Positions 1 through 50,679 of a stretch of DNA of 50,679 nt are shown here, piece by piece. The DNA comes from a virus. Within the stretch, counting starts at the first letter, position 1; each line of letters opens with the position of its first letter. Location: IMG/VR virus record IMGVR_UViG_3300033153_003782, positions 1 to 50,679 of that record; one strand, 5' to 3'. Under the pieces are notes generated by a model. The model was given only the letters and a program-made list of their open reading frames with translations. It searched no databases and was not told the DNA's origin. The translations under genes were made by a program, and so were the position numbers.

Positions 1-16
1 CGAGGCCAATCTAAAC
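1..16. repeat. Left copy of 16-bp terminal overlap
   Basis: The first 16 bases (CGAGGCCAATCTAAAC) are repeated exactly as the last 16 bases of the window. This is the usual sign that the contig is circular or was assembled from a circularly permuted or terminally redundant phage genome. It is too short to be a packaging repeat by itself and may be only an assembly k-mer overlap. Confidence 0.85.
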
Positions 17-305
17 CGTTGGGGGGTAGGGGGTTATCTACAGGACCCTTTTGGTACATATATGTCCCACTATGGTACGACTGGGACGTAGTTGTCCCAC
101 TAGTCGATAGTCGTAAGTGATTGAGTAGCAACGACTTACAACTATCTGGTGCTGCAGCTGTGGCGCCGTGCTGCGCTCTGCGTTGTGCTAGTGCTGCGCT
201 CTGTTGTGCTGGTGGTGCGCTCTGTTGTACGCATGGGCATAGCCTTGCCTTTTTTCTTAGCTCTTAGATTTTTATTCCTGTACAGCTGGGGCGCTGATAG
301 GTGGT
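17..305. other. Non-coding stretch upstream of the terminase genes
   Basis: No convincing gene is visible. Across the circular junction this stretch joins 50607-50679 and separates the basic-protein gene (306-1043) from the small terminase gene. It holds short repeated words (GTCCCACTA near 64 and 95; GTGCTGCGCTCTG-like words at about 168-225) and an inverted repeat at 106-146. The position next to terminase makes it a reasonable place for a packaging (cos or pac) site, but no known site is recognised. Confidence 0.5.
106..146. repeat. 13-bp inverted repeat with 15-bp loop
   Basis: GATAGTCGTAAGT (106-118) and ACTTACAACTATC (134-146) are inverted copies with one mismatch. No T-run follows on either strand, so it is not a typical intrinsic terminator. 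It could be a protein-binding or packaging site upstream of the terminase operon. Confidence 0.6.
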
Positions 306-1043
306 CTATCTCTTGTTGTATCGCTTCTGATCGAATACACGCTGGCGTCGTACCTGCTCGGCTAGGGCGCGCTGCATGATCTTGGGCGCACGCTTCGACA
401 TCTTCGCTACTGTTGGCCTCATCCAGGGCTTAGACTTAAGCCTTACACTTTGCTTACTCAGGTCGTATACCATCTTGACACGGGGGTTACTCTTGCCACC
501 CTTGACACGGAATAGACCGGCGCCGCGGCGCGTCTTCATGAAAAATGCGCGTTTATGGCGTACCGCTTGCTTGACGGCCATAACGTTCCGCTGCCCCCTG
601 TTCTTGGTGCGTTTGCCGAACCTGTCGAAGCGGTTACGCACCTGTATTCGGGCTAACTTATTCGAGGCCGTAGGCGTCTTACGTCTTGGCGTTGCGGTGT
701 TACCCTCATTCGAGGAAAACGAAGTCGGTATAGCTAGGCCTTGTTTGCCCCGCTTGCGCTTCGTGCCCCCCGTCTCTTGCGTCGCCATGTAGTCGGCGGT
801 TGACCCCATAACGGATTGCATAGAATCCATTCTGAGGCCTTTTGCCTTATCAACACGGACGCTGCGCTCCGTAAACCGGTTACGGGTCGTGAAGGTGCGA
901 TTAATTCGCTTTAAGGCCACTTTGCGGGCATCGAAGGCCACAGAGTTTAGCCCAGCCTTGGCGGCGTGGGGTAGCGCACGGGTCGCAAATTTGCCCATGT
1001 CTCGCTGAAAACGTTCAAGGTTACCAAAGTCGATTTTAATCAT
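306..1043 (-). CDS. Basic phage protein, possible structural/tail-completion protein
   Basis: This encodes 245 aa from the ATG at 1043; a longer frame opens at a TTG at 1097 but has no ribosome site and reads through repeated sequence. The protein is very rich in Arg and Lys. It begins MIKIDFGNLERFQRDMGKFA, and the part with ALPHAAKAGLNSVAF, then a GSTADYMATQETGG segment, resembles phage head-tail or minor tail proteins (gpZ or HK97 gp10-like). That resemblance is only by eye. It is transcribed toward the circular junction, so the next gene in the same direction is the small terminase subunit. The position upstream of terminase is unusual for a tail protein. Confidence 0.7.
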   Translation of the reverse strand: MIKIDFGNLERFQRDMGKFATRALPHAAKAGLNSVAFDARKVALKRINRTFTTRNRFTERSVRVDKAKGLRMDSMQSVMGSTADYMATQETGGTKRKRGKQGLAIPTSFSSNEGNTATPRRKTPTASNKLARIQVRNRFDRFGKRTKNRGQRNVMAVKQAVRHKRAFFMKTRRGAGLFRVKGGKSNPRVKMVYDLSKQSVRLKSKPWMRPTVAKMSKRAPKIMQRALAEQVRRQRVFDQKRYNKR

Positions 1044-1097
1044 GCCCACAATATAACGCCGTAAGCTAGAAATGTCCAGGAGCCCTAACGATTTCAA

Positions 1098-1130
1098 CGG
1101 GCCGTAACGGGCCGAACCATCGGGCCGTAA
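1098..1130. repeat. Three direct half-operator repeats
   Basis: Three near-identical words lie head to tail: CGGGCCGTAA (1098-1107), CGGGCCGAAC (1108-1117) and CGGGCCGTAA (1121-1130). On the minus strand they read TTACGGCCCG, which contains TACGGCC, one arm of the class I operator found inside the early promoters. They sit just upstream of the 306-1043 gene and at the edge of the AT-rich segment. Confidence 0.7.
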
Positions 1131-1437
1131 CTTAAGGCCTTTATTATTAACTACTTATATATATCTAGGCCCTTAGGCCCTTAGATACAGTATAGTTGTC
1201 AGTAGATATATATATACATAATATATGATATTACATTAATAGGTATTGTTATAAACAGTATCATTACATACATTATATTATTGATATATAATTTTAATGG
1301 TATAGATTATCGATGCAGGCCCAAGTTAGGGCTATGTGGATTTATATCCATATATTGCTAACCTTTAAGGCTTTACATAAATCTAACACTCGGCCCACAT
1401 CAAAGCGCGGGCCGCAATAATTGAGGAAAAACGCTCT
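1131..1437. other. AT-rich intergenic region, possible origin or promoter region
   Basis: About 300 bp between divergent genes are strongly AT-rich (long TA-tracts at 1145-1300) in a genome that is otherwise about half GC. It contains a duplicated TAGGCCCT word near 1166-1182 and a small inverted word around 1337-1351 (TGGATTTATATCCA). It must hold the promoter for the + strand genes at 1438, but no single promoter stands out. AT-rich DNA flanked by repeats is also typical of replication origins; that is inference. Confidence 0.5.
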
Positions 1438-2463
1438 ATGAATGAAAAAAACCTATACAAAGACATGCACCAATCGGAGCCGTGTAGCGCTTGCGGCGGA
1501 ACGCTACGCTACACGCTAGGCGGTGCTTGCCCTTCCTGTACGCTACAGCGCCTAGCTCCTACAGTGTCTAGAGATACCCCACGCTCTAGGAGATCCGCGG
1601 AAAAGCAGGGTTTAACATGGTTTCAGTCGTCACAGCCGATAATTTGTTTCCGTGGTCCACACTTATTTGTGAAGTCCTACAAGACGTCAAAATGTGTCTA
1701 TTGTGAAGGTGACCCGAACGACCCGGCACGGGCAGCGGCGGGCAGCGACAACAAACTCGTATATAGCCCCCATTTCCCTTGTGGTGATTGCGGTACACAT
1801 TCACGCGCGGTTAATTCGAATAAGTGCATCGAATGCCATGGCTTAAAAGTGCCTAAAAATAATATAATGAAAACAAATCCCAGCATGTTAATAGCTAGGA
1901 ATGAAGCTATATCCGAAGGCCACAGCGTCTACCGTACTGGCCGCCCATGTTCGAAAGGGCATTACGGCTGGCGTAACGTGACGGGGGCGTGTATCGATTG
2001 CACGGCCGGACGACCTGCCGACGCGGAACCATGGACGGGGAAAACATTACCTGACGGTAGATTATCAGACGCTAAGAATACTATAATGCACCAGCACCCC
2101 CACGCGGTTATTAGTCTTAAGTCTGCCGTGTCAGAAGGCCACAGCGTCTACCGTACTGGCCGCCCATGTTCGAAAGGGCATTACGGCTGGCGACGGGTCG
2201 CGGGTGGAAACTGCATCAGCTGCACCGCGGGGAAACCTGCCGACGCTGAACCATGGACAGGGGACACCGCACCGGACGAAAGGGTGTCAGCCACAACAAC
2301 CTTAATGCTAGATAACCCGGACTTAGTTCTTGAACGAATAGCAGCCCAGTCGTTGGGTGTTAAAGTGTATCGAACGGGCCGACCCTGCTCGAAAGGGCAT
2401 TACGGCTGGCGACGGGTCGCTGGGTCCTCCTGTATCCAATGCGCAAAGGATAGTAGACGATGA
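1438..2463 (+). CDS. Tandem zinc-ribbon repeat protein (341 aa)
   Basis: The protein carries six Cys-rich units. The first has CSACG and CPSC pairs; units two and three are degenerate (ending CVYC and CIEC). The last three are nearly identical and follow YRTGRPCSKGHYGWR, then six to eight residues, then CxxC. Between them is a repeated helix-like linker of the form NPxhxxxRxxAhxxGH, with a PADAEPWTG segment. C-x3-H and CxxC pairs suggest treble-clef zinc sites like the small zinc ribbons attached to phage HNH or other DNA-binding proteins. No catalytic domain is visible. GAGGA lies 10 bases before the ATG. The stop overlaps the next gene by ATGA. The role is unknown; a DNA-binding or regulatory protein is the best guess. 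Confidence 0.85.
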   Translation: MNEKNLYKDMHQSEPCSACGGTLRYTLGGACPSCTLQRLAPTVSRDTPRSRRSAEKQGLTWFQSSQPIICFRGPHLFVKSYKTSKCVYCEGDPNDPARAAAGSDNKLVYSPHFPCGDCGTHSRAVNSNKCIECHGLKVPKNNIMKTNPSMLIARNEAISEGHSVYRTGRPCSKGHYGWRNVTGACIDCTAGRPADAEPWTGKTLPDGRLSDAKNTIMHQHPHAVISLKSAVSEGHSVYRTGRPCSKGHYGWRRVAGGNCISCTAGKPADAEPWTGDTAPDERVSATTTLMLDNPDLVLERIAAQSLGVKVYRTGRPCSKGHYGWRRVAGSSCIQCAKDSRR

Positions 2464-3002
2464 AATACGCCGAATACTTAGCTTTAAAAGAAGGCCCTAA
2501 GATAAGTCTGAAGTTGGCACGGGATTTAGGCGAGACGCGGTACCGGACGGGCGCCGCGTGTTTAGAGAGGGGGCATTTAGGCTGGCGCCGCGTTAGAGAC
2601 GGCAAGTGTCTTGAATGCCTGGCCGGCTCGCCTCCACTGCCGCGCAGTGAGCACGAGTTCCAACTAATGCAGGACCGCACCGAGAAGCCCACGACAGCCA
2701 TGATGGAAAAGTACCCCGACATGGTCATCAGTCGGGACGACGCCACCGTTGTGGGTTTTATTGTGTACCGGACGGGTGAGCCATGCGGGCAGAATCACCG
2801 AGCATGGCGAAACGTACATAATAACGAATGTGTTAGCTGCCTCCGTTTGGATCCGCCGGGGCCCGACGAACGGGTAATAAGCAAGTCGGTAGCATTAGAC
2901 CGCCAGTTCCCTATGTATCGGACGGGCGAGCCATGCGAGAAGGGGCACACCGGCTGGCGCTACGTTGAAAACGATCAATGCGAAGAGTGTTCCCGAGCCT
3001 GA
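2460..3002 (+). CDS. Second tandem zinc-ribbon repeat protein (180 aa)
   Basis: This protein has three more units of the same repeat (YRTGAACLERGHLGWRR, YRTGEPCGQNHRAWRN, YRTGEPCEKGHTGWRY, each followed by CxxC), separated by the same linker type (KYPDMVISRDDATVVG). Its start overlaps the previous stop as ATGA, so the two are probably translationally coupled, and they look like one repeat array split into two genes. The gene ends at a hairpin facing the convergent minus-strand genes. The function is unknown; zinc binding is inferred from the Cys and His spacing. Confidence 0.85.
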   Translation: MKYAEYLALKEGPKISLKLARDLGETRYRTGAACLERGHLGWRRVRDGKCLECLAGSPPLPRSEHEFQLMQDRTEKPTTAMMEKYPDMVISRDDATVVGFIVYRTGEPCGQNHRAWRNVHNNECVSCLRLDPPGPDERVISKSVALDRQFPMYRTGEPCEKGHTGWRYVENDQCEECSRA

Positions 3003-3007
3003 CACCC

Positions 3008-3029
3008 GGCCGTCCCTCGCGGGTCGGCC
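3008..3029. terminator. Hairpin between convergent genes
   Basis: GGCCGTCCC, a TCGC loop and GGGTCGGCC form a stem with one mismatch between the convergent stops of the zinc-ribbon gene and the 50-aa gene. The T-rich stretch after it is weak, so this is a probable but imperfect terminator. Confidence 0.5.
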
Positions 3030-3040
3030 CGTTCGGTTGG

Positions 3041-3193
3041 TTACTGGTGCGCTTGGATAATCTCGTTTATGTCTTTACTTAGCTTCGCCATAAGCTCGCG
3101 GCGCATGTTGAGGTAAAAGTCGAGCATGTCGTGGCCGAAGTGGCTTGGGTCTTCGATCGTGGTGATTAGTTTGTTTAGCTCGTAGATATTCAT
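3041..3193 (-). CDS. Small early protein, 50 aa
   Basis: The frame starts MNIYELNKLITTIEDPSHFG and ends DINEIIQAHQ. It has a perfect AAGGAG ribosome site nine bases before the ATG and its own promoter with a class I operator. The protein is mostly helical and charged and I recognise no family. Its whole upstream region is a near copy of the region before the 61-aa gene at 3337-3522. Confidence 0.8.
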   Translation of the reverse strand: MNIYELNKLITTIEDPSHFGHDMLDFYLNMRRELMAKLSKDINEIIQAHQ

Positions 3194-3237
3194 TGTCGGG
3201 CTCCTTGTGGCTTAATTGCCGTGTTGCTTATGTAGAG

Positions 3238-3265
3238 ACAATACTACGGCCCAGCCGTATAGCAA
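3238..3265 (-). promoter_or_regulatory. Early promoter P1 with class I operator in the spacer
   Basis: On the minus strand the -35 is TTGCTA (3260-3265), the spacer is 16 bp and the -10 is TATTGT (3238-3243). The spacer holds the palindrome TACGGCTGGGCCGTA (3245-3259). A repressor bound there would block polymerase directly. It drives the 50-aa gene. Confidence 0.8.
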
Positions 3266-3291
3266 GCGACTTTTAAACATTTCCCCACAAA

Positions 3292-3321
3292 TAAAAAAGC
3301 CACCCCGTAAAGGGCGGCCGT
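3292..3321 (-). terminator. Intrinsic terminator after the 61-aa gene
   Basis: On the minus strand a GC stem (CCGCCC, TTTA, GGGGTGG) is followed by CTTTTTTAT. It ends the transcript of the gene at 3337-3522 before the next promoter. Confidence 0.85.
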
Positions 3322-3336
3322 TGAGGTCCGTTACTA

Positions 3337-3522
3337 CTAGGCAAAGTGTGCGTCGAATACTTCGCCGATCTCTTTAGTATCAGTAATAACGGCGTGGAAC
3401 TTTTTAAGCTCCTGGCTCATAGAGAAAAAATCAAGGACGTCGAAATAGTTTCTATTAGCTTCTAAGTAGTCTTTGATTTTTGCAAGGCGGATATTCTTGT
3501 TTGTTGCTTGGCGAGTAGTCAT
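3337..3522 (-). CDS. Small early protein, 61 aa
   Basis: The protein begins MTTRQATNKNIRLAKIKDYL and is charged and probably helical; no family is recognised. A strong AAGGAG site precedes the ATG. It forms a one-gene transcription unit with its own operator-containing promoter and terminator. Confidence 0.8.
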   Translation of the reverse strand: MTTRQATNKNIRLAKIKDYLEANRNYFDVLDFFSMSQELKKFHAVITDTKEIGEVFDAHFA

Positions 3523-3566
3523 TGTCGGGCTCCTTGTGGCTTAATTGCCGTGTTGCTTATGTAGAG

Positions 3567-3594
3567 ACAATACTACGGCCCAGCCGTATAGCAA
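3567..3594 (-). promoter_or_regulatory. Early promoter P2 with class I operator in the spacer
   Basis: The minus-strand -35 is TTGCTA (3589-3594), the -10 is TATTGT (3567-3572), and the 16-bp spacer holds TACGGCTGGGCCGTA (3574-3588). It drives the 61-aa gene and is identical in core to P1. Confidence 0.8.
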
Positions 3595-3619
3595 GCGACT
3601 TTTAAACATTTCTCACAAA

Positions 3620-3648
3620 TAAAAAAGCCGCCCCGTAAAGGGCGGCCG
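3620..3648 (-). terminator. Intrinsic terminator after the clamp-like gene
   Basis: On the minus strand the stem GCCGCCC, TTTAC, GGGGCGGC is followed by TTTTTTAT, directly after the stop of the 205-aa gene. Confidence 0.88.
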
Positions 3649-3654
3649 TTCTGA

Positions 3655-4272
3655 CTATTTCCGCACCGGCATTATACATGCCTTTTTATTTGGCCCCTCA
3701 AACACTACCGGCGTTTTGTACCCATCCACCGGCGCGACCTTGACGTCCCAGTCCTCGAGCGGCCCCAGGTCTAGTATAAAGCGCTTGTCGAAATGTATGT
3801 CCCCGGTGTCGAATTTAAAGCACGCGTGGAACTGGTCGAACTCGACCGGAACGTCCGACACTCGGAACTTGTCGAAGCTGGCTGTGTTAGGGATTACCGT
3901 TTTATAGTTCGGGTAGTACATTTCAGTTTCTACGCGCTTGCCTGTCTTAGGGCAGATAAAGCAGTCCTCAATATACGCGGCGCCCGTCTCGATATGTACG
4001 CGGCGCCCGTCGGTCGCGACTGTCTGCTGTGCCTCGGCATCGTTGAAAATATAGTTGAGTACTAGCCGGGCGTCGTCCTTGGATACTGCCGAGGCCACAA
4101 AGTCGCGCTTTGTATGCTTCGCGAATGCCGCGGCGATACTGTTTAACGCGTTGCACGCTTCGACGTCCTCGGCTGGTACGTGCTGCGCGAGTTTCTCGAT
4201 CGCCGCGAGCATGTCGGCGCGCTTAGTTGGCTTGTAGTTACCGCGGGCAATATTTGTGTAGTCGATATTCAT
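3655..4272 (-). CDS. Sliding-clamp-like protein (DnaN-like fragment), 205 aa
   Basis: The middle of the protein has VATDGRRVH (about residues 86-94) and, after a Cys-bearing insert (CFICP), YYPNYKTVIP (about 119-128). TDGxRxx followed by (F/Y)Pxyxx(V/I)IP is the characteristic pair from the beta-clamp central domain. At 205 aa it is about half the usual beta subunit (about 370 aa), so it would have to assemble differently or act as a mimic. A role in tethering the phage family A polymerase, or in competing with the host clamp, is inference. It is co-transcribed with the 59-aa gene from promoter P3 and followed by a strong terminator. Confidence 0.65.
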   Translation of the reverse strand: MNIDYTNIARGNYKPTKRADMLAAIEKLAQHVPAEDVEACNALNSIAAAFAKHTKRDFVASAVSKDDARLVLNYIFNDAEAQQTVATDGRRVHIETGAAYIEDCFICPKTGKRVETEMYYPNYKTVIPNTASFDKFRVSDVPVEFDQFHACFKFDTGDIHFDKRFILDLGPLEDWDVKVAPVDGYKTPVVFEGPNKKACIMPVRK

Positions 4273-4311
4273 CTGGTATGGTCCTTGGCCCTCTCGGGCC
4301 GTTGTTGGCTG

Positions 4312-4491
4312 TTATTTAAAAGAGGTGACAGAGAAAAAATTGTCTGTACGAACGATGAAAGTTTGACTACCACAAGCGAAGGAAAAGACCTTTTGACCTT
4401 TTTTGTCGATCCCTACGAAAGCGCAATATTCCTTATGTGCGGCTTCATCTAGTCCGAGGTAAGTTTCTAGTGCGGCTTCAGTATTTCTCAT
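4312..4491 (-). CDS. Small early protein, 59 aa
   Basis: The frame starts MRNTEAALETYLGLDEAAHK and ends FFSVTSFK. GGAG lies about ten bases before the ATG. It is the first gene after promoter P3, upstream of the clamp-like gene. No family is recognised. Confidence 0.75.
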   Translation of the reverse strand: MRNTEAALETYLGLDEAAHKEYCAFVGIDKKGQKVFSFACGSQTFIVRTDNFFSVTSFK

Positions 4492-4536
4492 AATAAGTTC
4501 TCCGTTGTGGCTTAATTGCCGGTTGCTTATGTAGAG

Positions 4537-4564
4537 ACAATACTACGGCTGGGCCGTATAGCAA
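4537..4564 (-). promoter_or_regulatory. Early promoter P3 with class I operator in the spacer
   Basis: The minus-strand -35 is TTGCTA (4559-4564), the -10 is TATTGT (4537-4542), and the operator TACGGCCCAGCCGTA (4544-4558) fills the 16-bp spacer. It drives the 59-aa and clamp-like genes. Confidence 0.8.
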
Positions 4565-4591
4565 GCGCCCCCGCAAAGAAATATCACAAAT

Positions 4592-4618
4592 AAAAAAGCC
4601 ACCCCGTAAAGGGCGGCG
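4592..4618 (-). terminator. Intrinsic terminator ending the 6332-4721 operon
   Basis: A GC stem (CGCCC, TTTAC, GGGGTGGC) followed by TTTTTTA on the minus strand. The stem matches the terminators at 3292 and 3620. The 100 bp between it and the gene ending at 4721 hold two TAACGTGCT words but no clear gene. Confidence 0.83.
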
Positions 4619-4720
4619 TTTATTGGTCGGGTCGTGCGGTGGGTTAGAGCACGTTATCACCTATGGGGCTGTATTCTCTTGCGTCTCTATCGGCATTAGT
4701 GACTTTATTATAGCACGTTA

Positions 4721-5095
4721 TTAGCCTAGCCGCAACTCCTTCTCTAGTGCACGTATTTTCCGTTTCGTCCGTTTTACTTCCTCCTTTAAGTAGACCAGGT
4801 TTTCTTTTTTACATTCTAGGGCGTAACGTTCGTAATCTTTAAGGGTAAGGAACGCGGAGCCAACGAAGGGCCACAGACTGCAGTGGTCATGTGACTTATC
4901 ATCTAAATAGGTATATAAGACGTTATTGGCTCGGGAGAATTTACGCACCTTTACGGGCCGGCCGCGCAGGTAGTAAGTATTGCCGAGCAGCGCGTCGGCC
5001 ACGTGGCCGTATTCGCCCATAGTAAACCAGTTACGGCCTTCGGCTCGTCTTGCCTCTTGGACCTTGTCCATTTCGTGTTTTAGTGTTTTTAGCAT
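4721..5095 (-). CDS. Hypothetical early protein, 124 aa
   Basis: The protein begins MLKTLKHEMDKVQEARRAEG and ends in a long Lys/Glu/Arg-rich stretch from about residue 95 that looks like a coiled coil. The start overlaps the previous gene by seven bases. It is the last gene of the P4 operon. The function is unknown. Confidence 0.75.
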   Translation of the reverse strand: MLKTLKHEMDKVQEARRAEGRNWFTMGEYGHVADALLGNTYYLRGRPVKVRKFSRANNVLYTYLDDKSHDHCSLWPFVGSAFLTLKDYERYALECKKENLVYLKEEVKRTKRKIRALEKELRLG

Positions 5096-5364
5096 CCTAT
5101 AACGCTCCCAGGGTATTTATTGACTATCTGGCGGCACGTATCCGTAACGGTCCGCCCCCGCATTATGAGCCGAGGGAGATTTAAACGCACCTTGCGGACC
5201 AAGGCGCTTTCGACCGCCCCGTGTCGGTACTTGCGAGGGTATTCTATCCGGACCGATAAGTCCACGGAGATAGACACCCGTTTCCCCTCGAACCATGCTT
5301 TAATATCGTATGGCACGCGCTTACAGTTTTTTAACATCTTTTTAGCCTGGCGGTATTTCATCAC
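5089..5364 (-). CDS. Hypothetical basic early protein, 91 aa
   Basis: A basic protein (MMKYRQAKKMLKNCKRVPYD) with a central beta-like stretch (KRVSISVDLSVRI). The start overlaps the previous stop, so translation is coupled. No family is recognised. Confidence 0.75.
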   Translation of the reverse strand: MMKYRQAKKMLKNCKRVPYDIKAWFEGKRVSISVDLSVRIEYPRKYRHGAVESALVRKVRLNLPRLIMRGRTVTDTCRQIVNKYPGSVIGC

Positions 5365-5579
5365 TTACCCCCCGCACAGTTACAGTCGCCGTGCTCACAA
5401 TGTCGGCAGAAATTCTGCACCTCGTCGGGAACCAAGACGCTTTTACACTCCTCGAATACCTCGCGGAAATGACCCTCCATTTCCGGTGTCACTGGCAGGC
5501 CTAGAGATATGGTTATAGCGTCTAGTATCATACTGCCCGTTAATCTCATTAGCGCGTTGAATTGTTCCTCAGTCATCAC
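5361..5579 (-). CDS. Hypothetical early protein with Cys-rich tail, 72 aa
   Basis: The protein begins MMTEEQFNALMRLTGSMILD and ends with a CRHCEHGDCNC cluster that could bind zinc. The start codon overlaps the end of the preceding gene. The function is unknown. Confidence 0.75.
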   Translation of the reverse strand: MMTEEQFNALMRLTGSMILDAITISLGLPVTPEMEGHFREVFEECKSVLVPDEVQNFCRHCEHGDCNCAGGK

Positions 5580-5755
5580 CTACCCCTTACGTATCGATTA
5601 TATTTAGCACCACCCGCCCGTCGCCGGTAGTCACTAGGCGCGGCGGCCCGGAACTCACGAAGGGCACGCGCAGCGGCCAGGTAAGTCTCGGGTCCGGCCG
5701 TGTCCACCACAGCGGATAGCATGCGTAGTTCTGTTTGAAATTCTGTGTATGTCAC
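5576..5755 (-). CDS. Hypothetical early protein, 59 aa, GTG start
   Basis: I place the start at the GTG at 5755, which overlaps the stop of the 54-aa gene as GTGA. An ATG at 5845 in the same frame would make 89 aa, but its extra part lies almost wholly inside the well-supported 54-aa gene. The protein is Ala/Arg-rich with an (ET)YLAAARALREF helix. The function is unknown. Confidence 0.65.
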   Translation of the reverse strand: MTYTEFQTELRMLSAVVDTAGPETYLAAARALREFRAAAPSDYRRRAGGAKYNRYVRGR

Positions 5756-5916
5756 GACACGCCCCGACGTTTTGCTAAGACCCGCTTCCGGAAGTCCTCG
5801 AGCGTCTCGTCTCGTCTCCTGCAAATACCAAGCATAAGTCCCCATTTTTTGAGGCGCTCCGAGTTGCCCCCGTCGAAATGGCTCGCTAGGTAGAGTTTTA
5901 CTAATGGGTTATTCAC
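5752..5916 (-). CDS. Hypothetical early protein, 54 aa, GTG start
   Basis: The frame starts at GTG 5916 with an AGGAG site eight bases upstream, and reads (M)NNPLVKLYLASHFDGGNSE, ending in a basic RKRVLAKRRGVS. It sits just after the stop of the 134-aa gene and couples to the next gene by GTGA. The function is unknown. Confidence 0.7.
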   Translation of the reverse strand: MNNPLVKLYLASHFDGGNSERLKKWGLMLGICRRRDETLEDFRKRVLAKRRGVS

Positions 5917-5927
5917 GGCTCTTACTC

Positions 5928-6332
5928 CTATTTATTTATGGCTTTCATTAAAATTTCAAGCATGCGGTCAAAGTTAGACATTGTGATAAGATCGAAACGA
6001 ATGTCTAAAGCCTTACAAAGGCTACGAACTACTTTCTTGCGAGCGTCCATTAAGTCGGAAGCGGCCCGTAACTGGGGACAATGTCCCGCCGGTATGTCGT
6101 AACCGTTCGCGGCGTGTAGTGCGTCCTGTCCGGCGAAATACGCGTCGTCTATGTCTTCGAGTGACTCGCCTTTGAACGTACCAGCCAAGGCTGCGAAATA
6201 TTCCGCGGTGTACTCGTCGACGTCGTCCTTTACTGTTTTGTGGATTAACTCGGCGGCGAGTATCTCGAGCATATCGGCGTGGTTTTCGTTGGTCCAAACT
6301 CTTAAAGTTTCTTTCGTTGCGTTGAATGTCAT
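5928..6332 (-). CDS. Hypothetical early protein, 134 aa
   Basis: This is the first gene of the P4 operon, starting MTFNATKETLRVWTNENHAD with a GGAG site upstream. The protein is acidic and probably all-helical. I do not recognise a family. Confidence 0.8.
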   Translation of the reverse strand: MTFNATKETLRVWTNENHADMLEILAAELIHKTVKDDVDEYTAEYFAALAGTFKGESLEDIDDAYFAGQDALHAANGYDIPAGHCPQLRAASDLMDARKKVVRSLCKALDIRFDLITMSNFDRMLEILMKAINK

Positions 6333-6359
6333 GTGTAAAGCTCCGTTTAGTTATGCCCT

Positions 6360-6388
6360 ATGATACTACGGCCGGGCCGTACCGTCAA
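6360..6388 (-). promoter_or_regulatory. Early promoter P4 with class I operator in the spacer
   Basis: The minus-strand -35 is TTGACG (6383-6388), the spacer 17 bp and the -10 TATCAT (6360-6365). The operator TACGGCCCGGCCGTA lies at 6367-6381. The leader GGGCATAACTAAACGGAG is shared with P6, P7 (one base different) and the plus-strand promoter at 46740. It drives the six genes 6332-4721. Confidence 0.87.
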
Positions 6389-6407
6389 GCCCCGCAACAA
6401 AGAAAGT

Positions 6408-6869
6408 TTAAAATAGAAATTCTTGTAGTGGCGCCACGCCCAGCGTCGGCGCGGTGCGTACCACCTCGACAAAGGGTGGCCCGAATAGATCCCCATACAC
6501 ATAAATCAGTCCCGCGTACTCCGGGACGCGCCCCAACGGTATGACCCCCACCGGGCACGCGAAATAATACCCGTGGATTGGAACGTCATGGGACGCCAGA
6601 AGGTCGTGTTTATAAATCACCGTGTCGTCATCGACCCGCGTACGCCTCGGGCGTCTCTTGGCGAGCTTACGGCTGTAGCCTCCCGCATTTTTGAAAAAAC
6701 CTATCGTGAAATCTTCGTAATTATTTTTCCACTCGATTTCAATCATACGCCCGTCGGTAAGCCACATAGTGACGTCACACTCCCAATGTTTAGACCATGT
6801 GAAAGCGTTGTATTGTGTCTCACCCACGGACCAAGGCAAAGCGTCGGGCGTTAGGCTCCGCTCGGTCAC
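6408..6869 (-). CDS. Putative PD-(D/E)XK-type nuclease, 153 aa
   Basis: The protein has CDVTMWLTDGRMIEIEWKNN, with Asp 32 and a Glu-x-Lys (IEWK, about residue 46-48), the usual arrangement of metal-binding residues in restriction-like nucleases. Later, YYFACPVGVIPLGRVPEYAGLIYV resembles the corresponding part of MmcB-like and phage nuclease proteins. It is the last gene of the P5 operon, and its ATG overlaps the previous stop. The assignment rests on motifs only. Confidence 0.6.
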   Translation of the reverse strand: MTERSLTPDALPWSVGETQYNAFTWSKHWECDVTMWLTDGRMIEIEWKNNYEDFTIGFFKNAGGYSRKLAKRRPRRTRVDDDTVIYKHDLLASHDVPIHGYYFACPVGVIPLGRVPEYAGLIYVYGDLFGPPFVEVVRTAPTLGVAPLQEFLF

Positions 6870-7054
6870 GGGTCGACCTCATCCTCGAAAACTATTTCCT
6901 CCGTGAATTCCCCGTCCGCGTCTCTGCGGGCGTTACGTAAATAATCCCACGGACCGCTACGGCTCCCCGCTACGTAATACATGTAAAATCCATCCTCAAA
7001 AAACTTTTTTGTAATCACCACCCCGTTAGGCCGGGTTTCCTTCCCATTTTTCAT
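6866..7054 (-). CDS. Hypothetical early protein, 62 aa
   Basis: A small acidic-tailed protein (MKNGKETRPNGVVITKKFFE). The start overlaps the previous stop as ATGA and its own stop overlaps the nuclease-like gene. The function is unknown. Confidence 0.75.
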   Translation of the reverse strand: MKNGKETRPNGVVITKKFFEDGFYMYYVAGSRSGPWDYLRNARRDADGEFTEEIVFEDEVDP

Positions 7055-7176
7055 CGTAAACGCTCCGTTATCATGTCGATTAAACCCTGCCTCTCGGTAC
7101 TGCGCAACGTTACGCCCCGGACCGTAGCGGTGTAGAACGTCGGGCCCGGGTGTATGGCGTGGCCTTTATACGTCAC
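7051..7176 (-). CDS. Small conserved-type phage peptide, 41 aa, GTG start
   Basis: From GTG 7176 the frame reads (M)TYKGHAIHPGPTFYTATV and ends LIDMITERLR. It has the YKG-hxI...Y.A....L....ID pattern seen in many small phage peptides of unknown role. Both ends overlap neighbours (GTG inside the previous gene's last codons; ATGA with the next). It falls in what would otherwise be a gap. Confidence 0.65.
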   Translation of the reverse strand: MTYKGHAIHPGPTFYTATVRGVTLRSTERQGLIDMITERLR

Positions 7177-7486
7177 GTTTGCCTGCCGTGGTTATCCGTT
7201 CTAGTTCGGTGTCGAAGTAGACCGTGCCCCGGGACAAAGCGCCGTTTTTAAACTTAACTATGTTACCCCCGTTTATAACGTAAAAGACCGCCGGGTCCGT
7301 CTGGAATAGATTAAGGACTTTAACGTTGTTATTCCGTTGCGTCTGCGCCACCATCTTGGCCTCCCGTACTAGGTCGTCAACCTGGAAGGTCTTAACCTCC
7401 GCCGTGTTCTTGTACCCGGAGCGGGAGTTAATGGCCGCCACAAGGAAACAAAGTAGTGACACGCACGCCATCTCTACGGGGTCCAC
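7166..7486 (-). CDS. Hypothetical protein with N-terminal hydrophobic segment, 106 aa
   Basis: The GTG start overlaps the HTH gene stop (TAGTG). Residues 5-19 (EMACVSLLCFLVAAI) are hydrophobic and could be a signal or membrane anchor; the rest is soluble. An ATG five codons in is an alternative start. The function is unknown. Confidence 0.7.
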   Translation of the reverse strand: MDPVEMACVSLLCFLVAAINSRSGYKNTAEVKTFQVDDLVREAKMVAQTQRNNNVKVLNLFQTDPAVFYVINGGNIVKFKNGALSRGTVYFDTELERITTAGKRDV

Positions 7487-7680
7487 TATTTACCCCCAGC
7501 GTGGGCGGATACGGCCCGCCAGTTACGCTGCACGGCCAGCCCCGCGCGGTCAATGTCGCGGCGCCCCTGCTCGTAGTCCTGCAGAGTACGGACCGAGACG
7601 GCCAGCTTATCTGCAAATTCTGTTTGTGTTAATCCAAGGGCGCGGCGAACCGTGCCCACATTTAGCGGTTGTTTTTTCAT
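7486..7680 (-). CDS. XRE-type helix-turn-helix protein, 64 aa
   Basis: Residues 8-47 form a clear HTH_3-type domain (VRRALGLTQTEFADKLAVSV, then RTLQDYEQGRR), close to NadS-like antitoxin or Cro-like regulators. AGGAG precedes the ATG. At 64 aa it is little more than the DNA-binding domain. It lies inside the class I-controlled P5 operon, so it could be an autoregulating repressor of that operator family; no toxin partner is evident. Confidence 0.85.
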   Translation of the reverse strand: MKKQPLNVGTVRRALGLTQTEFADKLAVSVRTLQDYEQGRRDIDRAGLAVQRNWRAVSAHAGGK

Positions 7681-7704
7681 TGCGTTTGCTCCTAGTTAGG
7701 TGAT

Positions 7705-8079
7705 TTAATTATCGAACCAGAAGACACATCGCTCGTCGTCTTCTAGGTTTTTTATAAGGTCTTGGAAATACGGCCCGCCATGAGCGACCGCTTCGGCTTT
7801 CGTTATGTGCCCCGGCGTGTGTCCATCATAACCCCAGTAAAGTTCGTAGTGTGCCTTGACTTCCGGCGAGACGTCCGGGGGCATATCACTAAAGTGGAGT
7901 TGCACTCCACGACCCCGAACACCGGCCAAAGCGGTAAAAAACGCATACCCACGTTCACTATCAAACTGGCACACCTCGACGTGTGGGTGGTACTCGTCCG
8001 GGTCTTGAACCCACGTGTCGACCGATAGCCATTTCCCGTCGATTTTCTTCTCTTTAAACATGTGTATGTCACAGCCCAT
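7705..8079 (-). CDS. Conserved-type phage protein (MGCDIH), 124 aa
   Basis: The start MGCDIHMFKEKKIDGKWLSV and the later RGYAFFTALAGVRGRG belong to a small-protein type found in many tailed phages with no known role. GGAG lies nine bases before the ATG. Confidence 0.8.
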   Translation of the reverse strand: MGCDIHMFKEKKIDGKWLSVDTWVQDPDEYHPHVEVCQFDSERGYAFFTALAGVRGRGVQLHFSDMPPDVSPEVKAHYELYWGYDGHTPGHITKAEAVAHGGPYFQDLIKNLEDDERCVFWFDN

Positions 8080-8188
8080 TTAGTACTCCAGTTGTAAATA
8101 TTATTATTAGTAAAGTTAAAAGGACGGCGCCGCCGATTAGGGCCGCGGCTCCTTGCGTTATGGTTGGTTGATAGTTAAAATTGCGCAT
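8069..8188 (-). CDS. Single-pass membrane peptide, 39 aa
   Basis: The frame is MRNFNYQPTITQGAAALIGG followed by a long hydrophobic stretch (AVLLTLLIIIF), so one membrane segment at about residues 14-35. The ATG lies just after the previous stop and the 3' end overlaps the MGCDIH gene by 11 bases. The function is unknown. Confidence 0.6.
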   Translation of the reverse strand: MRNFNYQPTITQGAAALIGGAVLLTLLIIIFTTGVLNGL

Positions 8189-8189
8189 G

Positions 8190-8414
8190 TTAGAAGCGCT
8201 CTACATTTTTAAGGCTGGGGTAAAAATTAGCCAGTGATTTTTTAATTCTGCGAGACTCTTCGGCGTTGTAATGTCCGGTAAAAAATTCTTTCATTTCTTC
8301 CGGTGTCATTTCGTAACTTAGATTTTCAAAAGCGAGCTCGTTATACTCGGACTTGATCCACTCGGCGCACAGGCTGTTAGTATGGATTCCGATATTTGCG
8401 ATTAGTTCGTTCAT
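8190..8414 (-). CDS. Hypothetical early protein, 74 aa
   Basis: First gene of the P5 operon, starting MNELIANIGIHTNSLCAEWI, with an AAGGA site. Mostly helical and acidic. No family is recognised. Confidence 0.78.
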   Translation of the reverse strand: MNELIANIGIHTNSLCAEWIKSEYNELAFENLSYEMTPEEMKEFFTGHYNAEESRRIKKSLANFYPSLKNVERF

Positions 8415-8458
8415 AATAAGTTTTCCTTGTGGCTTAATTGCCGGTTGCTTATGTAGGT

Positions 8459-8487
8459 ATAATACTACGGCCCGGCCGTACCGTCAA
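8459..8487 (-). promoter_or_regulatory. Early promoter P5 with class I operator in the spacer
   Basis: The minus-strand -35 is TTGACG (8482-8487), the spacer 17 bp and the -10 TATTAT (8459-8464). The operator TACGGCCGGGCCGTA is at 8466-8480. The leader (TACATAAGCAACCGGCAATT) matches that of P1-P3. It drives eight genes down to 6408. Confidence 0.87.
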
Positions 8488-8505
8488 GCCCTATGGCAAA
8501 GTTTT

Positions 8506-8754
8506 TTAAAAAGTTCTCTTAGTGCTGAATTTTATTCCTGTTGAACAAAAACCCATGTCGTGTATAATTTCAGACTTGGATATGTCAAAGTAAGACACAA
8601 TGGTGCGCAACACCTCTGGTCGTCTATTTACGTCGAATGGATAGCGTACATTTATGCGGACTCTAGCCACGTCGAGTATTTCCTGCATTTCGTCCATTGA
8701 GATTTTCAGGTTGTAGTGCTGTATTACTTCCTGCTTAGTTTTTGATAATTCCAT
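8506..8754 (-). CDS. Hypothetical early protein, 82 aa
   Basis: The protein starts MELSKTKQEVIQHYNLKISM; the ATG overlaps the preceding gene's stop. No family is recognised. It is the second gene from promoter P6. Confidence 0.75.
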   Translation of the reverse strand: MELSKTKQEVIQHYNLKISMDEMQEILDVARVRINVRYPFDVNRRPEVLRTIVSYFDISKSEIIHDMGFCSTGIKFSTKRTF

Positions 8755-8966
8755 TATACGCCCCAGTTTTGTTTAAAAACTAACTTACAGTCGGCTAGTG
8801 TTGTGCAGGTCTCGTTGCCGTGGGGCATCTCTACGCGCCACTTTAAATTTTTTGTGTACTCGGTGCCGCTGAACTGGGAAAGGTCCTGACAGTCGGCCGT
8901 CACGCCGTTTAAAGTTAGCTTGTACCAGCCGGTGCCGACTTTCTTCGTTTCAATTTCGTTTTTCAT
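8754..8966 (-). CDS. Hypothetical early protein, 70 aa
   Basis: The protein starts MKNEIETKKVGTGWYKLTLN and is beta-rich with three cysteines. First gene from promoter P6. The function is unknown. Confidence 0.75.
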   Translation of the reverse strand: MKNEIETKKVGTGWYKLTLNGVTADCQDLSQFSGTEYTKNLKWRVEMPHGNETCTTLADCKLVFKQNWGV

Positions 8967-8994
8967 TGGGTAAAGCTCCGTTTAGTTATGCCCT

Positions 8995-9023
8995 ATGATA
9001 CTACGGCCGAGCCGTACCGTCAA
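8995..9023 (-). promoter_or_regulatory. Early promoter P6 with class I operator in the spacer
   Basis: The minus-strand -35 is TTGACG (9018-9023), the spacer 17 bp and the -10 TATCAT (8995-9000). The operator TACGGCTCGGCCGTA is at 9002-9016. It drives 8966-8506. Its -35 lies four bases from the stop of the upstream gene. Confidence 0.87.
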
Positions 9024-9026
9024 GCC

Positions 9027-9191
9027 CTACGGCAAAGTTTCTTTATATTTCTTTAACGCCTCGGAAATCTCGGACTTTGTCATCGGCTCGTTTGCGCACT
9101 GTGGCGGCTCTTTGTCTGATAGATCCCAGCGTACGCCGCACGTGCGGCAAACGTTCTCCTGACCTATAACTGTTAGGTCACAATCACTCAT
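9027..9191 (-). CDS. Small CxxC phage protein, 54 aa
   Basis: The frame begins MSDCDLTVIGQENVCRTCGV, then RWDLSDKEPPQC. The CRTCGxxWD...C pattern is common in small phage proteins and suggests a zinc knuckle. Its ATG overlaps the end of the 90-aa gene by eight bases. The function is unknown. Confidence 0.72.
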   Translation of the reverse strand: MSDCDLTVIGQENVCRTCGVRWDLSDKEPPQCANEPMTKSEISEALKKYKETLP

Positions 9192-9456
9192 TCTCTACAC
9201 CGACTTTTGATATTAAATTTGCCCGGACTTTAGCCATCGAGATTTCCAATTGTTTAAGGCCCTCTAAGTTCAGGAACTCAAACACAAGGATTAATTCCTT
9301 GCCATGATCTTTAGGAATTTCATCACCAGCTTTCAACCCCTCGTCAAGGCGAAATATACCGATTGATTCAACGCCAGCACATGTAGTTCCTACCCCAAAA
9401 CCAATAACACCCTCGCCAATGGTTATTATCGGTACTTTATCTAAGTTTTTGTGCAT
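9184..9456 (-). CDS. Hypothetical early protein, 90 aa
   Basis: The protein starts MHKNLDKVPIITIGEGVIGF. A GAGGTGA site precedes the ATG and lies within the micro-ORF 9456-9512. Its middle (GKELILVFEFLNLEGLKQLE) looks like an alpha/beta phage protein of unknown role. Confidence 0.78.
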   Translation of the reverse strand: MHKNLDKVPIITIGEGVIGFGVGTTCAGVESIGIFRLDEGLKAGDEIPKDHGKELILVFEFLNLEGLKQLEISMAKVRANLISKVGVENE

Positions 9457-9512
9457 TATTTGTCACCTCGTCTTTTGCAGGTAGTTTTTTTTTTACCTTT
9501 TATTAAACTCAT
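9456..9512 (-). CDS. Micro-ORF for an 18-aa basic peptide
   Basis: The frame reads MSLIKGKKKTTCKRRGDK. Its ATG overlaps the previous stop as TAATG, with an AGGAG site about ten bases upstream, and its stop overlaps the next ATG as TAATG. It may be a real peptide or a device that couples translation of its neighbours. Confidence 0.4.
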   Translation of the reverse strand: MSLIKGKKKTTCKRRGDK

Positions 9513-9889
9513 TAAAACGGTACTCCTGTTTCGATGTATCTTATAACGTCCTCGTTAAAGTGTACATCCGTTAATAGATTCTCTACGAAATTATGCGCGA
9601 GCCGGTCGTACGCGCCGACGCATGGCCGACCCGCCTCGCGCACCCCGGCGAGCCGTTCAAGCGCGTTTGTGAACATCGCCCGGTCTAACTTGCGTGGGTG
9701 CATCGCGTAGAGCGCGGACCACCACATCGGATTAACCGACACGGCGACGCGTACGTTGTGGCCTTCGTGTCTCGGCTCGGGTGCCGGCATTAATCCGACC
9801 TCCAGGCGTTCGCTCGCAAGGTCCATTAAAAGGTCAAGCGCCACCAGTTCGTAGTGCTTCCGCAAGTGGTCCGGCGTGTCTCTTAGCAT
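9512..9889 (-). CDS. Hypothetical early protein, 125 aa
   Basis: The protein starts MLRDTPDHLRKHYELVALDL and looks helical, with a VAVSVNPMWWSALYAMHPRK segment. The start overlaps the preceding gene. No family is recognised. Confidence 0.75.
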   Translation of the reverse strand: MLRDTPDHLRKHYELVALDLLMDLASERLEVGLMPAPEPRHEGHNVRVAVSVNPMWWSALYAMHPRKLDRAMFTNALERLAGVREAGRPCVGAYDRLAHNFVENLLTDVHFNEDVIRYIETGVPF

Positions 9890-10065
9890 TGGGCGCTCTT
9901 AACAAAAATTACGCTCGTCCGGTCCGTTCGGTGCTGTGAGAAACAATCATTTACTGAGACCTCCGCCGGGCACTTCCGGCCGGCTCTGAGGAAATGGCAG
10001 CCGTTGCAGCCCTCGCGGACCTCGGCGGCCGTGAAGCCCTCCGGCGCCTCGTTCGGGTCTAACAT
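9883..10065 (-). CDS. Small Cys-rich phage protein, 60 aa
   Basis: The protein has GCNGCHFLRAGRKCP then DCFSQHRTDRTSVIFV. The CxxC...C...C...R pattern resembles a group of small phage proteins expected to bind zinc; the role is unknown. Overlapping starts and stops on both sides place it firmly in the P7 operon. Confidence 0.75.
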   Translation of the reverse strand: MLDPNEAPEGFTAAEVREGCNGCHFLRAGRKCPAEVSVNDCFSQHRTDRTSVIFVKSAQC

Positions 10066-10232
10066 GTTGCGAGGTCCTTCGCTCTAATGATCGGCGATTT
10101 TCTGTAAGTGTAGCCCCGGTCGAGTGTTGGCCATGTGGCAGAGATTGCGGCGCGGCTTGCCTTGCGCTTTGCTGTAGCTTTGTCGCTGGCGGCTATGTCG
10201 GCTTTTAGTTCGTTAAGTTCTTGCTGTGTCAT
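10059..10232 (-). CDS. Hypothetical early protein, 57 aa
   Basis: The frame starts MTQQELNELKADIAASDKAT with GGAG upstream, and ends by overlapping the next ATG. First gene after promoter P7. Lys/Arg/Ala-rich; the function is unknown. Confidence 0.7.
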   Translation of the reverse strand: MTQQELNELKADIAASDKATAKRKASRAAISATWPTLDRGYTYRKSPIIRAKDLATC

Positions 10233-10259
10233 GTCGTTGTCTCCGTTTAGTTATGCTCT

Positions 10260-10288
10260 ATAGTACTACGGCCGAGCCGTACCGTCAA
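10260..10288 (-). promoter_or_regulatory. Early promoter P7 with class I operator, overlapping a coding end
   Basis: The minus-strand -35 is TTGACG (10283-10288), the spacer 17 bp and the -10 TACTAT (10260-10265). The operator TACGGCTCGGCCGTA is at 10267-10281. The last codons of the upstream 96-aa gene (ending GLDGTARP) run through the -35 and operator, and its stop lies at 10266-10268. Confidence 0.85.
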
Positions 10289-10556
10289 GCCCTAAATTAT
10301 TCTCTTTCAATATTTTATTTGCGAACGCCTCGCCCGCTCCGTAATACCGGCATTTATTTGGGTTAACCGGGACGGCCATTATCGCCCGCGCCCGCTCCTT
10401 ACTGATCGCAGGCTCACGGCGTGCGACCCGTGGCGGCCGTAGCGCGTGCCGTCGGCTATCCCCTGCGGCCAGTCGCGACCGGTACGTCTCGCAGTTCACC
10501 TTACACGCGTCGAGCGCCACAATATCACAAATCCGCATGTCGTCCAGTGCCGGCAT
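10266..10556 (-). CDS. Hypothetical protein, 96 aa, ending inside promoter P7
   Basis: I start it at ATG 10556, which overlaps the previous stop as TAATG (the frame is open further upstream without support). It reads MPALDDMRICDIVALDACKV and is basic in the middle. Its last eight residues are encoded by the promoter and operator of the next operon. The function is unknown. Confidence 0.65.
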   Translation of the reverse strand: MPALDDMRICDIVALDACKVNCETYRSRLAAGDSRRHALRPPRVARREPAISKERARAIMAVPVNPNKCRYYGAGEAFANKILKENNLGLDGTARP

Positions 10557-11014
10557 TACTCGCAGCCCCAGTTGACTTTTAACTCTTCGCCGATCCAAGA
10601 GACGGCCGGGTCGGTGACTCGTAGCCCCCCGAGCCTGTGCATATCGGGGCAGTACTCACCGATACACGGCGTGCCGTTAAGAATAAACGGGTAAAACTCG
10701 CCTTTGTTGAATTTTCGCTCCGGTATCTCATCGGGGCGGGCGGGGCGAAGGATAGGCCAGGTATTAATAGGGCTTATTTCAGAGCCTTTTATCACATAGC
10801 TAGTGAAACCATCGGACTCTTCGAGGAAGTACCACTTACCCGGCTCGATCACTAGGCGAATAACGAGATTATGGTCTAAGGGCGGCACGTGTATATTTAG
10901 CCAATAACCAGAGCTATGCTGAAATTCATACTTATAATTATCAAAATCGTGCTCGGCTTTCTGCTCGTCCGGTAAGTTCTTCCATTGTGTAAAATGTGGG
11001 TTGGTTTGGTTCAT
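10556..11014 (-). CDS. Hypothetical protein, 152 aa
   Basis: The protein starts MNQTNPHFTQWKNLPDEQKA and contains many aromatic residues and beta-like segments (VIRLVIEPGKWYFLEE). An AGGGAAAA site precedes the ATG. It is downstream of the primase-helicase in the same operon. No family is recognised. Confidence 0.75.
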   Translation of the reverse strand: MNQTNPHFTQWKNLPDEQKAEHDFDNYKYEFQHSSGYWLNIHVPPLDHNLVIRLVIEPGKWYFLEESDGFTSYVIKGSEISPINTWPILRPARPDEIPERKFNKGEFYPFILNGTPCIGEYCPDMHRLGGLRVTDPAVSWIGEELKVNWGCE

Positions 11015-11033
11015 TGTATTTTCCCTGTTTTAT

Positions 11034-11156
11034 TTATCTGTTGATACAGCCTTCACAGCCTTGTAAAAATATTAAAAATAACCATAAGCTTATAAGGCTG
11101 AGATCGGCCCGGACGCCCGCGCGCCAGCTTGCCACCGGGTCGTCATCATCGGCCAT
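11034..11156 (-). CDS. Small membrane peptide, 40 aa
   Basis: The ATG overlaps the primase-helicase stop as TAATG. The peptide has an acidic start (MADDDDPVASWRAG), a hydrophobic stretch (LSLISLWLFLIFLQGC) and a short tail CEGCINR. A single membrane segment is likely; no family is recognised. Confidence 0.5.
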   Translation of the reverse strand: MADDDDPVASWRAGVRADLSLISLWLFLIFLQGCEGCINR

Positions 11157-13474
11157 TATTTAACCGGGGCCGGCAGCCCTTGCGCCGTCTCGTATATTTC
11201 CACCACCTCGCCACCGTCCAGCCCTTCGCGGGCGTCTTTGTGGTTACTCTTAATGAATAGCCGGGACTTGCCGCCGTCCATCGGGACAACCCGCGTAGAC
11301 CGGCCGGCGCGTAACGACGGGTGAGGCACGTACCCCATTAATTTCAACATGTCGCCTCTTTTGTTTAGTGGTACCTTCCGCTCGGCGCGTATTTCTTTGA
11401 GAAAATTGCCCAACTGGATACTTGATATCCACCCGTTACGGAAGCCAGGGCGGCCTTCCGCTATGGCCTCGCCTATCTCATGCTCGACCATTCCCGCGCT
11501 TGAGCGTATCGCCTCGGTCGTACTGGACGTCATCGGCGCGCGCTGGCATAACCTGGCGGGGTTCATTTCCGGCGGTATCGGTAGAGTATACAAATACTCC
11601 GCGACGAATGCGTGGCCGCCGTCAATGTTAAGCCAGTTATGTAGCTCGTCGAAGTACTCCGCCGTCATACCATCGCGGGCCAGGTCTTCGAATTCCTGCT
11701 GCGCTGTGTAGAACATAGCAAACCGGCGGTCATTCTTATTTTTTCTTATCGCGTCTTTGTGGTTACTGTTGAAAATGAAGTTACAGCATATCTGAACGGT
11801 CCGCGGGTCTTTGCCCTTCGGTTGGATCGCGGCGTAGGCCTCGGTTATCTTAGGTTTTAAGGATTCTATTAAATCCACCTTACCCGCGGCGTTTATGTCC
11901 TCCACAGGAATAAAAATATTCCCCGCAAGCCATGAGTTAAATTTATTATCCATGTCACCCGGGTCCACAAAATGGACGTACGGCATACCGACGGCTTGAG
12001 CCACACAAGTGGATAGAATCGACTTCCCGTTACCCTCTACCCCTTGGACGAGTGGCGCCCATTTAAATTTATAACCTTTGTGCTGGACAATTGCCGCCAT
12101 GTACGCGGTAAGCTGTTGGCGGTCGCGGGTGTTCGGTAAAAGCTTCTTAAGGTGATTAGTAAACGGCGTAACGTCCCCGACCCTGCGGTCCACGGGTAAC
12201 TCGCGGTAAGTGTTTACCAGTTTAGACCCTAGAAGGGTGATAACCTCGCCGGGTTCCGTATCGGGTCGGAAGCATGTTGACGCCACTTTCGAAAACTTAA
12301 CGGCCCGTGACTCGGTGAACACCTCAAAAGCTTTTGTTGTGGTCTTCTCGCTCTGCGCGTCCATGCTATAAATTCGGCCCCCATACGTCGCGTTAAATCT
12401 CGCGCTGTCCAGCTTCGACCCGTACGGCGTGAGGATGACGTTATCATCTTGGACGTAATGGTATCCTTTGAAAAGTCCCACCTGCTCAGGCGCTAGACAA
12501 TACATATCCGTCTTTGGCTCGTCACTGGCTGCCGGCTGGGCTGGCTTGGCTCGGTGCGTCTGGCTGTAGACGTTATCCTGCTTGTTTACGGCCTGCGTTA
12601 TCGTCCTTGTTAAGTAGCTCCCGTGGCTTTCCCACTTATCCCGGTTTAGCGCACTCTTAAGCATTATTTCGCGCATTCTTTCGTGGTTTTTACCAGTCCA
12701 GAAAGCGAGGCGCTGCGCGAGTGAAGCGTCGGCGCTCGATGCGTCGTAGGCTCTCGACCCGTAAACGTCCGGCCAGGCCTTGGATAGTGCGTCCTCGTCA
12801 CATTCGAATAAATCTTTGAACGTCACGCCCGTTCCGAATATGGACGCCGCGGACGACGTAGCACGGCAAGCGCGGGCTATTAAATCGTCGTCATCTTCCG
12901 GGCCGCTCCAATCCTCGACCGGCTCGTCGCGCCATTCCTCGGCTTCTGCGTACTCTGCAGGAGGAAAGTATTTTGTGGCCACTGAGGCCATAGCGGCGGA
13001 GTTTTCGATACTGGCGTCACCGACTGCCGAGCTGCCCGTCAAAGCGCAGTAACGGCCCTCGGTGTAGTACTCAATGCCAAGGGGTATATTTTTGCAACTG
13101 TGCGGAACGTGAGCGGCTTTTCCGATTATGTGTAGCCCCGTACCGCTTTGCGATACTTCAACGGCCGCGCCGGTTAGTGTCTGGCATAGCTCGTTAGCTA
13201 CTGGAGACCATTGGCCGGCGTTAAGTGCTTTGTCTATGTCCACAAAATAAAAGGGGTCGTGCGGGGTGAATACGAAGCCGACACCATGGCCAGTAGCTTC
13301 GGACGCTTGCAGCGCTTCGGCTGCTGGCATCCATGTCGAGGGGTTCTGGCCGTCTGAGTTGCGGCCCGTGGCGGGGTCGACGGGCATTTTATCCGTGCGG
13401 CGCCAGGTTATAAACTGTTTATATTCGGTGAGCGCGGCGAGTGGTCCGCCAGGCTGTAGTGCGGTTTTTAACAT
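11156..13474 (-). CDS. Bifunctional primase-polymerase / SF3 helicase (DUF5906-type)
   Basis: This 772-aa protein probably primes and unwinds phage DNA. The N-terminal part (about 1-175) looks like an AEP prim-pol domain: FVDIDKA (about 77-83) for metal binding and SGTGLHIIGK (about 110-119). Residues about 250-300 (LAQRLAFWTGKNHERMREIM) match the primase C-terminal linker region. The C-terminal part is a D5/DUF5906-like SF3 helicase with Walker A GVEGNGKS (about 478-485), Walker B IFIPVEDI (about 520-527), the sensor NFIFNSNHKDA (about 566-576) and DRRF. It heads the downstream part of the class II-controlled operon. Confidence 0.93.
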   Translation of the reverse strand: MLKTALQPGGPLAALTEYKQFITWRRTDKMPVDPATGRNSDGQNPSTWMPAAEALQASEATGHGVGFVFTPHDPFYFVDIDKALNAGQWSPVANELCQTLTGAAVEVSQSGTGLHIIGKAAHVPHSCKNIPLGIEYYTEGRYCALTGSSAVGDASIENSAAMASVATKYFPPAEYAEAEEWRDEPVEDWSGPEDDDDLIARACRATSSAASIFGTGVTFKDLFECDEDALSKAWPDVYGSRAYDASSADASLAQRLAFWTGKNHERMREIMLKSALNRDKWESHGSYLTRTITQAVNKQDNVYSQTHRAKPAQPAASDEPKTDMYCLAPEQVGLFKGYHYVQDDNVILTPYGSKLDSARFNATYGGRIYSMDAQSEKTTTKAFEVFTESRAVKFSKVASTCFRPDTEPGEVITLLGSKLVNTYRELPVDRRVGDVTPFTNHLKKLLPNTRDRQQLTAYMAAIVQHKGYKFKWAPLVQGVEGNGKSILSTCVAQAVGMPYVHFVDPGDMDNKFNSWLAGNIFIPVEDINAAGKVDLIESLKPKITEAYAAIQPKGKDPRTVQICCNFIFNSNHKDAIRKNKNDRRFAMFYTAQQEFEDLARDGMTAEYFDELHNWLNIDGGHAFVAEYLYTLPIPPEMNPARLCQRAPMTSSTTEAIRSSAGMVEHEIGEAIAEGRPGFRNGWISSIQLGNFLKEIRAERKVPLNKRGDMLKLMGYVPHPSLRAGRSTRVVPMDGGKSRLFIKSNHKDAREGLDGGEVVEIYETAQGLPAPVK

Positions 13475-13484
13475 TTTTGTGTCC

Positions 13485-13811
13485 CTACATACTAGCTATT
13501 AAAGTGGCGGCGTATGACTTGAGCGCGGCCGGCGCGCTCCGTGCGATTGGGCACTTATGGCAAAGCCCTTGCGCTATGATGCCCGGCGACTGTCTGGCTA
13601 TAGCCTCCCGCATTAGCGCGGCCTTGAAATCAGACATAGACCCGAAGGTATTCGACACGGTACCAGTAGCACAGCCGGCAGCGGTGGCGAGTTGCTCGCG
13701 TGTAATTTCACAATAATTTATATCCTGGGCTAGGTGGATCGCCGCGTCGAGTAACTCCACGCGGCCGACCGTGGCGTGCTCAAATTTCCCCGACCGCGTG
13801 TTCCTATTCAT
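13485..13811 (-). CDS. TetR-N-like helix-turn-helix protein, 108 aa
   Basis: Residues 17-63 (LLDAAIHLAQDINYCEITRE, then QLATAAGCATGTVSNTFGS) match the TetR N-terminal DNA-binding fold, with no room for a normal ligand-binding domain. The start overlaps the previous gene. It lies just before the primase-helicase in the class II operon and is a candidate repressor for one operator class or a replication-initiation factor. Confidence 0.75.
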   Translation of the reverse strand: MNRNTRSGKFEHATVGRVELLDAAIHLAQDINYCEITREQLATAAGCATGTVSNTFGSMSDFKAALMREAIARQSPGIIAQGLCHKCPIARSAPAALKSYAATLIASM

Positions 13812-14103
13812 CCAGGGCCGCCCGTAAGGTGTCGTGCAGGTTACTGCCCGCGTGGATTGAATTGTGTTCGTTGCTTTCCAAGTACTCCACGGCCTTGGCT
13901 ACCGCTTCCGCGCACGCCCTGAAAACTGGTTCGATATTATATATTTTCATTATTGGCGCGGGGTCATGGTCGAACGGGACCGCGTCGGCCACTACTGCGT
14001 CCTTCGCACGGGCGCAGTAGTAAAACTCACCCTCTAGCGGCTCGCGGAACTCTCCAGTATATTTAAAGCCTGGGACTATTGGCATATCCATTTTAATTTT
14101 CAT
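13804..14103 (-). CDS. Hypothetical protein, 99 aa
   Basis: I start it at ATG 14103, which overlaps the previous stop as ATGA; a GTG three codons upstream is possible. It reads MKIKMDMPIVPGFKYTGEFR and has a beta-rich first half (EGEFYYCARAKDAVV). No family is recognised. Confidence 0.75.
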   Translation of the reverse strand: MKIKMDMPIVPGFKYTGEFREPLEGEFYYCARAKDAVVADAVPFDHDPAPIMKIYNIEPVFRACAEAVAKAVEYLESNEHNSIHAGSNLHDTLRAALDE

Positions 14104-21240: not shown

Positions 21241-23357
21241 CCCCAACACTCGGACACCAGACCCCCGCCGGTATGGGCGTCTCAACCGTCCTGGCCGACT
21301 TCGATTTTGAAACATACAGCGAGGCGGGCTATATTTGGAACGGCAAGCGGTGGGGCGCACTGCAAGGCACTAACAGCGGTATAAAAGCCGTAGGGGCCGC
21401 AGCATACGCCGAACACCCTAGCACCGAGGTATTATCACTCGCGTATGACTTAAAGGACGGCAGCGGCCCGCAATTGTGGTTTCCTGGTATGCCGGACCCG
21501 GTCGCACTGTTTAACCATTTCAAGGACGGAAAAAATGTCGAAGCGTGGAACGCAATGTTTGAATTTCATATCTGGCAAGCGGTATGCGTCGAGCGTATGG
21601 GTTGGCCCCCAATCCACCTCGACCAGTTACGTTGTGCAATGGCAAAAAGTCGGGCGTATTCAATGCCCGGAAAACTTAGCGACGCGGCGCGAGTCGTTGG
21701 CGCAGAAGTACAGAAGGAAAAGGAAGGGAAGCGACTTATTAAAAAATTCTGTTGCCCCCGGACGCCTACGAAAAAAGACCCCCGAAAGCGTATCGCGACA
21801 ACTCAAGACCCTGCGGATGCTACGAACCTTTACGCGTACAATATTTACGATATCCAAGCCGAGGCCGCAACGTCGGCGTTAATGCCCGACCTGCAGCCCG
21901 TCGAGCTTGAATTGTGGAAATTAGATCACAAAATTAATCAACGCGGCGTTAATATCGACATGTCCGCGCTTATGGACTTGCGCGAACTGCTCGCACAGGC
22001 ACGAATTAAATATAACGCCGAGCTCTTGGCGCTTACGGGCGGCGCGGTCGATAAGGCCACAAAAAATGCCGAGCTTAAAAAGTGGCTTGAGTCCCGCGGT
22101 ACTTTCCTGCCGAATATGCAAAAAGGAACTTTAGAGGAACGCGCCGCGCTACCCTTTAACCCTCCCGACGTGGCACGGGCGCTGTGGATACGTTTATCCC
22201 TCGGCTCGTCAAGTGTCGCAAAGCTTGAGGCTATATTTAATCGGCTGTCCAAGGACGGCCGGCTACGGGATCTTTTCGCATTCTGCGGCGCGGATCGCAC
22301 GGGCCGTTTTGCCGGTCGCGGACCGCAGCCCCAAAACCTGCCCAACAGTGGGCCGACTAAAGACTGGGATATACACGCCGTCGAAAAGTTCCTCGAGGTG
22401 GCACGCTCTCGAGACCTTGACATGGCCGAGCAATTGCACGGTGACGTCATCGCCGCAATTTCCGGGAGCCTCCGCGCGTTATTCTGCGCCGGTCCGGGTA
22501 ATGAATTTATTTGCTCTGACTACTCAGCTATTGAGGCGGTAGTTATTGCCGAGCTTGCCGGCGAGCAGTGGCGAATTGACGTTTTTAACGGACACGGTAA
22601 AATCTACGAAATGTCCGCGGCTAAAATTACAGGCATTGCATTTGAGGAATTCGTGGCCTACAAGCGTGACACGGGAGACCATCACCCCGCGCGTAAAAAG
22701 ATTGGTAAAGTCGCAGAACTGGCGAGCGCTTACGGTGGTGGCCTTGGCGCGTGGAAAGCATTTGGCGCCGACGCTTTCATGGACGACAACGAGATACGCG
22801 ATAACGTGAAGCTATGGCGTAAAGAGTCGCCACAAATCGTTAAATTCTGGTATGGTCTGCAGGACGCCGCCACCTTAGCCATTCAAAACCCTGGGACATA
22901 TAACACCTACCGCGACATAATGTACATAATGCGCGGCGATGTACTGTTTTGTAAACTCCCGTCCGGCCGTTACTTACATTACCACTTGCCACGGTTGGAA
23001 GCGGGCGAAACGTCTTGGGGCAAGCCGACTTTAGAAATCACATATATGGGCCACAATTCGGACAGTAAAAAAGGCCCGGTTGGTTGGTTCCGTTTGCGTA
23101 CCTGGGGCGGAAAGCTCGCGGAGAACGTCACACAAGCCGTGGCGCGTGACTTGTTAACGTTTGCTATGCCTCTTGTGGAGTCTGGCGGATACCCTATCGT
23201 CCTGCACGTTCACGACGAGCTTATAAGCGAAGTCCCGGCTGGCTACGGCACCATAGAGGAATATGAGCAGTTAATGGGCTCTTTACCTCCATGGGCCGCG
23301 CACTGGCCGGTAAAAGCCGCCGGCGGTTGGCGCGGGCAGCGATACCGGAAGGATTAG
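21237..23357 (+). CDS. Family A DNA polymerase with 3'-5' exonuclease, 706 aa
   Basis: The phage replicative polymerase. The exonuclease motifs are DFDFETYS (21-28), NAMFEFHIW (about 105-113) and YNIYDIQAE (about 201-209). Polymerase motif A is DYSAIEA (428-434), motif B KIGKVAELASAYGGG (about 488-502) and motif C VLHVHDEL (about 655-662). No 5'-3' exonuclease domain is present, as usual for phage enzymes. Its stop overlaps the convergent tail-spike stop at 23354-23357. Confidence 0.95.
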   Translation: MTPTLGHQTPAGMGVSTVLADFDFETYSEAGYIWNGKRWGALQGTNSGIKAVGAAAYAEHPSTEVLSLAYDLKDGSGPQLWFPGMPDPVALFNHFKDGKNVEAWNAMFEFHIWQAVCVERMGWPPIHLDQLRCAMAKSRAYSMPGKLSDAARVVGAEVQKEKEGKRLIKKFCCPRTPTKKDPRKRIATTQDPADATNLYAYNIYDIQAEAATSALMPDLQPVELELWKLDHKINQRGVNIDMSALMDLRELLAQARIKYNAELLALTGGAVDKATKNAELKKWLESRGTFLPNMQKGTLEERAALPFNPPDVARALWIRLSLGSSSVAKLEAIFNRLSKDGRLRDLFAFCGADRTGRFAGRGPQPQNLPNSGPTKDWDIHAVEKFLEVARSRDLDMAEQLHGDVIAAISGSLRALFCAGPGNEFICSDYSAIEAVVIAELAGEQWRIDVFNGHGKIYEMSAAKITGIAFEEFVAYKRDTGDHHPARKKIGKVAELASAYGGGLGAWKAFGADAFMDDNEIRDNVKLWRKESPQIVKFWYGLQDAATLAIQNPGTYNTYRDIMYIMRGDVLFCKLPSGRYLHYHLPRLEAGETSWGKPTLEITYMGHNSDSKKGPVGWFRLRTWGGKLAENVTQAVARDLLTFAMPLVESGGYPIVLHVHDELISEVPAGYGTIEEYEQLMGSLPPWAAHWPVKAAGGWRGQRYRKD

Positions 23358-24832
23358 GAAGCGCCCGAGCTTATACGCTGGATCATAATTGATCGGGCGT
23401 CTAAGTTAAGCGACCCGGCGTCCGTGAAGACAAATATCCGCCCGTTATTCGCAAGGAATGCGTTTAGAGCGAATAGGGGTATCGATACCGCTACCGCCCT
23501 AGGGAAAGCATTCGGGGTTGCTACCGATGAAGTGAACACTGGTATAGTTATCCCCGCCGCGCCGCCGATATCAAAAACTATCGTCAAGATATTCGGGTTA
23601 CCCGACTTACTCCTCACGGTAAATGCAAGCCTAAGATTAAAAGAATCACCCAAAGTGATTGGCACCATTTCGTTTGTGCTGACATCCCACAATTCAGAAA
23701 TGCCACGAATGACACGGGGCGCAAAATCTGAATTTGAATTTGAACCAACGCCGTCAACCGAGAATTTAACCGGAGTAGTCCCGGCATTTTGGACAACTGT
23801 ATCACCGTCAACGTAAAACGCCCACCCCGAAGGGTTTATTCTATCACTGCCGTTTATATTGTTATTACCAATCGCTAGCCACCGTAAATCAAGCGGCGAT
23901 AGTCCGGTAGATATGACTGAGCCCGCGGTGGTGTTGTCTATTTTATTTTCAGTAATTGTGCCACCCCCAGAAGCCGTGATATTGCCATTATCGGGTGAAG
24001 CGGACAGGAACGTACTAGTGGCGGATAGTACAGACACACAATTATGTATTGAGATCGCCTCACTTAAACAACCGTTTAAATCAATATTAATGCCCACAAC
24101 ATCGACCTCGAATTGACAGAGATTAATTGACACATGAGTTATTATATTTGCTAGGCATATCCCCCTCTTACCACTAGTGAAGCCCACTAAATTAACTACG
24201 AGATTTTCATAATTATCAACGCAAAGTAAGTCCGTATTCGGTCCGCCAACAAGGCCCACGGAGTCCATTGTAAGGGCGTGAGTCGCGGCATTTACCGCAC
24301 TTAGAAGGCTGGACGCACTAAACCCTATTAAATTAAGATTTCGAAAGTCTATCGTTTTTTCAACTGTAATTAAGTTTTCCGTAGTTGTGGATATGAAGCC
24401 CACATTAGGAGACGCCCCGTACACCTGAACGCTAGCACCTTGGAAGACTAGTCGATCACCAGCCAAGTCGATAGTTGCGAAAATAGAATACCTGACGTCG
24501 GTATCAGGTAATGTTATCACCCCAGCTACTGGCGCGGGCAGGTCACTTTTAGTGAAAATTCGCCTCACTAGTACCCCGTCTGTGATATACTCGGCATCGT
24601 TAGCTAGTAAGCTTACGTTGTCTCCGTTCTGAAGGGCTGAGTCCGCCAACGCGCCTTGGGCGCTTGTTGCTTTCCCGTCAAGCGCCGCCTGTAGATCGGT
24701 TTGATCGGCTAACGTGCCGGTTATTCCGCCCCACGCCGAGGCGCCCCCCGGTGGCCCAGGTATCCCTTGCGGGCCGCGGGCGGAGACTGTTACCGTGTTA
24801 GTGTCTTTTGAAACTATGATTCTATTAGCCAT
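23354..24832 (-). CDS. Tail spike/fibre with collagen-like neck and beta-helix, 492 aa
   Basis: The N-terminus (ANRIIVSKDTNTVTVSARG) leads into a collagen-like GPQGIPGPPGG and a WGGITGTLADQTDLQAALDG motif typical of phage tail fibres. The middle, with many repeated Asn/Ser/Val strands, looks like a parallel beta-helix; a jelly-roll-like C-terminus follows. It is probably the receptor-binding protein. It is the last gene of the late region and ends four bases inside the convergent polymerase gene. Confidence 0.8.
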   Translation of the reverse strand: MANRIIVSKDTNTVTVSARGPQGIPGPPGGASAWGGITGTLADQTDLQAALDGKATSAQGALADSALQNGDNVSLLANDAEYITDGVLVRRIFTKSDLPAPVAGVITLPDTDVRYSIFATIDLAGDRLVFQGASVQVYGASPNVGFISTTTENLITVEKTIDFRNLNLIGFSASSLLSAVNAATHALTMDSVGLVGGPNTDLLCVDNYENLVVNLVGFTSGKRGICLANIITHVSINLCQFEVDVVGINIDLNGCLSEAISIHNCVSVLSATSTFLSASPDNGNITASGGGTITENKIDNTTAGSVISTGLSPLDLRWLAIGNNNINGSDRINPSGWAFYVDGDTVVQNAGTTPVKFSVDGVGSNSNSDFAPRVIRGISELWDVSTNEMVPITLGDSFNLRLAFTVRSKSGNPNILTIVFDIGGAAGITIPVFTSSVATPNAFPRAVAVSIPLFALNAFLANNGRIFVFTDAGSLNLDARSIMIQRISSGAS

Positions 24833-25215
24833 TAGGGTAACCTCTCTGCGAATTTAATTAAGCCGTATAAAAAAGTTGTTTCCTTGCCCGCGGGGTCAGT
24901 AATCACAATTTCGTAATTATAGTCCGTAGCCGTTGCGGTCGCTGTGTCGGCTTCGGTGATTACTATTTGAAAAACTCCCGTCGTCGGGTCCGCTAAGAAA
25001 ATGCCCGTCGTGTCTAAGTCGCCAACGACTCCCAACGTTAAAAAATTAACCGTTTCGGTGGCCAGCTTTATATTCATGGCCAGGTCAAAGCCCGTCAAGT
25101 CAATCGCGACCGGCGGCGTCGCGCCGTCATCGTAAACCATGTTAAGTAAATAGTCCCGGCCGATGTCCACAGAAAAACAATTGGCATCGGTTAACTCTAA
25201 ATTATTACAACTCAT
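24832..25215 (-). CDS. Baseplate/fibre-associated protein, 127 aa
   Basis: I start it at ATG 25215, which overlaps the DUF1353 stop as ATGA; the frame is open upstream without support. It begins MSCNNLELTDANCFSVDIGR and has LTGFDLAMNIKLATETVNFL, resembling the N-terminal domain of baseplate upper (BppU-like) or fibre-attachment proteins. Its stop overlaps the spike start. Confidence 0.65.
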   Translation of the reverse strand: MSCNNLELTDANCFSVDIGRDYLLNMVYDDGATPPVAIDLTGFDLAMNIKLATETVNFLTLGVVGDLDTTGIFLADPTTGVFQIVITEADTATATATDYNYEIVITDPAGKETTFLYGLIKFAERLP

Positions 25216-25652
25216 TTTAAAACCTCTGGTAAAGCAAATCTTCTGCCAATAATTCGGACGCCACGGTAGTAAATATAACGACGCAGCCAACAGACGCCGT
25301 CATCGGCGAGCCATTGCTTAAATAGCTGGTCTCCTTGCAGTCGTAACTCGTCGAACCGCCGGGCGTAGTCGGGGGCGGACCGGCTTATTAGTAAACTCTC
25401 TCGTAAAATCTGGTATAGGCAGTCGTGGCCTAAACCGGCGAGCATTGTATTTTTTGTGTCCCAAGTAGGGCCACTGCACCCGTCCCACATATACCCGGCT
25501 TTTATAAGTAGCACCCCGTCACGGGTTAGCTTGAAATACGCGGTTTCTATGCTGTGCCCAAATATGCCCACATAGAGAACCACTTCGACGGTCGTCTGGT
25601 ACTTGTATTTTTTGTGCTCTATACGTTTATAGTGTACTCCGGCAAAAATCAC
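25212..25652 (-). CDS. DUF1353 protein, candidate lysis enzyme, 146 aa
   Basis: The central KAGYMWDGCSGPTWDTKNTM, then GLGHDCLYQ, is the signature of DUF1353, a family encoded by many tailed phages near lysis genes. Conserved Asp and His residues suggest a hydrolase, but no activity is established. It follows a lipoprotein gene and a membrane/coiled-coil gene, and no other lysozyme-, amidase- or peptidase-like endolysin is visible in the genome, so by position it could be the cell-wall enzyme. Confidence 0.75.
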   Translation of the reverse strand: MIFAGVHYKRIEHKKYKYQTTVEVVLYVGIFGHSIETAYFKLTRDGVLLIKAGYMWDGCSGPTWDTKNTMLAGLGHDCLYQILRESLLISRSAPDYARRFDELRLQGDQLFKQWLADDGVCWLRRYIYYRGVRIIGRRFALPEVLK

Positions 25653-25957
25653 TTTTCGCGCTCCTTTAAAGCCTTAAGTGTGGCGATATCTATGGCAAAA
25701 CTTTTGTTCTCCCTCCGCATTTCTTTTTGTTCCGTTCGTATCTCGACCATACCGTTATTTATCTGGTCGTACTTTTTTTCAACTATGGCACTTAGAGCGG
25801 CGTGATTTTTCTCAATCAGTACGGTCATGGCTAGGTCAGCTTTCTCGTTGCTCGTCTGGTCCCGGACGTAAAACGCACCGATACCAGTTAATAAAATGCC
25901 CAGTAGCGCAATCGTAAGGCCCTTATAGTCTTGTAACATATCTTTACTCCAGCTCAT
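25649..25957 (-). CDS. Inner-membrane spanin-like or holin-like protein, 102 aa
   Basis: One membrane segment (GLTIALLGILLTGIGAFYV, about residues 13-31) is followed by about 70 residues of charged, coiled-coil-like sequence. This is the plan of an i-spanin (N-terminal anchor, periplasmic coiled coil). It overlaps the lipoprotein gene by ATGA and the DUF1353 gene by ATGA. A holin role cannot be excluded. Confidence 0.65.
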   Translation of the reverse strand: MSWSKDMLQDYKGLTIALLGILLTGIGAFYVRDQTSNEKADLAMTVLIEKNHAALSAIVEKKYDQINNGMVEIRTEQKEMRRENKSFAIDIATLKALKEREK

Positions 25958-26142
25958 TGCAACAAAGGTAAAGACCCCTCCGCTGATTGCGCCGCCGAGT
26001 TGCCTTTCAAGTCGCTCCCTGTGATTGTAACGTCACACCCCCAAGCGTCTTTTAATTTAACATCTTTCGGCGCGTATACCACAGTTAGAGAGCAGCCAAC
26101 GCCAAAAAACGCCACCACTAAGGTGGCCACCGCGCGTCGCAT
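25954..26142 (-). CDS. Small lipoprotein, o-spanin candidate, 62 aa
   Basis: The N-terminus MRRAVATLVVAFFGVGCS is a lipoprotein signal with a lipobox ending at Cys 17. The mature part has VTITGSDLKGNSAAQ. A short outer-membrane lipoprotein beside a membrane/coiled-coil protein fits a two-component spanin, although the usual order (i-spanin first, lipoprotein nested) is reversed here. It supports a Gram-negative host. Confidence 0.65.
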   Translation of the reverse strand: MRRAVATLVVAFFGVGCSLTVVYAPKDVKLKDAWGCDVTITGSDLKGNSAAQSAEGSLPLLQ

Positions 26143-26642
26143 TACGCCCCGGCTAGGAAGTCTTTACGCTCTCCCCTTACGTCCGCGTGGCTGTACGGTA
26201 CTGAACCAACAGCACCCAAAAAGCCCAAGCTATACGTGGTGCTCGCTTTCTCGGTGTAATAGAACGCATACAACGCGTCTAACCACTCCCAGTTAGCCTT
26301 CGCCATGGGCAGGTCCCCCTCGACCGCGCCGCCGCCCTCCACTAACGCCTCGGACTTGTCCATCTCGCCTTGTAGGTTGGCGTCTATGTTATTTCTCTGG
26401 AACGCATAGCACTGGTTGTAATACGCCTCTACCTCGGCTGCTAATATAGCCACCTGCTCGCCTACTGAATCCCACACAAGGAGGCCACCGTCTACGTGCC
26501 AGTACTTGGGCGTGCCCCCAGGTAGCGTCTCCTCTTGCACAATAACTTGGCTTGCGCCTGGGGTCGGCTCTGCGCCGATAACCTGCTCGATAGAGCAGCC
26601 TAACTGTGCCCCGGTCTGAGTTACTAAGTATACTTTTCCCAT
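26142..26642 (-). CDS. Putative tail fibre assembly-type protein, 166 aa
   Basis: It begins MGKVYLVTQTGAQLGCSIEQ and has helical segments (VAILAAEVEAYYNQCYAFQR, later ANWEWLDALYAFYYTEKA) like those in fibre-associated chaperones. It directly follows the 232-aa fibre/collar gene, with its stop overlapping the lipoprotein ATG. The function is by position only. Confidence 0.55.
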   Translation of the reverse strand: MGKVYLVTQTGAQLGCSIEQVIGAEPTPGASQVIVQEETLPGGTPKYWHVDGGLLVWDSVGEQVAILAAEVEAYYNQCYAFQRNNIDANLQGEMDKSEALVEGGGAVEGDLPMAKANWEWLDALYAFYYTEKASTTYSLGFLGAVGSVPYSHADVRGERKDFLAGA

Positions 26643-26644
26643 TT

Positions 26645-27343
26645 TTAAACCTCCCTACTTACTTTAATGTCTACAATCGATGGGTCCTGCGCGGACCCGT
26701 CACTTACGCCGGAAACAAGAAAAGAGAACCCATTAACCGTCTTAGTTGTGTCATCATAGCAAACAGACCTTTCTGATGCTCCCTCACTACCGACTAAGAT
26801 ATCAGTAGCGTACTCAAGGCTGCTCATAGGGGTACCAAAAGTAACTGTGTACTTCCCGCTAGCATCTCTCACTACTGACGCATTACTCGACCAACTTGTG
26901 GAGGGGACACCGCCCGAGACAGTAAACACTATCCATGTGTCAGTTATTAACCCCGATCCTATTGCGGTTTTAAATTTAAGCGGTGTTATGAACCTCTCGT
27001 CGTCTAGGCCAGCGTCCGTTTCCGCCTGTGTGGCTATCTCGGCTTTACCTGCTACCGTCTCAGTGGCGGCGGGTACGTTGCTGTCTATAGCCGTTGCGAC
27101 TATGAAGTCCAAGGCGTCGCGGTATTGAGACGTTACGACCGTGTCGGGCACGCCGGACGGGACTATCCCCGCGGTGTCTAAGATACCTTGGAAGAAACCA
27201 AACCAATCATTGACCATATTAGCCACAAAGGGCGTGCCCGTGTTGTCTCCTGGGACGGTTATATTCTGCGCAGCCCCGTAGATGTACGCGGCGTTCGGTG
27301 CTTGAGTTTGTGACGGCCATTCTGCCGATGGATTAAGAGCCAT
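26645..27343 (-). CDS. Tail fibre/collar-type protein, 232 aa
   Basis: The N-terminal region (MALNPSAEWPSQTQAPNAAY) and AGKAEIATQAETDAGLDDER-type sequence are typical of phage tail fibre N-terminal parts (the (A)GxxEIATxxExxAGxD...TP motif). The C-terminal half is beta-rich. It lies between the gp48-like protein and the chaperone-like gene. Confidence 0.75.
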   Translation of the reverse strand: MALNPSAEWPSQTQAPNAAYIYGAAQNITVPGDNTGTPFVANMVNDWFGFFQGILDTAGIVPSGVPDTVVTSQYRDALDFIVATAIDSNVPAATETVAGKAEIATQAETDAGLDDERFITPLKFKTAIGSGLITDTWIVFTVSGGVPSTSWSSNASVVRDASGKYTVTFGTPMSSLEYATDILVGSEGASERSVCYDDTTKTVNGFSFLVSGVSDGSAQDPSIVDIKVSREV

Positions 27344-27365
27344 TGCTATTTTCCTTTTTTATAAT

Positions 27366-29627
27366 TTAAGATGTACATTCTATGTTTAACGTCGCCCCGT
27401 CGAAGGTTGGGCCCCCCACAGGATTGGTGGTTATAAATCCTGCTTGGTCGTCTAGTTCTTCGCCTACGGTTCCCGTCCAATTGGCTAGCCTTGGTGCATA
27501 AACACAATTGTCGGTTATGTCCGTGTCTATGTCGTCAAAGCATTCGGGGAGACCGGCCCGGTATAGGTTCGTCACGTCCGCCGGGGCTAGATATTCGTCG
27601 AACTTTTTAGGAAGTGTTATAGAGCCGTGGAAATAGTCCTCACTGCCCCCCACCGTCACTTGGTTAGCCCCCACTACGAAAAGGGAACCCTTCAAGGATA
27701 GGGTCGTTGTGGCTATGGTATTACCCCCTATGTCTACGCCGTCTAGGTACACCCGCTGGTTACCGGGCTCGACCGCGACCGTTATCATATGCCAATCGGT
27801 GTCGTTCACATTTCCGAAAGATCCGATACTTTGGTACGCTCCGACGGGAGTATTTCTGAATCCCGCGGATATGGAATTGTCCGCAAGAACTGCTAGATCT
27901 AACCTAGCGAAAGCCCCGCCCGAGGTTGTAGACTCAAAAAACAGGCCGTGATTGGCCCCTGTAGCGGACCTCTTCGCCCATATATTGAGCGACCATGTCG
28001 ACCCGTCTATCCCGCTAGCGTTAGCGGTGAAATACTGGCCGATGCCGTCTAAGTGCGTGGTATTAGCGGTGAATATGGTCGGTGGTATAATCGCCCCCGG
28101 CGCGTCGACACAAGCCACCTGTACGCGACCCGTGAAGGGTACGCTCCCGTTATTGGTGATCGTTAGGCCCCCGACATGCTCTACCAGTTCTTGCCCTTCG
28201 TGGTCTTGCCAGTTAGCCAGCTCCACAAATAACACCTCCCCGTCCTTCATGGTGTCTGTGCGGCCGTCATAGCAAGTGGCATTATTTTGCCGGTATAGTT
28301 CCTCTACGACGGGTGATTTATCGGTATTATATATACCCACAAAAGCCAATTCACCGCGTAGGTTTGAGCCAGGCATGTTAAACCCGCCACCGAGGGTACT
28401 ATCCGCGAAATACGCGCCGGTCATTATCTGCCCGAAAGTCTGGCTGGTATCTTCGTGGACTAGCACCGCGTCAACGTAAATTTGAAAGGTGTTCGTCCCG
28501 CTGTTTATTACCGCCAACACGTGGACGTCTTGGAAACTAGGGATTATGTACGTAGACGTCGTAGAAATGAAAGGCCCATTGTCTACCTCTCTGAATCCTA
28601 TACTAAGCTCCCCGGCTATGCCTAAGGTAAACTGTATGCGTGGCTGTCCGCTAGTCGTCTGTGTCTCTTGAAAAATTGCTCGTACCCCGCTACCCGTTCC
28701 GGTAATGCGTAGGAAAGCCTCGAAGGATATGATTTCCTCTGCACTAGTGACACCCCCCGGATACGTGAAAGTCTGATCCGTGCCGTCCAGTAACGCGCGG
28801 TTAGCCGTGAACGTGTACTCTATACGCATGCCTAGCCACAGTTGCAGTGGGCATATTTTCAAGCATAAATCTTCGAACTCGTCGCGACGTAATAAGGGTA
28901 CATACGCGAAGGTCGGGAAATCTTCCCCGCCAATATATAGGAAGTACGCCCACTTTGCCGGGTCCGAGGGTATTATGTATTCTTTACGCTGGAAAACTGT
29001 AGCGTCAAACATACCGCATTGTGCGTCAAGTTCCCCACATTGCGCGACGAGTTCCCCACATAAAGGAATGAATTTTTTATCTGTGTTGAATATTTTATTA
29101 ACAAGCGCATAACCTAGCGGGGCGTCGTATACCTCCCCTGCTTGCGCTGCTTGCTCCCCGCATAAGGCCAACGGTTCGCCACAGGCAGCTGAAAACCCTT
29201 GCGGTGCGTTCGGTTGCTCTAGGAATGAAAGCGGGTTCCGAGGCGTTGCGCACGCGTGAGTGTCCAGTGGTGGCTCGGTGCCTGGCACCCACCATTCATG
29301 TACAAACACCGGGAAGCCGGCAGCCTGCAAAGTGTCTTGAATGTATCGTGGGTCCTGTCCCCCGATTGCTTTCCAAGTAGCATCGAGACGGTCGCGCCGT
29401 TGCTGCGTTGTTAGGCCCGTATCGGGTAGGCCCCACTGATCGTCCCACGCGTCAAGTTCTCGCGTAGTAGAGGGAAAGATATCTAAATATACTTCGTTAA
29501 CGTAGTCTTCCACATCCTGCGGTAGCTCTGTAAGACCCTCGAAAAATTCTGTTAGCTGCTTGCCCGCTGCGAGGCGCCACGCCCGCGCCTTGGGTAAAAT
29601 ATGCTCAAATATCCTTAAGTACTTCAT
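27366..29627 (-). CDS. gp48-like tail protein fused to two LamG-like domains, 753 aa
   Basis: Residues 1-120 match the DUF2313/Mu gp48-type baseplate protein (LPKARAWRLAAGKQLTEFFE, then FPSTTRELDAWDDQWGLPD). A Cys-rich insert follows, with repeated CGE/AQCGE words at about 150-215. Residues about 270-450 and 530-720 each look like a concanavalin/LamG sandwich (for example GNQRVYLDGVDIGG, and NTFQIYVDAVLVHEDT). The normal gp48 is about 200 aa, so the extension is a displayed carbohydrate-binding module. The ATG overlaps the baseplate J stop. Confidence 0.8.
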   Translation of the reverse strand: MKYLRIFEHILPKARAWRLAAGKQLTEFFEGLTELPQDVEDYVNEVYLDIFPSTTRELDAWDDQWGLPDTGLTTQQRRDRLDATWKAIGGQDPRYIQDTLQAAGFPVFVHEWWVPGTEPPLDTHACATPRNPLSFLEQPNAPQGFSAACGEPLALCGEQAAQAGEVYDAPLGYALVNKIFNTDKKFIPLCGELVAQCGELDAQCGMFDATVFQRKEYIIPSDPAKWAYFLYIGGEDFPTFAYVPLLRRDEFEDLCLKICPLQLWLGMRIEYTFTANRALLDGTDQTFTYPGGVTSAEEIISFEAFLRITGTGSGVRAIFQETQTTSGQPRIQFTLGIAGELSIGFREVDNGPFISTTSTYIIPSFQDVHVLAVINSGTNTFQIYVDAVLVHEDTSQTFGQIMTGAYFADSTLGGGFNMPGSNLRGELAFVGIYNTDKSPVVEELYRQNNATCYDGRTDTMKDGEVLFVELANWQDHEGQELVEHVGGLTITNNGSVPFTGRVQVACVDAPGAIIPPTIFTANTTHLDGIGQYFTANASGIDGSTWSLNIWAKRSATGANHGLFFESTTSGGAFARLDLAVLADNSISAGFRNTPVGAYQSIGSFGNVNDTDWHMITVAVEPGNQRVYLDGVDIGGNTIATTTLSLKGSLFVVGANQVTVGGSEDYFHGSITLPKKFDEYLAPADVTNLYRAGLPECFDDIDTDITDNCVYAPRLANWTGTVGEELDDQAGFITTNPVGGPTFDGATLNIECTS

Positions 29628-30820
29628 ACGTATGTAATACTTCCTAGTTTAGCTTTTTCCCCTTCGCCAAGCCCGTACAGTGGTGTCGATAGCGTGTCTT
29701 TAAACACGAAAGCGCCAAGGAATATGCCTCCTGCGGCGTTGACTATGTCGTCCACAATTCCCGCAACTGCTGTCTGCGTTATGCGGTCCCGCCTTGGTGG
29801 AATTGAAAGCCCGTGTATAAACGGCTCGGCGTCTAAAAAATACTGTGTTAAAGCGGTCTCAATTGTGTCCTGCACGGTGGCGACGTCAAAGACGTTTAGT
29901 CCGGATATCTCGACGTCGAAATCGGGGCGCGTTATCGAGAAAACATTAACGAGCGCGCCGGCGGGGCGTCTGCTTGCTAGTCCGTTATCGTCTAGCTGGA
30001 TGCTGTCGTAAACGGCTTGTAGTTGTGGAGTAGTTGGGAAGCCGTCCGGGCTGCCACTGCTCAATTCTGTGGCTTCGGCGTACACATCGACTTGGCCTGG
30101 ACACGCGGACGTATACGGGTAGACGTTTATAATGCCCGCGACTTCTTCGCCCCAAATTTCATAATCTGCGTACGCGCCACCCTGTGGGCGTTTTTGAAAT
30201 CTGTCAATAACCCGCTGCCGGTAGACTTCCGGGTCCTCGGCGTCCGCAGCGGTCACAACTTGAGCGATTACTACCGTGGCGCTCGCGACGTTCGGTAATG
30301 GGTTAGCAAAATTTAGTATGGCGCCGGGGTCAAGATTGCCGATAGTACCAGCCCCACCCCCGCCGGACGGATCGCTCACGGCCACGACGTCAACCTGCTT
30401 CGTGGCCGCGTCAAGGACTACGCCTCCAAGCGTTAAATATACCACGTTATTGGTGCCCCCGATTAGCTGCGAGCCGGTCGGCAGAGTTCCGGTCTGGTTC
30501 TGCACGGTTATTTCTATAGTCAATTCGGCATTTGTCGCGGACGTTGGCGCCCCTACCCCGATAAGCTCCCCCCATATCGTGAGTGGGTTGATAGCTACGC
30601 CGAAAATTGTAGTTTCCTTGGCGCTCGCTGTCTTCACAAAAATTTGGAGGAACATAAAACCCGCGTACTTGTACAAGAGTACAAAAATAGCGGCTAGGGA
30701 CTTGGATAAAACCCGTAAAAAGGATTTTGGTAAAAGGGGTATCGTCTGGCCTAGTGTTACCTCTAGCGACGCGATAATATTGTCGCTTATTTCTTTCGTG
30801 GTTTTTGTGTCAAGGCTCAC
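29624..30820 (-). CDS. Baseplate J-like protein (Mu gp47 type), 398 aa
   Basis: The N-terminal LGQTIPLLPKSFLRVLSKSL, AINPLTIWGELIGVGAPTSA and the later EDPEVYRQRVIDRFQKRPQG, GGAYADYEIW are typical of baseplate wedge J proteins. I start it at GTG 30820, which overlaps the previous stop as GTGA and has GGAGAG nine bases upstream; a TTG five codons earlier is less likely. Confidence 0.92.
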   Translation of the reverse strand: MSLDTKTTKEISDNIIASLEVTLGQTIPLLPKSFLRVLSKSLAAIFVLLYKYAGFMFLQIFVKTASAKETTIFGVAINPLTIWGELIGVGAPTSATNAELTIEITVQNQTGTLPTGSQLIGGTNNVVYLTLGGVVLDAATKQVDVVAVSDPSGGGGAGTIGNLDPGAILNFANPLPNVASATVVIAQVVTAADAEDPEVYRQRVIDRFQKRPQGGAYADYEIWGEEVAGIINVYPYTSACPGQVDVYAEATELSSGSPDGFPTTPQLQAVYDSIQLDDNGLASRRPAGALVNVFSITRPDFDVEISGLNVFDVATVQDTIETALTQYFLDAEPFIHGLSIPPRRDRITQTAVAGIVDDIVNAAGGIFLGAFVFKDTLSTPLYGLGEGEKAKLGSITYV

Positions 30821-31257
30821 GACGTAGCTCTCCAATTTTCGGTAAATTCAAAACTTGATTCCTCGCCCTCGGCGCTGATATCGATAATTATTTTAACTTG
30901 GTTGACCCCGGATAACGCCGCGGAGACCTCAACCGACGAGGCAATACTCCCGGTTAAGAAAAATGATAAGTCTCTTTTCGCGGCGTCTTCTATGCGTAGT
31001 AAATTGTTAGACGTTGGGGGTATTGACTGTAAAAGATTTTGTGTCTCGCTAACGTATCGGCGGGCGGGTTCGTTCTCGCTTAAATTGCCCCACCATGTTT
31101 CGGCACTGCCGGATAGTCCCGTGTCGTCTTCGTTGCCTCCAAAAAGGGCCAAATACGCGGCCGTGGAGAATGTGCCGGTCATGGTCACAAGTCCGTCAAT
31201 GACTTCGATATCTCCGTCGTCGTTGGTCTGACATAATAGTACATCACCTTGCTGCAT
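30817..31257 (-). CDS. gp46/W-like baseplate protein, 146 aa
   Basis: The start MQQGDVLLCQTNDDGDIEVI and LSFFLTGSIASSVEVSAALS belong to the GP46 (PF07409/gpW-type) baseplate family. It starts at a TAATG overlap with the 32-aa micro-ORF and is followed by baseplate J, the usual order in Mu-like tails. Confidence 0.88.
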   Translation of the reverse strand: MQQGDVLLCQTNDDGDIEVIDGLVTMTGTFSTAAYLALFGGNEDDTGLSGSAETWWGNLSENEPARRYVSETQNLLQSIPPTSNNLLRIEDAAKRDLSFFLTGSIASSVEVSAALSGVNQVKIIIDISAEGEESSFEFTENWRATS

Positions 31258-31355
31258 TAGCCACTAGTCCCTAAACATATGTTAATAGCTATAGTAGCGC
31301 ACTTTAAAGAAAATACACCGCAGGCGCGCAGGTAAACGCCTTCAAACGCTAACAT
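31257..31355 (-). CDS. Micro-ORF in the baseplate operon, 32 aa
   Basis: The frame reads MLAFEGVYLRACGVFSLKCA then TIAINICLGTSG. It starts inside the end of the 153-aa gene and its stop overlaps the gp46 ATG as TAATG, exactly filling an apparent 91-bp gap. The role is unknown. Confidence 0.5.
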   Translation of the reverse strand: MLAFEGVYLRACGVFSLKCATIAINICLGTSG

Positions 31356-31810
31356 GCTGTTACGGCGGCTACGCTAGGCGCGGACGGTATCGGGGGTATA
31401 GGCACCGACGTAACCGCCGCGAATGCGTCCTGAACCTCTGTTATTTTTGTGGAATAATCTAAGGCTAACACCGTGGAGACGGGTATCATGTCAGTAACGG
31501 TAGCTAAGAGGTCATCATAGGGCTTCTGAAAAATTGCGGCGATGTCCGCTAAATAGGTCAATACGTCCTGCGGGTCAACGGGTGGAGAAATTACGGGGAG
31601 TAACAGGTCGAGCTGGTCACAAGCCTTATCGGTAACCCCTGTTAGCGCTTGGTTACAAGTGTTGCCGATTTTAGTCATTTGGTCCGTGAACCCCGCCGAG
31701 GCGTCGTTCAGCTCCGTAGGTGACAAAGAGTCTAAAAACGCTACACTCGGCACCGGTATGCTGTCGATAGTCGACTGTAGGTTATCGTAGTATGCTGTAT
31801 TAATTCCCAT
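31349..31810 (-). CDS. Hypothetical baseplate-region protein, 153 aa
   Basis: A largely helical protein (MGINTAYYDNLQSTIDSIPV) rich in Pro/Val/Ala at the C-terminus. It lies between the gp45-like spike and gp46, so a baseplate role is likely from position only. Confidence 0.7.
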   Translation of the reverse strand: MGINTAYYDNLQSTIDSIPVPSVAFLDSLSPTELNDASAGFTDQMTKIGNTCNQALTGVTDKACDQLDLLLPVISPPVDPQDVLTYLADIAAIFQKPYDDLLATVTDMIPVSTVLALDYSTKITEVQDAFAAVTSVPIPPIPSAPSVAAVTAC

Positions 31811-31821
31811 GTTTCGTTCCC

Positions 31822-32409
31822 TTAAGTTATCGCTACGGCGATGCCATTAATAAATGTGACTGTGGACACGGGCGTAGCTATACCCGAAACGCCTATATCA
31901 ACATTAAAATTACCGTAAACGTTTGTGTCGTTAGTGGTGAGGTTTATCTGCTTTCCTGTTTCTATATTTGCACTCTCTGCGGCGTCGAGGTTTACACTCT
32001 CCGCGGTCTCGGCGTTTATACTCTCCGCCGCCTCGATATTTAATCCTCCCAACTGGGTCCATTCAGCGCTAGAATTTGGGGTACTTAATACAACGGCCCC
32101 GCTGCTTTTAAGCCACACCTCGCAGATAGCTACGCCGTCGACGTCCCGCGCGTATATCCGTTTATCGCCCTCCGTGGCCTTGGGGGCGTTGACTGTGTCC
32201 ATATATCCTACGGCAATCTTTCGCCCCGTCCTCTGTGTGGGCATCGCCGCGACGAAGTCCTCCAACATCGGGAACGAGTCGTCACCAGGGTCGGCGAAAT
32301 GCTCATACGTCCCGAGGGGTCTACCGCCAGGGTCGCACTTTACGTCGGTAATATTCGAGCCGTTGCGGATGGTGCGCGTAAAAGACTTAATTATTGCTAT
32401 CAATCCCAT
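31822..32409 (-). CDS. Baseplate puncturing protein, gp45/gpV-like, 195 aa
   Basis: The order and the second half indicate a spike. After an OB-like region (about 60-120) comes a run of short repeated strands (AAESINAETAESVNLDAAES, then ANIETGKQINLTTNDTN), the pattern of a triple-stranded beta-helix needle. It overlaps the gp44/gpP-like gene. Confidence 0.82.
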   Translation of the reverse strand: MGLIAIIKSFTRTIRNGSNITDVKCDPGGRPLGTYEHFADPGDDSFPMLEDFVAAMPTQRTGRKIAVGYMDTVNAPKATEGDKRIYARDVDGVAICEVWLKSSGAVVLSTPNSSAEWTQLGGLNIEAAESINAETAESVNLDAAESANIETGKQINLTTNDTNVYGNFNVDIGVSGIATPVSTVTFINGIAVAIT

Positions 32410-33638
32410 GGTAATGTCTCCGGTATTTCGCCCGAAAAGCTGCCGGGTATAATTAAATTTAAAGTGACTGTTTCGCTGCCGGCGGACTTATTAAAAGAAA
32501 CGGTACGAATTAAAAAAGTATATTCCTCGAAAATCATAGCTCCCGGCGCGGTTAAATCTATGAGGGTATTCGGCGCCCATAGCACGCCCTCCGGGTCGCG
32601 CCAAGTGTTCAAAGTTATATTGTAGGCCACAACATTGGCGAACATTCGGCCTGCCTTGGCTTTTACCGCTTCCTCGACCTCCCCGGCCTCGGCGTCACGG
32701 ACTATAAAAGTATGCGGACGGGTTACGGTTTTAAGGCGTTCGTTTTTTACCGTAAAGCTCGACCCGGTCGTCCCCGCGTAAACTGGTTCAATGCCGCTTA
32801 CGTGGCTAAAGTACCCTTGTTGATTGAATTGGGGCGCGACGCTTAAAAGTGGGCTCGAGCCCTCTGCCAAGGTTGCCACTATCTTTCCCTCGGACTCGGC
32901 GCGCTGGAATTTTAACGAGCCGAAAGGGTCGCTAGTAATTATTAACCCACGCTGTTGAGCTAAGGTTGTAAAAAAGTTTAATAGGTTACCGTCTGGCTGT
33001 ATCGCTACCCGTTCAAATACTGCACCTGGTGCCCCCGGTCCGTCGATGACGCGTATTCCGAAGGGTTGTACTAAGGACTGCGCAATGTCCACAATATTCA
33101 AGTTATTAAACTCTAGTTGGTAGGAGTCATTGGGTGTGAACGGAGTGCAGTCATTGACAACACCGGGCCGCGCGTACCCCGAAACCGAGACGACTTTCGC
33201 ATCCGCTGTGACGTCCGGCTGTACTGAGATTAGCGTTCCGGTAAAAAGTAGGTCCACACCAACTGAAATCTGTATGTCTTGGTACTGGAACGGCGCGAAC
33301 GACGCGCGAAAGTCCGGGTCGTCTGGTGTCAGCGGCGCGTTAAATGTAAATGTGCTCATTCCGTCCAGTTGTTGCAATACATTAAACGACGTCCAGAATC
33401 TAAAAATTTTATTGTTTATTGCTATGGTGACTTCGTTCTCGTCGGTGAATGGCGTCTCCTGCGCTCTGTCCTGTGGCGCTCCCGCCTGTGGTGGCGTTAT
33501 AATACTAACTCCCGCCGTCAATGTCCCACCCAGTCCGGGGTTAGCCGTGGCAAGTGCTAGGGCGTTAGTTCCCACGCCGTAAACTTTACGGCTAATTAAG
33601 TCGAACGTGTCGCCAATCTGTACAATATAATTAGACAT
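32400..33638 (-). CDS. Baseplate hub protein, Mu gpP/P2 gpD-like with LysM start, 412 aa
   Basis: Residues 1-55 form a LysM-like/gpX domain (YIVQIGDTFDLISRKVYGVG). The remainder (TFNAPLTPDDPDFRASFAPF, then ISVGVDLLFTGTLISVQPDV, and DPEGVLWAPNTLIDLTAPGA) is characteristic of the gp27/gpD/Mu gp44 hub. The start overlaps the circularisation-type gene. Confidence 0.88.
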   Translation of the reverse strand: MSNYIVQIGDTFDLISRKVYGVGTNALALATANPGLGGTLTAGVSIITPPQAGAPQDRAQETPFTDENEVTIAINNKIFRFWTSFNVLQQLDGMSTFTFNAPLTPDDPDFRASFAPFQYQDIQISVGVDLLFTGTLISVQPDVTADAKVVSVSGYARPGVVNDCTPFTPNDSYQLEFNNLNIVDIAQSLVQPFGIRVIDGPGAPGAVFERVAIQPDGNLLNFFTTLAQQRGLIITSDPFGSLKFQRAESEGKIVATLAEGSSPLLSVAPQFNQQGYFSHVSGIEPVYAGTTGSSFTVKNERLKTVTRPHTFIVRDAEAGEVEEAVKAKAGRMFANVVAYNITLNTWRDPEGVLWAPNTLIDLTAPGAMIFEEYTFLIRTVSFNKSAGSETVTLNLIIPGSFSGEIPETLPWD

Positions 33639-34875
33639 AATAAACTATTTCTTTACCCATGGGCAGTTCTAAAATTTCCGAACCTGTCAGCTCGTTTGAG
33701 TTTATCAAAAAATCGAGCTGGTCGTCTACGCTGCCGTAAATCTCGGCGGCTAAGTCTATTATAGTCCGTCCCCTGTCTAAAACTATCCGGCGCTCTTGCT
33801 TGAGACTAAAAGAAATTTCCACAAGAAAACCCGCGGCAAGTGCTACGGCTTCCTGTAAAGCTTGGTACGCCGCGCCCGTGTCGATCTCTTCGAGCGCTTC
33901 GAAATTGTCATCTCGCCAAACGACGAGCCGGTCCATTTGCGCGAGTACCACCTCGGCCGCCTCAAGTGCTGCGGTTTTCGTTTCAAATTGATTGTTTACC
34001 ACAGAAACAACGGAGGCCGAGACGAAGCCCGACGCGTACATATTCGCGTTGTGAAACCTGTTTGGTATAAGTGAATTATTGCCCGTGTTGACGTTCGCCC
34101 CGTTGCCGGATATGATCGCGTCAAGTAAGTTCCCATACGCGCCTAATTTGTCCGTGATCGCCGAAAGGGCTCGGGCCGGTGCTTGGATCAATAAAACAGT
34201 TTGGAAGGCTAAGGCTAGAGGCTGCCCGATTAGCGTCTCGATGCCGTTGTCTATACTGCCCTTTATCGCGTTGAATTGTGTCTCGACTTCTTTTAGCGTT
34301 TTGGCTATCGGTGCAAGTGCGTTGCTGGCGGTTGTGAGAAACGCGTCGTATTCACTCGCAAAGGTCACAGTTTCTAGGGCGCTGTCGAGGTCTAGGACGT
34401 CGCCGAATTCCTCCGCGCTGGTCTCGTTATAATCTCCAATAGCTCCCAGTACTTCGCCGCTGGCGCTGGCTTGCGAACTCGGGTAAATAATGCCGGTTGT
34501 TTCGAAAAAATTTATTTCAAAAATTGCCTGGTTCGCGGCATCCTTTAAGTCATCGCGCCGGGTTATCGACCCCATTGGCACTACGTCCACAGTCCCATAC
34601 ATTGGGTGTTCTAGCCTGCCGTCCCCGCGCTCGCCTAGCGCGTCGAGAAATGCGTCCGCCTCTTCGTCATAGTCCGCACCCCAGAAAAATACCCGTAACG
34701 GGTAGCGGCGACCGCTGCGGCCGTTGTCCTGCACATAAGTACCGTCAACGCCGGGGAAATCGAAAGCCGCTGTGCGCTTATCAAATCCGACTGCCACATT
34801 CTCAAAATCAAAAGTTAGCCTTTTCCCGGACGGGGAAGTGTAGGCCGCTTGTCTTATTCTATCGGTCCACGACAT
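33631..34875 (-). CDS. Mu gpN-like DNA circularisation/baseplate protein, 414 aa
   Basis: The N-terminal part (AAYTSPSGKRLTFDFENVAV, FDFPGVDGTYVQDNGRSGRR, YPLRVFFWGADYD) is the PF07157 signature. Despite the historic name, Mu gpN is a tail/baseplate protein. The C-terminus (LDRGRTIIDLAAEIYGSVDD) resembles a LysM-type domain. It follows the tape measure gene as in Mu. Confidence 0.92.
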   Translation of the reverse strand: MSWTDRIRQAAYTSPSGKRLTFDFENVAVGFDKRTAAFDFPGVDGTYVQDNGRSGRRYPLRVFFWGADYDEEADAFLDALGERGDGRLEHPMYGTVDVVPMGSITRRDDLKDAANQAIFEINFFETTGIIYPSSQASASGEVLGAIGDYNETSAEEFGDVLDLDSALETVTFASEYDAFLTTASNALAPIAKTLKEVETQFNAIKGSIDNGIETLIGQPLALAFQTVLLIQAPARALSAITDKLGAYGNLLDAIISGNGANVNTGNNSLIPNRFHNANMYASGFVSASVVSVVNNQFETKTAALEAAEVVLAQMDRLVVWRDDNFEALEEIDTGAAYQALQEAVALAAGFLVEISFSLKQERRIVLDRGRTIIDLAAEIYGSVDDQLDFLINSNELTGSEILELPMGKEIVYYV

Positions 34876-36542
34876 TAAAACCCCCCTGTGTCTTGCATTT
34901 TGACGCCTGAAGGCATTGCGCCTTCTTGAGTAACGCCACCGTTAGTTCTATCTTCAATAATTAATTTTCCATTAGTGTCCTTCCCCTGTGCTGCTTGTGG
35001 GCTCTGTAACCTGGCGGCGGCATCTTCAGCGGCAAATCGTTTGCCCATTGCCGCCCACTTAGCCATAAACTCCGGCGACGCTGGAGTTTGCCCCGCTCTA
35101 CGCGCGGCCCTAGCGCTGGCTCGTTTCTGGTCCATTTCCTCGGGGGTGAAATCTGCGGGCGAGTCTAGAAATATGCGTGATATACCGGCACTTATAGTGC
35201 TGTTAAAATTCTTGAGGCTAAAACTATCAAAAGCGCGCTGAAGTGGCTGTATAAAGCCTTGGTCTATTTCGCCCATAGTCTCGACAAGTGCGTCCGGGAA
35301 AGCCTGCGCTACTCTTATCATGTCCTCAAAACCTTCGACAATAGCGGGAGTGTGTTTTACTACCCACTCGGTTGACCAGTCGACAAGCTCTTTAAACGGC
35401 CCGCCGCCTTTTCCAAATATACTTATTTTGAGTCCCTCGAAAGCGGACCCGAGTTTTAAAATACTGGCGTGAGTCGTTCCGCGCATTACGTCGGCCATTT
35501 CTTTAGTTTTCCCCGTGCTGTCTGTGAGCGCGTCGCGGTACGCTCTCAACTTATCCGTCCCAGTCTCTAAGATTGCACTTACCCCGGTAATGGCAATTTT
35601 TCCGAAAATTCCCTCTAAGACGGACGCGCGTTGCGCCTTGCCTAACTTGGCGGTGTTCTTTTCCAGCCGCCCGAATAAGCCCACAATATCAATTAGGTCG
35701 CCTTTTTCGTCTGTGACGTCTCCAATAAAACGGCTTACTAAACCCGTGGCCGCGCCTTTCTTGATCGCCTGTAGACGTAAAAACATGTTTTTTATAGCAG
35801 TACCGGCACGTGTGCCCTTGATACTTGAGTCCGCCATAACTCCCGTAAGCGCTGCGAAAGTTTCCATCGATTGCCCTGCGGACGTAACGTTAACAGCGCC
35901 GTCTTTCATTGTTTCAAAAAGTGTTTCCATATCGAGCGTGGCGCTTGTGGCCGTAGCCGTCAAAACGTCGTTAACTCGGGCTAAGTTTAGCGCCTGCTGT
36001 GCTGAGTCGTCGCTACGAAGTCCGAAGGCACCGAGCGCGTTTGTCGATATCTCCGTCGCCTTGGCGAGGTCTATGTTTGACGCGGTGGCTAAATCCACAA
36101 CGCCCGGAAGCGCTGCGATAGCTTGCTCAGCGTCAAAACCTGCAAGGGCCATAAACCCGAGCGCCTCGGCTGTTTGTGTGGCTGTAAATTCGGTAGTTTG
36201 CCCCGTCTTCATGGCGACGGCTTCGAGGTCTGCAAAGGCCTTAGTGCCCTTTCGGACCTCTCCGGGAAAACGGGCCGCGGCGTTTGTTATTTGCTGCTCG
36301 AATTCTGTACCTGCCCGTATTATGCTTACTAATCCCGCACCTATGGCCGCGGTGCCTGCAGCGCCCGCGATGCCGAATTTACGGTAGTGTTTCGTAAGCC
36401 CCTGGACCCTGCGGTCGAGGGTACGGACTCCGCGGGTCGCGGAACTCGTAAAACTGTTCATCCCTCTTTTCATGCTGCGAATAGCCGTCTTAGAGCCGTC
36501 TTTAACTTTAAAAACTGTGTCTATTACAAATCTATTCGCCAC
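34875..36542 (-). CDS. Tape measure protein, TP901 type, 555 aa
   Basis: The TP901-type core is clear (AVAMKTGQTTEFTATQTAEA, LGFMALAGFDAEQAIAALPG, then MADSSIKGTRAGTAIKNMFL). The short length suggests a short contractile tail, perhaps 80-90 nm by the usual length rule; that is inference. There is no lytic domain. GTG start with AGAGGA upstream. It overlaps the frameshifted chaperone extension. Confidence 0.92.
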   Translation of the reverse strand: MANRFVIDTVFKVKDGSKTAIRSMKRGMNSFTSSATRGVRTLDRRVQGLTKHYRKFGIAGAAGTAAIGAGLVSIIRAGTEFEQQITNAAARFPGEVRKGTKAFADLEAVAMKTGQTTEFTATQTAEALGFMALAGFDAEQAIAALPGVVDLATASNIDLAKATEISTNALGAFGLRSDDSAQQALNLARVNDVLTATATSATLDMETLFETMKDGAVNVTSAGQSMETFAALTGVMADSSIKGTRAGTAIKNMFLRLQAIKKGAATGLVSRFIGDVTDEKGDLIDIVGLFGRLEKNTAKLGKAQRASVLEGIFGKIAITGVSAILETGTDKLRAYRDALTDSTGKTKEMADVMRGTTHASILKLGSAFEGLKISIFGKGGGPFKELVDWSTEWVVKHTPAIVEGFEDMIRVAQAFPDALVETMGEIDQGFIQPLQRAFDSFSLKNFNSTISAGISRIFLDSPADFTPEEMDQKRASARAARRAGQTPASPEFMAKWAAMGKRFAAEDAAARLQSPQAAQGKDTNGKLIIEDRTNGGVTQEGAMPSGVKMQDTGGF

Positions 36543-36783
36543 GATTACAATTCCTCTTTAATTCGGGGATTAATCCCACATAAAAATACCTTATCTCACT
36601 GCAGCTCATCGTCCGCACATCTGGTAAAGCGGTGTAGTACCGGGAAATCTGTAAGATCATTACCCGATACACCTCCCCCCGCGTATTACCATACCGGAGC
36701 GGGGTTAGTCCTCCGCCAGCGTCTACCAGACACGAACGGACTAAGCCATAAAAAGCTGAAAAATAGCCTTGCAAACTTTTAAA
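36532..36783 (-). CDS. Frameshift extension of the tail assembly chaperone
   Basis: A frame in the -1 register runs from the slippery site to the stop at 36532, giving SLQGYFSAFYGLVRSCLVDA and onward (about 81 aa), ending just past the tape measure start. It has no start codon with a ribosome site of its own. Joined to the upstream frame it gives a product of about 203 aa, matching the gpE/gpE' (G/GT) pattern before tape measure genes. Confidence 0.8.
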   Translation of the reverse strand, partial: FKSLQGYFSAFYGLVRSCLVDAGGGLTPLRYGNTRGEVYRVMILQISRYYTALPDVRTMSCSEIRYFYVGLIPELKRNCNRGE

Positions 36784-37142
36784 CTTGACTGGGGCATACT
36801 CGCGAAAGTCTTAGAAGTCGCGACGCCTTCGGACAAAGCAGCTAGACCGGTAAAAACTCGTTGATTTCCGCCACCGCCGACGCTGTCCATTTGTAGCAAG
36901 TCCGCGCCCTTGGGCTCTCTGAAAGTTATCGGCGTGTCGGTTTTACTGAATACCGGCTGGCTTTTTTCGTCGAAACTTAAGTCCCCCTTCATTATGGCGC
37001 GGACTATTATATACTTAACCGCTTCGTGCCCGGCTTTGTCGTCGTCGTCCATATTCGAGACGTCGTTGTCAATGTCAAACGCGTCACAAAAATTCTCGTA
37101 CTCTTGTTCAGCTACTTCTTTAACTACTTTAAATTCTTTCAT
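36741..37142 (-). CDS. Tail assembly chaperone, short product, 133 aa
   Basis: The start at ATG 37142 has an AGGGAAA site; the open frame upstream lacks one. The protein begins MKEFKVVKEVAEQEYENFCD, is acidic, and lies between the tail tube and tape measure genes, where tail chaperones with a programmed frameshift are found. Ends QLFMA. Confidence 0.82.
   Translation of the reverse strand: MKEFKVVKEVAEQEYENFCDAFDIDNDVSNMDDDDKAGHEAVKYIIVRAIMKGDLSFDEKSQPVFSKTDTPITFREPKGADLLQMDSVGGGGNQRVFTGLAALSEGVATSKTFASMPQSSLKVCKAIFQLFMA
36777..36783 (-). promoter_or_regulatory. Slippery heptamer TTTAAAA for -1 frameshifting
   Basis: On the minus strand the bases TTTAAAA lie in register as T TTA AAA relative to the 133-aa frame, a canonical X XXY YYZ site. 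It is placed eleven codons before the zero-frame stop, with the -1 frame open beyond it. Confidence 0.85.
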
Positions 37143-37235
37143 TTTTGTTTCCCTATTTGAAAGAAATGTCGCGCACCGCCGAAGCGGCCGAAGGTAAGGG
37201 AAGGAACCGCGCAACAAATCAAAAACCCTAATATA

Positions 37236-37616
37236 TTACTGCTTGGTTAGGATACCTGGACCGGATAGCGCCACAGAGCCGGTCGTCGCCGCACTACTGA
37301 CTTCTATTGCTTCCGTTGGGCATCCGGTGCCTTGGTAAACGTCGCCGCTTGTGAACTCCACAGCTATCGGAAAAAAATCTTTTTCGTCCGCTAGTGCTTG
37401 CAAGAATTCTTGGTCACCTTTGTTGTCGTCTACTGCTAAGGCCAAGCCCGAGACCACCCACGCAACGCGGGTCATAATCTTACGGGCCGAGCCGTCACCG
37501 TTCGGCTGTACTTCGTTTTCAAATCCGCCAAGTTTCCGCGTCGCGTCCGCGTCCGCGGCTACTGCGAATAAGCGACCTTTTAAAGATACGCTGACTATCG
37601 GTCCACCTACTGACAT
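37236..37616 (-). CDS. Tail tube protein, Mu gpM-like, 126 aa
   Basis: The protein (MSVGGPIVSVSLKGRLFAVA, then ATRKLGGFENEVQPNGDGSA) fits the Mu-type tail tube family in length, motif and position directly after the sheath. AGGAG precedes the start. Confidence 0.88.
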   Translation of the reverse strand: MSVGGPIVSVSLKGRLFAVAADADATRKLGGFENEVQPNGDGSARKIMTRVAWVVSGLALAVDDNKGDQEFLQALADEKDFFPIAVEFTSGDVYQGTGCPTEAIEVSSAATTGSVALSGPGILTKQ

Positions 37617-37631
37617 AATAAAGCCCTCCTA

Positions 37632-39128
37632 TTAAGCTATGAACGGCGCAACGCCGAAGTTAAAACCAAAATTATTATCGATTGAGATAATATTTGTATT
37701 GCCGGAAAGCTTCCAAGTAACAGCGAGGTCTAGGCGTTTTGGGTTAGACCCATTAATGCCTGCAACTATACTGTCCTTTACAAACTTGGGGTCTGCTATT
37801 AAAGCCTCATTTCCGAGCTTATCGACAAGTGACGCCACTTCAGCGACGGCCATAGACGGCTTTTTCGCGTCTGGGTTGGTTGTCGGCTGGTTGTCTGGAA
37901 TTAATGGCGCGCCGTCCCATTCCACGCTGTTAAAAATCAAATCTAAGTTAAAGATTATATTTTGCAGCTTTACAATGTCCACGACATAACGGTAGGCCGG
38001 TACTGGCTCGCCCGTTGGATGATAAAAAGTGACCGTGTCGGCTAGGTTGACCACGCTGTCCTTCACAACAATAGAACTTGAGCCCTTCTTTATTGCTTCG
38101 TCACGTTCCGCGTAGTCCCACTGGTCCTCGTCTGAGCCTGGGGTAAGGCCTGAGGCGTCACGGCTGCCGTAATCACTAGCGGGTTTACTATTAGCCACAA
38201 TAACAACGCGCGAAAGCTCGCGAGCGGCTACAACTAGGGGCAAGTCAAAGCTACCCGGTGATACTAGCTGACAATTTGTACGATCCGTCGGTCTAGCGTC
38301 TGACACGGTTGTGGCTGTGCCGACGTCGGCTATAGTGTTTCCTGTAAATACTACTAGTGGCTTTTTAGTTAAAGCCCCCCAGCGACCTTCGCCGAAAGTA
38401 GAATACTTTGACAGGGTAGCCGTGTCCGCGATGTCAAGGCAATTTAATACCATAGTCTCCCAAATATCGCCGATCTTGTTGATAGCGTCGTCAACGTCTG
38501 GGTTAACCAGTCCGCCGGCGGCTTGAGTGATAGCAAAAACATTGCCTGCAGTCGTGGAGCCTTCGACGGCCACGAGAATATCGTTCGCGCTTACGCCTTC
38601 CCATTTCGAGGTGAAAGTAAGTTCCGTGACACCATCAACAGCAATAATAGGCATGGCTAAAACTGCGTTTATGGCGGTAGTCATTGCCGTAACGACCTGC
38701 GCCACAGTGGCCGCGGCGTCGATGACGAAGGGCTCGGATAAAATATTATTAACATTAACCCGGTACGACTCCGCTCTAGTAGCCGACCCAGACGGGGTGA
38801 TATCCCCTGCAGAAGCTACGCCGCTGGCGTCGTCCTCCATCGGGTAGACAGTAACCGGAATAGACCCGACGCCGTCGCCATTGATTGGGAACATTTGGAG
38901 CGCTGTTAAGTGAATAGGCGAGCCAAAACCGTAAGTTATGCCGGCTTCGTTCGCGCTTGTAATTTGGTTTTTGTCGAGGCTGTAACTAGCCGCCGTCGAG
39001 CCTTGACCGATAAGCGCGACGCGCTGCGGTAGTAAGAAAAGTGAACTCGTGTTCAAATTCTTAAATATTGTTTCTATGCCGACTACTCGCGCTACTGCGG
39101 AAGCGGCGACAGCGTTGGAAATTGCCAT
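37632..39128 (-). CDS. Contractile tail sheath, Mu gpL-like, 498 aa
   Basis: I start it at ATG 39128 with AAAGGAGTAAG upstream rather than the upstream in-frame codon. It reads MAISNAVAASAVARVVGIET, LLPQRVALIGQGSTAASYSL, and ends in the conserved sheath C-terminal domain (RLDLAVTWKLSGNTNIISID). It shows that the phage is a myovirus. Confidence 0.93.
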   Translation of the reverse strand: MAISNAVAASAVARVVGIETIFKNLNTSSLFLLPQRVALIGQGSTAASYSLDKNQITSANEAGITYGFGSPIHLTALQMFPINGDGVGSIPVTVYPMEDDASGVASAGDITPSGSATRAESYRVNVNNILSEPFVIDAAATVAQVVTAMTTAINAVLAMPIIAVDGVTELTFTSKWEGVSANDILVAVEGSTTAGNVFAITQAAGGLVNPDVDDAINKIGDIWETMVLNCLDIADTATLSKYSTFGEGRWGALTKKPLVVFTGNTIADVGTATTVSDARPTDRTNCQLVSPGSFDLPLVVAARELSRVVIVANSKPASDYGSRDASGLTPGSDEDQWDYAERDEAIKKGSSSIVVKDSVVNLADTVTFYHPTGEPVPAYRYVVDIVKLQNIIFNLDLIFNSVEWDGAPLIPDNQPTTNPDAKKPSMAVAEVASLVDKLGNEALIADPKFVKDSIVAGINGSNPKRLDLAVTWKLSGNTNIISIDNNFGFNFGVAPFIA

Positions 39129-39204
39129 GTTACTTACTCCTTTGTTTTTTCTTCCGTGTAGCAAAGCTACGAGGTTGTTTATTGTACACGTTCAAACGTG
39201 TTTT

Positions 39205-39516
39205 TTAAAGTTCTAAAGCTTCTAATCTTTTGGCGAGGTCCCAGTCTAAATTGAGGGAGTTTAGCCCCGCCATTACGTCCGGGGGAAGTACCGCGCCGTG
39301 TTCCATAGCTGTAATAGCATGGCGCGGGCTACATTCAAGCCCCAATTCAAGGCCCCTGTCTATAAGTTCCTGCGCCGTGTCAAAGACTTCCACCATGTGC
39401 CGGCTTGTTACTTTATTTGTCGTAAAATCCCCCGCCATAAACTGCCCCCCGCAATGGATGAGGACGTACTTATTGTCTAGTACTAAATCTGTTTCTGTGC
39501 TGTGGTCGCATATCAT
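39205..39516 (-). CDS. Hypothetical tail-region protein, 103 aa
   Basis: I start it at ATG 39516, overlapping the previous stop as ATGA; earlier in-frame starts lie inside the 691-aa gene. It reads MICDHSTETDLVLDNKYVLI and has three to four short beta-like strands then a helix (DTAQELIDRGLELGLECSPR). No family is recognised. Confidence 0.7.
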   Translation of the reverse strand: MICDHSTETDLVLDNKYVLIHCGGQFMAGDFTTNKVTSRHMVEVFDTAQELIDRGLELGLECSPRHAITAMEHGAVLPPDVMAGLNSLNLDWDLAKRLEALEL

Positions 39517-41588
39517 ACCGCTATGTCCCCAATAATATTCCATAATGGCGGCGCGCTGGTTAGTGTGTTTCTGTCCGCGCTCGGCGATGTGTAGATCATA
39601 TTTAAGGCTCCTAAAGTAACACCAACTTTGACCGTTTGGCCCGCGCACATAGCCAGGTAATTATCGTAATTCGTCTGCGACAGCCCGCTATCGTCGAGCA
39701 TGTTCGACATGTCCGCGACGTTGCCCACGTTCCAGCCTGTAAGGTTTTGGTTAAACGATGTCGCGCCCTTGAGCATCCAAGACATATTGGTAACGTTGGA
39801 CATGTTCCAGCCGCTAAGGTCTTGATTGAATGCCGAAGCGCCGGAGAGAATAAAGCTGGCATCTACTAACGAGTTAGTAACCCACATACTAATGTCTTGG
39901 TTGAACGTCTGGCTACCCAGCATAGCGTGCATGGTAACCATGCTGGAAACATCCCATAAATTTAATGGCTGGTTGTATGCGTTGGCACCGGCGAAAACGT
40001 GGTTGGCGGTCACGACGTTGCCGACGTCCCATGAATTTACATTCTGATTAAATATCGTGCAGCTTCTAAGCATGCCGCCTATATTTGTGGCGCTGCTCAT
40101 GTCCCAGACGCCTATAGGACGATTGAATACTGAGTTTCCGAAAAACATTTGATTAAAGTTTGTAACGTTCCCGACGTTCCAGCCCTCTAGGCCTATCCCG
40201 GTAAACGCCGTGCACCCAAAGAACATATTTACAACGCTAGTGACTGCGGACATATCCCACTGCGACACGTCCCCTGCCATTAGAACACAATTTAAGAAAG
40301 TACTATCTAAATTAGTCCCTGTAATAGTGGGGGTGTTATTGGCCGGTACGCTCCATACCATATTAGCGCAGCCACGCCATACGCTATTAAGGGGTATTCT
40401 AAAATCCGGGCCTAAACTGATCTTTTCGATTAGCTTGCTTTTATCGCCGAGGTTGTCGTATCTCCAGTCGTCTATTGTTCCGGAAATTCGAACCGTTTCG
40501 ACTCCACCCGGTCCGTAATCGTGGGTGTTAGAGTTGTTTACATTTCCGTCGCCCCAGTTCACAAGATTTCCGGCGTTCGGCGTAAATGGTAGGACTAATT
40601 GACCTGAAGGGCTGCCCGCTAGAGTAGTGTCGAAAATTGCCTCGAAATTAGGTTGTATAAAAATATTATTGCTGCTCTCTTCGGGGTCGCTTAGACCCGT
40701 AGGGTTACTGGCCGTTACTTCAGATTTAATCTCGGCTCCTGCGTCAGCTTCCACTGTAGTGTATGACTTACCAGTGGCGCCGGCTATCGGAACACCATCT
40801 CTAAGCCACTGGTAAAAATACGATGTGGGCTCATCGCTCCAAGTTCCGTTAGCGGTTTCGAGCTTTGAATCTTCAGCGCCTACACCACTAACCACGGGCG
40901 CCACGGTATTGACTGGCGCGGACGGGTCGTAATCGTATTCGGCTTCGAGGAAAATTTCACCATCTTCCCGTCTGAAAACTGTAATGTGTACTATCTCTAA
41001 TGGTTCGCCTATGTACTGCGGCGAGGATTCCACAAAATCGACAGCGAAGGCTATACGCCCCGCGATTACCTGCTCGACGCTGTTCGTCTCCTGGTCGGGC
41101 TGTAAAGTCTCAATAGATTGCGGCCAGCGAAGGGTAACAACGCCGCGCAACTGTAAAAAAGTGTTTATCGATGCCATTAAGATATTTCTAACGAGTCGTA
41201 GCGCGCGGTGCGCTTCGAGCGCTGCGTCTTTGTCTCCGGGTTGGTGTCCGTTGGCCGTGTCGGAACTCACGCCCCGGGCGTAGCAATCGATATTAAAAAT
41301 GCCGTTTGCTTTCTGCTCGTCCACGACGCCACGCGCCGAAGACTTGTCAAAATTGCTTGTGCTATACCAAACATTTATAACCGGGCGATGATCGTCGCCG
41401 GATAGGTTTTCCCAAGGGTTGGACCGTTCGGTAAAGATACGCAAATCCCACAAAGCGGGGTCTTTATTCGCCGCAGTGGCTAAGGCCATTTGATTTACTA
41501 CTTCGGTCTTAAGTATGCCCGCTATTTGGTCCCGGATAATTTCAAAATTATCTTGCTTGTCGATAAGTTGCTGCAAAACATCAGTCAT
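39513..41588 (-). CDS. Tail terminator fused to Ig-like and BspA leucine-rich repeats, 691 aa
   Basis: Residues 1-220 look like a tail terminator/completion protein (DKDAALEAHRALRLVRNILM, then IAGRIAFAVDFVE), right for a gene before the sheath. Residues about 224-313 are an Ig-like domain (YFYQWLRDGVPIAGATGKSY, EVTASNPTGLSDP). After a linker with NLVNWGDGN, residues about 425-640 are repeated BspA/DUF285 units (SQWDMSAVTSVVNMFFGCTA, GWNMSNVTNMSWMLKGATSF), about nine copies. Ordinary terminators are about 200 aa. The extension would be displayed at the head-tail junction and may bind cell surfaces. Confidence 0.82.
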   Translation of the reverse strand: MTDVLQQLIDKQDNFEIIRDQIAGILKTEVVNQMALATAANKDPALWDLRIFTERSNPWENLSGDDHRPVINVWYSTSNFDKSSARGVVDEQKANGIFNIDCYARGVSSDTANGHQPGDKDAALEAHRALRLVRNILMASINTFLQLRGVVTLRWPQSIETLQPDQETNSVEQVIAGRIAFAVDFVESSPQYIGEPLEIVHITVFRREDGEIFLEAEYDYDPSAPVNTVAPVVSGVGAEDSKLETANGTWSDEPTSYFYQWLRDGVPIAGATGKSYTTVEADAGAEIKSEVTASNPTGLSDPEESSNNIFIQPNFEAIFDTTLAGSPSGQLVLPFTPNAGNLVNWGDGNVNNSNTHDYGPGGVETVRISGTIDDWRYDNLGDKSKLIEKISLGPDFRIPLNSVWRGCANMVWSVPANNTPTITGTNLDSTFLNCVLMAGDVSQWDMSAVTSVVNMFFGCTAFTGIGLEGWNVGNVTNFNQMFFGNSVFNRPIGVWDMSSATNIGGMLRSCTIFNQNVNSWDVGNVVTANHVFAGANAYNQPLNLWDVSSMVTMHAMLGSQTFNQDISMWVTNSLVDASFILSGASAFNQDLSGWNMSNVTNMSWMLKGATSFNQNLTGWNVGNVADMSNMLDDSGLSQTNYDNYLAMCAGQTVKVGVTLGALNMIYTSPSADRNTLTSAPPLWNIIGDIAV

Positions 41589-41959
41589 ACCGTGTAAGCT
41601 TCCAACATTAAGGATATGACGCCGAGGCCTCTATCCGGGTTAGTTACTGAGACTTTAAAAGTGTATGGGTTCCCGTTAATATCGTCAAATTTCACAAGCC
41701 ACGGCTTGCTGCTGCTGTTCGCGATACCTTCCGGCGTTCCTATCTTAAGCGATGAACTACGAAGCGCCACAGACGCGGCCCGCCCCATTACCAGCTGCCC
41801 GGTATCGGGGTCGATGATCTGGGAAATGTCGACGCTCCACCCGACCATGTCCTGAGACACTCCGTCAGGATTAGTAAGTCGTATTTCCCAGCCACCGCCG
41901 CGGACGTTATCCTCCAGGATGGAAGATAGGTCCTTTTCTGCTGCGCTTCGCAAGTTCAT
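41585..41959 (-). CDS. Head-tail joining-region protein, 124 aa
   Basis: The protein (MNLRSAAEKDLSSILEDNVR, then ITNPDG-type and ANSSSKPWLVKFDDINGNPY) resembles a small conserved protein placed between capsid and sheath genes in related phages, probably a connector or neck protein. Start and stop overlap both neighbours (TAATG, ATGA). Confidence 0.72.
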   Translation of the reverse strand: MNLRSAAEKDLSSILEDNVRGGGWEIRLTNPDGVSQDMVGWSVDISQIIDPDTGQLVMGRAASVALRSSSLKIGTPEGIANSSSKPWLVKFDDINGNPYTFKVSVTNPDRGLGVISLMLEAYTV

Positions 41960-42141
41960 TACTTAGATTTCTTAGGCTCTTTGTATTCGCACACATAACC
42001 CTTTTTTACTAAGTTTTGTAACGTCTGTTCGCCGTTGGCTTTAAAACAGCTCGCGCTGATTTCGTCACCCGGTGAAAGGACTTTACAGCCGGCGACAATT
42101 GACTTGCCTTCTGCAACCACTAATTTTTTAGAATCAGCCAT
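41959..42141 (-). CDS. Small head-region protein, 60 aa
   Basis: The ATG at 42141 has GGAGATT upstream, just after the capsid stop; a longer frame starts inside the capsid gene. It reads MADSKKLVVAEGKSIVAGCK with a C-terminal Lys-rich tail. Small proteins with an LSPGDEI motif are common at this place in lambda-like heads. The role is unproven. Confidence 0.75.
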   Translation of the reverse strand: MADSKKLVVAEGKSIVAGCKVLSPGDEISASCFKANGEQTLQNLVKKGYVCEYKEPKKSK

Positions 42142-42145
42142 TTTT

Positions 42146-43240
42146 TTAAATCTCCGTGTCAAGGCAAGCGATCGAGTCGATAGCCGTTGGAATTAATAGA
42201 GGACGTGTTCCGGCTTCACCCATAAGGCTGGCCCCGTCTTCAGTGATCCACGTATTCGTGGATAGATCAATGCTCGCCGTAGAGCTTGAGATACGGGAAG
42301 GGATCTCAGACAATAGCGGGGCGTTATTCCCGAGGATACGGCCGATATTAGGAATGCTTCCGAAAGTGGCGTCAAGACGTCCCGCGGTAGATCTCATAAT
42401 AACTTTGTCAGGCTCTACAAACTGGGTACTTACGCCGGTTTGCTGGTGCTTGTATCGCGCGCCGTATGTAAGTAGGTCAAACTTGTAATTGCCGAGGTCG
42501 ATAGTGCCGCGGAAGTTCGCGCCGCCAGTTCCACCGGTAGCCATTGGATTAATAGCGCCTAAGTTGATTCTTCTGTTGTCCATGCGAGACGCGAAGTCAG
42601 CGTCTTTCATAGCATTTTCAAAAGCGCCAACGCCCATTATAATTTGGTCTGGGTCCATTAACGAGTCGTTACGAATAACATCGGCAAGTGCGATTAAATC
42701 GTCAACGATTGTAGCCGAACCACCGGACCAGCTGTTACCAGTAGTCGGGAAGTGGCTTGACTTTGGTTTGTAGTCCACCGTGAACAGAGTTGCACCGTTT
42801 GCGTCGATAAGTGTAACCGTACCGGTCTGTAAGACCTGTGACGCTTGCAGCTCTACGGCGCGGGCAATTTTCTTGCTTACCTTAGACATAGTTTTCATGA
42901 ACTTCTTTACTAGGTTAGCTCTGAATACTGGGCTTTGGAATGGGTTGTCACCCGGTTGGCGATTAATTAGCTCAAAAGAATCAATTGCCGCCGCTTCCCT
43001 GTGGGCCGGTGCCACGAATTCTTTGTTTGTGTACAAGTTGGCGCCGTTAAGTCTGGCACCTTCTGACATATTTGTGAGACCGATTGAAACGTCTTCGCCT
43101 TCGCGTTCGATGTCAATCTCGATAGACTTACTATCGTAAAAGTTCTCGCGCGGAGCTCTAAAAAGGCTCGTTAGGAACATTACGACGGCGCCCGTCTCTA
43201 GGTATGCGGTGAGCATTTTCTTAGTTGCTTTTGTAGACAT
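42146..43240 (-). CDS. Major capsid protein, lambda gpE type, 364 aa
   Basis: The sequence (FLTSLFRAPRENFYDSKSIE, IDIEREGEDVSIGLTNMSEG, VFRANLVKKFMKTM, then FDLLTYGARYKHQQTG) matches the gpE family (PF03864). Position after the decoration protein and length support it. Confidence 0.94.
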   Translation of the reverse strand: MSTKATKKMLTAYLETGAVVMFLTSLFRAPRENFYDSKSIEIDIEREGEDVSIGLTNMSEGARLNGANLYTNKEFVAPAHREAAAIDSFELINRQPGDNPFQSPVFRANLVKKFMKTMSKVSKKIARAVELQASQVLQTGTVTLIDANGATLFTVDYKPKSSHFPTTGNSWSGGSATIVDDLIALADVIRNDSLMDPDQIIMGVGAFENAMKDADFASRMDNRRINLGAINPMATGGTGGANFRGTIDLGNYKFDLLTYGARYKHQQTGVSTQFVEPDKVIMRSTAGRLDATFGSIPNIGRILGNNAPLLSEIPSRISSSTASIDLSTNTWITEDGASLMGEAGTRPLLIPTAIDSIACLDTEI

Positions 43241-43256
43241 TTAAAATACTCCTTTA

Positions 43257-43655
43257 TTATTGGTTGTCTAAGGCGGAAAGTTCCGCAACGTCTAAGGCCA
43301 CAATGCCGTAGTCGCGTAGCTGGTCGAGTACGACCGCGTCGATATTGCTATCGTCACCATCGGCAAGAATAATCAAACGACCTTTTTCGACATTACCCGC
43401 GACACAAGGTCTTGCAGGTAGATCGCCGGCGCCAGTAGCGGTGAGGTCTTCGATTAGTACAGCTTTTGGGACTTCAGCCCCACCCGCGCCACCTTTGACG
43501 AAAGCGACAAGCTTATCAGTCGCAGTAAGACGAGCCAAGATTGTGCCAGCCGCGTAAGTGGCCGCACCGGTAAAAGTCACGACGTCGTCGCGAAATTCGT
43601 TGTCTTTTATGACGACCGTACCGGTGTCAACATTTGTGATAATTGGGTCAGCCAT
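43257..43655 (-). CDS. Head decoration protein, lambda gpD type, 132 aa
   Basis: A small beta-rich protein (TFTGAATYAAGTILARLTAT, then KGRLIILADGDDSNIDAVVL, DYGIVALDVAEL) of the gpD family, which stabilises the expanded capsid. Its place between protease and capsid genes is the lambda order. Confidence 0.9.
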   Translation of the reverse strand: MADPIITNVDTGTVVIKDNEFRDDVVTFTGAATYAAGTILARLTATDKLVAFVKGGAGGAEVPKAVLIEDLTATGAGDLPARPCVAGNVEKGRLIILADGDDSNIDAVVLDQLRDYGIVALDVAELSALDNQ

Positions 43656-43657
43656 GA

Positions 43658-44014
43658 TTATTCGAGCCCCATTTCATCGGCTACAATAGCCATTGTGTCC
43701 TTTTCGAGGACGTCCGAGGCATCAACCTTGCCGTCGTCGCTGCCAGAATCAAGAGACTTGTCGTCATCCTTGCGGGCTTGGACGTCAGCGCTATTCATAC
43801 CCGCGGCCATGTAAGTGGCTTGGATTGTTGCGGTCATTTCTGAGCCTTCAGTAACGGCTTTCATGGCTGTGTCCATATCGCCCGAAGTTTTACCCATAAT
43901 TAAATGGGCTCCGGCGCGGTCGCGTTCGGAAAGAATGCCCTCTTGTCTCGCCGCGGCGAACACATTCGGGTGTTCTAGTTTTAATTTTGCTAGATCCATT
44001 GCTTGAATCTCCAT
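43658..44014 (-). CDS. Possible nested scaffold (Nu3-like), 118 aa
   Basis: An in-frame ATG at 44014 (MEIQAMDLAKLKLEHPNVFA) begins just after the protease domain, with CGGCGGAAC about eight bases upstream. The product would be the acidic helical C-terminal part, as in lambda Nu3 nested in C. There is no separate scaffold gene, which favours this. Confidence 0.5.
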   Translation of the reverse strand: MEIQAMDLAKLKLEHPNVFAAARQEGILSERDRAGAHLIMGKTSGDMDTAMKAVTEGSEMTATIQATYMAAGMNSADVQARKDDDKSLDSGSDDGKVDASDVLEKDTMAIVADEMGLE

Positions 44015-44791
44015 TTTAGTTCCGCCGCTGGCGGCTTTGTTATTTGGTTTGGCTGTGACGGTACTTATCCCGTCGACCATTCCGGCTTTTATAGCTGCTT
44101 CGGCTAAGAGTATACCACCCTGTCCAAAATCAGCTATAACATTCTGTGACGTTACGCCGCGACCTTCCGCGACGGTGTCAATAAAAATCTTTTCCATTGC
44201 GTCGAGTTTTTCCCGCACAACTTCGCGCCCCTCTTCGGTGGTAACGTCTGGGCGTTTCTTCGGCGCGTTACTGCTCGTTATCGACGTTACGCCCTTGTCG
44301 GCTTTCATCATACCCACAACACCAATCGAGCCAAACTGACTTAATTCATTTTGCGCTATAATCTCGCTCGCCTGTGATGCAAGCCCGAAAGCTGCCGACG
44401 CGGCCATATTGCCAACGCGAGCCGTTACGGTTTTACTCGAAGCGGCTACGGCTTTCATAGTGTCGAGCCATTCGGCCGACGCTTGCCCACCTGGGCTGTC
44501 GATAGCTAAATCGATAGACTTAATGCTCGGGTCACTGTTGGCCATTGCCAAAGACGTCCGTATATCTTTATAAGTGGTATTTCCACCACCCATTAACATA
44601 GCCATAAAACTAGGTCTATCAGTAATTACACCGCGGACGTCAATACTTGCAACGTTGCCGGCCACTGACATAATGCGCGGGGCGCCGCCGTCGACTTCAC
44701 CGAAGTGCGCCGCGTGCGTTTCCTCCTGTTCGACCGTTGCGGCCGTGGCGTTCTGTAAACGCTCGTCAATTTCTGTATTTAAAAACCACAT
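43658..44791 (-). CDS. Capsid maturation protease, S49 (SppA/gpC-like), 377 aa
   Basis: The S49 fold is clear: IDVRGVITDRPSFMAMLMGG, SIDLAIDSPGGQASAEWLDT, and the nucleophile Ser in ARVGNMAASAAFGLASQASE (about residue 131), then FGSIGVVGMM. The last 120 residues are acidic and helical, like the scaffold domain of lambda gpC. Confidence 0.92.
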   Translation of the reverse strand: MWFLNTEIDERLQNATAATVEQEETHAAHFGEVDGGAPRIMSVAGNVASIDVRGVITDRPSFMAMLMGGGNTTYKDIRTSLAMANSDPSIKSIDLAIDSPGGQASAEWLDTMKAVAASSKTVTARVGNMAASAAFGLASQASEIIAQNELSQFGSIGVVGMMKADKGVTSITSSNAPKKRPDVTTEEGREVVREKLDAMEKIFIDTVAEGRGVTSQNVIADFGQGGILLAEAAIKAGMVDGISTVTAKPNNKAASGGTKMEIQAMDLAKLKLEHPNVFAAARQEGILSERDRAGAHLIMGKTSGDMDTAMKAVTEGSEMTATIQATYMAAGMNSADVQARKDDDKSLDSGSDDGKVDASDVLEKDTMAIVADEMGLE

Positions 44792-44793
44792 AA

Positions 44794-46416
44794 TTAAATT
44801 TCCTCCGTGTTATCTGCGACGGCCTGCGCGACGGTGTCGGCTATTGCCTCGTCGGTCTCTTTCTCGCCGAACTCGGCTTTCAATTCGAGAAGTGGGCGCA
44901 TAGCCTCGGCCATTAACTCGTTTTCTTTCTTGATAATCTGTACATTTTTGGAAAATTTCGTCCCGGTTTGCTCGCGAGCTGCGCGCCTGTTTGTAACCCA
45001 TCCGTTTTTAACTTGGATTTCGTAACCTTGTGCTTGCTTCTTAATATCTGTAGACGGCTTTATCGCGCCGGACCAATCCGAAGCTATCCAAGCGCCGAAA
45101 ATATCGTGTAGCTGCGGGTCCCGCCAAGCCTCTACGAGCCGAGGCGCGAGTATATCCCCGTTTAGGACTTCGGCGAGTAGCCAGTCCGCATAAACGGGTT
45201 TACAGAAATCCGTGGCAAAATCGCCGCGTACTCTGTTTAAATAAATTTTAAATTCGTTTAGCGCTGCTTGTGACGCGCTATAATTACTATTAAATGAAAG
45301 TGTAAGTATTTCCGGCGGTATCTCTAAAGACCATGCAACGGCCTGTATGATAGTGCTCTCAAATTTTCCGAAATCTACGTCGGTGTGCTGTTGAAATCCG
45401 ACCGGTTCCTCGCCGTGCTGTAGCTCTTGCATAACTATGCCCGGCATCTGTGAGGCAATGTCAAAACTGCGCTTTCCGCCGTCGTTGTCTGTAACTGTAA
45501 CCGAGTCTTTACGGACCGCCGCGCCCTGCATTGGCAGCGTGCCCATTTTGTCCTCGGTCTTTCTAATAAACATTGCCAACATTGAATTAATGACGGCTTT
45601 ACGTTGCGCGCTGTCTCTATACCGGTCCACTTCTTTCAATGATTGTAAAATCACAGATAAAAGCGGCTCGCCGCGTAGGTCGTTCAAGCGGTTCTCAGTT
45701 CCATATAGTAGCCAAGCGGTACGGCGGCCACGGGTCCCGCGTGCGGGTATCCTCTTGGACTCGCCTTCGTCTTGTCTAATCCAGTATGCCACGTGTCTGT
45801 CTCGGCTGTCTAGCTCGACGCCATGAATAACGCGGTTATTGTTACGGGGTCGGCTTTCGGTAAGTACCGGCGTTTGTACGCGGTCGCCCCTGACTAACTC
45901 AACCGCGGGAAGTCCTGTCCGCTGGTCCGTGCGTAACACCACAAGAACGTCGCCGCTGATAAGCGCCTCCATACGTGCGGCAAATTGCACTTTTGCGAAA
46001 ACCTTGTCCCCTTTAAACGAGGATAGGTCTTTATTTTCGCTATATAAATTAAATCTGTTTTCTACGTTCTCCGACCAATCGTTCAAGCTGTCGAGCGGAA
46101 CGCCTAGAATTTCTTCTTCTGGTACCGCTTCGAGGGTTAAACCTGTGTTTATCTCGTTGGTGATTAGTCGTTTTATTACGCCCCTGGCGTAGAGGTTTTC
46201 TTGAAATAGTTCGCTTGATCGCTGGCGGAGTGTCCAGTAATCGAGGGTTTTTACAAAATTGTCGTAGCCATATCCGCCTTCGAACTTGTCGCCGTTATAT
46301 TGGTAGGAGTTATACCCGGCCATAGCGCTTACTTGCACGGTCTCGGTGTCGGTGCTGGCTGTACCCGGCTCGGAGCCGTTCCACCAGTCCTTGGCTTTCT
46401 GTATTAGGCTCACCAT
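44794..46416 (-). CDS. Portal protein, lambda type, 540 aa
   Basis: The start at ATG 46416 overlaps the gpW-like gene by seven bases; the frame upstream lies inside that gene. Characteristic segments are YGYDNFVKTLDYWTLRQRSS, VIKRLITNEINTGLTLEAVP and SLEIPPEILTLSFNSNYSAS, AALNEFKIYLNRVR. It forms the dodecameric DNA channel. Confidence 0.94.
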   Translation of the reverse strand: MVSLIQKAKDWWNGSEPGTASTDTETVQVSAMAGYNSYQYNGDKFEGGYGYDNFVKTLDYWTLRQRSSELFQENLYARGVIKRLITNEINTGLTLEAVPEEEILGVPLDSLNDWSENVENRFNLYSENKDLSSFKGDKVFAKVQFAARMEALISGDVLVVLRTDQRTGLPAVELVRGDRVQTPVLTESRPRNNNRVIHGVELDSRDRHVAYWIRQDEGESKRIPARGTRGRRTAWLLYGTENRLNDLRGEPLLSVILQSLKEVDRYRDSAQRKAVINSMLAMFIRKTEDKMGTLPMQGAAVRKDSVTVTDNDGGKRSFDIASQMPGIVMQELQHGEEPVGFQQHTDVDFGKFESTIIQAVAWSLEIPPEILTLSFNSNYSASQAALNEFKIYLNRVRGDFATDFCKPVYADWLLAEVLNGDILAPRLVEAWRDPQLHDIFGAWIASDWSGAIKPSTDIKKQAQGYEIQVKNGWVTNRRAAREQTGTKFSKNVQIIKKENELMAEAMRPLLELKAEFGEKETDEAIADTVAQAVADNTEEI

Positions 46417-46667
46417 GACGGCCTCGCAATTATTGTGCCGCTGGGACTTCCGCAACGGGCTTTTAAAGTCACATAACTATTATACAAACTGTTGCGCATG
46501 TTTTTCATCGAGGCTATGTCGCCGCGGGTAACAACTTGTCTGTCTTGGCCTGTGTCGAGCGTGTAGCTTTGGATATTGGAGTTACCGAACGCGAGTATAG
46601 CGTCGTCATACGCTATAATCTGTGCTTCTATAACTGGAATTCTCGACTGTAGGAAAGTGTCGGCCAT
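46410..46667 (-). CDS. gpW-like head-tail joining protein, 85 aa
   Basis: The protein reads AQIIAYDDAILAFGNSNIQS YTLDTGQDRQVVTRGD in sequence, ending RPSW, which fits gpW or gpW-like connectors. It lies between terminase and portal as in lambda. Confidence 0.88.
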   Translation of the reverse strand: MADTFLQSRIPVIEAQIIAYDDAILAFGNSNIQSYTLDTGQDRQVVTRGDIASMKNMRNSLYNSYVTLKARCGSPSGTIIARPSW

Positions 46668-46739
46668 AACGCCCTGCGTAATTAAGTTCTAACAATGTAC
46701 ACGCGCGGGAAAAATTTACAACTTTTTTTCAGTATGTAA

Positions 46740-46768
46740 TTGGCAGTACGGCGGGGCCGTAGTATCAT
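46740..46768 (+). promoter_or_regulatory. Plus-strand promoter P11 with class I operator in the spacer
   Basis: The -35 is TTGGCA (46740-46745), the 17-bp spacer holds TACGGCGGGGCCGTA (46747-46761) and the -10 is TATCAT (46763-46768). The leader GGGCATAACTAAACGGAG is the same as in P4 and P6. It drives the 52-aa gene against the late transcription direction. Confidence 0.85.
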
Positions 46769-46796
46769 AGGGCATAACTAAACGGAGAAAGGCACA

Positions 46797-46955
46797 ATGA
46801 AAGAACGTAAATATGACTTAGTAACAACTTGGAGAGGGTCCAATAAAGAGACTCTGCTAACTGCGAGCCCTATGTCGCACCCGAAATGCTGCACCATGAA
46901 GTCTAAATTTACTCCACACAAAAACCAAGTTATAATGCTCCGCGAGTCGCTCTAG
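46797..46955 (+). CDS. Small early-type protein inside the late region, 52 aa
   Basis: The frame reads MKERKYDLVTTWRGSNKETL, then SHPKCCTMKSKFTPHKNQVI. A GAAAGG site precedes the ATG. The CCxMKSKFTPH motif is seen in other small phage peptides of unknown role. It is a self-contained unit with its own operator-promoter and terminator, like a moron inserted between terminase and gpW genes. Confidence 0.78.
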   Translation: MKERKYDLVTTWRGSNKETLLTASPMSHPKCCTMKSKFTPHKNQVIMLRESL

Positions 46956-46962
46956 AACCCAC

Positions 46963-46983
46963 ACCGGGCGTCACTCGCCCGGT
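46963..46983. terminator. Perfect hairpin between the 52-aa gene and terminase
   Basis: ACCGGGCG, a TCACT loop and CGCCCGGT form a perfect 8-bp stem between convergent genes; the stem includes the end of the terminase reading frame. No T-run follows, so it may need the stem alone or act as a weak terminator. Confidence 0.6.
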
Positions 46984-48944
46984 ACGTCCAGCATCGCCTC
47001 GTAATGGTCCCAAAACATAGGCCACGAAACCTCGTCGAGTTCCAAATAATCAATACATACGGACCACGCCATTACCTCGACGGTGGCCTGCCCGTAGACA
47101 ATTAAATCCCACAGTTCATTATTTACACCAGTGGGTCTAAACCAGTAATATGAGACGCGGCCGCGGTCGTCGGTACGTTTCCGGCGGCTCTCGACCGTTA
47201 GCTCTTTTAACTGTTTATCGAGTAAGTCCACAGGTACGTTAAAATGGTACTCGCGTTGCTTGCCGTTCGCTTGGTCCCATACGCGACGCATAACCGGCGC
47301 GAGCCTGTCTTTGTAGTGGTCGACCGTTACGCGAAAGCCTTTCGTGCCAATCTGCGTTTTGAAAGGTGAAAATTCTTTTGTTACTGAACTACTCACAGCT
47401 TTGTCTTGCCCCATTATGGGGTAAACTCCACTTTCATAATCTGCGCAAAAATTACATACCGTGTCGTATGCGTACCGTGAGTCAATAAACGTCGTCGAGA
47501 TCCTATATTTTACCTTATCATTGGCGATATATTCTTTTTCCTCGATAAGTTCCCTTAACCGTGTCCACACGGGCGACTCGGGCTGTGTACAGTCCTCGTC
47601 CTCAAAGCGCCAATAGTCCACAAGAAAAGACTGCATTCCACGCGTCCAGCCCCATACCGAAACGGCTAAATTTCCTTTGTGGACGTCTACCGTGCAGGTA
47701 AGAAACAATATACGACCCCCGGTCGCGGGTACTGCTAAATTATTCGGAACGTGTCCGAGGGTGTACTCGGCGCGTCTGTGGTTTGATACCATCTCGTTAG
47801 TGATGCGGGCGCCCTGGACCGTAAACGGCATGGCCAGGACGTTATTATAAAAAACTTGGTATTTCGCCACGTCGCGGACTTTCTTTTTCTCGTGGTCATA
47901 GCCATCGAGGTACGAGGCCACAGATTTATACCAGGGTTGCATACCAATTGGCGAGTATAGCGCCGGAAGGTGATACGATCTTATATTCCGGTCTTGGGGC
48001 CGTGCGGTGGGGTTCCAGTGCGCCCCGTGGTCTAAACTAAATAGGTTTTCTTTATCGTGTTCGAAGTGTTCCGTTTGGCAGTTCTGGCACAGATAACGCA
48101 CCGACTCAGGTATCAGAATACCGTCGTCCAGGTCCCACGCGAACCCGTAGTCCTTGCCGGTCTCTTTATTCGCTCCGCTCCATCGTAATTCTTGCGGAAA
48201 GCTGCAGGACCTACACAAAACTAAATATTTGCGCTGGTCGCCGCGCTTGTAGGCTTTAAAAATTTTTGAATTATCGATTATTAAAGGCGTTGAACCTCTA
48301 AAGATTTTCCGCCGCTCCCAGTACGCGGCGCAACGGTCGTCGGATACTTTGTCCGGGTCCCCGTCTTTGCCGACCGTGTCGGGCCATGCGTCGATTTCGT
48401 CTTTCAACATTACCATAATAGAGAATGACCGCATTTTGTCGGCGTTCTTGGCGCCAAACGGGACCATGTAGCCGCCGCCTTCCCATTGGATATGATTGGC
48501 AGTTTTACCAGTCTTTCGGCTGTTGCCTTCGTCCGATGAGCGGATCGAGTCGGCAAAGCCGCTGTGATTAATCATAGGAATAAAATTGTTTTCGATACGG
48601 GCCGTGGCGAGTTCCTTGTCCGCGGTCATGTACATTATGGGCACAGTTTTAATGTGTCGCATAAAGTAGAGGAAACCGCTTTCCAATAGGGTGGAATATG
48701 TAATCTGGACACCCTTCATAAGGTTTACTTCTCGTACCGGGCTGTCGATGTCAAAGCAATCGAGTATCTCGCGCATAAACGGGTTAACGTCGTAACGGAT
48801 ATATCCGGGCATAGGTGTAACCGACTCCGGCAAATACCGGTGATCTTCGTTAAACTGCGTCGGGCTAATATGGTCTATATGGTCGGTTAAGCCCTCGATT
48901 TCATCGGCGAGCCAATCGGCGCCCACTATTTTATTTTTAGACAT
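46971..48944 (-). CDS. Terminase large subunit, GpA type, 657 aa
   Basis: The packaging motor and nuclease. The ATPase part has VREVNLMKGVQITYSTLLES (GpA-type Walker A region, about 72-88), the Walker B segment MVMLKDEIDAWPD (about 176-188) and two CxxC pairs (CRSC, CQNC). The nuclease part has LTCTVDVHKGNLAVSVWGW (about 412-430) and STTFIDSRYAYDTVC. Length and motifs fit the lambda GpA family (PF05876). Confidence 0.95.
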   Translation of the reverse strand: MSKNKIVGADWLADEIEGLTDHIDHISPTQFNEDHRYLPESVTPMPGYIRYDVNPFMREILDCFDIDSPVREVNLMKGVQITYSTLLESGFLYFMRHIKTVPIMYMTADKELATARIENNFIPMINHSGFADSIRSSDEGNSRKTGKTANHIQWEGGGYMVPFGAKNADKMRSFSIMVMLKDEIDAWPDTVGKDGDPDKVSDDRCAAYWERRKIFRGSTPLIIDNSKIFKAYKRGDQRKYLVLCRSCSFPQELRWSGANKETGKDYGFAWDLDDGILIPESVRYLCQNCQTEHFEHDKENLFSLDHGAHWNPTARPQDRNIRSYHLPALYSPIGMQPWYKSVASYLDGYDHEKKKVRDVAKYQVFYNNVLAMPFTVQGARITNEMVSNHRRAEYTLGHVPNNLAVPATGGRILFLTCTVDVHKGNLAVSVWGWTRGMQSFLVDYWRFEDEDCTQPESPVWTRLRELIEEKEYIANDKVKYRISTTFIDSRYAYDTVCNFCADYESGVYPIMGQDKAVSSSVTKEFSPFKTQIGTKGFRVTVDHYKDRLAPVMRRVWDQANGKQREYHFNVPVDLLDKQLKELTVESRRKRTDDRGRVSYYWFRPTGVNNELWDLIVYGQATVEVMAWSVCIDYLELDEVSWPMFWDHYEAMLDVPGE

Positions 48945-49087
48945 TGGACGGCGGCGATTATAAGAGCTATAGGGGCAATCAATAGGTACCCGAAAAATTT
49001 AGGGCTTGTAACACGTACGCGGTCGCGTACAATAATTAGCATGATTAGAACCCCACAAAGAAAATAAATCGCTAGGCCTGTTATCAT
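48926..49087 (-). CDS. Two-pass small membrane protein, 53 aa, holin candidate
   Basis: The frame reads MITGLAIYFLCGVLIMLIIV, a charged loop RDRVRVTSPK, then FFGYLLIAPIALIIAAVQCL. Two membrane segments with a short basic loop resemble small class II holins or pinholins. It overlaps its neighbours (ATGA at the start; 19 bases with terminase). Confidence 0.6.
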   Translation of the reverse strand: MITGLAIYFLCGVLIMLIIVRDRVRVTSPKFFGYLLIAPIALIIAAVQCLKIK

Positions 49088-49284
49088 TTCCGGCGCCTCG
49101 CTTCGCGGCGTTGCTGGCGCTCGCGCTTACGTTTCTTTTTATCCGCTGTGCGGTATTGCGCGCGGTTGGGTGTCCGTGCTCTTACGCGCCGCGAGTAATA
49201 GACGCGCTGGAAGTTCCAGAAGTCGCGTAGCACCAGTAAAATTATAATTACGGCCGTTACGCCGATTATGTCCCAAGCTGTCAT
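49084..49284 (-). CDS. Membrane protein with very basic tail, 66 aa
   Basis: One membrane segment (IIGVTAVIIILLVL, residues 6-19) is followed by an Arg/Lys-rich tail (TADKKKRKRERQQRREARRR). AAAGGAAGG precedes the ATG. The basic tail would stay in the cytoplasm. The function is unknown; membrane-lesion or DNA-binding roles are possible. Confidence 0.7.
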   Translation of the reverse strand: MTAWDIIGVTAVIIILLVLRDFWNFQRVYYSRRVRARTPNRAQYRTADKKKRKRERQQRREARRRK

Positions 49285-49291
49285 TTTTTCA

Positions 49292-49387
49292 CTACCTTCC
49301 TTTTACATTTTTTATAGCGTCCCGAACTAAGGACACAAAACAAATTGCAGCCACAATGCCAAAGACGGTCGCGGCCGGCTCGCTCAT
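49292..49387 (-). CDS. Single-pass membrane peptide, 31 aa
   Basis: The frame reads MSEPAATVFGIVAAICFVSL then VRDAIKNVKGR. Its ATG overlaps the previous stop as ATGA, and its end carries the ribosome site of the next gene. It is the first of three small membrane proteins before the terminase gene. Confidence 0.55.
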   Translation of the reverse strand: MSEPAATVFGIVAAICFVSLVRDAIKNVKGR

Positions 49388-49689
49388 TTCCCGTACTTCT
49401 CCGGGTGCATCTCGTAGTGCATTTCAAAAATTAAATTCGTTATCGCGTGGGTTAAGTGGGTCTTTGGGTCGTCGCTCTCATCGTCCGCGATGCCCGCCTG
49501 GTAATTCAGGATATGTTTCAGCGCGTGATTGATTGGCCCATTCTCTCCGTCGAGCCGGCTTTGCTGCCAGTTCCTATCCCCGTACTTAGCCGCACCATGG
49601 GCAAATACTTTTGATACCTCGAGTAAAACCTCGCCAGGTATTAGATCCAATCTAACGCCACACTTAAAACGCTTTGCCTCTGTTGTCAT
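49384..49689 (-). CDS. DUF5664-type dATP/dGTP diphosphohydrolase-like protein, 101 aa
   Basis: The sequence (LDLIPGEVLLEVSKVFAHGA, AKYGDRNWQ, then NHALKHILNYQAGIADDESD, THLTHAITNLIFEMHYEM) matches the small MazG-related family annotated as dATP/dGTP diphosphohydrolase N-terminal domain (PF18909). It may adjust nucleotide pools during replication. It overlaps the small terminase stop as ATGA. No PurZ partner is seen. Confidence 0.82.
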   Translation of the reverse strand: MTTEAKRFKCGVRLDLIPGEVLLEVSKVFAHGAAKYGDRNWQQSRLDGENGPINHALKHILNYQAGIADDESDDPKTHLTHAITNLIFEMHYEMHPEKYGK

Positions 49690-50570
49690 GCTTCCCTTAA
49701 TCCTTTCGATATTTTTGACTTCATTGGTCGTATAAAACTGGTAATGGTATTGCGCATTTCTTCCTCAAGCTCCAGTGCGTCACGGCCGGCGCCGTGCATT
49801 GCTATAATTCTTTTCGTCATCGTCTTACACCCGTCGGTTAAAATTTGCATGTGCGCTTTTTCGACATGATCGATAACACCGGTTTTTATTAGGTCCCGGC
49901 TAACTAGGTCCCCTTCAGACTTGCTATTCTTAATTCTTTTTTCGGCAATGTCTTCTATTACCTTGGTGGCTTTTAGCCACTCACTAAAACGTGTATCCGT
50001 CCCGAATTTTTTTACCAGGTCGACGAGGGGTAGGTGGGCGAACTCTCGGATATCCTCCGGCACGGCCAGGGCGAGCATTTTTTCCACAACCTTTTTCTCT
50101 AACTCGTCGTAGGCGTCGCCGGTTGGTAACTCCACACCAAGACGCTTTGCTCGTGCGCCTTTCTTCACTGAGCTGTCGTCACCTTTCACGCTGCCATTGG
50201 TGGTATGTAGAGTCGGCGCCGGTCGTTCGGGCTGCACGGGCGGCTCAGGGGGGGGCATGTAGAGTCGGCCTTGGGACTTTAGTGTGTCCAGAATTTTTCT
50301 AGCACGAACGTTCCCTATTCTAAATTTTTTTTCTAAAAAACCTGCTGTGTACTTCTGCGCGTCTAGCATCGCTGCGGCTGCGTCCTCGAACAATACGTCG
50401 ACGGCGTTTCTCTTATTCACAAAGTCTATAACTTCGGGGTGGGCTAAATCTATTTTCCCGTTAACGATCGACCGCGGGAACTTACCCCGGGAAATCATCT
50501 TGGAGATTGCGGACTTACTTACGCCTACTAGGGCGGCTAGCTCTTGTTTTTCTACGAAATTTGTGCTCAT
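49686..50570 (-). CDS. Terminase small subunit (Nu1/HTH type), 294 aa
   Basis: The N-terminus (VEKQELAALVGVSKSAISKM, then ISRGKFPRSIVNGKIDLAHP) is a winged-HTH DNA-binding domain like Nu1, a second HTH-like region lies around 75-100 (KFRIGNVRARKILDTLKSQG), a Pro-rich linker follows, then a helical C-terminal half. Position before TerL supports the role in site recognition. The ATG lies so close to the promoter that the mRNA may be leaderless. Confidence 0.82.
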   Translation of the reverse strand: MSTNFVEKQELAALVGVSKSAISKMISRGKFPRSIVNGKIDLAHPEVIDFVNKRNAVDVLFEDAAAAMLDAQKYTAGFLEKKFRIGNVRARKILDTLKSQGRLYMPPPEPPVQPERPAPTLHTTNGSVKGDDSSVKKGARAKRLGVELPTGDAYDELEKKVVEKMLALAVPEDIREFAHLPLVDLVKKFGTDTRFSEWLKATKVIEDIAEKRIKNSKSEGDLVSRDLIKTGVIDHVEKAHMQILTDGCKTMTKRIIAMHGAGRDALELEEEMRNTITSFIRPMKSKISKGLREA

Positions 50571-50577
50571 GTCAACT

Positions 50578-50606
50578 ACTGTAGCGTTCTAATTACCATT
50601 TGTCAA
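50578..50606 (-). promoter_or_regulatory. Late-region promoter before the small terminase gene
   Basis: The minus-strand -35 is TTGACA (50601-50606, consensus), the spacer is 17 bp and the -10 is TACAGT (50578-50583). The start codon is eight bases downstream, so transcription would begin next to the ATG. Upstream sequence carries repeated GAGCTG and TTGAC words (50603-50626). It has no class I or II operator. Confidence 0.7.
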
Positions 50607-50663
50607 CAGCTCTTGCAGCTCGTCAACTGAGCACGAAAACACGCTTTTTGTGCGAGGGTGACG

Positions 50664-50679
50664 CGAGGCCAATCTAAAC
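50664..50679. repeat. Right copy of 16-bp terminal overlap
   Basis: Identical to positions 1-16 (CGAGGCCAATCTAAAC), supporting a closed or permuted genome of about 50,663 bp. Confidence 0.85.

Follow-up and report, generated by a model that had tools for sequence, protein, structure and literature searches.

A phage tail terminator protein extended by Ig-like, PKD-like and BspA repeat domains: a candidate adhesin at the neck

Results

Gene order around the fusion gene

The window, that is the whole stretch of DNA analysed here, is a 50,679-base IMG/VR virus contig, and it carries on the minus strand an uninterrupted open reading frame (39513-41588) that begins with ATG and encodes a protein of 691 residues. 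The gene order is head closure protein Hc1, fusion gene, an ORF of 112 residues, tail sheath and tail tube, followed by more tail genes. The Hc1 gene (41585..41959, minus strand; phrog_4598, 8.7e-29) and the fusion gene overlap by stop and start codon, and the presence of the sheath gene (37632..39164, minus strand; phrog_165, 7e-85) and of further tail genes downstream of the fusion gene indicates a contractile-tailed phage.

The fusion protein starts with a tail terminator domain (residues 1-222, 40923..41588), which is followed by a proline-rich linker (DPSAPVNTVAP) with an Ig-like domain (residues 223-311, 40656..40922), a PKD-like domain (residues ~312-392, 40413..40655), a solenoid of BspA/DUF285 (PARCEL) repeats (residues ~393-642, 39663..40412) and a cap that closes the BspA module at the C-terminus (residues 643-691, 39516..39662), with the stop codon directly after the cap (39513-39515), all on the minus strand. 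An earlier, sequence-only reading of this DNA had recognised the terminator, Ig-like and BspA parts and had missed the PKD-like domain.

The 112-residue ORF at the terminator/sheath junction (39205..39543, minus strand) starts within the final 31 nt of the fusion gene. It has no match in Pfam or PHROG, and no relative of it was found in the collected terminator loci. The ORF is likely to have come along with the graft, and its product is possibly a partner or chaperone of the extension.

A programmed frameshift controlling the extension is ruled out, as the extension lies in frame 0; the only two in-frame slippery heptamers are T_TTT_TTA at codon ~143 in the terminator core and A_AAT_TTA at codon ~542 in the repeats, neither of them at the junction. 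An internal start that would yield the BspA part alone was also rejected, the sole Shine-Dalgarno-like site with a start being at codon 664, which is too late.

The N-terminal domain

Residues 4-218 match phrog_4671, a family of unknown function, at 5.1e-55. The AlphaFold2 terminator model built from 40 family members has a mean pLDDT of 84 and matches in fold p142 of phage T5 (Z 14.4, 143 residues aligned, 3.0 Å) and gpU of phage lambda (Z 13.5, 130 aligned, 2.5 Å), with further matches to the phage Chi neck (12.9), the R2 pyocin collar (12.2) and Mu (11.8). Residues 1-222 thus have the gpU-like alpha/beta fold of the gpU/gp15/p142 superfamily, and the gene lies, as a terminator gene should, between the head-closure gene and the tube and sheath genes. 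The earlier proposal that the first 220 residues are a terminator is borne out by the family match, the fold and the Hc1 and sheath neighbours; it would have failed had this part adopted another fold, and since the top matches in both fold comparisons are mostly terminators or neck-collar rings, this is not the case. The annotation 'tail terminator protein' is already in use for one family member, in Aeromonas phage AeroV_348. Another one, at 10221-10916 of OL658619 (L216), carries the label 'rubisco long chain, form III-C', which seems to be a misannotation.

The extension

The Ig-like domain, which had been proposed to follow the terminator and does so, matches phrog_26223 (7.7e-12), phrog_36166 (2.6e-10) and the Hoc-like phrog_2973 (6.7e-4); a match of this region to the ZirU family was below the cut-off. 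Similar Ig domains, roughly 32-47% identical, occur in 215 phage records, and some of these are annotated 'whisker' or 'capsid decoration' (Stenotrophomonas phages). As in phage Ig decorations in general, the domain sits on a virion protein, to judge from the terminator domain that carries it. For the PKD-like domain a direct Pfam match is absent in the fusion protein, and its assignment comes from an NWGDG motif and from the alignment to stand-alone phage PKD-DUF285 proteins, to which tblastn matches run from residue ~315 to residue ~688 with E values down to 7e-52.

The repeats score 9.9e-54 with DUF285 (PF03382; 180.6 bits vs a cut-off of 25) and 1.5e-13 with TIGR02167, also above its cut-off, and they are composed of eight Trp-led 25-residue units, with starts at residues 444, 470, 495, 520, 545, 569, 594 and 619, which are preceded by an irregular N-terminal BspA unit; the BspA/DUF285 array of "about nine" units, as first read, was thus a fair estimate. 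Because a like cap ends phage PKD-BspA proteins, the module looks complete, and in its score, its 25-residue Trp-led repeats and its cap it conforms to BspA/DUF285 repeat proteins. In the full-length AlphaFold2 model (pTM 0.47) the terminator core has a pLDDT of about 82-97 and the solenoid one of 84-98 from residue ~441, with low confidence at residues 223-434, where the Ig and PKD domains are below 50. Since this part is not confidently modelled, the Ig-like and PKD-like assignments rest on sequence.

Bacterial BspA/DUF285 members are typically secreted or lipoprotein surface proteins. The fusion protein lacks this trait, in that a signal peptide is absent and the N-terminus is that of a phage terminator, and it would get to the surface as a part of the virion and not by secretion. 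BspA repeats are common in phages generally: the Ig-PKD-BspA query matches 291 phage records, although some of these matches involve the Ig domain alone.

The terminator family and the terminator/sheath junction

Relatives of the terminator were collected from annotated phages, genome contigs and viral contigs, and since the best 80 loci were taken in each of three viral-contig scans, the sample leans to closer relatives. Of the 122 distinct terminators among the matches listed, 119 end 0-3 residues beyond the domain, typically with ..ADYDYTAP*, two run off a contig, and only one, the fusion described here, is extended. A protein end at or near the domain end is thus usual for phrog_4671, as a trait of the family and not a requirement of the fold, and here about 470 further residues follow. 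The graft site of the extension is the old stop codon of the family. No like fusion was found in other viruses among the 122 distinct terminators listed, and an extension is absent in the six annotated phages checked and in SppYZU01, as well as in the three relatives from genome contigs. The fusion of a terminator with Ig-PKD-BspA is accordingly seen in one virus only. Two terminators in fragmentary contigs (L035, L048) are interrupted by frame breaks with early stops, probably through sequence errors or decay, and do not count as extensions here. The family is present in phages of Shewanella, Vibrio, Acinetobacter and Aeromonas, which are culturable.

The sheath gene starts at most 60 nt after the terminator stop in 112 of the 119 listed loci with the sheath in view. 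Apart from the fusion locus, the seven exceptions comprise three loci with HNH-endonuclease-like genes at the junction (L021, L253 and L052, the latter being Shewanella phage SppYZU01, KY622015), one with a LamG lectin-like gene (L135:2297-3999; phrog_5939, tail), one with an LVIVD beta-propeller gene (L019:1200-3683) and one encoding an 894-residue protein (L113:6688-9369), the C-terminal region of which is 44% identical to that of the L019 protein. The terminator/sheath junction is thus a hotspot for insertions, with adhesin-like genes among its cargo, and in the virus studied here such cargo is joined to the terminator in frame.

A head-completion protein with PKD and BspA domains in siphophages

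The search with the extension also found proteins in which the first ~100 residues are a head-completion protein (Phage_HCP, PF05521, 4e-9 to 8e-8; Hc1, phrog_25) and which continue with PKD and then DUF285. They belong to an uncultured siphophage group (loci L096-L103, L160-L169 and L284-L296; e.g. L169:6001-7308). In L169 an HK97-type portal, a protease, a capsid gene and a connector-like ORF lie upstream of the fusion, and gp10-like, tail completion, major tail and tape-measure-like genes lie downstream, all of them named by eye from the translations. This head-completion protein is present in 18 loci, and the PKD-BspA part is kept in all 16 intact ones. Where a pairwise dN/dS (Nei-Gojobori) could be computed for the BspA part, it lies at 0.08-0.36, and the BspA part is under purifying selection. 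Two members, L295 and L296, have a much more diverged BspA part, with 77% identity kept in the HCP domain and 41% in BspA, as if the outer part had been replaced or were evolving faster, as expected of a binding surface.

Since this siphophage group is unrelated to the phage studied here, neck proteins have acquired BspA modules on at least two occasions. The sequence-only reading had called a BspA array on a neck protein uncommon and had proposed a search for the same fusion in other phages; this holds for terminators (1 of 122), for which the search gave no second case, but the arrangement is not unique to the present virus, as PKD-BspA on the head-completion protein of the second group demonstrates.

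Discussion

Neck appendages of phages are already known, and what is new in the present protein is the carrier, a terminator, and the module. The neck passage structure (NPS) of lactococcal 936 and P335 phages is likewise an optional neck module ending in ligand-binding domains (here putative), and a neck-derived carbohydrate-binding module of 936 phages showed binding (PMC6669499). The NPS differs, however, in being encoded by a separate gene and in having a BppU-like N-domain and a trimeric coiled coil, whereas here the N-domain is the terminator, the module is Ig-PKD-BspA, and the AlphaFold2 model has no long helix in residues 223-637, where its confidence is low. The collar spike gp40 of the Vibrio myophage XM1 resembles our case in that a contractile phage has receptor-like proteins at the terminator gp5 and the head-completion protein gp4, but gp40 is a separate trimeric spike docked on the neck and is not fused to the terminator (PMC10457771). 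The Ig-like extensions of the tail tube proteins of lambda, T5 and SPP1 are also accessory domains at the C-terminus of a ring-forming tail protein; they lack BspA repeats, and terminators are not among the five classes of Ig-bearing phage structural proteins (tail fibre, baseplate, tail tube, capsid, Hoc) in a review (PMC9022992). The siphophage fusion (L096, L169 etc.) shares with ours the PKD, DUF285 and cap at the C-terminus of a neck protein, and differs in its PF05521 carrier, its HK97-type siphophage background, the lack of an Ig domain and its fixation in the group. The BspA/DUF285 (PARCEL) proteins found in jumbo phages and others, such as Vibrio phage pir03 (PMC7765460), have the same repeat family, often with PKD, but they are known as separate genes, unlike the array fused here to a terminator. 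No report of BspA repeats on a terminator or head-completion protein was found in the open-access literature searched, and the phage DUF285/BspA papers found do not, in their accessible parts, describe a neck fusion.

Placed between the tail tube and sheath on one side and the head on the other, the terminator domain would make up the usual hexameric ring. The extension begins directly behind the last beta-strand of the domain, at the edge where the terminator of a contractile phage meets the sheath, so that the neck would bear six protruding arms. In XM1 the C-terminus of the terminator exits the ring and contributes a strand to the C-terminal domain of the sheath protein, and spikes dock on its terminator and head-completion protein (PMC10457771); additions at a terminator C-terminus should thus sit at the periphery, and an outward exit of the C-terminus from the ring is by this analogy plausible for the present phage. 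As the 50.7-kb record holds one terminator ORF and no second, short one, every subunit of the ring should carry an arm unless the product is processed. The Ig and PKD domains would act as spacers and the BspA solenoid as the contact surface, and the arms would help the virion to stay on the host cell or on nearby material before the baseplate commits.

From the position of the extension, the selection acting on the analogous siphophage fusion and the adhesin-like cargo at the junction in relatives, we infer a hexamer that displays its arms outwards for adhesion, and we consider it rather probable that they are an auxiliary adhesin for the host or another surface, much as the sequence-only reading had suggested. 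BspA repeats also occur in proteins without a demonstrated adhesive role, which is a point against this. Caution is also advised by p142 of T5, where a C-terminal tag disturbed assembly and led to aberrant polymerisation (PMC11784142).

Among the other explanations, an assembly chimera or a sequencing error that joined a separate BspA gene to the terminator, a concern to which the metagenomic origin of the virus contig lends some ground, is very improbable indeed. The gene is one continuous ORF with even GC (48-51%), its repeats are too diverged at the DNA level for collapse in assembly, and a search for DNA-level tandem repeats or PARCEL-like palindromes gave weak ones only, so that there is little to misjoin. 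Precise joins would moreover be needed at both ends inside the gene order of one phage family, and the flanking genes are equally related to the same loci (median identity to the family over 148 loci: Hc1 53%, terminator 53%, sheath 62%). The occurrence in a single virus, at a hotspot that also takes HNH genes, could be taken to mean that the extension is a passenger, i.e. a recent in-frame fusion of little or no function that is tolerated by the ring. To this we assign a slight probability, given that 470 codons are without a stop, that the module is complete with its cap, that the protein consensus is preserved across the repeats although 87 of the 134 identical residue pairs between them differ in codon, and that the analogous siphophage fusion is under purifying selection.

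An extension that packs on the head vertex or the top sheath ring and stiffens the neck as a structural collar, with no ligand, would agree with the site at the head-tail joint and with the collar spikes of XM1, which reinforce head-tail attachment (PMC10457771). We regard it as unlikely, because relatives manage without the extension, BspA, PKD and Ig are typical exposed modules, and BspA is the most diverged part between subgroups in the siphophage fusion. A minor but real chance is given to arms with a putative affinity for non-host surfaces such as mucus, biofilm matrix, particles or eukaryotic glycans, which would keep virions near their hosts, a role that has been proposed for the Ig-like domains of Hoc. 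In line with this, the Ig-like domain is of the Hoc/whisker type, adherence to mucus has been published for phage proteins of the Ig-like or Hoc kind (PMC11853027, PMC6867891), and host binding could be the task of the LamG domains that a baseplate protein of this phage carries.

Returning to the auxiliary adhesin, its wider meaning would lie in the presence of a module of ligand-binding type on a core ring protein of long-tailed phages, and unrelated phages carry such a module on another protein of the neck. Should the arms bind, the neck would be a second site of adhesion, bearing on how phages hold cells or matrices, and the C-terminus of the terminator would be a natural place for display, testable in culturable relatives. 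More tentatively, and with somewhat less than even expectation, the neck may be a general and under-recognised mounting site for swappable adhesins, the same BspA module being grafted by unrelated phages onto different ring proteins, a terminator in the myophage and a head-completion protein in the siphophage. In that case these phages would have, at the head end of the tail and in addition to the baseplate, another station for binding hosts or surfaces.

Some other genes of the record encode proteins with grafted or repeated domains. The Gp48-like baseplate protein (27366-29627, minus strand) has two LamG (concanavalin-like) domains, which makes it the second graft of adhesin-like kind in this virion. 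A 172-residue protein (19541-20059, plus strand) is composed of about seven near-identical units of ~22 residues (EAVKRNGDSLRYVKEQTEA), and two adjacent proteins at 1438-3002 (plus strand) contain repeated YRTG.PC..GH.GWR.V....C..C units with the look of zinc-binding repeats, both read by eye.
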